From the NCBI GenBank assembly GCA_026392935.1, contig JAPLBE010000016.1, forward strand, positions 101,381 to 165,380: a DNA stretch of 64,000 nucleotides, read 5' to 3'. Below, in pieces: positions 1 through 64,000 of this stretch. Under the pieces are notes generated by a model. The model saw only the letters and a program-made list of their open reading frames with translations, made no database searches and had not been told where the DNA came from. The translations under genes and the position numbers were made by a program. The stretch's first letter is position 1; every line of letters begins with the position of its first letter. This DNA is from Actinomycetota bacterium. Its GTDB lineage: Bacteria > Actinomycetota > Actinomycetes > Nanopelagicales > Nanopelagicaceae.

Positions 1-1
1 C

Positions 2-166
2 CACGGAATTCCTCAATCGCTGCCTGCATCGAAGATGGAAGTTATTTCAGATGACTGGCGTACCAACCCAGTGACTCAAATCCGTTGGGGACTTCATTAC
101 ATAGACCTTCGCTATGACACACCCTGCCGCGCATGGTCAAAATTCCAGCGCAGCCGTTACTACTAA
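2..166 (+). CDS. C-terminal fragment of a secreted transglycosylase-like (aggregation-promoting-factor C-term type) protein
   Basis: Frame 2 reads HGIPQSLPASKMEVISDDWRTNPVTQIRWGLHYIDLRYDTPCRAWSKFQRSRYY*, matching the typical C-terminus of actinobacterial lytic transglycosylase-like proteins; the 5' end is outside the window. Confidence 0.6.
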   Translation, partial: HGIPQSLPASKMEVISDDWRTNPVTQIRWGLHYIDLRYDTPCRAWSKFQRSRYY

Positions 167-193
167 AAACCTTTAGTTTTCGAAGGACCGAGC

Positions 194-1852
194 TTAATTT
201 TCTGGCTTGGAACCAATTGTTAATGGCCTCATTGTTTCGGCAAAGAAATCATTTCCTTTGTCATCGACAACAATGAATGCTGGGAAATCAACAACATCAA
301 TTTTCCAGACTGCTTCCATTCCTAGATCTTCGAAATCGAGAACTTCAACTTTCTTGATGCAATCCTGAGCTAGGCGAGCTGCTGGTCCACCGATAGATCC
401 AAGATAAAAACCACCATGCTTGGCGCAAGCATCGGTGACAGCCTTTGAGCGATTTCCTTTTGCTAACATCACAAAAGACCCACCATTGGCTTGGAAATAA
501 TCAACGTAGGAATCCATACGTCCGGCAGTTGTTGGTCCAAATGAACCAGATGCCATTCCGGTCGGAGTCTTTGCAGGACCTGCATAATAGACCGCGTAAT
601 TCTTTAAGTAATCTGGCATCGGTTTTCCAGCATCGAGCATCTCCTTGATGCGTGCGTGGGCAATATCGCGAGCAACCACGATGGTTCCGGTCAGCGATAC
701 ACGAGTCTTTACTGGGTGCTTTGAAAGTTCTGCGCGAATTGCATCCATAGGTTGATTGAGATCAATTGCAACAACATTGTCGTTCAGATGTTCATCAGTG
801 GTTTCTGGCAAGAAATGTGCTGGTTCTGTCTCTAGTTGCTCAATAAAGATTCCATCTTTTGTGATTTTCGCTTTTGCTTGGCGATCAGCAGAACATGAGA
901 CCGCGATAGCAATTGGCAGAGATGCTCCATGGCGAGGCAAGCGAACTACGCGCACATCGTGGCAGAAGTACTTACCGCCAAACTGTGCGCCAATGCCTAA
1001 CTTTTGGGTCAGTTTAAATACTTCTTCTTCCAGTGCCAGGTCGCGGAAACCATGTCCAGTAGCTGCATCACCTGATGTAGGCAGACCATCTAAGTAGTGA
1101 GTGCTCGCAAGCTTTGAAGTTTTTACAGTGTGCTCTGCGCTAGTTCCGCCAATCACAATAGCCAAGTGATACGGAGGACATGCTGCGGTTCCGATGGAAC
1201 GTAGCTTCTCATCAAGCCAATTCATAAATGAGGCTGGATTAAGTACTGCCTTTGTCTCTTGGTAGAGGAATGACTTGTTTGCACTGCCGCCACCTTTAGC
1301 GATAAACATGAAGTTGTATTCATCTTGATGGTCGCTATCGGCATAAATCTCAATTTGCGCAGGCAAGTTATTGCCGGTGTTCTTCTCTTCCCATGTTGTT
1401 ACAGGAGCCATCTGTGAATATCGAAGGTTTAACTTTGTATACGCGTCATAGACGCCTTGAGACAGTGCAACTTCATCTTTTGAGGAGGTGAGAACGTACT
1501 GCCCTTTCTTTCCCATAATCAGAGCCGTGCCAGTGTCCTGACACATAGGAAGAACTCCACCAGCGGCGATATTGGCATTCTTGAGAAGGTCGAGGGCAAC
1601 AAAGCGATCGTTTGCTGAGCTTTCTGGATCTGTAAGAATTTTGGCTAATTGTTCTAGGTGCTCGCTACGAAGATAATGCGAAATATCGTGAATCGCAGTT
1701 TCGGTAAGTAAGGTCAATGCTTCAGCTGAAACCTGTAGGAATTCTTTATCACCCAGTTTTACAACACTGACGCCTTCTTTGCTTATCAGGCGGTACTTAG
1801 TTGTATCCGGGCCAAGCGGAAGGAGATCTGAATATGTAAATTGTGGAGACAT
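194..1852 (-). CDS. fum: Fumarate hydratase, class I
   Basis: 552 aa; class I fumarase motifs ([26 protein letters not shown]). Confidence 0.9.
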
Positions 1853-2070
1853 TATTCATCTCCAGATTTTGGAGTAGAAGTCTTTGCTGCATCTAACTTC
1901 TTCTTCGCACCATCTAGCCATTCCTGGCAAATCTTTGCAAGCTCTTCTCCGCGCTCCCACAACTTGAGGGATTCTTCAAGAGTGGCACTGCCATCTTCAA
2001 GAGATTCAACAATCTCGGCTAGTTCGTCGCGAGCCTCTTCGTAGCTGGGCTTTGCATCTTTAGCGGCCAT
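1852..2070 (-). CDS. xseB: Exodeoxyribonuclease VII small subunit
   Basis: [44 protein letters not shown] is typical XseB; adjacent to xseA; start moved to the internal ATG at 2070 because TAGATT-N6 precedes it. Confidence 0.9.
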
Positions 2071-2104
2071 GTGCACAATCTACTCTCGATTTACCAAACT
2101 TGAT

Positions 2105-3310
2105 TTACAAGACTTGATTAACTGTGGCGCTGGTCTCGCCCTTAGCGACGCGGATTCGTAAGCGAGTACCGCTCTTCACCTTTGCGGCATCGCGCACAAT
2201 TGCACCATCTTCTAACTGCACCACTGCATAGCCGCGGTCCATAGTCGATTGTGGCGAGAGCGAACGCAGGTGTGCTTTTACGCCCTTTAGCTCCTTCTTC
2301 TCAATCTCAAGAATTGATGCAAAACTGCGAATCGAACGATCGCGCCATGCTTTGATTTCATCGCGTCGCGTTGAAACCATGACTGATGGATCTTTCATCA
2401 CTGGTCGATTGCGCAACTGCGCAATCTGATTTAACTCAAAGTCGATTGTCGAAACTAGCCGGCGGTACATGCGATCACGAATTTTTTCGATATCGCTGAT
2501 CTCTTGAGCAATATCTGGCACCACACGCTTTGCGGCATCTGTGGGCGTTGATGCTCGGTAATCAGCAACATAATCTAGAAGTGGTGCATCTTTTTCATGG
2601 CCAATTGCGCTCACGATTGGCGTTGTGCATTGTGCCGCTAAACGTACAAGTGATTCATCGCTAAAGGGCAGGAGATCTTCAAATGAACCTCCGCCTCGAG
2701 TAATGATGATGACATCTACTTCAGTATCGGCTTCTAATTCAGCAAGAGCCTGCGAAACCTCAACAACGGCTGCAGCGCCTTGAACAGTTACTTCACGAAT
2801 TTCAAACTGCACTGCAGGCCAACGCCTACGAGCATTTTCTACAACATCTTTCATAGCATCGGTATTGCGGCCGCAAATCAATCCAACTTTTCGTGGCAAG
2901 CGAGGTAGTGCAACTTTACGGTCTGCACTAAATAACCCTTCAGCAGCCAACTTCTCCTTGAGCGCTTCTAGCCGTGCAAGAAGCTCGCCGACTCCAACTT
3001 GGCGGATTTCTTTTGCAGACATTGTGAGAGAACCATTTTTGGTAAACCATGATGGTTTTGCATAGATAACCACGCGTGCATTTGCAGGTAGTGGTTGTAC
3101 CGACGCCAATACAGTTTTGTAACACATCACCGAGATGCTCATATCGGCGCTGGTATCTCGAAGGCGCATGAAAGCCATGCCACCACTTCGTTCGTTCAGT
3201 TCTGAGATTTCGCCTTCAATCCAGATTGGGCCTAAACGATCAACATATTCTTTGATTGCTTCAGAGACCACACGCACTGGCGCAGGGGATTCACTTGAAG
3301 TTTCGAACAT
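2105..3310 (-). CDS. xseA: Exodeoxyribonuclease VII large subunit
   Basis: 401 aa; N-terminal OB-fold plus [17 protein letters not shown] motif. Confidence 0.93.
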
Positions 3311-3336
3311 GGGAAGAGCCTATTAGACTGCCGCTT

Positions 3337-4284
3337 ATGAGCAAGAGAGTTTTACTGGCTGCGCCACGTGGATATTGCGCCGGAGTGGACCGAGCTGTGA
3401 TTGCCGTTGAAAAATCTCTTGAACTTTATGGCGCACCGATTTACGTCCGCAAAGAGATTGTCCACAACAAGCATGTTGTTTCAACACTTGAACAACGAGG
3501 CGTGATTTTTGTTAACGAGACCGATGAAGTTCCAGAAGGCGCAACTGTTGTTTTCTCAGCTCACGGTGTATCACCTGCAGTTCATGCTGAGGCTGCCTCA
3601 CGAAACTTAAAGACTATTGATGCAACCTGTCCGCTTGTTACTAAGGTGCATAACGAAGTAAAGCGTTTTGCTGATGATGAAACTGAGATTCTTTTGATTG
3701 GTCACAATGGGCACGAAGAAGTAGAAGGAACAGCTGGAGAAGCTCCAGGAAAAGTTCGCATAGTTGATGGGCTCGATGAAGCTCGTACCGTTGTTCCAAC
3801 TCCAGGTAAGAAATTAGTTTGGCTGACTCAGACCACTCTCTCGGTCGATGAAACTATGCAATCAGTTGCAATCCTTAAAGATCGATTCCCAGAAATTGCT
3901 AATCCACCATCTGATGACATTTGCTATGCAACACAAAATCGCCAAGAGGCAATTAAGGCAATTGCTCCTCAAGCAGATTTAGTGATAGTTGTTGGATCAA
4001 CAAACTCGTCTAACTCAGTTCGACTTGTAGAAGTTGCACTTGAGTACGGTGCTAAAGCTGCTTATCTTGTGGATTATGCAGCTGAGGTAAAAGAGGAGTG
4101 GTTAGAGAAGGCAGAGATTATCGGCGTGACAAGCGGTGCATCGGTTCCAGAAATTCTCGTAACAGATTTGCTCAACTTTTTGGATATGCACGGTTACAAC
4201 GATGTGCAAGAGATTAAGGCAACTGAAGAATCACTTCTCTTTGCGCTACCAAAAGAGCTTCGCAAAGAACTCAATAAAAGGTAG
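3337..4284 (+). CDS. ispH: 4-hydroxy-3-methylbut-2-enyl diphosphate reductase
   Basis: [38 protein letters not shown]; start trimmed from the ORF track to ATG 3337. Confidence 0.93.
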
Positions 4285-4287
4285 TTA

Positions 4288-4707
4288 CTAGCTCTCTACT
4301 GATCGCTTTGATGGACGGCTCTTCGCCTTCTCATTAAGAAACATAAACCAGGCATAGAGCGCGCTGACCAGCAAGAACGGTGCAACGCTTGCAAGTGAAG
4401 CAATGAAATCAACACCAACTCTTGTAGGGCGAAGACCATCGTTAAGAATTGTGATGAGAAGTGCTGTAGATGCATAAGCAATAGGTGGAGTGACTGCTGC
4501 AACATAGCGAGTGCCAGTTCTGCCATAACGGACGCCGCCAAAGGTAACTAAGGCAATAATGATTCCAGAGATGACTCCGGCACCTGAGCGAATCCAGATT
4601 TCAAGTGATGCGATGATAAAGATAAAGAGAGATTGAAGAACAATCACTCCCTGCTTCTTGAGGCCAGGACCAGGGATGGTGGGCTTCTTGATTGTTCTCG
4701 TGTTCAT
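4288..4707 (-). CDS. Small integral membrane protein (DUF6542-like)
   Basis: 139 aa with several hydrophobic helices; located beside ispH/xseA. Confidence 0.5.
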   Translation of the reverse strand: MNTRTIKKPTIPGPGLKKQGVIVLQSLFIFIIASLEIWIRSGAGVISGIIIALVTFGGVRYGRTGTRYVAAVTPPIAYASTALLITILNDGLRPTRVGVDFIASLASVAPFLLVSALYAWFMFLNEKAKSRPSKRSVES

Positions 4708-4711
4708 TCTT

Positions 4712-5899
4712 CTATTCCTCTACTACTTCTACGTCAATGAAATCATCTGGTCCATCGAGTTCTGCGTTCTGCAATTCTCGTACCTTTGCAGGTGATTCTG
4801 GATATTCGATTGCGAGCTTATCTTTATCTCCAGCAACTCCAAGTTTATTGATTCGTCGAGCCGGTGCAAGAACTGTTTTTTCGGCAGTGGGAATCAGATC
4901 TTCGTAAGCCTTAGATGTTGAGTTGATTGCCTTACCGACAGCAACAATTTTCGAGTGCAGCAAAGTGATGTTCTTTAAGAATGTCGCTGCCACTTTAGTG
5001 ATGTCATCTGCATTTTCTGCAAGTTTATTTCGAGTAAAGATATGCCCCACGGTGCGCAATAAGGCCATCATGGAAGTAGGGGTTGCAAGCGTGACGCCAA
5101 CTTTAAATGCTTTTTCAAGTAGGAGCGGATCAAGTCGAAGTGATTCTGCGAGAAGGGTTTCGAAGGGAAGGAAGAGCACTACAAAATCTGGCGAGTTTTG
5201 GGACTTGTGGTAACCGCGCTTGGAGAGAGCATCTACATGCTTGAGCAAATCTTTTGTGTGCTGCAGCAAGAGTTCGTCACGCTCTGCTTGGTTATCGGTA
5301 CCGAAAGCTTCAAGGAATCTATCGAATGGAAACTTGGAATCGATAAACAACTTAGAGCCACCTGGCATTGCAACTGTGATATCTGGAATACCAGAAGAGT
5401 CAGCATCGGTTGTAGAGCGCTGGGCTACATACTCGTGGTCTTCTCGTAAACCAGCTTGTTCAAGCAACAGTTCGAGTTGGGCTTCTCCAAATTTTCCACG
5501 AGTCTGCGAATTAGAGAGTGCGCCAGCAATTTTCTTCGTCTCATCAAAGAAGGTGGTAGATGCTTTACGCATCTCATCGATTGTGCCGATGAGTTGAGTT
5601 TCAGAGGCGACTCTCTTCTCTGCAGCATCCTGTGCTTGTGCGCGCATGCGTTCGACAGTCGTTTTCATCTCTTCCATCTGCGTTGCAATCTTTGTTTCAT
5701 TTTCATTCTTTGCTTCTGACATCTTTAAACGATCTTCAGAAGCTTTCAGCAGAACTTTTACATCGTTAAGTTCTTGCGAAATTCGCGACGAATCACCACC
5801 AACTGATGCAGATTTAATTCTGGCAATCCACATACCGAGGGCGAGGCCAATAAAAAGGCCAATAATCAGAGTTATTAAGGTCACGAGTGCGCTGGACAT
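4712..5899 (-). CDS. rmuC: DNA recombination protein RmuC
   Basis: N-terminal TM, coiled coil, then RGKFGEAQLELLLEQAGL and IDSKFPFDRFLEA. Confidence 0.87.
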   Translation of the reverse strand: MSSALVTLITLIIGLFIGLALGMWIARIKSASVGGDSSRISQELNDVKVLLKASEDRLKMSEAKNENETKIATQMEEMKTTVERMRAQAQDAAEKRVASETQLIGTIDEMRKASTTFFDETKKIAGALSNSQTRGKFGEAQLELLLEQAGLREDHEYVAQRSTTDADSSGIPDITVAMPGGSKLFIDSKFPFDRFLEAFGTDNQAERDELLLQHTKDLLKHVDALSKRGYHKSQNSPDFVVLFLPFETLLAESLRLDPLLLEKAFKVGVTLATPTSMMALLRTVGHIFTRNKLAENADDITKVAATFLKNITLLHSKIVAVGKAINSTSKAYEDLIPTAEKTVLAPARRINKLGVAGDKDKLAIEYPESPAKVRELQNAELDGPDDFIDVEVVEE

Positions 5900-5950
5900 G
5901 GGGCAATCGTGGCAGGAGGCACCGACAATCCCGCGTAGGCTGTCCTACTT

Positions 5951-7024
5951 ATGAGCCTCTCAATTGGAATCGTCGGACTCCCGAATGTGGGAAAGTCGAC
6001 CCTATTTAATGCTCTAACTAAGAACAATGTCCTGGCTGCAAACTATCCCTTCGCCACCATCGAGCCCAATGTTGGCGTCGTAGGCGTACCTGACGAGCGG
6101 TTGGCCAAGCTGGCAACCATCTTCGGCTCAGAGAAGTTACTGCCGGCGGCGCTCTCATTCGTAGATATTGCTGGCATCGTAAAGGGTGCTTCAGAAGGTG
6201 CTGGTCTTGGAAATAAGTTCCTGGCAAATATTCGTGAAACCGATGCAATCTGCCAAGTCATCCGTGTCTTCACAGATGGCGATGTCGTGCACGTTGATGG
6301 TCGCATCGATCCATCCAGTGATATCGAAACGATTAATACGGAACTCGCGCTCGCTGATTTACAGACAATTGAAAAAGCTATTCCGCGTCTTGAAAAAGAG
6401 GCACGCGTTGCCAAAGAAAAGGCACCCGTTCTTGCTGCAGTAAAAGAGGCGAACGACTGGTTGCAATCAGGTAAGCCACTTTCGCAATCAAAAATTGATC
6501 GCACACTTTTACACGAACTTCATTTGCTGACAGCTAAACCATTCTTATATGTATTTAACGTTGATGCAGCAGAGCTTGCAGATGTTGATCTACGCACAAA
6601 GTTAGCAGCACTTGTTGCACCTGCTGAGGCAATTTTCCTAGATGCAAAAACTGAAGCAGAACTTGCCGAACTCTCTGATGAAGACGCCCTCGAGTTACTG
6701 CAAGCAATCGGACTTACCGAACCAGGTCTTGCAACACTTGCACGTGTTGGTTTCGACACTCTTGGTTTACAGACTTATTTAACTGCAGGTCCAAAAGAAA
6801 CACGTGCTTGGACTATTCATCAAGGCGATACAGCACCAATGGCAGCTGGCGTCATTCACACAGATTTCCAAAAAGGTTTCATTAAAGCTGAAATCGTTTC
6901 TTTTGCCGACTTGGTAGAAGCGGGCTCAATGGTCGAAGCGAAAGCTAAGGGCAAAGTCCGTATGGAAGGTAAGGAATACATCATGCAAGACGGAGACGTA
7001 GTGGAGTTCAGATTCAATGTCTAA
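5951..7024 (+). CDS. ychF: Redox-regulated ATPase/GTPase YchF
   Basis: MSLSIGIVGLPNVGKSTLFNALTKNNVLAANYPFATIEPNVGVV; C-terminal TGS-like domain. Confidence 0.95.
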   Translation: MSLSIGIVGLPNVGKSTLFNALTKNNVLAANYPFATIEPNVGVVGVPDERLAKLATIFGSEKLLPAALSFVDIAGIVKGASEGAGLGNKFLANIRETDAICQVIRVFTDGDVVHVDGRIDPSSDIETINTELALADLQTIEKAIPRLEKEARVAKEKAPVLAAVKEANDWLQSGKPLSQSKIDRTLLHELHLLTAKPFLYVFNVDAAELADVDLRTKLAALVAPAEAIFLDAKTEAELAELSDEDALELLQAIGLTEPGLATLARVGFDTLGLQTYLTAGPKETRAWTIHQGDTAPMAAGVIHTDFQKGFIKAEIVSFADLVEAGSMVEAKAKGKVRMEGKEYIMQDGDVVEFRFNV

Positions 7025-8945
7025 TACACCGACACAAAACACAGCCCGAGCGCGACTCAATCAAGCGCACCTTAAGGATCTTCCACGGAAGACCCGCGAC
7101 AACCTTCGCAACGTGGCGATCATCGCTCACGTTGACCACGGTAAAACAACTCTCGTTGATGCGATGTTGTGGCAATCCGGAGCTTTCGCTGCTTATAAGA
7201 AGCAAGAAGAAGGCCAAGACCGCATGATGGATTCAATGGATCTAGAACGCGAAAAGGGAATTACCATTCTTGCGAAGAACACTTCGGTAAAACGTGGTGA
7301 CACCATCATTAACATTATTGATACACCAGGCCACGCTGATTTCGGTGGCGAAGTTGAACGTGGACTTGAAATGGTTGACGGCGTGATCTTGCTCGTTGAT
7401 GCATCAGAAGGTCCACTTCCGCAGACACGTTTCGTATTGCGCAAAGCACTACAGAAGAATCTTCCGGTTATTTTGCTTATCAACAAGGTAGATCGCCCCG
7501 ATTCACGTATCGCAGAAGTTGTCGACGAGGCATATGCACTCTTCCTTGATCTCGATGCAAGTGAAGATCAAATCGAATTCCCAATTGTCTATGCATCAGC
7601 AAAAGCTGGCCGTGCATCTCTTACGCGTCCTGCAGACGGTGGCATGCCAGTTGAAGAGAATCTAGATGTTCTCTTTGACACAATCTTCTCTGCTATTCCA
7701 GCACCTGTTTATCACGAAGGTGCACCACTTCAGGCGCACGTGACAAACCTTGACTCATCACCATTCCTTGGGCGCTTGGCACTGTGCCGTGTGCACGAAG
7801 GTGTTATCAAAAAGGGACAAACAGTTTCATGGATGAAGACTGATGGAACAACTGAGCGAGTAAAGATCTCCGAACTCTTAGTTACAGAAGCGCTAGAACG
7901 TGTTCCTGCACTAGAAGCAGGACCTGGCGACATCATCGCTGTTGCGGGTATTGAGACAATCACGTTGGGTGAAACTCTTGCAGATCTTGAAAACCCACAT
8001 CAATTGCCACTTATTACAGTGGATGAACCATCAATTTCGATGACAATCGGTATCAACACATCACCACTTGCGGGTAAGAGCGGCAAGATGCTTACTGCGC
8101 GCCAAGTAAAGGATCGTCTTGATAAAGAGTTAGTCGGTAACGTTTCACTTCGCGTACTTAATACTGAACGCCCAGATACATGGGAAGTTCAAGGCCGCGG
8201 AGAACTTCAGCTAGCAGTTTTGGTTGAAATCATGAAGCGTGAAAGTTTTGAACTCACAGTGGGTAAGCCACAAGTTGTTACAAAGATGATTGATGGAAAA
8301 CTTCATGAACCTATGGAGCGTTTATCTATTGATGCTCCTGAAGAATATTTGGGTGTACTTACTCAGTTGATGGCGCTTCGTAAAGGTCGCATGGAACAAA
8401 TGGTTAATCACGGAACCGGTTGGATCCGTCTTGATTACAAAGTTCCATCACGTGGACTTATTGGTTTTCGTACCGAGTTTCTTACTGAAACTCGTGGAAC
8501 AGGTTTACTTCACCACGTATTTGATTCATATGAACCATGGTTTGGAGAACTTCGCACACGCGGAACAGGTTCACTTGTTTCAGACCGCATTGGCGCAGTA
8601 ACTTCTTATGCACTTGCTGGAATTCAAGAGCGCGGTTCTATCTTCGTAGAACCAGGTGATGAAGTCTATGAAGGCATGGTTATCGGAGAGAACTCACGTA
8701 CTGAAGATATGGATGTTAACTGTGTTCGTGAAAAGAAACTCACAAACATGCGCGCATCAGGTACAGATGATTCTGAAAAGTTGATTCCACCTAAGAAGCT
8801 GAACATGGAGGGTGCTCTCGAATTCTGTCGCGAAGATGAATGCGTTGAAGTAACACCTGCAGTCGTTCGAATCCGCAAGGTAACACTCGATGGCGCAGAG
8901 CGCGCACGCGCTACTTCACGAGCAAAGAAGAACAATCAGAGCTAA
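7017..8945 (+). CDS. typA: Translational GTPase TypA/BipA
   Basis: IAHVDHGKTTLVDAMLWQSG, NIIDTPGHADFGGEVER; 642 aa; full BipA architecture. Confidence 0.94.
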   Translation: MSNTPTQNTARARLNQAHLKDLPRKTRDNLRNVAIIAHVDHGKTTLVDAMLWQSGAFAAYKKQEEGQDRMMDSMDLEREKGITILAKNTSVKRGDTIINIIDTPGHADFGGEVERGLEMVDGVILLVDASEGPLPQTRFVLRKALQKNLPVILLINKVDRPDSRIAEVVDEAYALFLDLDASEDQIEFPIVYASAKAGRASLTRPADGGMPVEENLDVLFDTIFSAIPAPVYHEGAPLQAHVTNLDSSPFLGRLALCRVHEGVIKKGQTVSWMKTDGTTERVKISELLVTEALERVPALEAGPGDIIAVAGIETITLGETLADLENPHQLPLITVDEPSISMTIGINTSPLAGKSGKMLTARQVKDRLDKELVGNVSLRVLNTERPDTWEVQGRGELQLAVLVEIMKRESFELTVGKPQVVTKMIDGKLHEPMERLSIDAPEEYLGVLTQLMALRKGRMEQMVNHGTGWIRLDYKVPSRGLIGFRTEFLTETRGTGLLHHVFDSYEPWFGELRTRGTGSLVSDRIGAVTSYALAGIQERGSIFVEPGDEVYEGMVIGENSRTEDMDVNCVREKKLTNMRASGTDDSEKLIPPKKLNMEGALEFCREDECVEVTPAVVRIRKVTLDGAERARATSRAKKNNQS

Positions 8946-8985
8946 TTACCCCGACTTGTCAGGGCCTTACGGTTGAATACGAACT

Positions 8986-11900
8986 GTGAGTAAGAACCCT
9001 TCAACCCAGCTTCGCCTAGTGCGAGGTGCGGTTGAGGGGTTCTCTCTTTCCCTCAGCGATCAACAACGTTTATGTGTTGAACACCGTGGCTCTCCGCTGA
9101 TTATCACTGGCGCAACGGGCACAGGAAAAACTTCTGTACTTATCGAAGCTGCGTTATCGCGAATTTCTGCAGGACAGAAACCAGATTCAATTCTGATTCT
9201 TACCTACGGGCGAGATAGAGCATCTGAAATTCGAGATGCCATCGTTACTCGCTCAGAAAAGACGGCATACGAACCTCTTGCCAGAACTTTTCACTCACTT
9301 GCTTATTCAATCTTAAAGATGCGAACATCAGATGATTATCGTGAAATAGTTTTGCTTTCAGGTGCCGAGCAAGAAATGTACATCTCGGATTTACTCAAAG
9401 GTGATATCCAAGATGGATATAGAAGCTGGCATACAGATTTACATCGCAGCCCGCAATCACTTGGAGAGCCACTTGAAACTCAAGGATTTGTTCGAGAACT
9501 TCGCGATCTCATTATGCGTGCCAATGAACGTGGAATTACCCCAGATCAATTAGCCGAGCGCGGTCATCAACTTGGCGAAAAGTATTGGCCTGGAGCTGCA
9601 GATTTCTGGAAGAGATATTTAGGTTCGATGACGCTGCAGGAAATTTCTGCCGGCGATGCCAAAGTTCGTATCGATCCTTCAGAGATCATCAATACTGCAA
9701 TTAATTATCTTCGCGCTAATCAAGATCTTTTAACTGAGCTTCGCAAGCGCTTCACAACAATTATTGTCGATGAATTCCAAGAGAGCGATCCAGCTCAGCG
9801 CACTTTGCTATCACTTCTTACTGGCTCTGATCTCATTATTGTCGCTGATACTGCAAGTGCTGTTGGCCGCTTCCGCGGAGCAGATCCTGAAGGAGTCTCG
9901 GCAGTTCTAGATTCGTATCTGGCTGCAGGTGCGAAAAAGATTGAGCTGACAGAGAATTTCCGCGGAACACCTGTTGTGAGCACTGCGCGCTTAACCTCTG
10001 AATCAGAAGAGGCGCAATACATCGCATACCAATTCAAGCGAGCACATTTGATGCAAGGAATTCCGTACTCGCAGATGGCCGTCATTGTGCGTTCACATGG
10101 CCAGACTGCCTCTGCAATTCGCCGTGCATTTTCGCAAGTTTCAATTCCGACTGCGGGAGATATTGAAGCGCTAGCTAATAACGCTGCCATTGCGCCATTT
10201 TTATTACTCGCCCGCGTGGCAACGGGTGCACAACCTCTGAATTTAGAGACTGCCGAAAAGCTGCTTACAGCTGAATTCGGGGGAGCAACGTCGGTCTCAC
10301 TTAGGCGCACACGTGCTGCACTGTTAGCTGCGCGTGATGAAGCACAGGACAAACGCTCCGGCACACAACTTATCATCGATGCAATTCTTACAGGAGATAT
10401 TGCTATCGAAGATTCTGCAGAGTTAATGCGCGTTTATGCACTTCTGGCAGCGGCAAAGAAGTCAATCGCTAAGAAAACCGCAACTATTCATGATTTGCTC
10501 TGGGTCATTTGGAATACGGCAGAGACCAGTGATGGCATCAAACTCAGTGATGCGTGGCGAGATGCCGCGTTACGTGGTGGCGCACGAGGCGCAGCTGCTG
10601 ATCGCGATCTCGATGCCATGATTCAACTCTTTGATACCGCTGCGCGCCATATTGAACGCTTTCCTGGAGCAAAACCAAACTCTTTCCTTGCTGAAATCGA
10701 GAAAGAAACAATTGTCTCTGACCTCATCACTGCACGTGGTGTTCGTCCCGATGTTATTGAAATTCTTACCGTGCACTCTGCAAAAGGTCGTCAATGGCAG
10801 CATGTAGCAGTCGCCGGTGTGCAAGAAGGTGCATGGCCAAACTTAAAGCAACGAAGTTCGCTACTAGGTGCCGAGCGATTGGTAGAACGAGTTCGCCATG
10901 GTGATGATTTAGCGCAAGTTGCTCTCGACATGATTGCAGCATCGTCATTGGCAGAAGATGAAGCACGTCTATTTCACGTTGCAACAACTCGTGCCCGTCA
11001 ATCACTTCTTGTGACAGCAATATCGCGCGAAGATGCAACTCCATCAATCTTCTTTGAAGATCTTGCAGAGTCACTGCATGCCACGGACTCGGTAGTTGAA
11101 GTTCCACGACCACTTACTGCATCAGCACTTGTTGCAACCCTTCGCCGGGAAGTACATCTGTCTTCTAATAAAGATGCAGCATCGTTACTCAAGACGCTGA
11201 GTTCCAACGGAATACACGTGGCTACGCCATCGAATTGGCTGGGTTCTGCTCCAATGACTACGGATGCGCCTGTTATTGATGCTGGTGCACTTGTTCCAGT
11301 CTCCCCATCTGGAGCCGAAAATTTCACTGAATGCGGCCTTAAATGGTTCCTTGAAAAGAGCGGCGGTACCGATGGAGATTCCACTGCGCAATTATTGGGA
11401 TCTGTCATCCATGAATTCGCACGCCTTAAAGTGGAAGAACCCGGAATCACTGACGAACAATTACAGAGCAAACTAATTGATTCATGGTCGCTCATTGATG
11501 ATAGCCAAGGCTGGATAAGCAGCGCCGCACTTGCCCGTGCAAAGAAGATGTTAGAACGCTTCTCTGTATTTCATTCGAAATCACTTTCAGATAACAATCG
11601 TACGGTTGCTGGCGTCGAAAAGAGTTTCGAAATCACAGTGGGACGTGCACTCATCAGGGGAAATGTCGATCGCATTGAAGTTGATAGTGATGGCAAGCAT
11701 TACATCATCGACTTCAAAACCGGAAAGAAAGAAATTTCAGGAGATGATGCAAAGACCAACTTGCAGCTTGCGTGTTATCAACTAGGTGTAGTTCTCGATG
11801 GCTTTGAAGAGAAACTGAAATCTACAGAAGTTTTGGGTGCACAACTTGTCTACCTTGCAAGTAAGAATAAGAGTTACAGCACCCGCGAGCAAGATCCGTT

Positions 11901-12054
11901 GATTGATATAGAGGCAACGACTAACATCCTTGAAGAGATTGCCATCGGTATGGGAGCTGCCACATTTACTGCGCGTAAAAACGATATGTGCGGTAAGTGC
12001 AAAGTGAAACCTTCGTGTCCGTTGTATCTCGAAGGTAAGGCGGTGCATCAATGA
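8986..12054 (+). CDS. adnA: AdnA-like helicase-nuclease (UvrD/Rep helicase plus PD-(D/E)XK nuclease with Fe-S cysteines)
   Basis: Walker A GATGTGKTS; DEFQESDP; IIDFKTGKK nuclease motif; C-terminal MCGKCKVKPSCPLY cysteines; overlaps a second helicase-nuclease. Confidence 0.82.
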   Translation: MSKNPSTQLRLVRGAVEGFSLSLSDQQRLCVEHRGSPLIITGATGTGKTSVLIEAALSRISAGQKPDSILILTYGRDRASEIRDAIVTRSEKTAYEPLARTFHSLAYSILKMRTSDDYREIVLLSGAEQEMYISDLLKGDIQDGYRSWHTDLHRSPQSLGEPLETQGFVRELRDLIMRANERGITPDQLAERGHQLGEKYWPGAADFWKRYLGSMTLQEISAGDAKVRIDPSEIINTAINYLRANQDLLTELRKRFTTIIVDEFQESDPAQRTLLSLLTGSDLIIVADTASAVGRFRGADPEGVSAVLDSYLAAGAKKIELTENFRGTPVVSTARLTSESEEAQYIAYQFKRAHLMQGIPYSQMAVIVRSHGQTASAIRRAFSQVSIPTAGDIEALANNAAIAPFLLLARVATGAQPLNLETAEKLLTAEFGGATSVSLRRTRAALLAARDEAQDKRSGTQLIIDAILTGDIAIEDSAELMRVYALLAAAKKSIAKKTATIHDLLWVIWNTAETSDGIKLSDAWRDAALRGGARGAAADRDLDAMIQLFDTAARHIERFPGAKPNSFLAEIEKETIVSDLITARGVRPDVIEILTVHSAKGRQWQHVAVAGVQEGAWPNLKQRSSLLGAERLVERVRHGDDLAQVALDMIAASSLAEDEARLFHVATTRARQSLLVTAISREDATPSIFFEDLAESLHATDSVVEVPRPLTASALVATLRREVHLSSNKDAASLLKTLSSNGIHVATPSNWLGSAPMTTDAPVIDAGALVPVSPSGAENFTECGLKWFLEKSGGTDGDSTAQLLGSVIHEFARLKVEEPGITDEQLQSKLIDSWSLIDDSQGWISSAALARAKKMLERFSVFHSKSLSDNNRTVAGVEKSFEITVGRALIRGNVDRIEVDSDGKHYIIDFKTGKKEISGDDAKTNLQLACYQLGVVLDGFEEKLKSTEVLGAQLVYLASKNKSYSTREQDPLIDIEATTNILEEIAIGMGAATFTARKNDMCGKCKVKPSCPLYLEGKAVHQ

Positions 12055-15000
12055 GCGCCATCAACGAAAAGTATTCACCAGACCAAGTCGCCCAGATGAT
12101 TATCTCGATAGATCCAACGTTTCACCTTCCATCCGATGAACAACGCCCCATTATTTCGATTCACGATAATCCTCTCGAACCTGCTGTAGTAATCGCAGGA
12201 GCAGGGTCAGGAAAGACTGAGACAATGGCTGCAAGAGTTCTCTATCTTGTTGCTAATGAGATTGCGCGCCCGGATCAAATTCTCGGCCTGACATTTACTC
12301 GCAAAGCTGCTGGCGAACTCAATACTCGAATTCGTAAGCGTTTACGCCAGTTTCAGCAGGCGCAAGATAAAGCAGGCATCCCAAGAACTTTCACTAGCCT
12401 TGATACAGCGGTAACTACTTATCATTCCTACGCTGGGCGCTTACTCAGCGAACATGCCATTCGATATGGCATCGATGCTGATGTTCAACCACTTGGCGAA
12501 GCAGCGCTCTGGATGTCTGCAAATAAGTTGGTACGCGAATGGGATGACGGAATCTTTGCAACAACTGATGCAGCAAGCACGGTTGTCAACGATTTATTGG
12601 GACTTACCTCAATGGTTCTCGAACATCGTGTCACAGTAGATCAAATCCGTAGCGCAGATGAAAAAGTGCTGCACGAGCTCATGCAGATGACCGGCGCAAC
12701 AAATAAAGAGACTCGCAAGGTTGGAAAAGTTCTTAATCAGAGAATTGCAATGTTACCCATGATGGAAGCATTCCTTGAAGCACGTCGCCAATCAGGTGAA
12801 CTATCTTTCGATGACCAGATTTCTTTGGCGGCAGATATATCAGTGAACTTCCCTGATGTCGGAATTCTAGAGCGGGCTAAATATCCAGTTGTTTTACTTG
12901 ATGAGTATCAAGATACGTCGCAATCACAAGTCAGGTTGTTATCGTCCCTCTTTGGAAATGGTCATCCAGTCACAGCCGTCGGAGATCCATGCCAGTCGAT
13001 TTACACATGGCGCGGTGCATCTTCTGGAACAATCAGTGCTTTCAATAAAAACTTTCCCAAGGCCGAAAGTTCGACTGGAAAGAGCGTATACGAACTTCTG
13101 ACTACATACCGAAACGATGAAGCCATTCTTACTTTGGCTAATGAAATTTCTGCAGATGTCCGTAAAGATGAAGGCATAACGGTTGCAGCGCTGAAGCCAC
13201 GCAAAGGCGCAGGCAAGGGTGATCTCAGCTGTGGTGCATTTGAAAATCTTGAAGGCGAAGCAACTGCAATCGCTGAATACTTTGCTCCACTCTGGAATAA
13301 CCCTGATCGCATAAAGCCAGGAACAAAAGTTCCTAAAACTTTCGCAGTCCTGGTTCGCAAAAGAGCACAGATAGCGCTGATTCAAGAGGCATTGGCAAAG
13401 GCTGGAATACCCTCTGAAGTCCTTGGTTTAGGCGGACTTGTGCATGTTCCAGAGATCGCAGATGTAGTTGCCATGCTTAAAGTCATCAACAATCCCGATG
13501 CAGGTGCATCGCTGATGCGCCATCTAACTGGCCCTCGCATCAACTTAGGCCCACGCGATATTGCCGCGCTAGGTCGTTATGCGCGCTCACGTTCTGAATC
13601 TCTTTCATCGGATAGCCGCAGTATCGTCAAAAATATTGTTGCAGGGAATCCGCAATCAGCAGAAGCTGATGATCAATTCATCGGAAGCGTCATTGACGCA
13701 CTTGATGAGATTGAAAAATGCGACGCTTCGAAATTTAGTAGCGCTGGGTTCCAGCGACTATCTGCATTTGCATCCGACCTGCGCCGTCTTCGCTCGCGTG
13801 CATCTGCCCCCATTACAGATTTGATTGTGGACATAGAGCGCTATCTCAGCGTAGAGACTGAAGTCATGTTGCGAGATGGTGGCACACATGGTCGTCGCCA
13901 CCTCGATCGCTTTATGGATGAAGCAGCAAAGTTCGCGCGAAATGGTGGAACTCTCTCTGCCTTCTTGCAGTGGCTCGATGTTGCAAGTGAAGAAGAAGGT
14001 GGACTAAAGGCTGGTGCACCAGAAGTCGATGCCACTGTTGTGCAAATTCTTACTATCCATATGTCTAAGGGCGCTGAATGGGATGTGGTTGCAGTTCCAG
14101 GTCTTGCTCAAGGAAACTTCCCGGGCGCAAATGCATCTGATCCAGATAACTGGATTACTAACGAACGACATATCCCATTTTCGCTTCGCGGTGATAGCGA
14201 TATTTTGCCAAACTTTTCGTGGAACGCGGCTACAACAAATGCTCAAGCCAAAGCGCGTATCGATGAATTTGCCCAAGAGTGCGTTGATTTCAAAATGCGC
14301 GAAGAGATTCGACTCGGTTATGTTGCAATGACTCGAGCACGTACACATCTCTTCTGTTCTACATCATTCTGGCGTGATGGTGTAAAGCCAGTTCCAGTTT
14401 CTGTTTTGTATGAGAAAGTCCACGCGGTTGCATCCGCTGTGGGCAGTGTGATTTCAGCTGCTATTGCGCCGGCCAGCACTGATCGCAATCCAGCAGAAGA
14501 CATCGAAATTACTTCGCAATGGCCCAGAGATCCACTCGGAGATCGACGTGCTGATTTCGATCGCACCGTCGCACTCGTGCAATCCGCACACCCGCTAGAT
14601 CTTGATGCACCAGCTCCAGAAGAACTCCGTGAATTCATTGATGATGCACGTGCAATTATTTCTGAATTCCAAGAATTTCGTTTAGGTGCCGCAGAAGTAC
14701 ATCTTCCCGCACGCCTGTCGACATCAACGTTAATTGCGTTGCATGAAAATCCTGCTGAGCTTGCACGAAGTATTCGACGCCCGATGCCACGGGCAATGGA
14801 TGAATTCTCTCATCGCGGTACCGCGTTCCACCTTTGGATAGAGAACCATTTCAATGCAAAAACACTCTTCGATGATGAAGAATTTGATCTTCTTACTCCG
14901 CTAGAAGATGATCAGAAACTCGAAGATCTGAAGAAAAAGTGGCTGGCATCCGATTGGGCTTCACTAGAGCCACATGCAGTTGAAGTCCCATTCGAAACAG

Positions 15001-15272
15001 TTATTGCTGGAGTTCTGGTTCGCGGTCGAATTGATGCAGTCTATAAAACTGAGACTGGATTTGAAGTTGTTGACTGGAAGACCGGTTCTAAAATTCTTGG
15101 TGAATCCTCTGCCGTGCAACTTGCGGTCTATCGATTAGCCTGGGCAAAACTTCAGAGTATTCCTGTAGCAAAAGTATCTGCTGCATTTCATTATGTGCCA
15201 ACAAATAAAACAGACCGGCGAGCTGATCTTCTCAGTGAAGAACAACTCGCCGATCTGTTATTGCTGAAGTAA
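12051..15272 (+). CDS. adnB: AdnB-like helicase-nuclease
   Basis: AGAGSGKTETMAARVLYL; LDEYQDTSQ; TIHMSKGAEWDVV; EVVDWKTGS nuclease motif; 4-nt overlap with adnA. Confidence 0.85.
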   Translation: MSAINEKYSPDQVAQMIISIDPTFHLPSDEQRPIISIHDNPLEPAVVIAGAGSGKTETMAARVLYLVANEIARPDQILGLTFTRKAAGELNTRIRKRLRQFQQAQDKAGIPRTFTSLDTAVTTYHSYAGRLLSEHAIRYGIDADVQPLGEAALWMSANKLVREWDDGIFATTDAASTVVNDLLGLTSMVLEHRVTVDQIRSADEKVLHELMQMTGATNKETRKVGKVLNQRIAMLPMMEAFLEARRQSGELSFDDQISLAADISVNFPDVGILERAKYPVVLLDEYQDTSQSQVRLLSSLFGNGHPVTAVGDPCQSIYTWRGASSGTISAFNKNFPKAESSTGKSVYELLTTYRNDEAILTLANEISADVRKDEGITVAALKPRKGAGKGDLSCGAFENLEGEATAIAEYFAPLWNNPDRIKPGTKVPKTFAVLVRKRAQIALIQEALAKAGIPSEVLGLGGLVHVPEIADVVAMLKVINNPDAGASLMRHLTGPRINLGPRDIAALGRYARSRSESLSSDSRSIVKNIVAGNPQSAEADDQFIGSVIDALDEIEKCDASKFSSAGFQRLSAFASDLRRLRSRASAPITDLIVDIERYLSVETEVMLRDGGTHGRRHLDRFMDEAAKFARNGGTLSAFLQWLDVASEEEGGLKAGAPEVDATVVQILTIHMSKGAEWDVVAVPGLAQGNFPGANASDPDNWITNERHIPFSLRGDSDILPNFSWNAATTNAQAKARIDEFAQECVDFKMREEIRLGYVAMTRARTHLFCSTSFWRDGVKPVPVSVLYEKVHAVASAVGSVISAAIAPASTDRNPAEDIEITSQWPRDPLGDRRADFDRTVALVQSAHPLDLDAPAPEELREFIDDARAIISEFQEFRLGAAEVHLPARLSTSTLIALHENPAELARSIRRPMPRAMDEFSHRGTAFHLWIENHFNAKTLFDDEEFDLLTPLEDDQKLEDLKKKWLASDWASLEPHAVEVPFETVIAGVLVRGRIDAVYKTETGFEVVDWKTGSKILGESSAVQLAVYRLAWAKLQSIPVAKVSAAFHYVPTNKTDRRADLLSEEQLADLLLLK
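15209..15259 (-). terminator. Intrinsic terminator for katG embedded in the 3' end of adnB
   Basis: Minus strand AACAGATCGGCGAGTT-(19 nt with inner TCTTC/GAAGA)-AGCTCGCCGGTCTGTT followed by TTATTTGTT; 24 bp downstream of the katG stop. Confidence 0.65.
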
Positions 15273-15282
15273 TTAGCTCCTC

Positions 15283-18353
<3,071 letters not shown>

Positions 18354-18378
18354 CCCCACAGACTAGTAACCTGCACCT

Positions 18379-19308
18379 GTGAGCGCGATAAATCAGCATC
18401 CTTCCCGCATAGATCGCGCTGGAGATTTGCGTACGAATCAAAATACTTTGGATCAGTTGTGGAACCAAGCACGAATCCTGCAGATATCGGAAGGACGAAT
18501 AGCAGCTACAGGAACGCAACTCGCTTACATTTCTGCCGCAGATGCTGCGCAGTTGATTGCGACGGGGCGTTTTTCAGAGGGCAGTAGATATTTTCTGGGA
18601 TTAGATATTGAAAGTCGAACACCATTTTTTGCATGGGATACACAGTGGGTTAAGACCCTGAGTGATGAAGAGAAAAGTGAAGGCTTCTCAACAGTTCGAG
18701 AAATTGGTGCGCAACTTTCAGAGCAAGAGTTAGAGCTTTCGCTGCACGCAATTGCTTTAAGTAATTGGCATAGCGCGCACCCGCGATGTCCACGTTGTGG
18801 TGGTGCGACAAAAGTTGATCTCGGCGGAGCGGCACGTTTATGCGAAACAGATCAGAGTCAGCATCATCCGCGCACTGATTCAGCTGTCATAGTTCTTGTG
18901 AAAGATCGTAGCGATCGCATTTTGCTAGGACACCAACCGGTATGGCCAGAGGGACGATTCTCAACATTTGCTGGCTTCTTAGAACCTGGTGAAACTTTTG
19001 AACAATGTGTATCCCGTGAAATTTTCGAAGAGTCAGCGGTGACCGTGAGCGAGATTAAGTATTTAGGTTCGCAACCGTGGCCGTTTCCAGCAAGCATCAT
19101 GATTTCTTTTGAAGCAGTGACAGATAATCCAGAGGATGCTCGCGGTGATGGTCAAGAAATTACCGAAGTTAAATGGTTTAGCCGCGCAGAATTATTAGCT
19201 GCAGCTAAAGATAAATCACTTTTACTACCACCATCTATATCTGTTGCTCGCAAAATGATTGAACGTTGGCTTGGTGAAAGCGCCCCCGGCGGAGAAACAT
19301 GGCGGTAG
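18379..19308 (+). CDS. nudC: NAD+ diphosphatase (Nudix)
   Basis: Zn ribbon CPRCGG; Nudix box GFLEPGETFEQCVSREIFEESAV; SQPWPFPASIM NudC signature. Confidence 0.92.
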   Translation: MSAINQHPSRIDRAGDLRTNQNTLDQLWNQARILQISEGRIAATGTQLAYISAADAAQLIATGRFSEGSRYFLGLDIESRTPFFAWDTQWVKTLSDEEKSEGFSTVREIGAQLSEQELELSLHAIALSNWHSAHPRCPRCGGATKVDLGGAARLCETDQSQHHPRTDSAVIVLVKDRSDRILLGHQPVWPEGRFSTFAGFLEPGETFEQCVSREIFEESAVTVSEIKYLGSQPWPFPASIMISFEAVTDNPEDARGDGQEITEVKWFSRAELLAAAKDKSLLLPPSISVARKMIERWLGESAPGGETWR

Positions 19309-19312
19309 ATCT

Positions 19313-20968
19313 GTGGCAGTAGAAGATTCCATTCTTGCCGCACTCGATTCTGAACAACGCGCAGTGGCGCTGGCTACACGCGGACCTGTCTGTGTTATTG
19401 CTGGAGCAGGTACTGGAAAAACTCGCGCAATCACCCATCGCATTGCTTATGCAGCAGCTATCGGCACAATGGATCCGCAAAAGGTTTTGGCACTCACATT
19501 CACAGCAAAAGCTGCAGGCGAGATGCGTGCCCGACTTCGCACACTGGGTGTTCCTACCGTTGCCGCGCGCACAATTCACTCAGCAGCGCTAAAGCAACTG
19601 CTTTACTTCTGGCCATCAGTATTTGGAGGCCGAACTCCAGACTTAATTACAACAAAGACCGGATTTCTCTCAGAGGCGATAAACCGCGCAGGGCTTAGCG
19701 AATCATTGCGTGCAACTAATCGAGAACTGATGAGAGACATTGCTTCAGAAATTGAATGGGCAAAAGTTTCACAAGTGGCACCGACAGATTATGTAGATCA
19801 AGTTGGCCGTCGCATGCAAAAACCGCGTGTTCTGCCAGAGCAGATGGTTCAGATCTACACAGCATATGAATCGATTAAGAAACAAGAACTTGCCATCGAT
19901 TTTGAAGATGTGTTACTTCTCTGTTCAGCAATGCTTGAACAAGAGCGAGAGGTCCGCGAGCGAGTGCAAGATCAATATAGATATTTCACCATCGATGAAT
20001 ACCAGGACATTTCTCCTATTCAACAACGTTTAATAAATGCTTGGCTTGGAACGCGAAAAGATATCTGCGTTGTTGGAGATCCTGCACAAACGATTTATTC
20101 ATTTGCTGGTGCAACACCAGTCTTCCTCAACTCCTTTACTCAAAGATTTCCTGAAGCCCAAGTAATTCGTCTGACAACTGGATACCGATCAACTCCCGAA
20201 ATTACCTTTGCAGCGAATGCTCTTCTACGCTCTGCCACGATGGGACAAGAACTCGTTGCATTTAATACTCATGGCTCGAAACCCGTAGTTACCGGTTATT
20301 CTGATGAGAGCGCTGAGATAAGCGGTGTTATGAAAGAAATTAATGAGCTACTAAGCACCGGTACTCAACCTCAAGAGATTGCAATTTTGGCTCGAACAAA
20401 TGCCCAATTAAAGGGCGCCGAAAAGGCGATGCTTGCGCAGAACATCCCTTATCAAGTTCGCAACACTGAGCGATTTTTTGAGCGCAGAGAGATTCGCGAT
20501 TTTCTTAAACAAGTTCGCCAAGCATCTGTTATTCCGGCAGAGGGCCAAGGGTGGATCGATGAATTGCGTTCCATTGCGCAGCCGTATCTAACGGGCGAAG
20601 CAATTGATGGAATTGCCGCACTCTTACATTTAGCCCGTGAGTTAGATGCAGATGATAATTTTTCACCGAAAACTCTGCGCGGATATCTTCGTGAAGTCGA
20701 AGATCGCGTGCAGCAAAACAATCCACCAACAATGCCTGTGGTTACTCTTGCAACTCTGCATGCTGCAAAGGGACTTGAATGGGATCGCGTATTTCTTATC
20801 GGCGCCTCAGAGGGCCAACTTCCGCTGACCAACAGCGCAGGCGAAGCTGTAGTCGATGAGGAGCGCAGGCTCTTTTACGTGGGAATTACGCGTGCCAAGG
20901 CTGATCTTCATATCTCGTATAGGGGAAATCCGAGCTCATTCCTGCGTGAAGCCAGCCTCCTGGCCTAG
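19313..20968 (+). CDS. uvrD2: UvrD2-type superfamily I DNA helicase, lacking an HRDC-type C-terminus
   Basis: IAGAGTGKTRAITHRI; DEYQDISPIQQRL; TLHAAKGLEWDRVFLIG; nudC-uvrD2-whiB7 order as in mycobacteria; start placed at GTG 19313. Confidence 0.85.
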   Translation: MAVEDSILAALDSEQRAVALATRGPVCVIAGAGTGKTRAITHRIAYAAAIGTMDPQKVLALTFTAKAAGEMRARLRTLGVPTVAARTIHSAALKQLLYFWPSVFGGRTPDLITTKTGFLSEAINRAGLSESLRATNRELMRDIASEIEWAKVSQVAPTDYVDQVGRRMQKPRVLPEQMVQIYTAYESIKKQELAIDFEDVLLLCSAMLEQEREVRERVQDQYRYFTIDEYQDISPIQQRLINAWLGTRKDICVVGDPAQTIYSFAGATPVFLNSFTQRFPEAQVIRLTTGYRSTPEITFAANALLRSATMGQELVAFNTHGSKPVVTGYSDESAEISGVMKEINELLSTGTQPQEIAILARTNAQLKGAEKAMLAQNIPYQVRNTERFFERREIRDFLKQVRQASVIPAEGQGWIDELRSIAQPYLTGEAIDGIAALLHLARELDADDNFSPKTLRGYLREVEDRVQQNNPPTMPVVTLATLHAAKGLEWDRVFLIGASEGQLPLTNSAGEAVVDEERRLFYVGITRAKADLHISYRGNPSSFLREASLLA

Positions 20969-20981
20969 ATAATTAATTGGG

Positions 20982-21011
20982 TTGCATCTTCATATCGTCA
21001 TCGCGTACCCT
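20982..21011 (+). promoter_or_regulatory. Candidate sigma-A/WhiB7-type promoter of the whiB7 leader
   Basis: TTGCAT (20982-20987), 18-nt spacer, TACCCT (21006-21011), with AT-rich taattaatt immediately upstream of the -35. Confidence 0.5.
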
Positions 21012-21052
21012 TTTACTCCGGACAAAAGTCCACGTACAAAGAAGGGGTTGAA

Positions 21053-21202
21053 ATGAACGCAATATTCACTTCAACAATCACAGCAGGCGCACGCGCTGCT
21101 GTTCCTTCTCATGCTCATACAACCTCAAAAACTGCTGCTAAGCGCTGGTTCTACGCCAACTTTTATGCAGTGGATGAGGCCACGGGAGCACTAATCGGCT
21201 AA
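21053..21202 (+). CDS. 49-aa upstream ORF (leader peptide) of whiB7
   Basis: MNAIFTSTITAGARAAVPSHAHTTSKTAAKRWFYANFYAVDEATGALIG*, preceded by GAAGGGG; missing from the ORF track because of its length. Confidence 0.7.
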   Translation: MNAIFTSTITAGARAAVPSHAHTTSKTAAKRWFYANFYAVDEATGALIG

Positions 21203-21219
21203 TACCGAATACGACCCAC

Positions 21220-21260
21220 AAGGGCCTCAAATCCACAAAGGATTTGTAGGTCCTTTTTTA
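21220..21260 (+). terminator. Intrinsic terminator/attenuator between the uORF and whiB7
   Basis: AAGGGCCTCAAATCC-ACAAA-GGATTTGTAGGTCCTTTTTTTA: 15-bp stem with one bulged T and one G-T pair, followed by a T tract. Confidence 0.85.
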
Positions 21261-21324
21261 TTTCCATAAAACCAACCAAAAAAAGAAGAAAGTAAGATCA
21301 CACAAGAGAGAAGAGGTGAGGACT

Positions 21325-21681
21325 ATGACAGTTCTCTTCAGCGAATTACAGATTCCAGGCTGGGCAGATAGCGGCAAGAAGATTGGCCTTAACGATGTGA
21401 CGTTCACATACGACAACGCCAAGGCCTTTACCCTGCCATGCCATGTTGCTGACCCTGAACTCTTCTACTCTGAAACAGATCAGGGAATTGCAGAAGCGAA
21501 AGCTCTCTGCAGTCAGTGCCCTGTGCGCAACAAGTGTCTTGATGGTGCGCTCTCACGCCAAGAACCGTGTGGAGTGTGGGGAGGCCAACTCATTGAAGAT
21601 GGCGTCATCATCGAACGTAAGCGCCGCGCTGGCAGACCACCTCGTCAGGTGATTGCAGCTGCACGCATGCTTGAGGAGTAA
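21325..21681 (+). CDS. whiB7: WhiB-family Fe-S transcriptional regulator, WhiB7/WblC type
   Basis: LPCHVADPELF...CSQCPVRNKC...GVWGGQLIEDG and C-terminal AT-hook-like RRAGRPPRQ diagnostic of WhiB7; adjacent to uvrD2. Confidence 0.88.
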   Translation: MTVLFSELQIPGWADSGKKIGLNDVTFTYDNAKAFTLPCHVADPELFYSETDQGIAEAKALCSQCPVRNKCLDGALSRQEPCGVWGGQLIEDGVIIERKRRAGRPPRQVIAAARMLEE

Positions 21682-21685
21682 GTAG

Positions 21686-22804
21686 TTAGAAGGCACATCC
21701 ACATAAGGGGTGGCGAGGAATCGCGATAGTTTGTGGGTGCGCTAAGAATTGGTAGTCAATGGTTATTACATTGCCTACCAATTCTGCTTTCTGCGCACCT
21801 GTAGTTAAGCCATCGATGTAACTGAGAATCTGCGAAGCAGCCAGGGCTGCAACATAGTGGGCTGCAATTTGTGGGTATTCCCGCTGGTTATTGTGAGTAA
21901 TTTCCAAAGTCTCTTCAATGCCATTGTGATCATTGAAAAACAGAGTTGCGCACCGTACGCATGGTGAGTTTCCAGGAATAACGAGCGGGCCGATGTGAGC
22001 AGTATCTGCACGCGGAGATGGAATATAAAGAAAATTCTGGTGAGTACTCATCCAGAGTGAGAGTTTCTCTGGTTCCACGTCTCCACAATGAACCCGCAAG
22101 TCAACATGTAATGATTGTGCCAAATAGTCATATTCACGTTCTAAAGGAAAGAGTGATAATTCTTTTCGTAGTGCCTCAGAATGGCTATTGAAATCTTTTC
22201 CGAACTCTGATGGAAGCAGAGTTCCTACACCGATATCAAGATCGCCAATTGTCAGTGCTAGGCCACGTGAATTAGGAGTAAATCGAGTGTGAGTTACTCC
22301 GCTTAATAGGAGTAGTGAGTAGAGAATAGTTGTTACTCGATTTCGCCCTGAGAGTTCGACTAGATAATTCTGGCGAGCGCTTAAGATTTCAACCCCCGAA
22401 TCATTAACGCCATCTATCCAATTCGTTTGGTGTAGTTCAGGATTACTTCGCCGTTGCAGTTGGAGAAAACTTGCGTCCGCAAAATTCTTAACATTTCTTG
22501 AAACCCTAGTATCAATTTTTGAAACGAATCGGGGAGAGACTTTTAGAGAGTTCTGAGTTGTATCAATTAATTGAAGAGCCTCGAGCTCCTGCATCATCTC
22601 CCACAAAATTTGAGAATCCAGGTCTGCGGTGGCGAGAATTACGGAACTTGATTTGCCCGCCAATAACTGCAGAGCGATAAATTTACGCTCTTGAGTGTGG
22701 ATGCGAATGAATTTTTCGAGAGTGCCCGATTTGAGTATTCCAAGTAGATATTCGCTTGAATTTTTACGTGAATAAAGTTCGACGCCATCTTTGATTCGCT
22801 TCAT
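21686..22804 (-). CDS. ThiF/E1-like, TOMM cyclodehydratase (leader-peptide-binding) related protein
   Basis: HIGPLVIPGNSPCVRCATL...YVAALAASQILSYIDG...HPLCGCAF, typical of the cyclodehydratase C/ThiF-like family. Confidence 0.65.
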   Translation of the reverse strand: MKRIKDGVELYSRKNSSEYLLGILKSGTLEKFIRIHTQERKFIALQLLAGKSSSVILATADLDSQILWEMMQELEALQLIDTTQNSLKVSPRFVSKIDTRVSRNVKNFADASFLQLQRRSNPELHQTNWIDGVNDSGVEILSARQNYLVELSGRNRVTTILYSLLLLSGVTHTRFTPNSRGLALTIGDLDIGVGTLLPSEFGKDFNSHSEALRKELSLFPLEREYDYLAQSLHVDLRVHCGDVEPEKLSLWMSTHQNFLYIPSPRADTAHIGPLVIPGNSPCVRCATLFFNDHNGIEETLEITHNNQREYPQIAAHYVAALAASQILSYIDGLTTGAQKAELVGNVITIDYQFLAHPQTIAIPRHPLCGCAF

Positions 22805-22913
22805 AGCGGGAAAGGATGCTCACTTCAGTGAGAACAGCTGTGACGCCGATAAAGAACATGTGCGAAGGAGTTGCAGAAATGAACGATCGGTATTCGAGCA
22901 GGCACACAAAGAA

Positions 22914-22943
22914 ATAACCCCCGCTCAAGTGAGCGAGGGTTAT
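22914..22943 (-). terminator. Intrinsic terminator downstream of the DUF5679-like gene
   Basis: Minus strand ATAACCCTCGCTC-ACTT-GAGCGGGGGTTAT followed by TTCTTTG. Confidence 0.65.
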
Positions 22944-22959
22944 AACTACGTCTGGTTGC

Positions 22960-23130
22960 TTATTCTGGCTTCTTGCCAAGAATGCGATTTACCTTGGTGC
23001 CACACACTGGGCAGATGCCCTGTGCCATGCGACGACCAGAGTCTGAGATCTTTACAGTTCCCTCGAAATCACGCTTCTCTTTGCATTTCACGCAGTAAGC
23101 GTCACCCTTGTATGTCTCTACCTCTGCCAT
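22960..23130 (-). CDS. Small zinc-ribbon protein (DUF5679)
   Basis: MAEVETYKGDAYCVKCKEKRDFEG...CPVCGTKVNRILG; two CxxC motifs. Confidence 0.8.
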   Translation of the reverse strand: MAEVETYKGDAYCVKCKEKRDFEGTVKISDSGRRMAQGICPVCGTKVNRILGKKPE

Positions 23131-23224
23131 TTTTGCCTCCGTTCGACCCATGAGCTAGGCGCCATGCGTACTGGTTAAAACCATACTCTGCGCCACGCTC
23201 AAAATACCGTTTCTACACGGGGGA

Positions 23225-23809
23225 TTATGAGAGTTTCTTCAACTCAGTTGGAGCTAAAAGGGCCCTCTCGGCGGCCTCATACCCATCCAAATAGGCGCTG
23301 GCCAGTTCGGCATCCTCGAATCGGCCTAGAACTTCTGAGAACTTCTCGCCGTGGTCGAAATGTTCTAAATGAATCGCTTCATGGAAAAGAACGTAGTCCA
23401 AGGCGAAATCTGGAGCCATTTTTAGACGATCCGAGATTCGAATTGTTCGATCCACGCTCGTGCATGAACCCCAGCGCTCGCGCATCGCACGCCAAGTTAC
23501 TGAAATTGGCCGAGCGGTAATTTCTGGGGCCAATTCGGTGAGCAATTCATCGATACGGGCGAGCAAACTCTCTTCACCAGGGGTTTTAGACTCCTCTTGG
23601 CTTCTAATTTTGGCAATCATTTCCGGAACAATCGCACGTTCATCAGCTTTGCTTAACCGAGCTGGAATCGAAATCACGATCCGGCCACCTTGTCGGTATG
23701 CCGAAATGCTCTTTTTGCGACGCGTAGAGCGAATTACAACGATTTCACCTTCATCGACACCGGGAAGGGTGAGCTCTTCGAAATTATCTGAAAAGTCTCG
23801 AGTTGTCAT
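23225..23809 (-). CDS. YgjP/SprT-like M48-type metallopeptidase
   Basis: ARPISVTWRAMRERWGSCTS; HEAIHLEHFDHGEKF zinc motif; start set to ATG 23809 (TACATT-N6). Confidence 0.82.
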   Translation of the reverse strand: MTTRDFSDNFEELTLPGVDEGEIVVIRSTRRKKSISAYRQGGRIVISIPARLSKADERAIVPEMIAKIRSQEESKTPGEESLLARIDELLTELAPEITARPISVTWRAMRERWGSCTSVDRTIRISDRLKMAPDFALDYVLFHEAIHLEHFDHGEKFSEVLGRFEDAELASAYLDGYEAAERALLAPTELKKLS

Positions 23810-24041
23810 TGAGGAAATGTAATCGAAACAGTGGCAATAATGAGTTGAATCATGATTTCTTGACAAGAAAATTTTGTTGTGTCTTAGTCATTTACATTTG
23901 ATTATGACTAAAAATTCTCGTAGTTTGCGCTTACGAAGTCCTCGGATAACCGTTTGATATCTGCAAGGGGAAGGCAGATATTAAAATGTGCGCCCGGGGA
24001 CTTCGCTTTTCGCCCCGAGGGTATTTTAGAAGGATTGCGAG

Positions 24042-25355
24042 CTAATTCAGCCCACTGAGGTCATCTGGAATCACAGCTGAATCTAAGAATTTTTCTGGAT
24101 CAAGAAGTTCTTCTGCACTCGGCAAAATTCCACTCCAAATTTGATCTCGCGCACTGACATCTTTTAACTCACGAACTTTCTGCCAGAACGCATGTGCTTC
24201 TCGCGCCAGTCGTGGACGAACTTCTAATCCAAGGAGAGATTTAAAGAGTTGCTGTGATGGCGCATTCGTTGCACGTTGACGTCGATTAACTTCACGGAGT
24301 TGTGGCAATGATGGCAATCGTTCTCCTGCAGCTAGCGTTGCAACATCATCTGTCCATCCATCAACAAGTGCGAGTGCTGTTTCAAGTTTAGAGAGCGCTG
24401 CACGTTGTGCTGGTGTTTCTTCAGGTGTAAAAACTCCACTATTGAGTGCGATGGTGAAAGAGTTTTCGCCAGAATCTGGATTTGTCTGTGATGGATCAAA
24501 GTTCTGCATCGCTTCTTCTGCTTGACGTGTAATGGCATCCATATCGATATGAATTCCGCGGCCATAATCAACAATCGCACTACGGATGTAGGAGACGATC
24601 CAAGGATTATGAGCAAATAGACGCGCCACTGCTGCTTCACGAAGTGCGTGAAAGATATATACCTCGCTCTTTGGAATCTCTAACTCATTACTCCAATTCT
24701 CGATATTCTCTGGAATAAGCACTGGAGTAGCAGGATCAAGAAGCGGAAGTCCCACATCGTGAGCGCCGGATGCTGACGCAGAAATCGAGCCAATTGATTG
24801 ACCCAACTGCGTGGCAATCATCGAACCTATAAATGTGCGTAGTAAGCCAGTAATGGCTCCCATAGAAGCGTTGGATTCATCTGAACCAGCGGTGGCCTCA
24901 TCAAGTAGTCCCGAGATTGCGCCAGCTAATCCAACGGCAAGCGGCTCCATTGTTTGGTTCCAACCGTCAAGAGTGAGGTCACTCCAATCGAGTCGGCTGA
25001 TAGCACGAGGAGAAGTAGATGATGCAGTGGCAGGGAAGACGGTTGCCTCGTTTAACCATAGATCTGCAATTTCGAAAGCGTTCTCAACAACAGTGACATC
25101 TTTAGTTCCAACTGGCTGACTGCCATGTGCCTGAATAAATTTTTTCGCTGTATCGCGTACAACAGATTTTGGAAGTGGATCTTTACTTCCTTGTGCAAAG
25201 GCGGCAAAAGGGTTAACCATGGCAGCCGGGTTAATTCCCATTTGTTCAAATTGTTTTTGAATCTGTTCCTGCATCTGGCGCATCATCGCCGAAAAGTCAT
25301 CGGGCTTTTCAGAATCGTCTTTTCCATCATCTGGAGTAAATCCAAAAGGCGACAT
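24042..25355 (-). CDS. Zinc-dependent metalloprotease-like protein (Rv3195-type family)
   Basis: N-terminal FGFTPDD...MMRQMQEQIQKQFEQMG; YIFHALREAAVARLFAHNPWI; neighbours match the mycobacterial locus. Confidence 0.75.
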   Translation of the reverse strand: MSPFGFTPDDGKDDSEKPDDFSAMMRQMQEQIQKQFEQMGINPAAMVNPFAAFAQGSKDPLPKSVVRDTAKKFIQAHGSQPVGTKDVTVVENAFEIADLWLNEATVFPATASSTSPRAISRLDWSDLTLDGWNQTMEPLAVGLAGAISGLLDEATAGSDESNASMGAITGLLRTFIGSMIATQLGQSIGSISASASGAHDVGLPLLDPATPVLIPENIENWSNELEIPKSEVYIFHALREAAVARLFAHNPWIVSYIRSAIVDYGRGIHIDMDAITRQAEEAMQNFDPSQTNPDSGENSFTIALNSGVFTPEETPAQRAALSKLETALALVDGWTDDVATLAAGERLPSLPQLREVNRRQRATNAPSQQLFKSLLGLEVRPRLAREAHAFWQKVRELKDVSARDQIWSGILPSAEELLDPEKFLDSAVIPDDLSGLN

Positions 25356-25450
25356 GATCAGCTCCTTACATCCTGTGGTGATGAATACTACCTATGAGTT
25401 GTAACCGCGCGAGTGGGCACTTTCTTCCCAGAACAGATAGGCTCTTTTCC

Positions 25451-25756
25451 ATGCCCGCCTTTGCAGAATTTTCCTCACTCGCTGTTGAAATCGCCGCAGG
25501 TAGTAGCGCTTTCGCTGCACTGATTTGGTGGGTTGTTCCAGCTGCTGGATTAATTGGTGGAATCGCCTACGTAGTCTGGGTATCAAAATTTAAGCGCAAA
25601 TTCGAATCTGAAACTTCTCGCTCGGTGGGCCAATTTCAACGTTTCCAAGAATCTTTCCGAACCGAAAATCCGCAATCTGCATCTGCATCTGCATCTGCCA
25701 CTGAAGATGACGCTGAAGATCAAGACCCTGATCCAACTGAAAACTCCACTCGATAA
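25451..25756 (+). CDS. Small membrane-anchored hypothetical protein
   Basis: MPAFAEFSSLAVEIAAGSSAFAALIWWVVPAAGLIGGIAYVVW, then an acidic tail with ASASASA; start ATG 25451. Confidence 0.6.
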   Translation: MPAFAEFSSLAVEIAAGSSAFAALIWWVVPAAGLIGGIAYVVWVSKFKRKFESETSRSVGQFQRFQESFRTENPQSASASASATEDDAEDQDPDPTENSTR

Positions 25757-25779
25757 AACTTCACTCGATAGAAAACTCT

Positions 25780-26589
25780 ATGTCGCTTCGTTTTTCGCAG
25801 ACACCCAGATTAGTAAAACTCATACTGTTATTAACGCTGGTGATTCCACTCGTTATTCCGGTGAACTTTGTTCTCATCAGTCCAGGTGAAGGAACTCCTT
25901 TGTTTCCAAAGATGCTCACTATTGACTCAAGTAATCAATCTTTTAAAACCTATCCGGCTCAAGGGCAGATGTACTTACTCTCAATTTGGGTCACTAACCC
26001 AGAAACAAACATATTTGGATATCAGGTTCTCTCCTGCTGGGCACAGAGTGATTGCGTGGTAGTTCCTCGCTCCGTTGTCTATGAAAAGAACACAGATGAC
26101 AAAGCCGAGATAGCTTCGGGCAAGAAGCAGATGAAGAAGTCACAGAGCGCGGCGCTGACTGCGACGAAAGCTCTCTTTAAAAAAAATTACCCAACAATTG
26201 ATGTGAGCAATCTCGAGGATTCCGATCTGAAAGTTTCACTGAAAAACACAGGCGGCCCAAGTGGCGGTTTGATTTTTTCACTCGGCTTAAGCGAACTACT
26301 CTCACCTGATGATTTGTTGCAAGGACGAAAGATTGCCGCTACTGGAACCGTCTCTGCTCGTGGGGCGATAGGCGCCATTGGGGGAGTCGAGGAGAAAATT
26401 TTGGCAGCGAAAAAAGTCAAAGCCGAAATCATCTTTATCTCTAAAGAGAATTGTTCTGAACTCCCAGATTCAGTCACTGGAATAAAGGTGATTGCCGTCT
26501 CAACCCTAGAGCAGGCGTTTAAGGCGCTGCGCGCCCCACAAAAATTGAATTTTCGGGGCGTGCAAGGGTGTACTAATCTAGATTCATGA
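25780..26589 (+). CDS. Lon-like (S16) membrane-anchored serine protease without an apparent PDZ domain
   Basis: N-terminal TM; MYLLSIWVTNPETNIFGYQVL; catalytic-type NTGGPSGGLIFSLGLSELL and GAIGGVEEKILAAKK. Confidence 0.8.
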   Translation: MSLRFSQTPRLVKLILLLTLVIPLVIPVNFVLISPGEGTPLFPKMLTIDSSNQSFKTYPAQGQMYLLSIWVTNPETNIFGYQVLSCWAQSDCVVVPRSVVYEKNTDDKAEIASGKKQMKKSQSAALTATKALFKKNYPTIDVSNLEDSDLKVSLKNTGGPSGGLIFSLGLSELLSPDDLLQGRKIAATGTVSARGAIGAIGGVEEKILAAKKVKAEIIFISKENCSELPDSVTGIKVIAVSTLEQAFKALRAPQKLNFRGVQGCTNLDS

Positions 26590-29396
26590 ATAGAAACAGA
26601 AGCCCGTTAGTTATTACTGCTGCAATTTTAGTTGCCTTAGGTGCGGCATTGATTTATTTCAGCGGCTTCTATGTTGATTGGCTATGGTTTAAATCTGTTG
26701 ACTTCACATCAGTGTGGTCGACTGTTTTATTGACTAAAGTTCAACTCTTTCTCATAACAGGATTACTGACATCACTTATCATCTCTCTCAATATTTTTAT
26801 CGCTTTCAAGCGACGCCCACTCTATGTTCCGACAAGTATCGAAATTAATGGAGTCGAACGTTTACGCGGACAAATTGAACCGATCCGACGTTTGGTCTTT
26901 ATCGGTGTAGTGGTTGCACTTTTCTACTTTGCTGGCTCATCAGGAATGACTTTTTGGCGTAACTGGTTGCTCTTTAAGAATGCGACCGACTTTGGAGTAA
27001 AAGATCCGCAATTTGGTTTAGACATTTCCTTCTTTGTTTTCAGACTTCCAATCTTGCAAGCAATTATTGGCTGGGGAATCTCAATTCTTATACTTTCAAC
27101 CCTTGCCAGTGCATTCATTCATTACATGTATGGTGGAATCCGTACAAACGTACAGACTGATCGCACAACAGTTGCAGCACGAGTCCAAATTTCAATTCTG
27201 CTCGGCCTCATAGTTCTACTTAAGGCTGTTGCATACTGGTTTGACCGTTATGCGCTCTCGCTCAAAGACAGCACGCTAATGACTGGCCTCAAGTACACAG
27301 ATGTCAACGCAGTGCTTCCGGCGAAGGCAATCTTGGCTGGAATCGCTGTTGTCTGTTCATTACTCTTCTTTGCAAATATTGTCCGTCGTTCTTGGTTGCT
27401 TCCTGCAGCAGGAACGGCTCTGCTTGTAGTTTCATCAGTCCTTATTGCAGGTATTTATCCAGCTGCAATTCAGCAGTTCCAGGTCAAGCCATCTGAGTCA
27501 TCGAAGGAAGCGCCATTTATTCAGCGCAATATCGATGCTACACGTGCGGCTTACGATATTGCTGACGTACAGATGCAGGATTACAACGCAACACTATCTA
27601 CTAGTGCTGGGCAACTTGCTAAAGATGCAGCGACGATTGCAAATATTAGATTGATGGATCCAAATGTAATTTCTGCAACATTTAGACAGTTGCAACAGAT
27701 TAAGCCTTACTACACATTCCCGCAATCACTCGACGTTGATCGATACAAGGTTAATGGCGTCTCTAGAGATGCCGTCGTTGCGGTGCGTGAATTGAACATT
27801 GAAGGTAATCCAAGCCGTAACTGGATCAACGACCATTTGGTTTACACACACGGTTTTGGATTTGTGGCTGCGTACGGCAATACAGTTGATGCAGATGGAA
27901 AGCCAAGCTTCGCTGTTGGCGATTTGCCTCCAACACAAGGATTAGGAAAATTCCAACCACGTATTTACTTTGGTGAGAATGTTCCTGATTATTCAATTAT
28001 TGGTGGAAAGAAAACTAATTCACCTGTTGAGTTCGACTATCCAGATGATGCTTCGGCCAACGGTCAAAAGAATTACACCTACACAGGCAAAGGTGGAGTT
28101 CCTGTAGGTAGCATGCTGAACAAGTTGCTCTTTGCGGTCAAGTATCAAGAACAGAGAATTTTGCTTTCAAATCTGATTAATGCAGATTCAAAAATCCTTT
28201 ACAACCGCGAGCCACGTGAACGTGTTGCAAAGGTTGCACCATGGCTAACTCTCGATGGGGACCCATATCCATCTATCGTTGACGGAAAAGTCATATGGAT
28301 TATCGATGGATACACAACAAGCTCTGGTTATCCATATTCGCAAACAACATCACTTTCAACTGCCACCAGAGATGCCGTGACAGCGAACTCAGCTTCGGTA
28401 ACTGCTCAAGATAATAGAACCGTGAATTATATTCGAAATTCCGTGAAGGCAACAGTTGATGCCTATGACGGAACAGTCACTTTGTACCAGTGGGATGACA
28501 AGGATCCAGTCCTGAAGACATGGATGAAAGCATTCCCAAATAGCGTTAAGGCAAAGAGTGCAATCTCTAAGGGCTTGCTTGAGCACATTAGATATCCAGA
28601 AGATATGTTCCGTGTTCAGCGCGATGTTTTGAGTTCTTATCACGTCAAGAATGCAGCTGCGTTCTACGGCGGACAAGACTTCTGGCGCGTTCCACGCGAC
28701 CCATCAACATTTGGTGCCAACGCTGGAGCTCAACCTCCTTACTACATGACTTTGCAGATGCCTGGTGCAAAAGAGCCAGCATTCTCACTTACGACTCCAT
28801 TCGTACCACGTGGTGGTCGCGAGAACCTCTCTGCATTCGCATCTGTGAATTCAACAGCAGGTCCGGATTACGGAAAGATTTCTGTTCTTCAACTTCCACG
28901 AAGCACTGCAATTGCGGGTCCATCACAAGTTGCATCTAACTTCGAAGCAAAACCAGAAGTTGCAAATGCACTTTCATTGCTGCGCCAAGGTGGATCAGAT
29001 GTAGTTCTTGGTAATCTTCTTACGCTTCCTGTTGGAAATGGTTTGCTCTATGTGCAGCCGGTATATGTCACAGCGACATCAAACTCCGCTGCATATCCAC
29101 TGCTTCAGAAAGTTCTAGTCTCATTCGGTGATGTCATCGGATTTGATAATTCACTCAAGGGCGCACTTGATCAAGTATTCGGTGGAAACTCTGGTACTTC
29201 ATCATCAACTACATCTGTAAATACACCAACAGATAACAGTTCTGCAGATCTTGCAAGTGCGCTACAACGTGCAAAGCAAGCGCTCTCAGATTCACAAGCA
29301 GCTCTTTCTAAGGGTGACTTTGCTGCATATGGTCGCGCGCAAGATCGTTTGAAATCTGCAATTGCTGCTGCAATTGCCGCACAATCACGTAAGTAA
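26586..29396 (+). CDS. UPF0182 family large membrane protein
   Basis: 936 aa; multiple N-terminal TM helices; PFIQRNIDATRAAYDI; FAVKYQEQRILLSNLIN; follows the Lon-like gene as in mycobacteria. Confidence 0.9.
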   Translation: MNRNRSPLVITAAILVALGAALIYFSGFYVDWLWFKSVDFTSVWSTVLLTKVQLFLITGLLTSLIISLNIFIAFKRRPLYVPTSIEINGVERLRGQIEPIRRLVFIGVVVALFYFAGSSGMTFWRNWLLFKNATDFGVKDPQFGLDISFFVFRLPILQAIIGWGISILILSTLASAFIHYMYGGIRTNVQTDRTTVAARVQISILLGLIVLLKAVAYWFDRYALSLKDSTLMTGLKYTDVNAVLPAKAILAGIAVVCSLLFFANIVRRSWLLPAAGTALLVVSSVLIAGIYPAAIQQFQVKPSESSKEAPFIQRNIDATRAAYDIADVQMQDYNATLSTSAGQLAKDAATIANIRLMDPNVISATFRQLQQIKPYYTFPQSLDVDRYKVNGVSRDAVVAVRELNIEGNPSRNWINDHLVYTHGFGFVAAYGNTVDADGKPSFAVGDLPPTQGLGKFQPRIYFGENVPDYSIIGGKKTNSPVEFDYPDDASANGQKNYTYTGKGGVPVGSMLNKLLFAVKYQEQRILLSNLINADSKILYNREPRERVAKVAPWLTLDGDPYPSIVDGKVIWIIDGYTTSSGYPYSQTTSLSTATRDAVTANSASVTAQDNRTVNYIRNSVKATVDAYDGTVTLYQWDDKDPVLKTWMKAFPNSVKAKSAISKGLLEHIRYPEDMFRVQRDVLSSYHVKNAAAFYGGQDFWRVPRDPSTFGANAGAQPPYYMTLQMPGAKEPAFSLTTPFVPRGGRENLSAFASVNSTAGPDYGKISVLQLPRSTAIAGPSQVASNFEAKPEVANALSLLRQGGSDVVLGNLLTLPVGNGLLYVQPVYVTATSNSAAYPLLQKVLVSFGDVIGFDNSLKGALDQVFGGNSGTSSSTTSVNTPTDNSSADLASALQRAKQALSDSQAALSKGDFAAYGRAQDRLKSAIAAAIAAQSRK

Positions 29397-29445
29397 TTAC
29401 GGATTTGGTGAAGGCATCACCCTGGCAATATGATTGCACTTCCGA

Positions 29446-29522
<77 letters not shown>

Positions 29523-29535
29523 ATGAAGTAGAAGT

Positions 29536-29565
29536 AAAAAAGGCGCTGATATCAGCGCCTTTTTT
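29536..29565 (+). terminator. Intrinsic terminator after tRNA-fMet (usable in both directions)
   Basis: Perfect 30-nt palindrome AAAAAAGGCGCTGATATCAGCGCCTTTTTT between the tRNA and convergent copA. Confidence 0.92.
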
Positions 29566-29587
29566 CATGCCCGCTCTAGAAAAACGG

Positions 29588-31855
29588 TTAACGAATTCGC
29601 AGTGAATTGGTAACGACAAAGAGGCTACTTGCAGCCATCGCTGCCGCTGCATAGAGCGGTGTGGCTAATCCCAATACTGCAAGAGGTATTCCGATCGCGT
29701 TATAGGCAAATGCCCACACTAAATTACCTCGAATAGTTGACAGTGTTTTTTGAGAGAGATTAAGTGCTTCGATTGCGCCAAGAAGTTCAGGCTTCATAAG
29801 TGTGATGTCAGAAGTCGAAATGGCAGTATCTGTTCCGGTTCCGATAGCAATACTGAGATCTGAGAGCGCAAGAGCCGCAGCATCATTTACTCCGTCACCC
29901 ATCATCAATACGCGACGACCTTCACTTTGCATGGCCGCAACCTGGGCGAGCTTATCTTCAGGCAAAGCATCTGCGATTACATGATCTGGTGCTATTCCAA
30001 CTGCGTTAGCTGTTGTAAGTGCGCTCTGCGAATTATCTCCGGTAATCAACCATGGAGTAATTCCGCGGCGCTTAAACTCATCAATAGTCTGTACCGCATC
30101 GCTTCTTAACTGATCGCCAGATGCAAAGACAGCGATTGCTACGCCATCCCATGCTAGAACTGAGACAGCACGAGAATTTTGCTCGGCGTTGTGAATAGCT
30201 TCAATAATTTGTACGTCGAAGTTAACGCAGCTGTGGGCAATTGAAGCTGGAGAACCAATCAGAACTACAGGAGATTTGTTTCCGATTGCAACGCGCCCCG
30301 CAACTCCAACACCCGGTGTCTGTGAGAAATCAGTAACAGGAAGTTGGGTTGCACCCCGCGAAAGTGCGTATGAAGTAATTGATTTCGCTGTCGGATGATC
30401 GCTCTGACTTTCAAGCGCAAGAGCGGTAGAAAGAATGTTATGTTCTGTGAGTAAAGATGCGAATTCGGTTCCAAGTACTTTCTGAGCAGATGCAGGAAAA
30501 TCCGCGTTGCGCACTGACATGGTTCCATCAGTAAGTGTTCCTGTTTTATCTAGGAGAACTACATCAATTCTCTTAGTCGCCTCAAGAACTCGTGGGTTAC
30601 GTAGAACGATTCCTCGTAGGGCGCCTCTGCCAGATGCCACAAGCAGCGCAACTGGCGTCGCTAATCCAAGGGCGCACGGGCATGCGATGACCAATACTGA
30701 AATTGCAGTAGAAATTGAAAATGTCAGTGACTTATCACCGAAGAGATACCAACCTTCGAATGTAAAGAGTGCAAGTACTGTCACGATAGGGACGAAGAAC
30801 GCCGCGATTTTATCTGCCTTCGCTTGAATCGGAGTCTTGTTGCCTTGCGCCGAAACAACCATGGAAGTTATCCGCGCCAGCTCGGTATCACTGCCAACCC
30901 GCGTTGCCCGAACAATGATTCTGCCATTGTTATTCATTGCAGAACCGATCACAGATGATCCGGGTGCTACATCGATAGGCGTTGACTCACCAGTAATCAT
31001 CGAGTTATTTACTGAACTTTGCCCAGAAATAACGATTCCATCCGTTGCAATTCGTGCCCCAGGCTTTACAACAAACTCATCACCAATCACAAGTTCAGAG
31101 ATAGGAATAAGAATCTCTACTCCAGAACGAATAACTGAAACTTCTCGGGCACCGAGTGCCAACAATGTGGAGAGCGCACTACTTGCTTGCTTCTTTGCGC
31201 GCGACTCTAAGTAACGACCGAGGATTACAAAGAAGAGAACCCCAGCTGCAACTTCGGTGTAGACATCTCCTTCACCTGTATAAGTTGCATAGATCGACCA
31301 CACATAGGCACTGATTGAACCAAGTGAAACCAAGGTGTCCATGGTTGGGTGAAATATATTTCGAAGCGCTGCTCTATGAATTGGCCAAGCAACAAAGAGT
31401 ATGAGTGGAGTGGTGATTACTAGAACCAGCCAAGAGGCAAAGCTATGTTCGGCATGCGGCGGCAATGCAAGTGAATATGAGTTAAAGAGAGAAATCAACC
31501 ACTCGTTAATCGATTGATGCCAACTCATCATCATGGATATGACAATTGAAGGAATCGCAAAAATTGTTGCAAAAAAGAGAGCGCGGGTAGCACCTTTGCG
31601 ATGAAGTGCTGGGTCCGAGTGATTTACACGTAGCGCTGCCTCATACCCTGCAGCTTTTATCTTCTTGACGATGACCTGAGGATCAAGTGCAACTGGTGCA
31701 AGTACATGAACAGTCTCTGAGGCGAAGTTAACCGAGGCAGATACTCCGGGAATTTCACTCAGTGCACGCTCGATGCTATTTACACATGAGCTACACGTCA
31801 TTCCGCTTACAGTAAATGTAAGTGGTGCATGCTCAGTGTTTTCCACGCGAATCAC
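29588..31855 (-). CDS. copA: Copper-type heavy-metal P-type ATPase
   Basis: HMA motif GMTCSSC; ACPCALGLATPVAL; DKTGTLTDG; GDGVNDAAAL. Confidence 0.92.
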   Translation of the reverse strand: MIRVENTEHAPLTFTVSGMTCSSCVNSIERALSEIPGVSASVNFASETVHVLAPVALDPQVIVKKIKAAGYEAALRVNHSDPALHRKGATRALFFATIFAIPSIVISMMMSWHQSINEWLISLFNSYSLALPPHAEHSFASWLVLVITTPLILFVAWPIHRAALRNIFHPTMDTLVSLGSISAYVWSIYATYTGEGDVYTEVAAGVLFFVILGRYLESRAKKQASSALSTLLALGAREVSVIRSGVEILIPISELVIGDEFVVKPGARIATDGIVISGQSSVNNSMITGESTPIDVAPGSSVIGSAMNNNGRIIVRATRVGSDTELARITSMVVSAQGNKTPIQAKADKIAAFFVPIVTVLALFTFEGWYLFGDKSLTFSISTAISVLVIACPCALGLATPVALLVASGRGALRGIVLRNPRVLEATKRIDVVLLDKTGTLTDGTMSVRNADFPASAQKVLGTEFASLLTEHNILSTALALESQSDHPTAKSITSYALSRGATQLPVTDFSQTPGVGVAGRVAIGNKSPVVLIGSPASIAHSCVNFDVQIIEAIHNAEQNSRAVSVLAWDGVAIAVFASGDQLRSDAVQTIDEFKRRGITPWLITGDNSQSALTTANAVGIAPDHVIADALPEDKLAQVAAMQSEGRRVLMMGDGVNDAAALALSDLSIAIGTGTDTAISTSDITLMKPELLGAIEALNLSQKTLSTIRGNLVWAFAYNAIGIPLAVLGLATPLYAAAAMAASSLFVVTNSLRIR

Positions 31856-32655
31856 CTTTTTTCTTTCAGTGCGCTAATCACTGTGTCATGAAGTGCGGCA
31901 TTCGTTGAAAGTCCGTTACCACCGTGTGGACCATCTACGCCATCTAAGTTTGTAAACCGTCCACCTGCTTCGCGCACAACAATGTCTAACGCCGCCATAT
32001 CCCACAGCGCAAGTGAGGGTTCTGCTGCAATATCTACAGCGCCTTCGGCAACCAGCATATGTGACCAGAAATCTCCGTGTGCACGAGTTCTCCATGCTTG
32101 CTTAAGCAGTTCATTAAACGCGCCAAGACGATCGCCCCATCCAATGAAATCTGAGTGAGAAATAGATGCATCTTCAATTCGAGAAACTTTGGAGACGCTA
32201 ATCTTTTTTGGTGCTTCTGAATTCACGACAACAAATGCACCACCACCATCAAAGGCATACCAACGTCTAAATAGCGCCGGGGCGCTGACGACACCAACAA
32301 CAACTGATTCGCTGCCATCACTTCTCTTCTCAACGAGCCCAATGAGTGTTGCCCATGTAGGAACACCACGTAAGAAGTTCTTTGTTCCATCAATCGGATC
32401 AATTACCCAATAGCGATTTTTTCCTACACCTTCATTGCCAAACTCTTCACCGACAATTCCATCGTTAGGGCGATGTGCGTGCAAGAGTGCACGAATTGCA
32501 GACTCTGCCGACTTGTCAGCATCAGTGACGGGAGTGTTATCAGGCTTGGTAGTAATGGTGAGATCGAGAGCTTGATAGCGAGTTAAAGTAATCGCATCGG
32601 CTGCATCAGCTAAGCGATGCGCAAGTGCGAGGTCTTCTCCGCGACTTATGCTCAT
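31852..32655 (-). CDS. hisN: Histidinol-phosphatase / inositol monophosphatase family
   Basis: VTDADKSAE; GEEFG; WVIDPIDGTKNFLRGVPTWATLIGL; WDMAALDIVVREAGG. Confidence 0.85.
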   Translation of the reverse strand: MSISRGEDLALAHRLADAADAITLTRYQALDLTITTKPDNTPVTDADKSAESAIRALLHAHRPNDGIVGEEFGNEGVGKNRYWVIDPIDGTKNFLRGVPTWATLIGLVEKRSDGSESVVVGVVSAPALFRRWYAFDGGGAFVVVNSEAPKKISVSKVSRIEDASISHSDFIGWGDRLGAFNELLKQAWRTRAHGDFWSHMLVAEGAVDIAAEPSLALWDMAALDIVVREAGGRFTNLDGVDGPHGGNGLSTNAALHDTVISALKEKR

Positions 32656-32664
32656 AGTGAGAGT

Positions 32665-33675
32665 CTAACGCTCCTCATCGATTGGCTTAACTTCCAAGAG
32701 CGAGCGAAGGCTGGTGACTCGGATTAATCTTTCAGCACGCACATTGGGATCTGATTCAATCCATGGACCAAGGGCGCATGAATTTTCATGGTGCGAACAA
32801 TTAGGCATACATTTCTGAATCACTTGATAAATATCTGGGAAAGATTCAATGATTCGGTCTTTATTCAAATGTGAAAGGCCGAAGGCGCGAATTCCTGGAG
32901 TATCAATAATCCATCCACCGTTAGCGAGTGCAAGTGCGATTGCACTGGAAGAGGTATGACGGCCGCGACCGGTTACATCGTTGACATCTCCGGTCATTCG
33001 ATCTGCACCTTGAACCAAATCATTAATGAGTGTGGATTTTCCGACACCGGAATGCCCCACTAAAACTGAAATCTTGTCATCAAGAATTTCTAGAATTTTT
33101 TTAATATCAGAGGCACGATTCTCTAATTTAGATGAAGTCGTAATGATGTCAACACCGAGCGCTTTGTACTCCTGAATGAATTCAGGCACAGGGGAGATAT
33201 CTACCTTCGTGACAACGATGATGGGTTTAATTGATTCATGAAATGCACTTACTAAAAATCTATCGATAAGCCCTCTGCGTGGCTCTGGATTTGCAGATGC
33301 AACAACAATGAGCAGTTGATCAATATTTGACACAATTGTTCGCTCCACACGGGCAGCATCATCGACTGTTCTGCTTAAAGAGTTAGTACGTTCATTCACT
33401 ACAACAATTCGAGCAAGTGATCCTTCTGTGCCAGTGACATCGCCAACGATTTCGACTAAATCTCCGACGACTACAGATTTTGGGCCAAGTTCGCGCGCTT
33501 TCATGGCGGTGATAACAACGCCATCATCTGTCACGCACGTGGTTCTTCCACGATCTACAGTGGTGACAAATGCAGTTATTGAATCGGAATGAGATGGGCG
33601 GTCTTTAGTACGTCTGCGAGTTGTTCGAGATGGTCTGATTCGTGCATCAGACTCGTCGTATTCGCGAGGCGTCAT
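32665..33675 (-). CDS. rsgA: Ribosome small-subunit-dependent GTPase A
   Basis: Circularly permuted GTPase: TKVD, GHSGVGKSTLIN, DTPGIR, Zn knuckle CMPNCSHHENSCAL. Confidence 0.92.
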   Translation of the reverse strand: MTPREYDESDARIRPSRTTRRRTKDRPSHSDSITAFVTTVDRGRTTCVTDDGVVITAMKARELGPKSVVVGDLVEIVGDVTGTEGSLARIVVVNERTNSLSRTVDDAARVERTIVSNIDQLLIVVASANPEPRRGLIDRFLVSAFHESIKPIIVVTKVDISPVPEFIQEYKALGVDIITTSSKLENRASDIKKILEILDDKISVLVGHSGVGKSTLINDLVQGADRMTGDVNDVTGRGRHTSSSAIALALANGGWIIDTPGIRAFGLSHLNKDRIIESFPDIYQVIQKCMPNCSHHENSCALGPWIESDPNVRAERLIRVTSLRSLLEVKPIDEER

Positions 33676-34964
33676 ATGACCAAACTATTCCAGAGCCCTG
33701 GAAAATCAGGGAGAGTCTTGCGAGTGGTGGCCACATTTTCTACTAAGACATCAGGTGTTACTAAGCCGATGACAGCCCCCGCCGTAGCTAAGCGATGGTC
33801 TTCATATGTGTGAAACACCCCGCCGTGTAGAGGTGCGGGAGTTATGTGAAGTGCACTCTCTTCTTCAACAACATGACCACCAAGTCCATTTATCTCACGA
33901 GTAAGTGCTGCCAAACGATCTGTTTCGTGAAGGCGCAGATGACCGATTCCTCGTAACGAAGATGGCGAATCTGCAAGTGCGGCAAGTGCTGCAATTGATG
34001 GAGTGAGTTCACCAACGTCATGAAGATCAATATCAATTCCGTGAATTCGTTCTCCCCCGGTAAGTGAGAGTCCGGCTGGTGTGAATTCAACACGTGCACC
34101 CATGGCTGTCAGTATCTCTCGCAGTTGATCTCCAGGTTGTGTTGTTTTCATTGGCCAATCAGCGATAGTGATGGTTCCGCCACAGACCATTGCGATAGAT
34201 AAGAATGGAGAAGCATTTGAAAGATCTGGTTCGATTGTTAAATCCTGCCCACGTAATGCACCTGGCTCAACTCTCCATGTCGCTACAGATCTATCAACAT
34301 GAACAGTCGCACCGAAATCGCGCAACATCTGAACGGTCATATCAATGTGAGGCGCTGATGGAAGCGAGTTACCTTTGTGATGAATCGTAATTCCCTTGGC
34401 CATGCTGGGAGCCACCAATAAAAGTGCAGAGAGGAACTGACTTGATTTACTTGCATTAATTGTTAGCTCTCCACCAGGAACTTTTCCAGTGGCTTTTACA
34501 ACCATTGGCAGTGAATATCGACCTTCATGTTCTATTTCAATTCCAAGTTCTTCTAACGCTTTTATAACTGGCCCAATTGGACGTTCATACGCGCGAGGAT
34601 CTCCATCAAAAGTAATGTCACCACGAGCAAGTGCTGCAAGTGGTGGCAGAAAGCGCATCACTGTGCCGGCATTTCCTACATCGATTAGTGCAGGTCCACG
34701 CAGCGCTGATGGAGTAATCGTCCATGCGCCCTCACTCAGATTGTTTTCTTCACCAGAAATCTGAATTCCAAGTGCGCGAAGTCCATCTGACATCAACTCC
34801 GAATCACGAGAGATGAGGGGCTTTCTCAAAATTGTAGGTCCATCTGCTTGCGCCGCAAGAATCAGAGCACGATTTGTCACTGATTTAGAGCCAGGAATTG
34901 TGACGGTCGCAGAAACAGCAGATGCACCGCGAAACGGCGCAGGCCACAGTTCGTGTTTGCTCAT
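33672..34964 (-). CDS. aroA: 3-phosphoshikimate 1-carboxyvinyltransferase (EPSP synthase)
   Basis: PGSKSVTNRALILAA; GNAGTVMRFLPPLAAL; YEDHRLATAGAVIGL. Confidence 0.95.
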   Translation of the reverse strand: MSKHELWPAPFRGASAVSATVTIPGSKSVTNRALILAAQADGPTILRKPLISRDSELMSDGLRALGIQISGEENNLSEGAWTITPSALRGPALIDVGNAGTVMRFLPPLAALARGDITFDGDPRAYERPIGPVIKALEELGIEIEHEGRYSLPMVVKATGKVPGGELTINASKSSQFLSALLLVAPSMAKGITIHHKGNSLPSAPHIDMTVQMLRDFGATVHVDRSVATWRVEPGALRGQDLTIEPDLSNASPFLSIAMVCGGTITIADWPMKTTQPGDQLREILTAMGARVEFTPAGLSLTGGERIHGIDIDLHDVGELTPSIAALAALADSPSSLRGIGHLRLHETDRLAALTREINGLGGHVVEEESALHITPAPLHGGVFHTYEDHRLATAGAVIGLVTPDVLVENVATTRKTLPDFPGLWNSLVI

Positions 34965-35035
34965 GTGCAGAGTCTAACGCGTGCAGTGACCATGAAGAGA
35001 CCCGTATTAGTGGGATGGAAGTTAGGATTGACACT

Positions 35036-35758
35036 ATGTGTGGAAGATATGCGCAGACACTTGGTGCAGAAGAAATTGTAGAGAGCTTTGACTTAGCCGG
35101 GTCAACTCTTGATCAGTCACTTCCACTGAATTGGAATATTGCGCCGACAAATGACATTTACATCATTAGAAACGAAGCTAATTCCAGAATTCTTGACTCT
35201 GCATCGTGGGGAATTATCGCTCCATGGCAGAAAAAATTATCTGATGCTCGCGCTTCGCAATCACATGCAATTAATGCGCGTAGCGAATCTATTCATGAGA
35301 AACCAACTTTTCGTCACGCATTTCGAATGTCACGGTGCTTAATTCCTGCATCTGGCTATTACGAATGGGCGACATCTCTTGGTAATTACCCACCGAAACA
35401 ACCGTTTTATATTTCACAAAAAAATGGTAAGCAATTATCAATTGCTGGAATTTGGAGTTCTTGGCAGAGCGAGAGCGGACAGGTCATTCAAAGTGCTGCA
35501 ATCATCACGCAAGAAGCAGTCGGAGAATTAGCAACAATACATAGCCGCATGCCGGTTTTTATGCCTGAAGATCGCTGGCAAAGCTGGCTAGATACCGAAG
35601 CGCGGGATATCAATCGAGTTCTGAAATTGATGCAGGTTGAGAAGCCTGATGAAGGTTTGATTGCCGTTCCAGTTTCTCCGCGTGTGAATGTAGTTGCAAA
35701 CAATGGCCCAGAAATAATTATTCCCATAGAACTTGGCGAGCCTGAGACCCTGTTTTAG
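35036..35758 (+). CDS. SOS response-associated peptidase (SRAP/HMCES/YedK)
   Basis: Catalytic [33 protein letters not shown]; start ATG 35036. Confidence 0.92.
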
Positions 35759-35787
35759 AGGGTCAAGTTCTTGGTAACCTTGCATCA

Positions 35788-36393
35788 ATGACATCCAAAG
35801 ATTTAGTCCTAGAGAGCGCAGCAGATCGCACGATCCGCTTTGAGCGCGATGCTTTGGTGTTCACAAATCAGTTATATGCAGCAGCTTTGAGGTACACAAA
35901 AAATCCTGAAGATGCGCGTGATCTTGTGCAAGATACTTATTTGAAAGCGTTCTCTTCCTTCCACCAATTTGAAGAAGGCACAAACCTTCGTGCATGGCTA
36001 TATCGAGTACTCACCACCACTTTTATTAATACGTATCGCAAAGGACAGCGCCAGCCTCTTATTGCGGATAATGAATTAGAAGATTGGCAACTAGCGCAAG
36101 CGCAGAGCCATACAAGTGATCAAGGTAAATCTGCAGAGACGGTAGCACTTGAGAATTTGCCTGATAGCGATGTAAAGCGCGCCCTTCAAGAGATTCCCGA
36201 AGAGTTTCGCATCGTTGTGTATTTAGCGGATGTCGAAGGCTTCTCATATAAGGAAATAGCAGAGATAGTTGGAGCACCGGCAGGAACTGTGATGTCACGA
36301 CTTCACCGAGGTCGCAAACAACTTCGCGAGAAGTTAGCTGACTATGCCAAGGAACTTGGCTACTCCTCAACAAAGAAGGGGGAGAAAGAGTGA
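35788..36393 (+). CDS. sigR: ECF sigma factor, SigR/SigH type
   Basis: [42 protein letters not shown]-terminal [26 protein letters not shown]; followed by a ZAS anti-sigma. Confidence 0.88.
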
Positions 36394-36785
36394 GTTTCAT
36401 TGAGATTCAGTGCGGAGAAGTTCTCTCCTCAGTCATTTTCATTATTGAAGGTGAATTGCAAGAAGTCCCTCAGGCACAAGCGATCAACTCTCACCTATCT
36501 ACATGTTCAGCGTGTGCTGCCGAAGTTGCACACGAGCAGTTGATGCACCAGATGCTTCAGGATGTACTAAAGCGCTCATGCGATGAACAAGCTCCAGAGG
36601 AACTGCATCACAACATTCATCGTCAACTTCGCGCACAATTGGACGGACAGGCAACTACTGAAGTAGTTACCCAATTCAGCATGACCGAAATTTCAATCGA
36701 AATTGATGAATTCGGCAATGTGGAGCATCGAGAAATTCAGATAGAACAGACTCATATCCAACACTTCGTGGACGACGAGGACTAA
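36390..36785 (+). CDS. rsrA: Zinc-binding anti-sigma factor, RsrA type
   Basis: [11 protein letters not shown] (Hx3Cx2C) with an N-terminal Cys; 4-nt overlap with sigR. Confidence 0.82.
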
Positions 36786-36795
36786 TCTTCAAAGC

Positions 36796-37203
36796 ATGAA
36801 ACCGGCCGATGAAGTCCTAGGGGCAGTTGGCTTCTCGGTCATGACAGTAAGGCCCGGCGATACCTGCGTGACAATGGGAGTTTCAGATCTGCCGGTTGTT
36901 GCGGCATCACACTATTTAACGTTAATGGAAAATGCCTGCGTTGCATCGCTCTCGGAATATCTTGATTCAGGTGAAACAACATTTCTCACTCATTCATCTT
37001 TAGAAATAGTTGGATCTGCAACGGCGGGAGCTGAGATTCGCGCAAACTCACGTCTGATTAACATTGAAGGACGAGAGTTAACTTTTGAGTGCGATGTCTA
37101 CGATGGAGAACGCCATCTTGCTCAAGCAGAAATAACAAGAGCGACAGTTGAGCGATTATCTTTCCTCGCTCGAACTGCCGCTCAATCACTCATTAACGAG
37201 TAA
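36796..37203 (+). CDS. Hotdog-fold thioesterase (fluoroacetyl-CoA thioesterase-like)
   Basis: YLTLMENACVASLSEYLDSGETTFLTHSSLEIVGSATAGAEIRA. Confidence 0.7.
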   Translation: MKPADEVLGAVGFSVMTVRPGDTCVTMGVSDLPVVAASHYLTLMENACVASLSEYLDSGETTFLTHSSLEIVGSATAGAEIRANSRLINIEGRELTFECDVYDGERHLAQAEITRATVERLSFLARTAAQSLINE

Positions 37204-37218
37204 TTCTCTTTGTGAGAG

Positions 37219-37617
37219 TTAAGCCTTCTTAGTTGCCCAGAAGATTTCTGCAATCTCATCGATTTTTGCAATGAGCTGATCTGCAACCTTTACATCCTGA
37301 GTTCCCTTTGTTCCTGCAGCGCCTGCAAGCTTTGTTGCGTCATTAAAGAGTGAATGCAACTGTGGGTATGCCTCAAAGTGTGGTGCCTTGAAATAATCAG
37401 TCCAGAGAACCCAGAGGTGCTCTTTAACTTGGTGTGAACGCTCTTCTTTGATTGCTACAGAACGTGAACGGAAATCTGCATCTGTATTTGCTGCGTACTT
37501 CTCCATGCATGCCTTTACTGAGAGAGCCTCAATCTTTGCTTGTGCTGGATCGTAGACACCGCATGGCAGATCGCAGTGTGCGTGAACAGTTACTTTAGGT
37601 GTGAGAATGTTTTTCAT
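37219..37617 (-). CDS. sodN: Nickel superoxide dismutase
   Basis: Ni-hook HCDLPCGVYDP preceded by a short propeptide; divergent from sodX. Confidence 0.96.
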   Translation of the reverse strand: MKNILTPKVTVHAHCDLPCGVYDPAQAKIEALSVKACMEKYAANTDADFRSRSVAIKEERSHQVKEHLWVLWTDYFKAPHFEAYPQLHSLFNDATKLAGAAGTKGTQDVKVADQLIAKIDEIAEIFWATKKA

Positions 37618-37652
37618 GTGCGCGAGAATACTCCAACGTTAGGATTACCGCC

Positions 37653-38000
37653 ATGGCTAAACATGCAACAGTACTTGTTGAAGGAAACTCAATGGCCCCT
37701 ACCTATAACGCCGGAGATTGGCTGATGGCGCGATGGGGCGATTACTCGGTAACCGGCTTTTCAATATTCCGAAATCGATTACGAGTGGGCGATGCAGTAG
37801 TCCTTGAACGTGCAGAGCAACCAGGCATTATGTATGTGAAGAGAATTTCTGAGATTCAAATTGCTGGTACTGATTATCCAAAAATATTTGTCACTAGCGA
37901 TAATCCGGATGGAACAGATTCACGTACTTGGGGTTGGTTGCCACTTCACTATGTGAAGGCGCGCATTGAATTTAGAGTTAGGAAAGCCAAAAAGAATTAA
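37653..38000 (+). CDS. sodX: Nickel-type superoxide dismutase maturation protease
   Basis: S24/S26 protease: VEGNSMAPTYNAGDWLMARW, VVLERAEQPGIMYVKRI; adjacent to sodN. Confidence 0.88.
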   Translation: MAKHATVLVEGNSMAPTYNAGDWLMARWGDYSVTGFSIFRNRLRVGDAVVLERAEQPGIMYVKRISEIQIAGTDYPKIFVTSDNPDGTDSRTWGWLPLHYVKARIEFRVRKAKKN

Positions 38001-38281
38001 CTTAAGCTGGCCAGCTTCTCTTTAACAGCAATTGCCGAAGGATTTGTCAGTGCAACGCCATCAGAGAAGAGAAGTGTTGGAACTACGCGGTTACCGCCAT
38101 TTACTTCTTCTACAAAGGTGGCGTATTGCATCTCTTGCTCAACATTGATCTCGCGAAAGGTAATTCCGATTTCACCAAGTTGGCTCTTAAGTCGCTTGCA
38201 GTAGCCACACCAATCAGTGCTAAACATGACAAACTCTTGACCGGAAAGTCCAAGTGAATCTTTGATCGGTGAATCCGTCAT
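37997..38281 (-). CDS. Mycoredoxin / glutaredoxin-like protein
   Basis: VMFSTDWCGYCKRLKSQL (CGYC); NGGNRVVPTLLFSDG; ~95 aa. Confidence 0.85.
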   Translation of the reverse strand: MTDSPIKDSLGLSGQEFVMFSTDWCGYCKRLKSQLGEIGITFREINVEQEMQYATFVEEVNGGNRVVPTLLFSDGVALTNPSAIAVKEKLASLS

Positions 38282-41200
38282 CGAGTAAAGGCCTCGTCCA
38301 TTAGCGCCTTTGCTTCATCTTCGTGCAAGTGATGGCTTCCAGTTGCAGGAGAGGCTGATGCGCGACGAGAAATTCTGCGAAGTACACGTGAATCTACGCC
38401 GGTTCCACCAATAGATTCAGTTGTGCTGAGTGCAACGTGTGGCCATGCACCTTGGTTTGCAGGTTCATCTTGGACCCACAACAAGTTTGCATTTGGATGC
38501 TTCTTCGCCTCAACCTCCATCTGCGCAACAGGCAGTGGATACAGGCGTTCTACGCGAACAATTGCGGTGCTTGAATCATTAAGACGATTGCGCTCTGCAA
38601 CTAGATCGTGATAAATCTTTCCAGAGCAGAAAATCAAACGTGATGCGTTGTTGACAGTCGTATCTCCAATAACTGGCAAGAATGTTCCAGATGTGAAATC
38701 ACTTATCGATGAAGCTGCAGCTTTCAAACGCAGCATCGACTTGGGAGTAAAGACAACCATTGGTCGACGCTTTGGATTTGCTGCGTGGAAGCGAAGCAAG
38801 TGGAAGTACGACGCTGGTGTTGATGGTTGAGCTACAGTCATATTCTTTTCAGCACAGAGAGCTAGGAAACGCTCGATGCGTGCTGAAGAGTGATCTGGTC
38901 CTTGGCCTTCATACCCATGTGGCAGAAGAAGAACAACCGATGAACGCTCGCCCCATTTTTGTAGCGCTGAAGAAACAAATTCATCAATAATTGTCTGCGC
39001 ACCGTTTGCGAAGTCTCCGAACTGACCTTCCCAGAGGACAAGCGCTTCTTCGCGCACAACTGAATATCCGTATTCAAATCCCATCGCAGCGTATTCACTC
39101 AGGAGTGAGTCAACAACGAAGAATTGATTTGCATCGGAGATGAGTGAACGAAGTGGGGTCCACTCGTTGCCATTCTCTTTATCAATGATGACAGCGTGAC
39201 GGTTAGAGAAAGTTCCACGCCTAGAGTCTTGTCCAGCAAGGCGAACCGGGCGACCTTCCTTAAGAAGTGAACCGAAAGCCAACATTTCACCAGTTGACCA
39301 GTCAATAGTTGCATCGTTAATTGACTCGGCACGCTTTTGAAGTTGAGGTAACAACTTAGGGTGGATGTTAAATCCTTCAGGAATAGCAACTTGGGTAGCA
39401 GCAATTTCACGTACGAGTTGCTCAGAGATAAATGTTGGAACATCTTCTGCATTTGGAACTATAGGAACTACAAAGTTCGGATCTGAGTGTTCTTCATAGT
39501 TTGCAACGGATGCAAATACTTCTTCTAGTTGGGCCTGGTAATCGCGAGCAATTTCTTCAGCCTCAGCAGGTGTGATATCTCCACGGCCAACGAGAGCCTC
39601 TGTGTACAGCGTACGAGTCGTGCGCTTTGCATCAATGAGCTTGTACATCAATGGCTGAGTAAAGCTTGGCTCGTCACCTTCGTTGTGTCCACGTCGGCGG
39701 TAGCAGACCATGTCGATAACAACATCTTTATTAAATGCTTGGCGATATTCAAATGCTAGATGAGCTACACGAACACATGCTTCTGGATCATCGCCATTAA
39801 CGTGGAAGATAGGAGCTTCGATGAGCTTTGCAACATCAGTTGAATAACGAGAAGTTCGTGAAGAATTTGGTGAAGTAGTGAATCCAACTTGGTTATTTAC
39901 AACAATGTGAATTGTTCCACCAGTGCGATAGCCAGGAAGTTGGGATAGTTGAAGTGTTTCAGCGTTCACGCCTTGGCCAGCAAAAGAGGCATCTCCGTGA
40001 AGCAAAATAGGGAGAACTGAGTATGAGCCCTTTGTATTGAGGCGATCTTGTTTTGCGCGAACAATTCCCTCAAGAACAGGGTTTACCGCTTCAAGGTGTG
40101 ATGGGTTTGCAGCGAGATAAATTTTTGTTGTGGCACCCGATTCAGCGGTGAAGATTCCTTCAGTACCTAAGTGGTACTTCACATCTCCAGAACCATGTAC
40201 TTGGTTTTCCGCATAGTGACCTTGGAATTCCTGGAAGATTTGCCCAACAGATTTACCAGCAATATTTGCAAGCATATTTAGGCGTCCACGGTGTGGCATT
40301 CCGATACATACTTCATCGAGTCCAGCTTCTGCTGCTGCAGAGACAATTGCATCGGTAAGTGGAATAACTGACTCGCCGCCTTCAAGGGAGAAGCGCTTTT
40401 GCCCAACGAACTTTGTCTGCAAGAATGATTCAAAAGCTTCTGCGCTATTAAGTTTACGTAATATACGTAGCTGTTCTTCACGAGGTGGAATTCCTGATAC
40501 GCCTTCAATCTTCTCCTGGAACCACATACGTTCTGCTGGATTTGAAATATGCATATATTCAATTCCGATTGAGCGGCAGTATGCATCGCGCAGAATTCCG
40601 AGAATCTTACGAAGTGGCAAAAATGTCTTTCCACCAAAACCACCAGTTGCGAATTCGCGATCGAGATCCCACAAGGTAAGTCCGTGCGTGCGCACATCAA
40701 GGTCTGGGTGATTGCGCTGTATGTATACAAGCGGATCGATATCAGCCATGAGATGACCCCATGTGCGATATGCGTGAATCAATTCCTGAACACGAGCAGT
40801 CTTATTGATCTCTTCATCTTTAGTAACAGCGAAATCTGCAGCCCAACGAATTGGCTCGTAAGGAATACGTAGCGCTGTAAAGATTTCGTCATAGAAACCA
40901 TCTGCGCCAAGTAGTAGTTCATTAATTCTGCGTAGGTAATCACCAGATTGCGCGCCCTGAATAACGCGGTGATCGTAGGTACTTGTAAGCGTAATTACTT
41001 TGCTGATCGCCATGCGCGCAAGAGTTTCTTCACTCGCACCTTGGAACTCAGCTGGGTAATCCATCGCACCCACGCCAATGATGAGACCTTGACCTTGCAC
41101 CAAACGCGGTACAGAGTGCACAGTCCCAATAGTTCCTGGGTTAGTCAGCGAAACAGTTGTGCCCGCATAATCTTCAACTGTCAGAGTTCCGCTGCGTGCT

Positions 41201-42027
41201 TTCTTAACAATCTCTTCGTAGGCAACCCAGAACTGTCCGAACTCAAGTCCTTCGCAGCCTTTAATTGATGGCACCAATAGTTGACGAGTTCCATCTGGTT
41301 TTGCCAAGTCAATTGCAATACCTAAGTTGATGTGTTCAGGTGTACCAAGTGCTGGCTTTCCATCGAGTTCGCCGTAGAAAGCATTCATCTCTGGCATCGC
41401 ACGAAGCGCCTTAATCATTGCGTAGGCGATGATGTGGGTGAATGAAACTTTTCCACCGCGGCCGCGCTTCAAGTGATTGTTAATAACAATGCGATTATCA
41501 ATCATTAATTTTGCAGGAATTGCACGAACCGAAGTTGCAGTCGGAACAGTAAGTGATGCTTCCATGCTCTGAACAACGCGAGCAGATACTCCGCGAATTG
41601 GTACAAGTGTTGACGCACTTGGTGTTACCAATGTTGGAATTGGTTTTGCAATTGGATCAGCTGGTGTCGCAGGAGTTGTTGCAACATTGCGCACAACAGG
41701 TTGAACGACGGGTTGAGCAGGTGCAACTGGTGCGGCAGCTTGAGCAACTGGGACAACTGGCGCCGCGGCAGCTTGAGTAGCAACGGGCGCAGGTTGTGAA
41801 TTGTTGTAAGAAATATTTGGTGGTGTTACAGGTTTAGGTGTTGGCGGTGTTCCACTCTTTGGCGCATTAGATGCGGGCGCTGTAGCAGCGGGTGCACCTG
41901 ATTGCGGATTATTTTGAAAGTAGGTAACCCATTCGCTTGGTACGGAAGTTGGATCAGTTTGGTATCGCTCGAACATTTCTTCAACGAGCCAATCATTTGC
42001 CCCAAAGTCCTGACCTGATTGCGACAC
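38278..42027 (-). CDS. kgd: Multifunctional 2-oxoglutarate dehydrogenase E1/E2-type (KGD/OdhA)
   Basis: 1249 aa; GANDWLVEEMFERY N-terminus; Ala/Pro linker; E2 acyltransferase domain fused to E1; GTG start with GGAG. Confidence 0.93.
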   Translation of the reverse strand: MSQSGQDFGANDWLVEEMFERYQTDPTSVPSEWVTYFQNNPQSGAPAATAPASNAPKSGTPPTPKPVTPPNISYNNSQPAPVATQAAAAPVVPVAQAAAPVAPAQPVVQPVVRNVATTPATPADPIAKPIPTLVTPSASTLVPIRGVSARVVQSMEASLTVPTATSVRAIPAKLMIDNRIVINNHLKRGRGGKVSFTHIIAYAMIKALRAMPEMNAFYGELDGKPALGTPEHINLGIAIDLAKPDGTRQLLVPSIKGCEGLEFGQFWVAYEEIVKKARSGTLTVEDYAGTTVSLTNPGTIGTVHSVPRLVQGQGLIIGVGAMDYPAEFQGASEETLARMAISKVITLTSTYDHRVIQGAQSGDYLRRINELLLGADGFYDEIFTALRIPYEPIRWAADFAVTKDEEINKTARVQELIHAYRTWGHLMADIDPLVYIQRNHPDLDVRTHGLTLWDLDREFATGGFGGKTFLPLRKILGILRDAYCRSIGIEYMHISNPAERMWFQEKIEGVSGIPPREEQLRILRKLNSAEAFESFLQTKFVGQKRFSLEGGESVIPLTDAIVSAAAEAGLDEVCIGMPHRGRLNMLANIAGKSVGQIFQEFQGHYAENQVHGSGDVKYHLGTEGIFTAESGATTKIYLAANPSHLEAVNPVLEGIVRAKQDRLNTKGSYSVLPILLHGDASFAGQGVNAETLQLSQLPGYRTGGTIHIVVNNQVGFTTSPNSSRTSRYSTDVAKLIEAPIFHVNGDDPEACVRVAHLAFEYRQAFNKDVVIDMVCYRRRGHNEGDEPSFTQPLMYKLIDAKRTTRTLYTEALVGRGDITPAEAEEIARDYQAQLEEVFASVANYEEHSDPNFVVPIVPNAEDVPTFISEQLVREIAATQVAIPEGFNIHPKLLPQLQKRAESINDATIDWSTGEMLAFGSLLKEGRPVRLAGQDSRRGTFSNRHAVIIDKENGNEWTPLRSLISDANQFFVVDSLLSEYAAMGFEYGYSVVREEALVLWEGQFGDFANGAQTIIDEFVSSALQKWGERSSVVLLLPHGYEGQGPDHSSARIERFLALCAEKNMTVAQPSTPASYFHLLRFHAANPKRRPMVVFTPKSMLRLKAAASSISDFTSGTFLPVIGDTTVNNASRLIFCSGKIYHDLVAERNRLNDSSTAIVRVERLYPLPVAQMEVEAKKHPNANLLWVQDEPANQGAWPHVALSTTESIGGTGVDSRVLRRISRRASASPATGSHHLHEDEAKALMDEAFTR

Positions 42028-42233
42028 TGAGCGCTCCTTTGCGTTCTTGCGTACTTATCTATTACGTAGAAAATAGATATATATCCTGTAACTGAACGTG
42101 GCTAAGACTATCGGCTCGACCTGCCGCAAATAAATCGCATATCCAGCACAATCAGCGCGAGATTGAGCACAGTTCTCACTTTCATCGGCTTTCCTGAGAG
42201 GCGGCGGTATCCATTTTTTGAGACAGTTGCCCC

Positions 42234-43007
42234 ATGTGCGCAGCAGAAACACGCCCCCTAGCCGTTATCACCGGTGGTAGCCGAGGCTTGGGATTCGAAA
42301 CTGCAAAAGCGTTAGCCCTCAAAGGTTTTGATATCGCGCTGATTGCAAAGGATTCAGTAAGACTCACAGAGGCTGCCGAAACAATTCGCACACATGCGGC
42401 AAGTAGTTCACAGTCACCTGCTCCACATATTTCAACATTTACCTGCGATCTCGAGAATCCGCAGCTGGTGCGCGAACTCATTGATTCACTCACTCAATCT
42501 CTACCAACACCGGCACTTCTCATTCTTGCCCATGGCGTCATGAGCGAAAAAATGTCGAAGACGTTAAGAACTAATGATGCCGAATGGCGCCGAGTGATGG
42601 CAATTAATTTGGATTCTGTTTTCCAACTTGTAAATGGAATTGCACCAGCAATGGCCGATGCCCGCAATGGTCGAGTAATTATCTTCTCTGCATGCTTAGG
42701 GCGAATGTCAGGTCCGGGAAATGCCGGCGGTCTTGCTCCCTATCGAATTAGTAAAGCGGGAGTAAATGCACTCGTTCGCAATCTTGCACATGAAACAGGA
42801 CTCGGCGCTCGCGGATTCCTCGTTGATGCAATCTGTCCTAATCATTCGCGCACAGATATGGGTGGCCCTGATGCGCCACGCTCTGCCGAAGAAGGTGCAG
42901 CAACTGCAGTCTGGTTAGCAACACGATCTTTTAATTCTGCAGGAACAACTGATGCAGAAAAAGTTACAGGCGTTCTGTGGGAAGACCACCAGATTGTTCC
43001 TTGGTAA
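42234..43007 (+). CDS. SDR-family NAD(P)-dependent oxidoreductase
   Basis: VITGGSRGLGFETAKAL; LAHGVMS; YRISKAGVNALVRNLAHE. Confidence 0.88.
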   Translation: MCAAETRPLAVITGGSRGLGFETAKALALKGFDIALIAKDSVRLTEAAETIRTHAASSSQSPAPHISTFTCDLENPQLVRELIDSLTQSLPTPALLILAHGVMSEKMSKTLRTNDAEWRRVMAINLDSVFQLVNGIAPAMADARNGRVIIFSACLGRMSGPGNAGGLAPYRISKAGVNALVRNLAHETGLGARGFLVDAICPNHSRTDMGGPDAPRSAEEGAATAVWLATRSFNSAGTTDAEKVTGVLWEDHQIVPW

Positions 43008-43391
43008 TTAGCGAGCTCCGCCCTCTTCTTTCGAGATCATAAAAGTGAGATATAAAGCCGGAAGCGCAAGTGCCAAAATGATTACTGCACCGATATAGAA
43101 GGCTCCTTGAATCTGATAGTAAGCAACTCCCACCGCAATTAAGTTGGCCAAAATAGTTGGTGATCGCCCATAGTTCTTGCCATTTACAAACCCTCGTGCA
43201 CATGCAAATAAACCTGCCGCACCCAATGCCGCAAAAACAATAACTCCCAATAACGGAGCCATTTCCTTCTCTTCGTGGGTAAATCCCATGACCGTCATAT
43301 ATGCACCTAGGGCAAACACGAGGCTAGCTTCCACATAAAGCAGGGATGCCACAGTGGCGCGCTTGGGGGAAAGGTTGGGAGTGTTACTCAT
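43008..43391 (-). CDS. Small integral membrane protein
   Basis: MSNTPNLSPKRATVASLLYVEASLVFALGAYMTVMGF; 4 hydrophobic helices; start ATG 43391 with TAAAGT-N7. Confidence 0.65.
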   Translation of the reverse strand: MSNTPNLSPKRATVASLLYVEASLVFALGAYMTVMGFTHEEKEMAPLLGVIVFAALGAAGLFACARGFVNGKNYGRSPTILANLIAVGVAYYQIQGAFYIGAVIILALALPALYLTFMISKEEGGAR

Positions 43392-43436
43392 GAACGCAAC
43401 TTTATCAGTGACTTCTTGCTTGAGTGCGGAAAGAAA

Positions 43437-43925
43437 ATGACATTTGCTCATGATGGCCTGCGAGATTCGTTCACTCATTTAGCTGCACCACCATATTTTT
43501 ATGAAAATCTTCGAAGAGAGTTAGGTATTGCAGAGCGAAACAAATCACGAATTAGTCTGATTAAGTTTCTCATTAATGGAGATGAAGGAGATTCCATCCC
43601 GGACTCTCATTACGAGGCAGCAATCCTTTCATTTGCAGAAGTACTTAAAGCTTCGATTCGATCTGAGGATTTATGTGCAAGGCTTGGTAGATTGGAATTC
43701 ACCTTGATTATTAAAGCCTCTCAGGAGTTGGCAATTTCTTTAGCAGAGCGCGTGATCAATTCCTGGACCATTCAGCACTTTGATTGTTCTTATGCAGTGC
43801 TAGCTGTCCATATAGGGGAAAGTCCCTTAGAAATTCTTAATAGATTAGATAACCAAGAGTTACGGACTACAACGTTTAGTGAACAAGGCGAGACTTCATC
43901 CACACCTAACTCTATTTTGTTCTAA
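43437..43925 (+). CDS. Degenerate GGDEF-like domain protein at the head of the Tad locus
   Basis: DSFTHLAAPPYFYENLRRELGIAERNKSRISLIKF...SEDLCARLGRLEFTLIIKAS has GGDEF spacing but RLGRLEF in place of R-GGDEF. Confidence 0.55.
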   Translation: MTFAHDGLRDSFTHLAAPPYFYENLRRELGIAERNKSRISLIKFLINGDEGDSIPDSHYEAAILSFAEVLKASIRSEDLCARLGRLEFTLIIKASQELAISLAERVINSWTIQHFDCSYAVLAVHIGESPLEILNRLDNQELRTTTFSEQGETSSTPNSILF

Positions 43926-43955
43926 TGTTTGTCGTCTTGGCTCTAATTTGCCCAC

Positions 43956-44945
43956 ATGGATACCATGGACATGGAGGTTGTGTTTGGACCACTTGCGGAG
44001 TTCATCCGTGATCCGAGTGTTGAAGAAATATGGATTAATTCACCAGAGAGAATATTTGTCGCTCGCGCTGGCAAGAGCCATCTCACAAATCTAGTTCTTA
44101 CAACTGAAGCAGTGAGAGATTTGGTTGATAGAACTCTTCTGTGGAGTGGTAGACGCCTAGATACATCTCAACCATTCGTAGATGCTCGACTGCCGGATGG
44201 CAGCCGATTGCATGTCGTAATCCCTGAAATTACTTCACAACATTGGGCAGTAAATATCCGCAAACATTTACTTCGCCGACTAGGTCTACAAGATCTTGCC
44301 AATCTTGGCGTCATGTCAACGACTATTGCCGCGCAACTAACCGATGCCGTGCGAAATGGTCTGAACATTATTGTGAGTGGCGGAACTCAAGCCGGGAAAA
44401 CCACTCTCCTTAACGCACTTACTTCAGAAATTCCAATATCTCAACGCGTGATAACTATTGAGGAAGTTTTCGAGCTTCACCCCAATGTTCCAGATCTTGT
44501 ACAAATGCAAACCCGTAGTCCTAACTTGCAAGGAGAGGGAGAGATTCCACTACGCAAGTTGATAAAGGAAGCGCTAAGAATGCGCCCTTCCCGAATAGTG
44601 ATTGGCGAGGTGCGCGAAGCTGAAGCTCTTGACTTGCTGATAGCACTGAATTCAGGCTTACCAGGGATGGGAACAATTCACGCAAATTCAGCTCGAGATG
44701 CAATTACCAAGTTACAAACTTTACCTTTACTTGCTGGTGAAAACATTTCCCATAAATTCATTGCACCCACAGTTGCTTCCGCGATTGATCTAGTAATACA
44801 AGTTTCATTAGCTCCCGATGGATTTCGGCGAATAGTCGAAATAGCGTCAGTAACTGGTCGGTATGAGAATGACCGAGCAGAGATAGAAAATATCTGGTCC
44901 TGGAATGGAACAACTTATGACAGAGGATTAGGCGTGTTCAAATGA
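43956..44945 (+). CDS. tadA: Tad pilus/type II secretion ATPase TadA (CpaF)
   Basis: IIVSGGTQAGKTTLLNAL; VITIEEVFEL; RPSRIVIGEVREAEALDLL. Confidence 0.92.
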   Translation: MDTMDMEVVFGPLAEFIRDPSVEEIWINSPERIFVARAGKSHLTNLVLTTEAVRDLVDRTLLWSGRRLDTSQPFVDARLPDGSRLHVVIPEITSQHWAVNIRKHLLRRLGLQDLANLGVMSTTIAAQLTDAVRNGLNIIVSGGTQAGKTTLLNALTSEIPISQRVITIEEVFELHPNVPDLVQMQTRSPNLQGEGEIPLRKLIKEALRMRPSRIVIGEVREAEALDLLIALNSGLPGMGTIHANSARDAITKLQTLPLLAGENISHKFIAPTVASAIDLVIQVSLAPDGFRRIVEIASVTGRYENDRAEIENIWSWNGTTYDRGLGVFK

Positions 44946-45676
44946 GAAAATACTCGAACAGATTTGCTGAACAAATCAAAGTCGTATTTTTCATGTTAGT
45001 GGCCCTTGGATTTGTATTTGCATTCTCATCTTCCATAGTTATCGCTTTGGCTTTTTCAATATTCGTTGGGGTTTTTCTCACTTTGGCCCTGAGAAAAACT
45101 GAGAATAGGAAATCTCTAGAGATTCAAGCAGCAGCACCGGAGATGATTGATCATCTGATTTCTGGTTTGCAGTCGGGGTTATCTCTAAATGAGTGCCTTG
45201 TCGGACTATCTACGAGAGGGCCGGCAGTTTTAAAGCCCTTTTTCGAAAAGTTTCGAATTAATGTTTATGGCTCTGGAGATTTTGCAGCCTCTCTTGAGCA
45301 AATCAAAGGCGAATTATCCGAACCGTCAACAGATCTAATAATCGAATCCCTCTTGATGTCAAAGACTTTAGGTGGTGCTGAACTGATGAATATTCTCAGG
45401 CTTTTGGGAAATTTTATTCGCGAGGATTTGGCACTGAGAAGAGAGATTCTTGTTAAGCAGAGCTGGATTAAGAATTCAGCGCACCTATCTGCATCTGCGC
45501 CATGGATTCTCCTATTGCTTCTTTCTACTCAGCCCAGCACCTCTCAGGCATATGCGACAAAAACTGGAGTCGTGATTCTTCTTTCAGGGCTTGTGCTTAC
45601 ATCTATGGCATATCTGTGGATGAATCACCTCGCAAAATTGCCGCAACAGTCAAGAGTCTTTGCGGGAATTCAATGA
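44942..45676 (+). CDS. tadB: Tad pilus inner-membrane protein TadB
   Basis: T2SSF-like: PEMIDHLISGLQSGLSLNECL; C-terminal TM helices; overlaps tadA. Confidence 0.78.
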   Translation: MRKYSNRFAEQIKVVFFMLVALGFVFAFSSSIVIALAFSIFVGVFLTLALRKTENRKSLEIQAAAPEMIDHLISGLQSGLSLNECLVGLSTRGPAVLKPFFEKFRINVYGSGDFAASLEQIKGELSEPSTDLIIESLLMSKTLGGAELMNILRLLGNFIREDLALRREILVKQSWIKNSAHLSASAPWILLLLLSTQPSTSQAYATKTGVVILLSGLVLTSMAYLWMNHLAKLPQQSRVFAGIQ

Positions 45677-46467
45677 GGCAATCATTACTAGTTTCCATTT
45701 TCTTTCTAGCCCCTGCTTTCGCACTTGCTAATGAAGAATTTTCCATAGAGAACTTTGCCTTAAGGGCCATCCAGAAAAGTGGAGATCGGACTTCAGCCAG
45801 GGAAAAACTTGAAGAAATTGGGCTAGCCGGCGAGATCCACTATGAGAATTTTCGACTCAAGCAACTGACATATTCATTCCTAATCGCATTTCCAATTAGT
45901 CTCGTAAGCCTCGCATCAGGTAATTCAATTCCGTTAATCTCTCTTACTATTGCAACAGTAGCGCTTGTAACCTTTGCCTTCTTTGAGAAATCACTCAACC
46001 GAAAAGTCACAAATCATCGCGCTCGTATCGAATCAGATTTTCCAGGTGTTATAGAAATGATGACACTTGCTCTCTCTGCGGGCGAGACGCCTCTTTCGGT
46101 CTTGGAAAGAGTGTCATTACGAGGTTCAGGACCACTAGTTGATGAATTCTCGAAAGTTGTAAAAGACGTACGAACTGGGATCCCCTTTAGCAATTCATTG
46201 GATTCAATGAGTCGGCGAGTTCAGTCACATACATTGAGAAGGTTTGCGGATGCTTTAGTAATTGCGGTGATGCGTGGAGCTCCGCTAATCGAAGTTTTGC
46301 ATAGCCATGCTCGAGAAGCCCGTGAGATGCAGAGAAATCAAATTTTGAGGGCTGCTGGAAAATCAGAGATTTCGATGATGATTCCTGTCGTTTTTCTCAT
46401 ACTTCCCATTTCAATTTTATTTGCCTTATGGCCGTCGTTATCAAATCTAAACCTATTCGCAGCGTAA
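45673..46467 (+). CDS. tadC: Tad pilus inner-membrane protein TadC
   Basis: T2SSF-like: DFPGVIEMMTLALSAGETPLSVLERVS...MMIPVVFLILPISILFALWPSL; ATG 45673 overlaps the tadB stop. Confidence 0.8.
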   Translation: MRQSLLVSIFFLAPAFALANEEFSIENFALRAIQKSGDRTSAREKLEEIGLAGEIHYENFRLKQLTYSFLIAFPISLVSLASGNSIPLISLTIATVALVTFAFFEKSLNRKVTNHRARIESDFPGVIEMMTLALSAGETPLSVLERVSLRGSGPLVDEFSKVVKDVRTGIPFSNSLDSMSRRVQSHTLRRFADALVIAVMRGAPLIEVLHSHAREAREMQRNQILRAAGKSEISMMIPVVFLILPISILFALWPSLSNLNLFAA

Positions 46468-46517
46468 AACTTGATTACGTGTCAACAGTAAAACCCTACA
46501 AATAGAGAGAAGGCAGT

Positions 46518-46766
46518 ATGAATAAAGTAATGAATCTCATCAACAAGCAGGTGACACTTTTTTGGAATTTTTGTTATTTGCAACTCTCGAAATGGAGAAA
46601 AAGTCGTATTTATCAAGCCATAAATAATGAACGCGGGGATGTCCCTGGGTGGGTTCTCGTTGTTCTAATGACTACGGGCCTCGTGACTGCTATCTGGACA
46701 ATCGCTGCTCCAAGGCTTACAGCTATTTTAAAAAATTCGTTGGATGCGATGAACGGGATCCACTAG
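46518..46766 (+). CDS. Candidate small Flp-like pilin of the Tad locus
   Basis: 82 aa; ERGDVPGWVLVVLMTTGLVTAIWTIAAPRLTAIL; single hydrophobic segment after an ER/GD junction; preceded by GAAGG. Confidence 0.55.
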   Translation: MNKVMNLINKQVTLFWNFCYLQLSKWRKSRIYQAINNERGDVPGWVLVVLMTTGLVTAIWTIAAPRLTAILKNSLDAMNGIH

Positions 46767-47144
46767 GTGGTTTCGATGTGGTTAAAGACGAAGTTGCGAC
46801 AGCTAGTGCGGGATGAATCAGGAAATAGCGAAAGTGCGCTTGTGCTAATTCCGTTGCTATCACTCTTTCTCGTTGTTTCACAGATGACTATTGCTATTCA
46901 TTCCAGAAACATGACAAAGATGAATACTCAAGATCAGGCATCTTCCCGGGCATTGTCTGGCAGTTTTGAAGATGGAGATACTTTCTTACATATTCACTCA
47001 CCCGATAAACACCAGAATTTGGACTTGGTAATCAGTCACTCCAGGAAGTCAATTTTATCAATCTTTCCAGTGATTCAAGATGTGATTGGCGGAAGTCAAA
47101 AAATTGATGTGACCGGAATTGCTCTCGTTGAAAATCAGCGATGA
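46767..47144 (+). CDS. TadE-like pseudopilin
   Basis: RDESGNSESALVLIPLLSLFLVVSQMTIAIHSRN, a prepilin-like N-terminal hydrophobic segment in the Tad operon. Confidence 0.55.
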   Translation: MVSMWLKTKLRQLVRDESGNSESALVLIPLLSLFLVVSQMTIAIHSRNMTKMNTQDQASSRALSGSFEDGDTFLHIHSPDKHQNLDLVISHSRKSILSIFPVIQDVIGGSQKIDVTGIALVENQR

Positions 47145-47596
47145 AGTGGGTGGAGAGCTCATTGGGATTAAAACGTTGCATTGGAGATTCGCTACGAGTG
47201 CTTTTCAAGGATCGCACCGGGAGTGCAACGATTGAATTCACAATGTTGGCCATTCCGTTATTCATTCCACTCATGATTTTTGCCTCGCATTTTTCTCAAG
47301 TAACTAATAACCAAGATGCCCTTAGAACACTGGCGAGAGAATCTGCTAGAGCATTTGTCACGAGTTCGGATGACCAGATTGCTTTCTCAGTAGCGCGCGA
47401 AGTTGTCTCAAGGGGAGCTGAGATACTCGGAATCGAGGGAAGTCCTGCCAAGTCAGATGTCTTGATGAACATCACTTGTTCGGAATCGCCATGTATTTCA
47501 CCAAACTCGAGAGTATTAGTGAAACTCACTTCGTACGATAAAAAAGGACGCTCCACATCTGTCTCAGTTATTGAATATGTCTCGCCATGGGCATAA
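47141..47596 (+). CDS. TadE-family protein
   Basis: DRTGSATIEFTMLAIPLFIPLMIFASHFSQVTNNQDALRTLARESARAFV. Confidence 0.75.
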   Translation: MKWVESSLGLKRCIGDSLRVLFKDRTGSATIEFTMLAIPLFIPLMIFASHFSQVTNNQDALRTLARESARAFVTSSDDQIAFSVAREVVSRGAEILGIEGSPAKSDVLMNITCSESPCISPNSRVLVKLTSYDKKGRSTSVSVIEYVSPWA

Positions 47597-48144
47597 AGAA
47601 TTTCATACGCAATCGACTTCTCATTGATAACCGCGGGTCGATATCTGTTTTGATTCTTGGTATGTTTTTTCTTTCAGTGATTACATTTCTTGTGCTCACA
47701 GATATCACTTCTGTGTACTTGGCTAAACGAGCTCTCACTCAAGTTACCGAAGCCTCGGCTCAGCGAGGTGTGAAAAATCTTGATCTCGAAAAGTATTATG
47801 CAAGCAAATACAACCTGTCTTCCATGATTCTTGGCGCAAGCGGAATTGGTGAAATTGATCCAGGTATTCCAATTGATTGCGCTAAAGGAGCCGTAGACGT
47901 GCGCTCAACCATAAGTGATTGGATTCAACTAGATAGTTCAATCCGTAGGAATAGTCTGAGTAATGTCCAGGTTGATGAAGTAATGTGCGATGGATACCAA
48001 ATGGGGATTTCAACTTCGGCACTTGCACGCTTGCCTTTTGCTTTTTCTTTTCTTGGAATTTCTGAGTACAGGATTTCGGCGCAGGTAGGTATTTTTGATG
48101 AGCGAAAAGTGACGGATAATTACTACGGACTCACAATTGGCTGA
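47587..48144 (+). CDS. TadG-like pilus-assembly protein
   Basis: DNRGSISVLILGMFFLSVITFLVLTDITSVYLAKRALTQVTEASAQ. Confidence 0.65.
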   Translation: MGIKNFIRNRLLIDNRGSISVLILGMFFLSVITFLVLTDITSVYLAKRALTQVTEASAQRGVKNLDLEKYYASKYNLSSMILGASGIGEIDPGIPIDCAKGAVDVRSTISDWIQLDSSIRRNSLSNVQVDEVMCDGYQMGISTSALARLPFAFSFLGISEYRISAQVGIFDERKVTDNYYGLTIG

Positions 48145-48200
48145 TTACCGCAATTTATGGCCCGTCTTAGATCGCTCCGACTACTCGCTATCCTTAACCC

Positions 48201-49304
48201 ATGGCTCGCGAATACAACCTCGAAATAAATGAGACAAGCGCGACCCTTACATCTATTGAAAAGGTATTAGATCTTCCCAAGTTGGAAGCTGAAGCGGTTG
48301 AACTTGAGGCGGCGGCGGGAGTTCCGAATTTGTGGGATGACCCTGAGAAAGCTCAGGCAGTTACAAGTAAATTGTCGAGAGTTCAAGCAACGATTGGGCG
48401 ACTTAAAGGGTTGCGCAGACGAGTTGATGATTTGCCGGTTCTATTTGAGTTAGCTGCCGATGAACCAGATGGTTCTGGCTTAGTTGATGCCGAAAAAGAG
48501 TTGGACGCGACGAAGAAGGCAATCAGCGAATTAGAAGTAACAACGCTGCTCAATGGTGAATACGACATGCGTGATGCGTTGATAACTATTCGCTCTGAAG
48601 CGGGTGGAGTAGAGGCTGCAGACTGGGCAGAGATGTTGATGCGTATGTATTTGCGCTATTGCGAACGTCATGAATTTAAAGTTGATGTGCTTGAAACATC
48701 GTTTGCAGAAGAGGCTGGGATTAAATCAACAACCTTTAGAGTGAGTGCGCCATATGCATACGGAACTCTTTCAGTAGAACAAGGCACACATCGCTTGGTG
48801 CGCATCTCTCCATTTGATTCACAGTCACGTAGACATACATCTTTTGCGGGCGTGGAAATTGTTCCCGTTGTTGAGCAGAGTGATCACATTGATATTGATG
48901 AGAAAGAAGTTCGCGTGGATGTCTATCGCTCTTCCGGTCCTGGTGGCCAAGGAGTTAATACAACTGACTCTGCTGTGAGATTGACGCACGTTCCAACTGG
49001 AATTGTTGTCTCGTGTCAGAACGAACGTTCGCAGATTCAAAATAAAGCCACTGCAATGGCTGTTCTGCAATCTAAGTTGTTAGAGCGTCGCCGACAAGAA
49101 GAGCAAGCGAAAATCAATGCGCTGAAGGGTGATAACTCTGGATCTTGGGGAAATCAGATGCGTTCGTACGTTTTGGCCCCTTATCAAATGGTGAAAGATC
49201 TTCGAAATAACCATGAAACAGGAAATACTGCAGCAGTACTTAACGGCGAAATTGATGATTTCATCGAAGCCGGAATTCGCTGGCGCCGCTCAACTTCCAA
49301 TTAA
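48201..49304 (+). CDS. prfB: Peptide chain release factor 2
   Basis: [37 protein letters not shown]; 367 aa; no frameshift needed. Confidence 0.95.
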
Positions 49305-49463
49305 TTTGGACTTATTTCCAGAGCCTCACACGCGTAATGTGATTTATCCCTATCTGTGAATTCTCATAAAAGGGGCGAATTTCCCGCGTTATGCGTGAGT
49401 ACCTACTTAAACTAGGGGCAGGTCTCAGTAAGAGCGCAAAGAAGAGCTTAATAAGGAGCAGTT

Positions 49464-50153
49464 GTGATTCGCTTTGAAAACGTAACAAAGATTTACTCAG
49501 GTCAGGATCGCCCTGCCCTCGATAGCGTGAGCTTGGAAATTACCAAAGGCGAATTCGTCTTCTTGGTAGGTATGTCCGGTTCAGGTAAATCTACTTTCTT
49601 GCGTTTAATTCTGCGCGAAGAGCGACCAACATCTGGTGTTATCCATGTAGCTGGAAAAGATTTAGGAACACTTGCAAACCATAAAGTTCCTGAACTTCGC
49701 CGCCAGGTAGGAACCGTCTTCCAGGATTTTCGACTTCTTCCAAATAAAACAATTTCGGAAAACATCGCATTTTCACTTCACGTACTTGGATTCTCGCAGA
49801 AGGAAATTAATCGCGAAGTCCCAGAGATGCTTGAACTGGTTGGACTCGAAGATAAGGGCGATCGCTTGCCATCTGAAATCTCTGGTGGTGAGCAGCAACG
49901 CGTTGCCATTGCTCGTGCATATGTAACTCGTCCGGCAATCATCATCGCCGATGAGCCAACAGGAAACCTTGACCCAGCTCTTTCAGTTGGAATTATGAAG
50001 TTACTAGACCGCATCAATCGTGAGGGAACAACAGTTCTTATGGCTACACACGATTCGGGAATTGTTGATCAAATGCGTAAGCGAGTCATTGAACTCGATG
50101 GTGGCCATGTAATTCGCGATCAAGTTCGCGGCGTCTACGGATACACAGGATAA
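49464..50153 (+). CDS. ftsE: Cell division ATP-binding protein FtsE
   Basis: [48 protein letters not shown]. Confidence 0.95.
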
Positions 50154-50163
50154 GGGGAAGAGG

Positions 50164-51066
50164 ATGCGCGCAGGATTTCTCTTAAGCGAAGTTCGAATTG
50201 GACTTCGCCGAAACCTAACAATGACATTTGCTGTCATTGTTACCGTTGCTATCTCTCTTTCATTACTTGGAATTGGATTGCTTTCGAATTCTCAAGTAAG
50301 TGCCATGAAAGATTATTGGTACGACAAGATCGAGGTTTCAGTATTTCTCTGCGGATCTCTTTCAGAATCTTCATCATGTAGTGGTGGCGTGGTAAATGAA
50401 GAGCAGCGCACATCAATTAAGGCTGACCTGGAAGCACTTCCGGTAGTTGATAGCGTTTTCTACGAATCACAAACTGAAGCATTTGCGCGATTTAAAGAAC
50501 GATTTAAGGATTCTGCAATTGCACAGAATGTAACTGCAGATCAATTGCCAGAATCATTCCGCGTGAAGTTAAAGGACCCAACACAATTTGATGTAGTTGT
50601 CAGTGCATTTAGCGGACGTCCGGGCGTGGATATTGTTCAAGACCAGAGATCAATTCTCGAGAAGTTCTTTAGATTGTTGGCAGTACTTCGTAACGGAGCA
50701 CTCATAGTCGGTTTGCTCTCGGTTCTCACAGCGGCACTTTTGATTAGCAACACACTTCGCATTGCGGCATTTAACCGTCGTCGCGAAACTGGTGTAATGC
50801 GACTCGTCGGTGCATCTTCGTGGTCGATTCAACTTCCATTCTTACTTGAAGGTGTTTTCTCGGCATTCATCGGGTGGATTTTGGCTTCGGGATTATTGTC
50901 GGCGCTTAAGTACGTCGTTGAAACCAAAGTCGCTCCGCTTCTAACTTTCACCAAGTTCTTTGGATGGGGAGAAGTTGCCGTCGCCTCTGGTTGGTTACTC
51001 CTCACAGGCCTAGTTGTTTCGGCTATCGCTTCGTTGATTACACTTCGTCGTTACCTGAAGGTTTAA
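50164..51066 (+). CDS. ftsX: Cell division protein FtsX
   Basis: FtsX permease topology; RREIGVMRLVGA-like segment RRRETGVMRLVGASSWSIQLPFLLEG; follows ftsE. Confidence 0.93.
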   Translation: MRAGFLLSEVRIGLRRNLTMTFAVIVTVAISLSLLGIGLLSNSQVSAMKDYWYDKIEVSVFLCGSLSESSSCSGGVVNEEQRTSIKADLEALPVVDSVFYESQTEAFARFKERFKDSAIAQNVTADQLPESFRVKLKDPTQFDVVVSAFSGRPGVDIVQDQRSILEKFFRLLAVLRNGALIVGLLSVLTAALLISNTLRIAAFNRRRETGVMRLVGASSWSIQLPFLLEGVFSAFIGWILASGLLSALKYVVETKVAPLLTFTKFFGWGEVAVASGWLLLTGLVVSAIASLITLRRYLKV

Positions 51067-51106
51067 TCTACCTATCGGTCCAAATTAAGTTAGGGGAGGT
51101 GAGCTC

Positions 51107-51583
51107 ATGGTTAAAGAACTAGGGAAGAAGCTCATCGCTCAAAATAAGAAAGCGCGCCACGATTTCTCAATAGAAGATGTCTATGAATGTGGCATTGTCT
51201 TAACTGGGACTGAAGTGAAATCTTTGCGAGCGGGGCGAGCATCACTCATTGATGGCTTTGCGATGATCGAAAATGGTGAACTTTGGCTTCATGGTGTTCA
51301 CATTCCTGAATACACAGAAGGAACGTGGACAAATCACACTCCACGCAGAAAGCGAAAGCTTCTGGTTAAGAAAATTGAGATACGCAAAATTGCATCTCGC
51401 ACAAAAGATTCTGGTGTCACCCTTGTTCCTCTTCAGCTTTACTTCAAGGACGGTAAAGCGAAGATTGAAGTTGCAATTGCTAAAGGAAAGAAAGCGCATG
51501 ACAAGCGTTCTACGCTGATGGAGCAACAAGCGACCCGCGAAGTCAATCGCGAACTTTCGCGCCGCCAATCCGGCAAGGACTAG
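51107..51583 (+). CDS. smpB: SsrA-binding protein SmpB
   Basis: [59 protein letters not shown]. Confidence 0.96.
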
Positions 51584-51917
51584 TCAAGAGGCGCTGGGAT
51601 GCGCAGAAGAAGCCCCTTAATCAATGGGCAATTTCTTACTTCAAGTAGTTGTTCTCTATACTTAAACCCTGCCTTTCCAGAGGCAGAATCTTTAGATAGA
51701 TCGAGTCGCGCAGACAAGAATGCCGCTCCATACCTTCTAAGAAATCAACTTAACCAAATTTAAACATGGGTGAGTTGTCGAAAAAAATAGCAATAAGAAA
51801 TAACGACAGTACGAAGCAATAGAAGCAGTACTCGCAACTATTGAAAGTACATGTAAGTAAAACTAAATAGTGTGAATTACGTTTTCCACGTAATTCCCAA
51901 AGTTTGAAAATAAACTT

Positions 51918-52240
51918 GGGGGTGAACGGTCTCGACTTTAGTTGTTGAGGCAGGGGAAGCGGGCCGAGGAAGCCGGGATGATCTCGTAAACCATGAAACC
52001 TGTGCAAAAATAACTGCAGACAACAGTCGCAGTGATTTCGCTCTAGCTGCATAAGCTAGTACCGAATCCGTCAGCCCGGGCGCGCTCTCTTGCGAATATC
52101 TCGAGAGAACAGTTTCGCAAATGAGTTCGTTGAATACTTGTGTGTAAGAGATTCAGGACTGAGAAAACGTTAAGCACACTACGCCCGTAGAAGCCCTGTT
52201 TTAATTCTGAAGGACCCGGGTTCGATTCCCGGCACCTCCA
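51918..52240 (+). ncRNA. ssrA: tmRNA (10Sa RNA)
   Basis: 5' GGGGGUGAACGGUCUCGACUUUAG; 3' GGACCCGGGUUCGAUUCCCGGCACCUCCA; acceptor GGGGGUG/CACCUCC; tag frame 52004-52054 encodes AKITADNSRSDFALAA*; downstream of smpB. Confidence 0.95.
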
Positions 52241-52293
52241 CGACGAGCGAGGCTCGAAAAAGTGTTTACATTTTTCGTAGCCGAGCGAGGAGA

Positions 52294-52326
52294 GGAGGTT
52301 GAATCAGCGCAGCTGATAAAACCTCC
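52294..52326. terminator. Hairpin between convergent ssrA and DUF3039, possible bidirectional terminator
   Basis: GGAGGTT-GA-ATCAGC-GCA-GCTGAT-AA-AACCTCC; a second inverted repeat lies just upstream (52251-52282). Confidence 0.45.
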
Positions 52327-52333
52327 ACTAACG

Positions 52334-52591
52334 CTACTCTTTTTTGAGTCCGTCAAATATTTCTTTACAGACAGGACAGACTGGATACTTCTGCGGGTCA
52401 CGTGAAGGAACCCATTTCTTTCCGCAGAGTGCTTTTACTGCCTTACCTGTTACTGCAGATTCAACAATTTTTTCTTTCTTTATGTAATGCGCATAACGAT
52501 CATGGCCACCATCATCTTCTTGTTCAACAGGACGAGTGAGGGTGTCTGTATCGCTTTCAAGCGATGGAGTACCGCGACCGAAAAGTGGCAT
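52334..52591 (-). CDS. DUF3039 family zinc-ribbon protein
   Basis: DRYAHYIKKEKIVESAVTGKAVKALCGKKWVPSRDPQKYPVCPVCKEIFD. Confidence 0.88.
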   Translation of the reverse strand: MPLFGRGTPSLESDTDTLTRPVEQEDDGGHDRYAHYIKKEKIVESAVTGKAVKALCGKKWVPSRDPQKYPVCPVCKEIFDGLKKE

Positions 52592-52652
52592 GCGCTAAGT
52601 ATCCAACAAAAACTAGTCACATGGCCATCTCGGCTTCCGGTAGAATTTCCCA

Positions 52653-53591
52653 ATGAAGGACTTACTGCGCACCGAGCACTTATCTCGTGCTGATGTCGAG
52701 CTACTGCTCGCGACTGCTGCAGATTTTGCAAAGAATCCGCTTCGTTCAAACACTGCACTGAGCAACAAGAGCGTCGCTATCTATATGACAAAGCCTTCTA
52801 CGCGCACACGTCTTGCTTCTGAAACTGCAGTGGCGCACTTAGGTGGAACACCGATATTTATTCGCGGAGATGAGCTTCAGCTTGGTCGCGGTGAAACAAT
52901 TGCAGATACTGCTCGAATCATCAGCGGTTACTGCGATGCACTTCTTATTCGCACATTTGCGCAAGCAGATGTTGATGAACTTGGTGCACATGCAACTATT
53001 CCAGTAATTAATGGTCTTACAGATGATGATCATCCAACTCAACTTCTTGCCGACTGGGTAACTATTCGTGAGAATTTTGGCGAAGATGTCAAGGGCCGCA
53101 AATTTGTATATCTTGGTGATGGAAACAATATGACTCATGCCTGGTTAATTATGGGCGCAATCATGGGCGCACACGTTGTTGCAGCAACACCAGATGGAAA
53201 GTGGGCACCAGATCCCACTGTTGTTGCGAAGGCGAAAGAAATCGCAGCAATGAGCGGTGCAACAGTAGAAGTAACCAATGATCCAGAGGCTGCAGCTAAA
53301 GGCGCATCAGTTCTCTACACAGATGTGTGGATGTCTATGGGAGATCCTGAAGCAGAACGCGCAGAAAAAACGAAAGCGCTTACTCCTTTTGCAATTACAG
53401 AAAACCTCATGAAACTTACAGAAAAAGATTCAATCTTTATGCACTGCTTGCCAGCACATCGCGGAGAAGAAGTGGAAGCTTCAGTCATTGATGGGCCTAA
53501 ATCTGTAATTTGGCGTGAGGCTTACCATCGCCGAACAACTATTCAGGCGTTGTTCTATCACTTAACTCGCGGCGAACTTAAGGGAAATTAA
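52653..53591 (+). CDS. argF: Ornithine carbamoyltransferase
   Basis: KPSTRTRLASETA (STRTR); HPTQLLADW; FMHCLPAHRGEEV. Confidence 0.94.
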   Translation: MKDLLRTEHLSRADVELLLATAADFAKNPLRSNTALSNKSVAIYMTKPSTRTRLASETAVAHLGGTPIFIRGDELQLGRGETIADTARIISGYCDALLIRTFAQADVDELGAHATIPVINGLTDDDHPTQLLADWVTIRENFGEDVKGRKFVYLGDGNNMTHAWLIMGAIMGAHVVAATPDGKWAPDPTVVAKAKEIAAMSGATVEVTNDPEAAAKGASVLYTDVWMSMGDPEAERAEKTKALTPFAITENLMKLTEKDSIFMHCLPAHRGEEVEASVIDGPKSVIWREAYHRRTTIQALFYHLTRGELKGN

Positions 53592-53613
53592 AGCCGCCAC
53601 CACTTTACTCGGT

Positions 53614-53657
53614 GGCTCGCTTTACTGAGTGGCTCGCTTTACTGAGTGGCTCTCTTT
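53614..53657. repeat. 17-bp tandem repeat GGCTCGCTTTACTGAGT (two full units plus a partial third)
   Basis: Units 53614-53630 and 53631-53647, partial third ggctctcttt; a degenerate unit also precedes (actttactcggt). Confidence 0.85.
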
Positions 53658-53786
53658 TCTCAATGACTTCTCTGAGCCAGGAAATTAGTGCCAGCGCTTC
53701 TCTAGCGTGTCTCAAATCTTGAAAAGTGATATGAATTGTTTAATTCTGGATGTCGCTAGGCAAGTAGCACCGGTAAGGTTCTGCGC

Positions 53787-54932
53787 ATGAGAGTAGCCGT
53801 ACCTAGGGAAATTCGTGATGGCGAGAAGCGCGTAGCGCTGGTGCCAGATGTAATAAATAAGTTAACTCGACTTGGTTTTGAAGTCGTCATTGAATCTGGG
53901 GCGGGCGACCATGCGCAAGCAACAGATGCTCTTTTTGCTGCAGCAGGTGCCATAGTAAAGAGTGGCAATGTCATCAGTGACGCCGACGTTGTTCTCTCAG
54001 TTACCTCACTTACTCCCGCTCAGATCGGTAGCCTGAAAAAAGGCGCTGTAACAATTTCTTTTCTCTCACCAGTAACAGCAGTTGATTCAATCGAAGCGGC
54101 TGAAAAGGCTGGAGTCACTGCGTTTTCATTAGAGCTTGTTCCTCGTATTTCACGTGCGCAATCAATGGATGCACTTACTTCACAGGCGTTGTGCGCGGGA
54201 TATCGCGCAGCACTTGTCGGCGCAGAACTTTCACCACGATTCTTCCCAATGTTGATGACAGCGGCAGGAACCGTTACACCGGCTCAAGTTCTTGTTCTTG
54301 GCGCAGGTGTTGCAGGTCTGCAGGCAATTGCAACTGCTCGCAGACTTGGTGGAGTTGTCAGCGCCTATGACGTTCGACCATCGTCAGCCGATGAAGTGAA
54401 ATCTATGGGTGCAACTTTTATCAACCTTGAACTTGAAGCGCTCGAAGGTGCTGGCGGTTATGCCCGCGAAATGACAGAAGAGCGCGCAGCAAAGCAACGC
54501 GAACTATTAACTCCATACATCGCAAAGTCACACGTTGTCATTACAACTGCAGCTGTTCCTGGTCGCACTGCGCCACAATTGATGACAGCACAAATGGTTG
54601 ATGCAATGGAAGCCGGAACAATCATTGTTGACCTCGCGGCAGAAACTGGCGGAAACGTTGAAGGTTCTAAGCCAGGTGAAATTGTTGTCACAGCAAAGGG
54701 AGTTCAAATTTGGGGCGGTAAAGATGTACCGAGCCAACTACCTTTCCACGCATCAAGCTTGTACTCACGCAACGTCGTTAATCTGCTTACTTTGATGACC
54801 ACTCCAAGCAAAGATGGATCAGCAGTTGCCCTCAATATTGATTTCACTGATGAGATTATTGATAAGTCAGCGGTAACTCACGCAGGTTCTAAACACACAC
54901 CGGGTGCTAGCGAGAAGGGCGGTGCAAACTAA
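53787..54932 (+). CDS. pntAA: NAD(P) transhydrogenase subunit alpha, part 1
   Basis: MRVAVPREIRDGEKRVALVPDVI; RPSSADEVKSMGATF; VDLAAETGGNVEGS. Confidence 0.94.
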   Translation: MRVAVPREIRDGEKRVALVPDVINKLTRLGFEVVIESGAGDHAQATDALFAAAGAIVKSGNVISDADVVLSVTSLTPAQIGSLKKGAVTISFLSPVTAVDSIEAAEKAGVTAFSLELVPRISRAQSMDALTSQALCAGYRAALVGAELSPRFFPMLMTAAGTVTPAQVLVLGAGVAGLQAIATARRLGGVVSAYDVRPSSADEVKSMGATFINLELEALEGAGGYAREMTEERAAKQRELLTPYIAKSHVVITTAAVPGRTAPQLMTAQMVDAMEAGTIIVDLAAETGGNVEGSKPGEIVVTAKGVQIWGGKDVPSQLPFHASSLYSRNVVNLLTLMTTPSKDGSAVALNIDFTDEIIDKSAVTHAGSKHTPGASEKGGAN

Positions 54933-55246
54933 TGGATGCAATCGCAATCATTTCCATCTTTACCCTTGCAGTATTCGTGGGCTTTGAAGTTGTGTCAAAG
55001 GTTTCATCAACACTGCACACCCCACTGATGTCGGGTGCGAATGCAATTCACGGTGTTATTTTGGTGGGAGCAATCATTGTTGCTGATCACAGCGAAACAA
55101 ACCTAGAACTTGGACTCTCACTTGCCGCAATTGTTCTTGCGACAATCAATATGGTTGGCGGATTTGTTGTCACCGACAGAATGCTTGAAATGTTTAAGCC
55201 TAAGAAAGATTCTCAAGGAACTAGCCAGAAGGGAGACTCCAAGTGA
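54932..55246 (+). CDS. pntAB: NAD(P) transhydrogenase subunit alpha, part 2
   Basis: 104 aa; VGFEVVSKVSSTLHTPLMSGANAIHGVILVGAI. Confidence 0.93.
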   Translation: MDAIAIISIFTLAVFVGFEVVSKVSSTLHTPLMSGANAIHGVILVGAIIVADHSETNLELGLSLAAIVLATINMVGGFVVTDRMLEMFKPKKDSQGTSQKGDSK

Positions 55247-56652
55247 ATAGCACTCTCTACAGCTTGATCGGCCTCGCTGCCGGTGTTGCTTTTATCTTGG
55301 CTCTCAAAGGCTTATCTCATCCAAAGACTGCCCGTCGCGGAAACTTGATTGGTGCATTCGGTGCAACTGTTGCAACACTTTCAGTTTTTCTCTACGTCAC
55401 CCCTTCACATGGTGAGGATATAGGACATTCACTTCCACTTCACAACCTCGGATGGATTCTTGGTGCGATTGTGGTTGGTCTCATCATTGGCGTGCCAGCT
55501 GCACGTAAAGTTGAAATGACTCAGATGCCACAGCTCGTTGCACTCTTTAACGGTGTGGGTGGTGGCGCTGCCGCACTCGTGGCAATCGTTGAATACTTAA
55601 ATCTTGGAGATACTGCAACAACTGCAGAAGTAATCTTCACAGTCTTTACTGTTGTTGTGGGCTGCGTTTCATTCAGCGGTTCGATCATTACATTTATGAA
55701 GTTGCAAGAGCTTATGACTACACGTCCTGTCGTATTTCCTGGTGGACGCTTTGTTATTGCAGGAACCCTTGCGGCTGTACTAGGTGTATCAGTATGGGTA
55801 GTTACAGCACTAGGAACTACACCTCTTCTTGTACTTGCAGTACTTTCGCTTCTCTTCGGTATTCTCTTCGTGCTTCCTGTTGGTGGCGCAGATGTACCGA
55901 TTGTTATCTCACTTCTTAATGCATTTACTGGTCTGACAGTTGCTGCTAGCGGTTACGTACTTTCATCAACACTTCTTATCATCGCCGGAACACTTGTTGG
56001 TGCATCAGGAACTATCTTGACAAGGCTTATGGCAGAAGCAATGGGTCGTTCACTATTCGGAACTCTCTTCGGTGCATTTACTGCAAAACCACAAGCAGTA
56101 TCTGAATCTGGTGAAGAACGTCCAGTACGTTCTGGCTCACCTGATGACGTTGCAATTTTGCTTAACTATGCGCGTCGCGTAGTTATCGTTCCTGGATTCG
56201 GACTTGCCGTAGCTCAGGCACAACACACGGTGCGCGAACTTGCAGACCTAATGCTCTCTAAAGGAATTGATGTTGCATATGGAATTCACCCAGTAGCAGG
56301 TCGCATGCCTGGTCACATGAACGTTCTTCTTGCGGAAGCAAATGTTCCTTATGACCAGTTAGCTGAAATGGATGAAGTAAATCCAACATTCGGTCAGACA
56401 GATGTCGCCATTGTTATCGGTGCAAACGATGTTGTTAATCCAGCTGCGCAGACAACACCGGGTTGCCCAATTTATGGAATGCCTATTTTGGAAGTTAACC
56501 ACGCATCGAACATCATCTTCTTGAAGCGCTCAATGCGCCCAGGATTTGCTGGTATCGAGAATGAACTTCTCTATGATCCAAAGACAATGCTTTTGTTCGG
56601 TGATGCTAAAGCTTCACTCACAAAAGTTGTTTCTGCCCTTAAAGCGCTCTAG
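55243..56652 (+). CDS. pntB: NAD(P) transhydrogenase subunit beta
   Basis: ARKVEMTQMPQLVALFNGVGGGAAALVA; GIHPVAGRMPGHMNVLLAEANVPYDQL. Confidence 0.95.
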   Translation: MNSTLYSLIGLAAGVAFILALKGLSHPKTARRGNLIGAFGATVATLSVFLYVTPSHGEDIGHSLPLHNLGWILGAIVVGLIIGVPAARKVEMTQMPQLVALFNGVGGGAAALVAIVEYLNLGDTATTAEVIFTVFTVVVGCVSFSGSIITFMKLQELMTTRPVVFPGGRFVIAGTLAAVLGVSVWVVTALGTTPLLVLAVLSLLFGILFVLPVGGADVPIVISLLNAFTGLTVAASGYVLSSTLLIIAGTLVGASGTILTRLMAEAMGRSLFGTLFGAFTAKPQAVSESGEERPVRSGSPDDVAILLNYARRVVIVPGFGLAVAQAQHTVRELADLMLSKGIDVAYGIHPVAGRMPGHMNVLLAEANVPYDQLAEMDEVNPTFGQTDVAIVIGANDVVNPAAQTTPGCPIYGMPILEVNHASNIIFLKRSMRPGFAGIENELLYDPKTMLLFGDAKASLTKVVSALKAL

Positions 56653-56664
56653 CTCAGAAGCGAC

Positions 56665-57693
56665 TTAACTTTCTTGAAGATCAGTTGGCGCATTGTGGAC
56701 GTCCGGAAACTTGGAGCGATTCAAGGGTTTCTTGGCATCTTCCTTGTAAATCGCTGGGATTGAACCAAGTAGTCCCTTTTGGAAATCTTCAAATGCTTGA
56801 AGAACTTCACGCTTTGTATTCATAACAAATGGACCCATCCAGGCAACAGGTTCTTTAATTGGTTGACCACCCAAAATAAAAAGCTCCATATTTGGTGAGC
56901 GCGATTCTTGCTGGTTTGCAGCTTTGACAACAATGGCATCGCCTTCTGCAAAGACAGTGAGCTGACCCATTCCTGTTGGGCGTTGTTCATCTCCTACAAA
57001 TCCATGTCCTGCCATTGTGTAGACAAGCGCGTTGTAATCCTTGCGCCATGGCAGACGAAGTTCAGCACCAGGTGCAAGAGTTGCATGAATTAATGTGATT
57101 GGAGTTTGAGTGGATCCCGGACCAACATGTCCATCTAATTCACCGGCAATAATGCGAATAAGCGATCCGCCATCAGTTGTAGTAAGCAGTGCAACATCGT
57201 TTGCACGTACATCTTGATACGCAGGTGGCAACCACTTCTTTGCAGCAGGAAGATTTACCCACAACTGAAATCCATGGAACAAACCACCAGACATCACTAA
57301 ATGCTCAGGGGGAGTTTCAATATGAAGAACACCACCACCAGCTGTCATCCACTGTGTATCGCCATCCGTAATTGTCCCGCCACCACCATTGGAATCTTTG
57401 TGATCAAAGATTCCATCAATAATGTATGTAACTGTTTCAAAACCACGATGAGGATGCCATGGAGTTCCCTTTGGTTCGCCCGGTGCATATTCAACTTCAC
57501 CCATTTGATCCAAGTGAATAAATGGATCAAGTTCTGCAAGATCTACACCAGCGAATGCGCGACGAACAGGAAAACCTTCTCCCTCAAATCCTTGCGGAGC
57601 AGTTGTAATGCTCTTAATTTTGCGTGCGCGTAAATGTGTTGCATCGCTAATTCGCGGAAGAATTGTTATGTCGCTAACGGTTACTGCTGGCAC
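56665..57693 (-). CDS. Pirin family protein
   Basis: RRAFAGVDLAELDPFIHLDQMGEVEYAPGEPKGTPWHPHRGFETVTYIIDG; start re-placed at GTG 57693 because GAAGGAG lies 6 nt upstream; the ORF track extends to 57861. Confidence 0.8.
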   Translation of the reverse strand: MPAVTVSDITILPRISDATHLRARKIKSITTAPQGFEGEGFPVRRAFAGVDLAELDPFIHLDQMGEVEYAPGEPKGTPWHPHRGFETVTYIIDGIFDHKDSNGGGGTITDGDTQWMTAGGGVLHIETPPEHLVMSGGLFHGFQLWVNLPAAKKWLPPAYQDVRANDVALLTTTDGGSLIRIIAGELDGHVGPGSTQTPITLIHATLAPGAELRLPWRKDYNALVYTMAGHGFVGDEQRPTGMGQLTVFAEGDAIVVKAANQQESRSPNMELFILGGQPIKEPVAWMGPFVMNTKREVLQAFEDFQKGLLGSIPAIYKEDAKKPLNRSKFPDVHNAPTDLQES

Positions 57694-57712
57694 AAATGAC
57701 TCCTTCTCGGGC

Positions 57713-57784
57713 GGCTCCAGTATTGGCTCCAGTATTGGCTCCAGTATTGGTTCCAGTGCTGGTTCCAGTGCTGGTTCCAAAACT
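57713..57784. repeat. 12-bp tandem repeat, six units (GGCTCCAGTATT x3, GGTTCCAGTGCT x2, GGTTCCAAAACT)
   Basis: Read directly; open in the minus frame as an (EPIL/EPAL) repeat upstream of pirin. Confidence 0.95.
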
Positions 57785-57907
57785 GACTCTGGTGTGAGCA
57801 CTAATGTAGTTGAACTTTCAACTACTCGCAACTTATCCGAATTGTGCTTGCAACACGTCAAAAGTGAGCACTATGCGAAGTGCGCTCAGAGCACGCGACG
57901 TTCTTGG

Positions 57908-59260
57908 CTACGTGGGCTCATTCGCCGAACGTGCAGGTGTGAAGAACTCTTTACCAAGAGGAGAAGTCCAGGTACATGATCCATCAGGGAAACTCTTAAT
58001 TGACCAACCATCGTGAGTTTTTAATCGGTGATGACGTCTGCACAGGGCGCCAATGTTTTCAGCAGAGGTTCTGCCACCACTTTCCCAACTTTGCGCATGA
58101 TCTAAATCAGAGAGAAGCGCAGATCTTCGACATCCAGGAAAGCGACATGTTCTATCTCGCGCAATGAGAAAATCCTTAAGATTTTGAGGCGGTTGATAAC
58201 TTTCTCGACCAAAATCAAGAAGATTTCCAGTCTGAGGCTCGGTGATGAATCGTTTCCACTGTGCATCTGATGCAAGCTCGCGAGCAATTGCTGCAGGAAT
58301 TGGACCATATCCTGCAAGCTGTCCTGGATTTTCAGCAAGACCGAGCAAGGTTGGAAGATCAATCGTGACATTAACGGTGAGTGGCCTGCGATGTGGCTGA
58401 ACCTCTTGCGCCATTGTTGCTAAGAAATCGGAGCAGATTGCAGAAAGTGCGTCAGCTCGCTTCATATCCTTATTTCGTTTCCCTGCATCAACCACGCCTA
58501 TGGATTCTTTTGAATCCTCACGTAAGATAAATGCTTCAATTGAGTTCATAACAATCTGCGCATCTGCAGCTGGAAGAATCGCCACGACAGTAGACATGCC
58601 ATCTACATCGTTATAACAACTAACGCGACGCATGGAGTGTGCACGTGTTGTCACATCCTCAAATTCCTCAGGTGCATATTTAGCTACAGAATTTCTTACA
58701 TGGTTTGCGACCTGTCCTGGAGTGTGAAACTCGGCAAATGCAATTGCCTTTGATTCGATTTCAAAAATTGCAGATTCACTCATTCCATCACGGATTGCAG
58801 CAGCGGTTTCACGTGCGATTACTGTTGCATGTGCTGATGAAATCTCACCAACAGCCAACGCCGAACATGTATTTGGAAGATTGTTAACGAGAGTTCTAGC
58901 AACATCAATCCGGTACTGAGCAGTTGCCGGAGCAAGTCGTAAGGCTGTTGAAATATCTTCACGTTCCGTTTCATCGACGCCAAACATCGCGCCTTCACCT
59001 TCGGTTGGATGCATGCCAGCGACGGCAGTGATTGCTCTTTGTTTGAGAGCAAATAACCAACCATCTTGCCGTTCAAGTGCGGAGAGAAAATCAATTTTGT
59101 CACTTGCATTGAGATTGAACGGATCTATGACAGCAAGCTTTTGAAGTGTTGATGCACTTGGTATTGCGCATAACAGAGCAGAAACCACGCGAGAAAGTGA
59201 ATTAACGTCCTGTGAATTAACCTCCTGTGAATTAACACTGTGTAGGCGAGCTGTGGTCAT
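57908..59260 (-). CDS. DUF222 / HNH endonuclease (13E12-like) protein
   Basis: C-terminal RDRTCRFPGCRRSALLSDLDHAQSWESGGRTSAENIGALCRRHHRLKTH; likely start MTTARLHS at 59260. Confidence 0.85.
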   Translation of the reverse strand: MTTARLHSVNSQEVNSQDVNSLSRVVSALLCAIPSASTLQKLAVIDPFNLNASDKIDFLSALERQDGWLFALKQRAITAVAGMHPTEGEGAMFGVDETEREDISTALRLAPATAQYRIDVARTLVNNLPNTCSALAVGEISSAHATVIARETAAAIRDGMSESAIFEIESKAIAFAEFHTPGQVANHVRNSVAKYAPEEFEDVTTRAHSMRRVSCYNDVDGMSTVVAILPAADAQIVMNSIEAFILREDSKESIGVVDAGKRNKDMKRADALSAICSDFLATMAQEVQPHRRPLTVNVTIDLPTLLGLAENPGQLAGYGPIPAAIARELASDAQWKRFITEPQTGNLLDFGRESYQPPQNLKDFLIARDRTCRFPGCRRSALLSDLDHAQSWESGGRTSAENIGALCRRHHRLKTHDGWSIKSFPDGSCTWTSPLGKEFFTPARSANEPT

Positions 59261-59406
59261 GTGGTGATAGTGGAGCGTTGGGGTGACATTTGATGAAGTA
59301 AAGAAGGCTGAAGGGAGTAATTGTGGAAAAGTATTTTCAGCGTAGTAACAATACGTATGCATTGAGGGCATTTTTATTACTGCGTGTAGAGATATAGAAT
59401 TCTGAC

Positions 59407-60330
59407 GTGAACAAGCACGCACCCAAGCTCAACAAAGTGGTCCTGTATTACGGGTTTACTCCTGTGGCAGATCCCGAGGCGATGCGTCTTTGGCAGAAAC
59501 AATTGTGCGAAACGTTAAATCTGAAGGGTCGAATTCTGATCTCACCCCACGGAATTAACGGAACAGTCGGCGGCGAAATGGCTGATGTAAAGAAATATGT
59601 TCGTGAAACCCGTAGCTATCAAGGTTTCAAAAACATGGTGTTCAAATGGTCAGATGGAACTGGCAATGAATTCCCTCGACTACGAGTCGTTGTGAAAGAT
59701 GAACTGGTCGCATTCGGAAATCCAGATGAAATTAAAGTTGATGAGAACGGCGTAATTGGTGGAGGAATACATCTTCGACCAGAACAAGTAGAAGAACTTG
59801 TAAAAGAGCGTGGTGATGAAGTTGTCTTCTTCGATGGTAGAAATGCATACGAAGCAAAAATCGGTAAATTCAAGAATGCAGTCGTACCTGATGTAGAAAC
59901 CTCACGCGACTTCGTAGCTGAAATTGAAAGTGGAAAATACGATCACCTCAAAGATAAACCAGTTGTTACCTATTGCACCGGCGGAATTCGCTGTGAAGTT
60001 CTCTCAGTTGTCATGAAAAATCGCGGCTTCAACGAGGTTTATCAAATAGATGGTGGAATTGTTAAGTATGGCAATCGCTTTGGTGATGACGCTTCTTGGG
60101 AAGGCTCGCTCTACATCTTCGATGACCGCATGTCTATGGACTTTTCAGATAAAGCAAAAGTAATTGGCAAGTGCGATAAGTGCAGTGCGCCGACAAAAGA
60201 CTTTCGAAATTGCAATACCGCATCATGTCACCAGTTAATTCTGCTCTGTGATGACTGCGCGTCACTCCCTTCAAATTTGAGTTGCACACATGACCAAAGT
60301 CTCAACCGCGATTCCGAAATGGTTGGCTAA
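59407..60330 (+). CDS. trhO: tRNA uridine(34) hydroxylase TrhO (rhodanese domain, UPF0176)
   Basis: [59 protein letters not shown]. Confidence 0.9.
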
Positions 60331-60382
60331 CACTTCAACTCTCGCGCCCGCCAATGCCGACCCCCTGCCATAAGATTGACGC

Positions 60383-60964
60383 ATGATCTGGTGGCCGAAT
60401 GAGATTGCAACTCTCTCGCACGGACTAGTCACGTTGCGGCAAAGTGCTGAGAAAGATATTGATTCAATTTTTCAGGCATGCCAAGACCCACTCATTCCAG
60501 CATTCACAACCGTTCCAGCTGATTACACAATTGATCACGCAATAGATTTTGTGCGCTCTGATCCATTCTCTTTTGCCGAGCGCAGAGAGCTTCGCTTTGT
60601 GATTGATTATGGAAATGGGGCAGATGCAACATTTGCCGGAGTTATTTCACTTCACACAATCAACATTAAAAATCACACCGCAGAAATTGGCTATTGGATT
60701 GATTCCTCCCAACGCGGAAAAAACATTGGCACAATTGCAGCGCAGATGATTACCGATCTTGGAGTAACAGAGATTGGTTTTCGCAGAATAGAAGGTTTAG
60801 TTGATGTAGATAATCTCGCTTCCCAGCATCTACTTCAGAAAGCTGGATATGTACAAGAAGGAGTCCTGCAAAACAAGGTCACCCGCGATGACGGTAGGCA
60901 AATAGATATGGCACTCTTTGCAGTAACGAATCAGATGTGGGAGAGCCAGACATGGAATCGCTAG
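60383..60964 (+). CDS. GNAT family N-acetyltransferase
   Basis: AEIGYWIDSSQRGKNIGTIAAQMITDL; VDVDNLASQHLLQKAGYVQEGVL. Confidence 0.87.
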   Translation: MIWWPNEIATLSHGLVTLRQSAEKDIDSIFQACQDPLIPAFTTVPADYTIDHAIDFVRSDPFSFAERRELRFVIDYGNGADATFAGVISLHTINIKNHTAEIGYWIDSSQRGKNIGTIAAQMITDLGVTEIGFRRIEGLVDVDNLASQHLLQKAGYVQEGVLQNKVTRDDGRQIDMALFAVTNQMWESQTWNR

Positions 60965-61287
60965 CTCTCGTAGTATCCATTCTGGTCTCAATCTGCTTTT
61001 TCAGCGGACCCATCGGTCTCTTTCTTACTAGCCGCATGCTAACTAAGGTCACGACCAACCCGTTTACATTATTGCTACGAAGAACAGTATTGATAATTAA
61101 CGGATTACTCGGCTCAGCTATTTCATCCTTTTTCTTATTTGGCCCTATTCCTCTTTTTCTCAAAGCGATTTCACTTATCTCATTAGTTTTGAATGTCTGG
61201 GCGATAGATCGCGAATTTGGCGGAAACCTCACGAGCTATCTACGTCGTACTTTTAAAAATCGCCCCAGCCGGGATAAAGATGAGTAA
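60952..61287 (+). CDS. Small integral membrane protein
   Basis: MESLALVVSILVSICFFSGPIGLFLTSRML; overlaps the GNAT gene end. Confidence 0.55.
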   Translation: MESLALVVSILVSICFFSGPIGLFLTSRMLTKVTTNPFTLLLRRTVLIINGLLGSAISSFFLFGPIPLFLKAISLISLVLNVWAIDREFGGNLTSYLRRTFKNRPSRDKDE

Positions 61288-63055
61288 ATTTAAATTCTCA
61301 GCACTCTCCACAGCACTCGTCTTTTCACTTCTTGCTGCGACTTTTATTACCGCTCCATCAAGTTCTGCAGCAGATACCGTGCCGCGAAAGATCTTAACTG
61401 GGTGGGTTCCTTACTACTCTATGAAAACTGCACTACCAGATGTCTTGAACAATGTTGATTTGATAAAAGAAGTGATGCCATTTTGGTACACCTTGAAGTA
61501 CACCTCCAAGACTAAAACTATAGGAATTACAGATCTCTATGCCCCAGCAAACCCAAGTATTCCTATGTCAATACCTCTGACGGCTATGCGTAATGCAAAT
61601 TTGCAAATCATTCCAACCATTACTGATGGAACTGCCAAGGGTGTTCTCGCCGAGCTACTTAAATCACCGAGTTCGAGAAAGCAAATAATCGCCGCGATTG
61701 TGAATTTGATTCAGGTGAATAACTACGATGGAATCGATTTAGATTTCGAAGGTTTTGCTTTTGTTGATGGGAATACAACCTGGAAAGCAACTGCGCCGTT
61801 GTGGGCAACTTTTGTGAAGGAATTATCAGTTGTACTTCGTGCTCAAAACAAAATACTTTCTGTCTCCACGCCATATGTTCTCAACCCTGCAGATAAACAA
61901 AAAGGTTATTACGTCTATGCATGGGCAGATATTGCGTCTTCAATCGACAAACTCCGAATCATGACGTATGACTATTCAGTTTCTAAAGTTGGTCCATTAG
62001 GACCAATTACCTGGGCTGAAAGAACTGTGAAGTACGCAGTTTCAATCATGCCCGCCTCAAAAGTATTTGTTGGCGTCCCTGGCTACGGACGAGATTGGGT
62101 GACTGCAGTTTCTGGTGTGTGTCCATCAAACGTTGCTAACTCTGTAAAGGTTGGCGCAAAAGCTGCGACATTCGTAATGCGAGATGCACAAAATCTTGCT
62201 GCAACATATGGAGTAGTTCCAACGTATAACGAGCAATTTGGTGAAATGACTTTCACGTATCAAAAGGTGTACAACGGAACAACAGCGACTGGACTTTCAA
62301 CATCATGTACGGCAACCCGTACTGCCTGGTATCAAGATGCACGCGGTTGGGCTCTGCGGGCAGCACTGGTTACGAAGTACAGAATTGGTGGAATCACTGC
62401 ATGGACATTCGGCATGGAAGAACCACTTGCCATGGAGTCCATCAGAAATGTTGCGAAAGAAATTGCACCAGATCAAGTAAATGTCACGGCAAGTGTTGAT
62501 AAGAATGAAATCAACTATGGTGAAGCAATAGCGATTGAATCAAACTTTGCAATTAAAGATAAATCTCCACTAGTAAATGTGCCTGTGCGTATTGAAGCTA
62601 AATCAGCCACTGACGAGACGTGGAGATTGCTCAGTACAGTTTCAACTGACGCGGAAGGAAAGATTGCAAAATCTTTGATTCTAGGAAAATCTGCAGTTCT
62701 GCGACTTTATACAGAATCATCGTGGGAGAGAGCTGAAGGTGTTTCGCAAGAAATCCCGATAACTGTTATACGTCGCGTCGTTATAAACCCACCAACGTCG
62801 GTTAAATCAGGTAAAGCATTTACCTTAGAAGGCAGTGTGCGCCCAAGGACTGCTGGGGTAGGAGTGATTTTGGAGAAGCTAGTTAACAATGAGTGGAAGA
62901 TCGTTGATGAATCAGCTACTACAGATAGCAACGGAGTATTTACTTTTGAACTGCCAGCCCAGAGTAGAAGTATTCAGACTCTCAGAGTATCTCTTCGAGA
63001 AGATCCAGACTGGACTGCGGTAACAGGCCAAACATTCAATATCATTATCCGGTGA
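61280..63055 (+). CDS. Secreted glycoside hydrolase family 18 protein with C-terminal Ig-like modules
   Basis: Signal peptide [43 protein letters not shown] (DxxDxDxE); GVPGYGRDW. Confidence 0.87.
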
Positions 63056-63348
63056 TGGTAAAGACTGCAGATAAAATCGAAGAAGAGATTCGCGCAATCT
63101 TTTCTGGTGATACTCCGTGGGTCACCATTGTGTGGGACGACCCGGTAAATCTTCAGACCTATGTTGTCTATGTATTTATGGAGCTATTTGGTTATTCAAA
63201 GGCTCGCGCAACCGAATTAATGTTGCAAGTGCATAACGATGGGAAAGCTACTGTCTCTTCAGGTAGTCGTGAAGAGATGGAACATGATGTGGCTAGGCTT
63301 CATGAATACGGTCTGTGGGCTACTTTGCAGCGCGGGGACCAACTGTGA
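63055..63348 (+). CDS. clpS: ATP-dependent Clp protease adaptor ClpS
   Basis: [53 protein letters not shown] start assumed. Confidence 0.93.
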
Positions 63349-63935
63349 GCACAACCGAGGGATTTAAGCGCCACGGTGATCATTCATATGTTGCACAATT
63401 TGCAGATAGCGAGAAAGAAGTATTACTTAATCTCTGCGAACAAATCGTTGAACTTTTAGCAGAACGAACCGACCACGGACATGAAGATCCTTTGGCGGCA
63501 ATGGTAGGAATTACTTCTCACGACTCTCCTCCCGAAGATGATGTATTGCATCGTTTATTACCTAATGCATATGCAGATTCAGTTGATGCATCTGAATTCC
63601 GCAGATATACAGAATCAACACTTCGAGCGAAGAAGCAGGCACACGCAATTTCGATGCGTATTCATCTCAAAAGTGCAGATGATGGAATCGTTGATTTAGA
63701 TCACGATAATGCGAATGCCTGGCTTGGTGCCATTAACGATATTCGTTTAGCACTCGGGGTCCGGCTCAAAGTTGGCGAAAATACTAATGAGCATTTAGAA
63801 ATACTTTCACCGGATGATCCGCTACGCGGTGTCTATGCGGTTTATACCTGGCTAGGTTGGTTGCAAGAGTCACTTCTCTCTGCTCTCATTGATGATGCGG
63901 ATGAAGATGAAGAATCCCAACTTGGGAATTCCTAG
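63345..63935 (+). CDS. DUF2017 family protein
   Basis: GTG start overlapping clpS; conserved clpS-DUF2017-M67 order. Confidence 0.78.
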
Positions 63936-63947
63936 TAAGATACGCAT

Positions 63948-64000
63948 ATGACTTTAGAAATTTCGCGTGCACATGCGGATGCGATTCTTGAGCAATCTCG
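63948..64000 (+). CDS. M67 (JAMM/MPN) metallopeptidase, N-terminal fragment
   Basis: MTLEISRAHADAILEQS, the typical N-terminus of the gene after DUF2017; truncated by the window end. Confidence 0.6.
   Translation, partial: MTLEISRAHADAILEQS

Follow-up and report, generated by a model that had tools for sequence, protein, structure and literature searches.

The segment between uvrD2 and whiB7 in a Planktophila-type freshwater actinobacterium is very probably a uORF-dependent transcription attenuator of the whiB7/wblC kind. It was found in a stretch of 64,000 nt, here called the window, in which a promoter and, in front of it, a presumed WhiB7 box precede a uORF, and the end of the uORF can pair with the 5′ arm of an intrinsic terminator in front of whiB7. 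As judged from sequence comparison, these elements are present and conserved, and both strands of the antiterminator coevolve. The features are as follows (all on the + strand).

20971–20978, +: presumed WhiB7 binding box (autoregulation), AATTAATT, its end exactly 3 nt from the −35
20982–21011, +: promoter TTGCAT-N18-TACCCT, with −35 at 20982–20987 and −10 at 21006–21011
21041–21047, +: predicted Shine-Dalgarno sequence of the uORF, GAAGGGG
21053–21202, +: uORF of 49 codons, MNAIFTSTITAGARAAVPSHAHTTSKTAAKRWFYANFYAVDEATGALIG, with ATG at 21053 and TAA at 21200–21202
21170–21198, +: antiterminator 5′ strand, within the last 10 uORF codons (21170–21174, 21175–21181, 21184–21186, 21192–21198)
21205–21236, +: antiterminator 3′ strand, formed by the post-stop spacer and the terminator 5′ arm
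21220–21259, +: intrinsic terminator, with stem 21220–21234/21240–21255, loop 21235–21239 and T6 at 21254–21259
21325–21681, +: whiB7, 118 aa, with a WhiB domain (Pfam WhiB, 1.2e-16)

Results

Downstream of the Leader Lies a WhiB7 Ortholog

The gene at 21325–21681 had been annotated initially as whiB7, and its sequence identifies it as a WhiB7 ortholog. The product carries the Fe-S cysteines (CX22CX2CX5C), EPCGVWGG and an AGRPPR AT-hook; its best PDB relative is M. tuberculosis WhiB7 (1.1e-23, with WhiB1 only at 1.6e-9), and EPxGVWGG and the C-terminal GRP AT-hook align between the two proteins. The local gene order, nudC-uvrD2-whiB7, is also that around M. tuberculosis whiB7. The closest named relatives of the product come from freshwater MAGs (97%), isolate IMCC25003 (93%) and Ca. 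Planktophila versatilis (91%), and we therefore place the host, whose genome measures 1.35 Mb, as a Planktophila-type member of the Nanopelagicaceae.

We sampled 151 genomes of this family, all of which (151/151) have a WhiB match, and read 110 whiB7 loci, of which 106 had enough upstream DNA (at least 330 nt) and gave 96 non-redundant leaders. One genome (G092) holds two near-identical whiB7 loci (L043 and L044) on separate contigs, probably through assembly redundancy.

Several features of the neighborhood were observed in passing. The UvrD2-like helicase ORF (19259–20968) encodes just 569 aa and begins with a TTG that overlaps the 3′ end of nudC; the domain search reported no HRDC domain for it. 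On the other side, a long inverted repeat (21733–21802) resembling a two-way terminator lies between whiB7 (+) and the convergent ORF 21686–22804 (−). A mir-192 look-alike reported by Rfam on both strands at 21733–21802 scored below the cut-off and coincides with this repeat between convergent genes, and the miRNA reading was dropped. The 372-aa protein of 21686–22804 (−) has no Pfam match and falls just below threshold for the TOMM leader-peptide-binding model TIGR03882 (34.3 versus 36.9 bits).

A Conserved Promoter Is Preceded by a Candidate WhiB7 Box

The promoter TTGCAT-N18-TACCCT with AT-rich DNA upstream had been recognized at the correct coordinates in the initial annotation, and we add the box AATTAATT in front of it. 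Transcription is predicted to start at about 21018–21019, given that Streptomyces transcripts start 7–8 bp past the −10 (PMC7157823). Within the family, TTAATT is the column majority of the box (83–94 of 95 leaders per base), TTGC at the −35 and a spacing of 18 occur in 95/95 leaders, and the −10 reads TA...T with a C/T-rich middle; the 95/95 figures are biased upward, as the promoter finder favored TTGC, a C-rich −10 and a spacing of 17 or 18. Two less biased checks were a genome-wide search with a strict box/promoter pattern and a shuffling control. The strict pattern was found in 97/151 family genomes, with roughly one match in each, which almost always lies at whiB7 or close to the end of a contig; its reversed form occurs nowhere (0). 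The shuffling control gave 72/95 for the observed leaders and 0/9,500 for shuffled ones. A generic sigma-70 scan detected no promoter at the leader, because the −10 TACCCT is too far from TATAAT.

The layout of the box matches the ChIP motif of M. abscessus (PMC10727445) and the WblC motif of S. coelicolor (PMC7157823), and its position points to autoregulation, in which WhiB7 would raise its own transcription. Further WhiB7 targets were sought in this genome with a relaxed box pattern, which gave 45 matches versus 39 for the reversed control, so that no regulon was recognized; no convincing WhiB7 box lies in front of hflX.

A Strong Terminator Precedes whiB7 in Every Leader

The intrinsic terminator, also correctly placed initially, has a folding energy of −20.9 kcal/mol (z −5.9 relative to dinucleotide-shuffled sequences), and a strong terminator (−16.6 to −29.8 kcal/mol) is conserved in 106/106 family leaders. 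In the 96 non-redundant leaders, the distance from the uORF stop codon to the terminator ranges from a few nt to 22 nt. Throughout the family, a T-rich run follows the hairpin, whose end lies 42–225 nt 5′ of whiB7, a geometry that bears on whether the leader might instead act by translational attenuation, hiding or freeing the whiB7 Shine-Dalgarno sequence. In favor of this, the uORF lies within coupling distance, and a strong Shine-Dalgarno sequence contains a GTG 9 nt ahead of the ATG. However, the T-rich run, the distance to the gene and the fact that the whiB7 Shine-Dalgarno sequence is not part of the predicted antiterminator make translational attenuation highly improbable.

The uORF Is Conserved and Carries a Coding Signature

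The 49-codon uORF at 21053–21202, correctly delimited from the outset, has a counterpart starting 3′ of the promoter in 95/96 family leaders, whereas the other two frames are open over those spans in only 18 and 21. Family uORFs are 43–76 codons long, and a Shine-Dalgarno sequence is present before 54/95 of them. Substitutions show a third-codon-position excess (614 versus 390 and 391), codons with a single change are synonymous in 311 and nonsynonymous in 337 cases, and 41% of indel lengths are multiples of three versus 24% in a control spacer, which is modest coding evidence. On this coding signature, the uORF may be translated.

The peptide ends, each running up to the stop codon, read GTWSxIG in the family and ATGALIG in the window, with ...TWS-PPV and ...TWS-xIG as shared forms. 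Codons 32–39 (21146–21169) contain aromatic-Ala motifs, FYANFYA in the window and AFYAAFYA or NFAAYG in relatives, which lie just 5′ of the antiterminator strand, at about the last place where a stall would still free that strand; these motifs could be a programmed pause.

The uORF 3′ End Coevolves with the Downstream Strand

The initial annotation had described an alternative pairing of 12 bp with a 2-nt bulge. This outer antiterminator (21170–21174/21232–21236 and 21175–21181/21223–21229) is exact as written but incomplete: inner helices at 21184–21186/21215–21217 and 21192–21198/21205–21211 (six pairs, one mismatch) add 9 bp inward to 21198/21205. The full antiterminator thus has 21 bp in nested helices, and the loop of the innermost helix holds the uORF stop codon. 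The segment 21165–21239 folds at −26.8 kcal/mol (z −4.1).

Support for this pairing comes from an alignment-free swap test, in which the last 45 nt of the uORF were joined to the leader's own downstream strand or to that of another leader (one further leader, L090, has its uORF in place and was left out of the pairing analysis). Across 21 divergent leaders, native combinations fold at −30.3 kcal/mol versus −22.2 kcal/mol for swapped ones (z −9.8), with 0/5,000 permutations as good (p ~0.0002), whereas the preceding 45 nt of the uORF, used as a control, give z −0.4. When the tail is rewritten with synonymous codons, the pairing is lost (median z −2.75; below −1.5 in 19/21 leaders), and just 1.9% of synonymous recodings of the window's own tail pair equally well. 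Many tail positions differ in pair type from leader to leader; codon −9, for instance, has A-U, G-C, U-A and C-G. The antiterminator is real, and the uORF 3′ end and the downstream strand coevolve. The swap, recoding and pair-type tests further indicate that the conserved end of the peptide is at least partly an RNA constraint, which qualifies the earlier suggestion that the peptide itself may be conserved, although similarity at the C terminus is present.

Covariation of the 21170–21181/21223–21236 pairing in relatives had been proposed as a check, and its outcome is divided between the swap test (z −9.8) and a column-wise test on a plain MAFFT alignment with a tree-based null. The latter gave three pairs at E <0.05, namely a terminator pair (84–103, E 0.04) and two pairs of neighboring columns, with none in the antiterminator; it is underpowered because spacer lengths vary in a non-structural alignment.

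These data also bear on a simpler reading, that the segment is a constitutive terminator of uvrD2 with a spurious ORF and that whiB7 has a promoter of its own farther 3′. The end of uvrD2 (20968) is indeed just 13 nt from the −35. The promoter, however, sits 3′ of uvrD2 and 5′ of the uORF, a promoter-like pair between terminator and gene occurs in just 2/106 leaders and is thus not recurrent, the uORF is found in nearly every leader, and strand coevolution is specific to the uORF tail. This reading is already contradicted by the conservation and is scarcely credible, and the attenuator interpretation is supported, with all structural elements known from whiB7/wblC attenuators both present and conserved.

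The Same Layout Extends Beyond the Family

The uORF-terminator-antiterminator layout recurs in 23 distant whiB7 leaders from other Actinomycetia families, Mycobacterium sp. E740 and Acidimicrobiia-type MAGs. These 23, taken because both a terminator and a uORF could be recognized in them, do not amount to a census; of the 47 distant loci, about half gave no clear call under simple start and terminator rules. Their uORFs often end in TWSPPV, PWRQPV, LGPPV or related tails before the stop codon, the antiterminator straddles the stop codon in most of them, and the swap test gives z −8.0 (control 0.1). In Rfam release 15 no family covers the leader, and four whiB7 loci, including that of Mycobacterium, gave no match at gathering score.

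Uneven Composition and Apparently Leaderless Starts of the uORFs

In 20 divergent leaders, Ala, Ser and Thr make up 48% of the uORF bodies versus 24% (s.d. 7%) in a background of 45-residue windows from long ORFs in the window, while Asp and Glu together reach 1.7% versus 11.8%, and Gly 2.8%. Base composition does not account for the Ala/Ser/Thr bias, since Pro, also encoded by an NCN codon family, lies below expectation. The bias is weaker in distant uORFs (nine leaders; Ala, Ser and Thr 37%, acidic residues 5%). Chloramphenicol and linezolid arrest best with a penultimate Ala, then Ser or Thr (PMC8987054), and we hypothesize from the peptide sequences that an Ala/Ser/Thr-rich, acid-poor body suits the sensing of phenicol- or oxazolidinone-type stalls or of alanine shortage.

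Alanine might even be the specific signal, with tRNA-Ala shortage rather than antibiotics as the natural trigger and WhiB7 serving nutrient stress in oligotrophs. Ala reaches 22% in the uORF bodies versus 10% in the background, and in both mycobacteria and Streptomyces whiB7 responds to starvation for alanine and amino acids. The enrichment, however, also extends to Ser, Thr, His, Phe, Asn and Trp, the Ala codons form no run at a single control position, and alanine and antibiotic signals use one switch and are thus compatible. We consider a specific alanine attenuator rather unlikely, and read the leader as an attenuator on which either signal could act.

About 36–41 of the 95 uORFs look leaderless, with a start (36 ATG, 5 GTG) 6–9 nt past the −10, around the position where Streptomyces transcripts start, the range reflecting five GTG cases that may instead have a short leader with a Shine-Dalgarno sequence and an ATG. 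Examples are L011, L042, L069, L079, L094 and L103, among others; other Nanopelagicaceae lineages are leadered, and in the window the uORF follows a normal leader with a Shine-Dalgarno sequence. If these uORFs are leaderless, the sensing ribosome would load without a Shine-Dalgarno sequence and answer initiation drugs differently. It is conceivable, if not our favored expectation, that the Nanopelagicaceae uORF peptide has been selected as a broad detector of peptidyl-transferase stalls (Ala/Ser/Thr-rich, Gly- and acid-poor) and, leaderless in over a third of cases, responds differently to initiation drugs.

Ribosome Position Would Decide Kinetically

Folding was calculated for 12 leaders with the footprint of a ribosome masked. 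With the P site at least 15 codons before the last sense codon, the predicted probability that the terminator 5′ arm is captured before the 3′ arm is made is ~0.95; the capture probability drops to 0.78 when the P site is 12 codons away from that codon and to 0.00–0.03 when it is between 9 and 3 codons away. Once the stop codon occupies the A site, the mean is 0.27. The leader of the window reaches 0.94 at this position, since under the simple mask its outer helix can close around the ribosome, an arrangement that is doubtful on steric grounds. In equilibrium folding, the terminator is favored for nearly every ribosome position, so that the decision would have to be kinetic, set by the order of synthesis.

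Together, these calculations suggest the following course. RNA polymerase would start at about 21018–21019, at the promoter with the presumed WhiB7 box, and transcribe the 49-codon uORF. A ribosome moving at normal speed would occupy the last ~11 uORF codons, and then the stop codon, as the terminator arm emerges; the antiterminator would be blocked, the terminator at 21220–21259 would fold and transcription would end before whiB7. A stalled or slow ribosome with its P site before about codon 37 would let the stop-codon hairpin fold first and zip outward, and the growing antiterminator would capture the terminator 5′ arm before the 3′ arm is made, giving read-through into whiB7. The initial proposal that a translating ribosome covers 21170–21181 and so allows the terminator to form agrees with P-site positions at about codons 38–48, whereas at the stop codon, as the footprint size suggests, the ribosome would cover the inner nucleating helices. 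By analogy with Mycobacterium and Streptomyces, the leader would respond to stalling drugs.

Discussion

These results place an apparently intact sensor of drug or translation stress in streamlined freshwater bacteria, a clade that is very abundant (PMC10202952). Its survival of genome reduction in every leader examined implies that ribosome-targeting compounds or a shortage of amino acids exert steady selection in lakes. The comparison of ~120 leaders also provides a testable structural model for the wider actinobacterial whiB7 attenuator, with the stop-codon hairpin as nucleus.

A uORF attenuator is typical of actinobacterial whiB7 genes (PMC10727445, PMC11550727, PMC4128351, PMC13236596). 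For Mycobacterium and Streptomyces it was described by Dinan 2014 (PMC4128351) and also, as cited in PMC11550727, PMC10727445 and PMC13393426, by Lee 2022. We found no description of it for the Planktophila/Nanopelagicaceae lineage in the literature compared, which did not extend to Lee 2022 and Poulton 2024. The leader belongs to this known kind and is not a new mechanism; what may be new are the leaderless uORFs, the Ala/Ser/Thr bias of the body and the purely kinetic decision suggested by folding.

The likeness to the whiB7/wblC attenuator covers the orthologous gene and its neighbors, the AT-rich candidate box 3 nt before the −35, a uORF ending just before a Rho-independent terminator, a mutually exclusive antiterminator built from the uORF 3′ end and the terminator 5′ arm, and a related (T)WS tail motif in many families. 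In contrast, the family uORFs of 43–76 codons have a different body, the family box is TTAATT rather than GAAAWY with the spacing fixed at 18, and many of the uORFs look leaderless. In the ilvB1 leader of M. tuberculosis, ribosome position on a uORF likewise selects terminator or antiterminator, but that leader senses branched-chain amino acids via LVVI codons and is unrelated in gene and sequence (PMC13236596). The ARE-ABCF leaders tiaA and are5sc also combine an antibiotic-sensing uORF with a terminator and antiterminator, whereas their own uORFs are much shorter, stall ribosomes at the start codon and precede other genes (PMC12421871).
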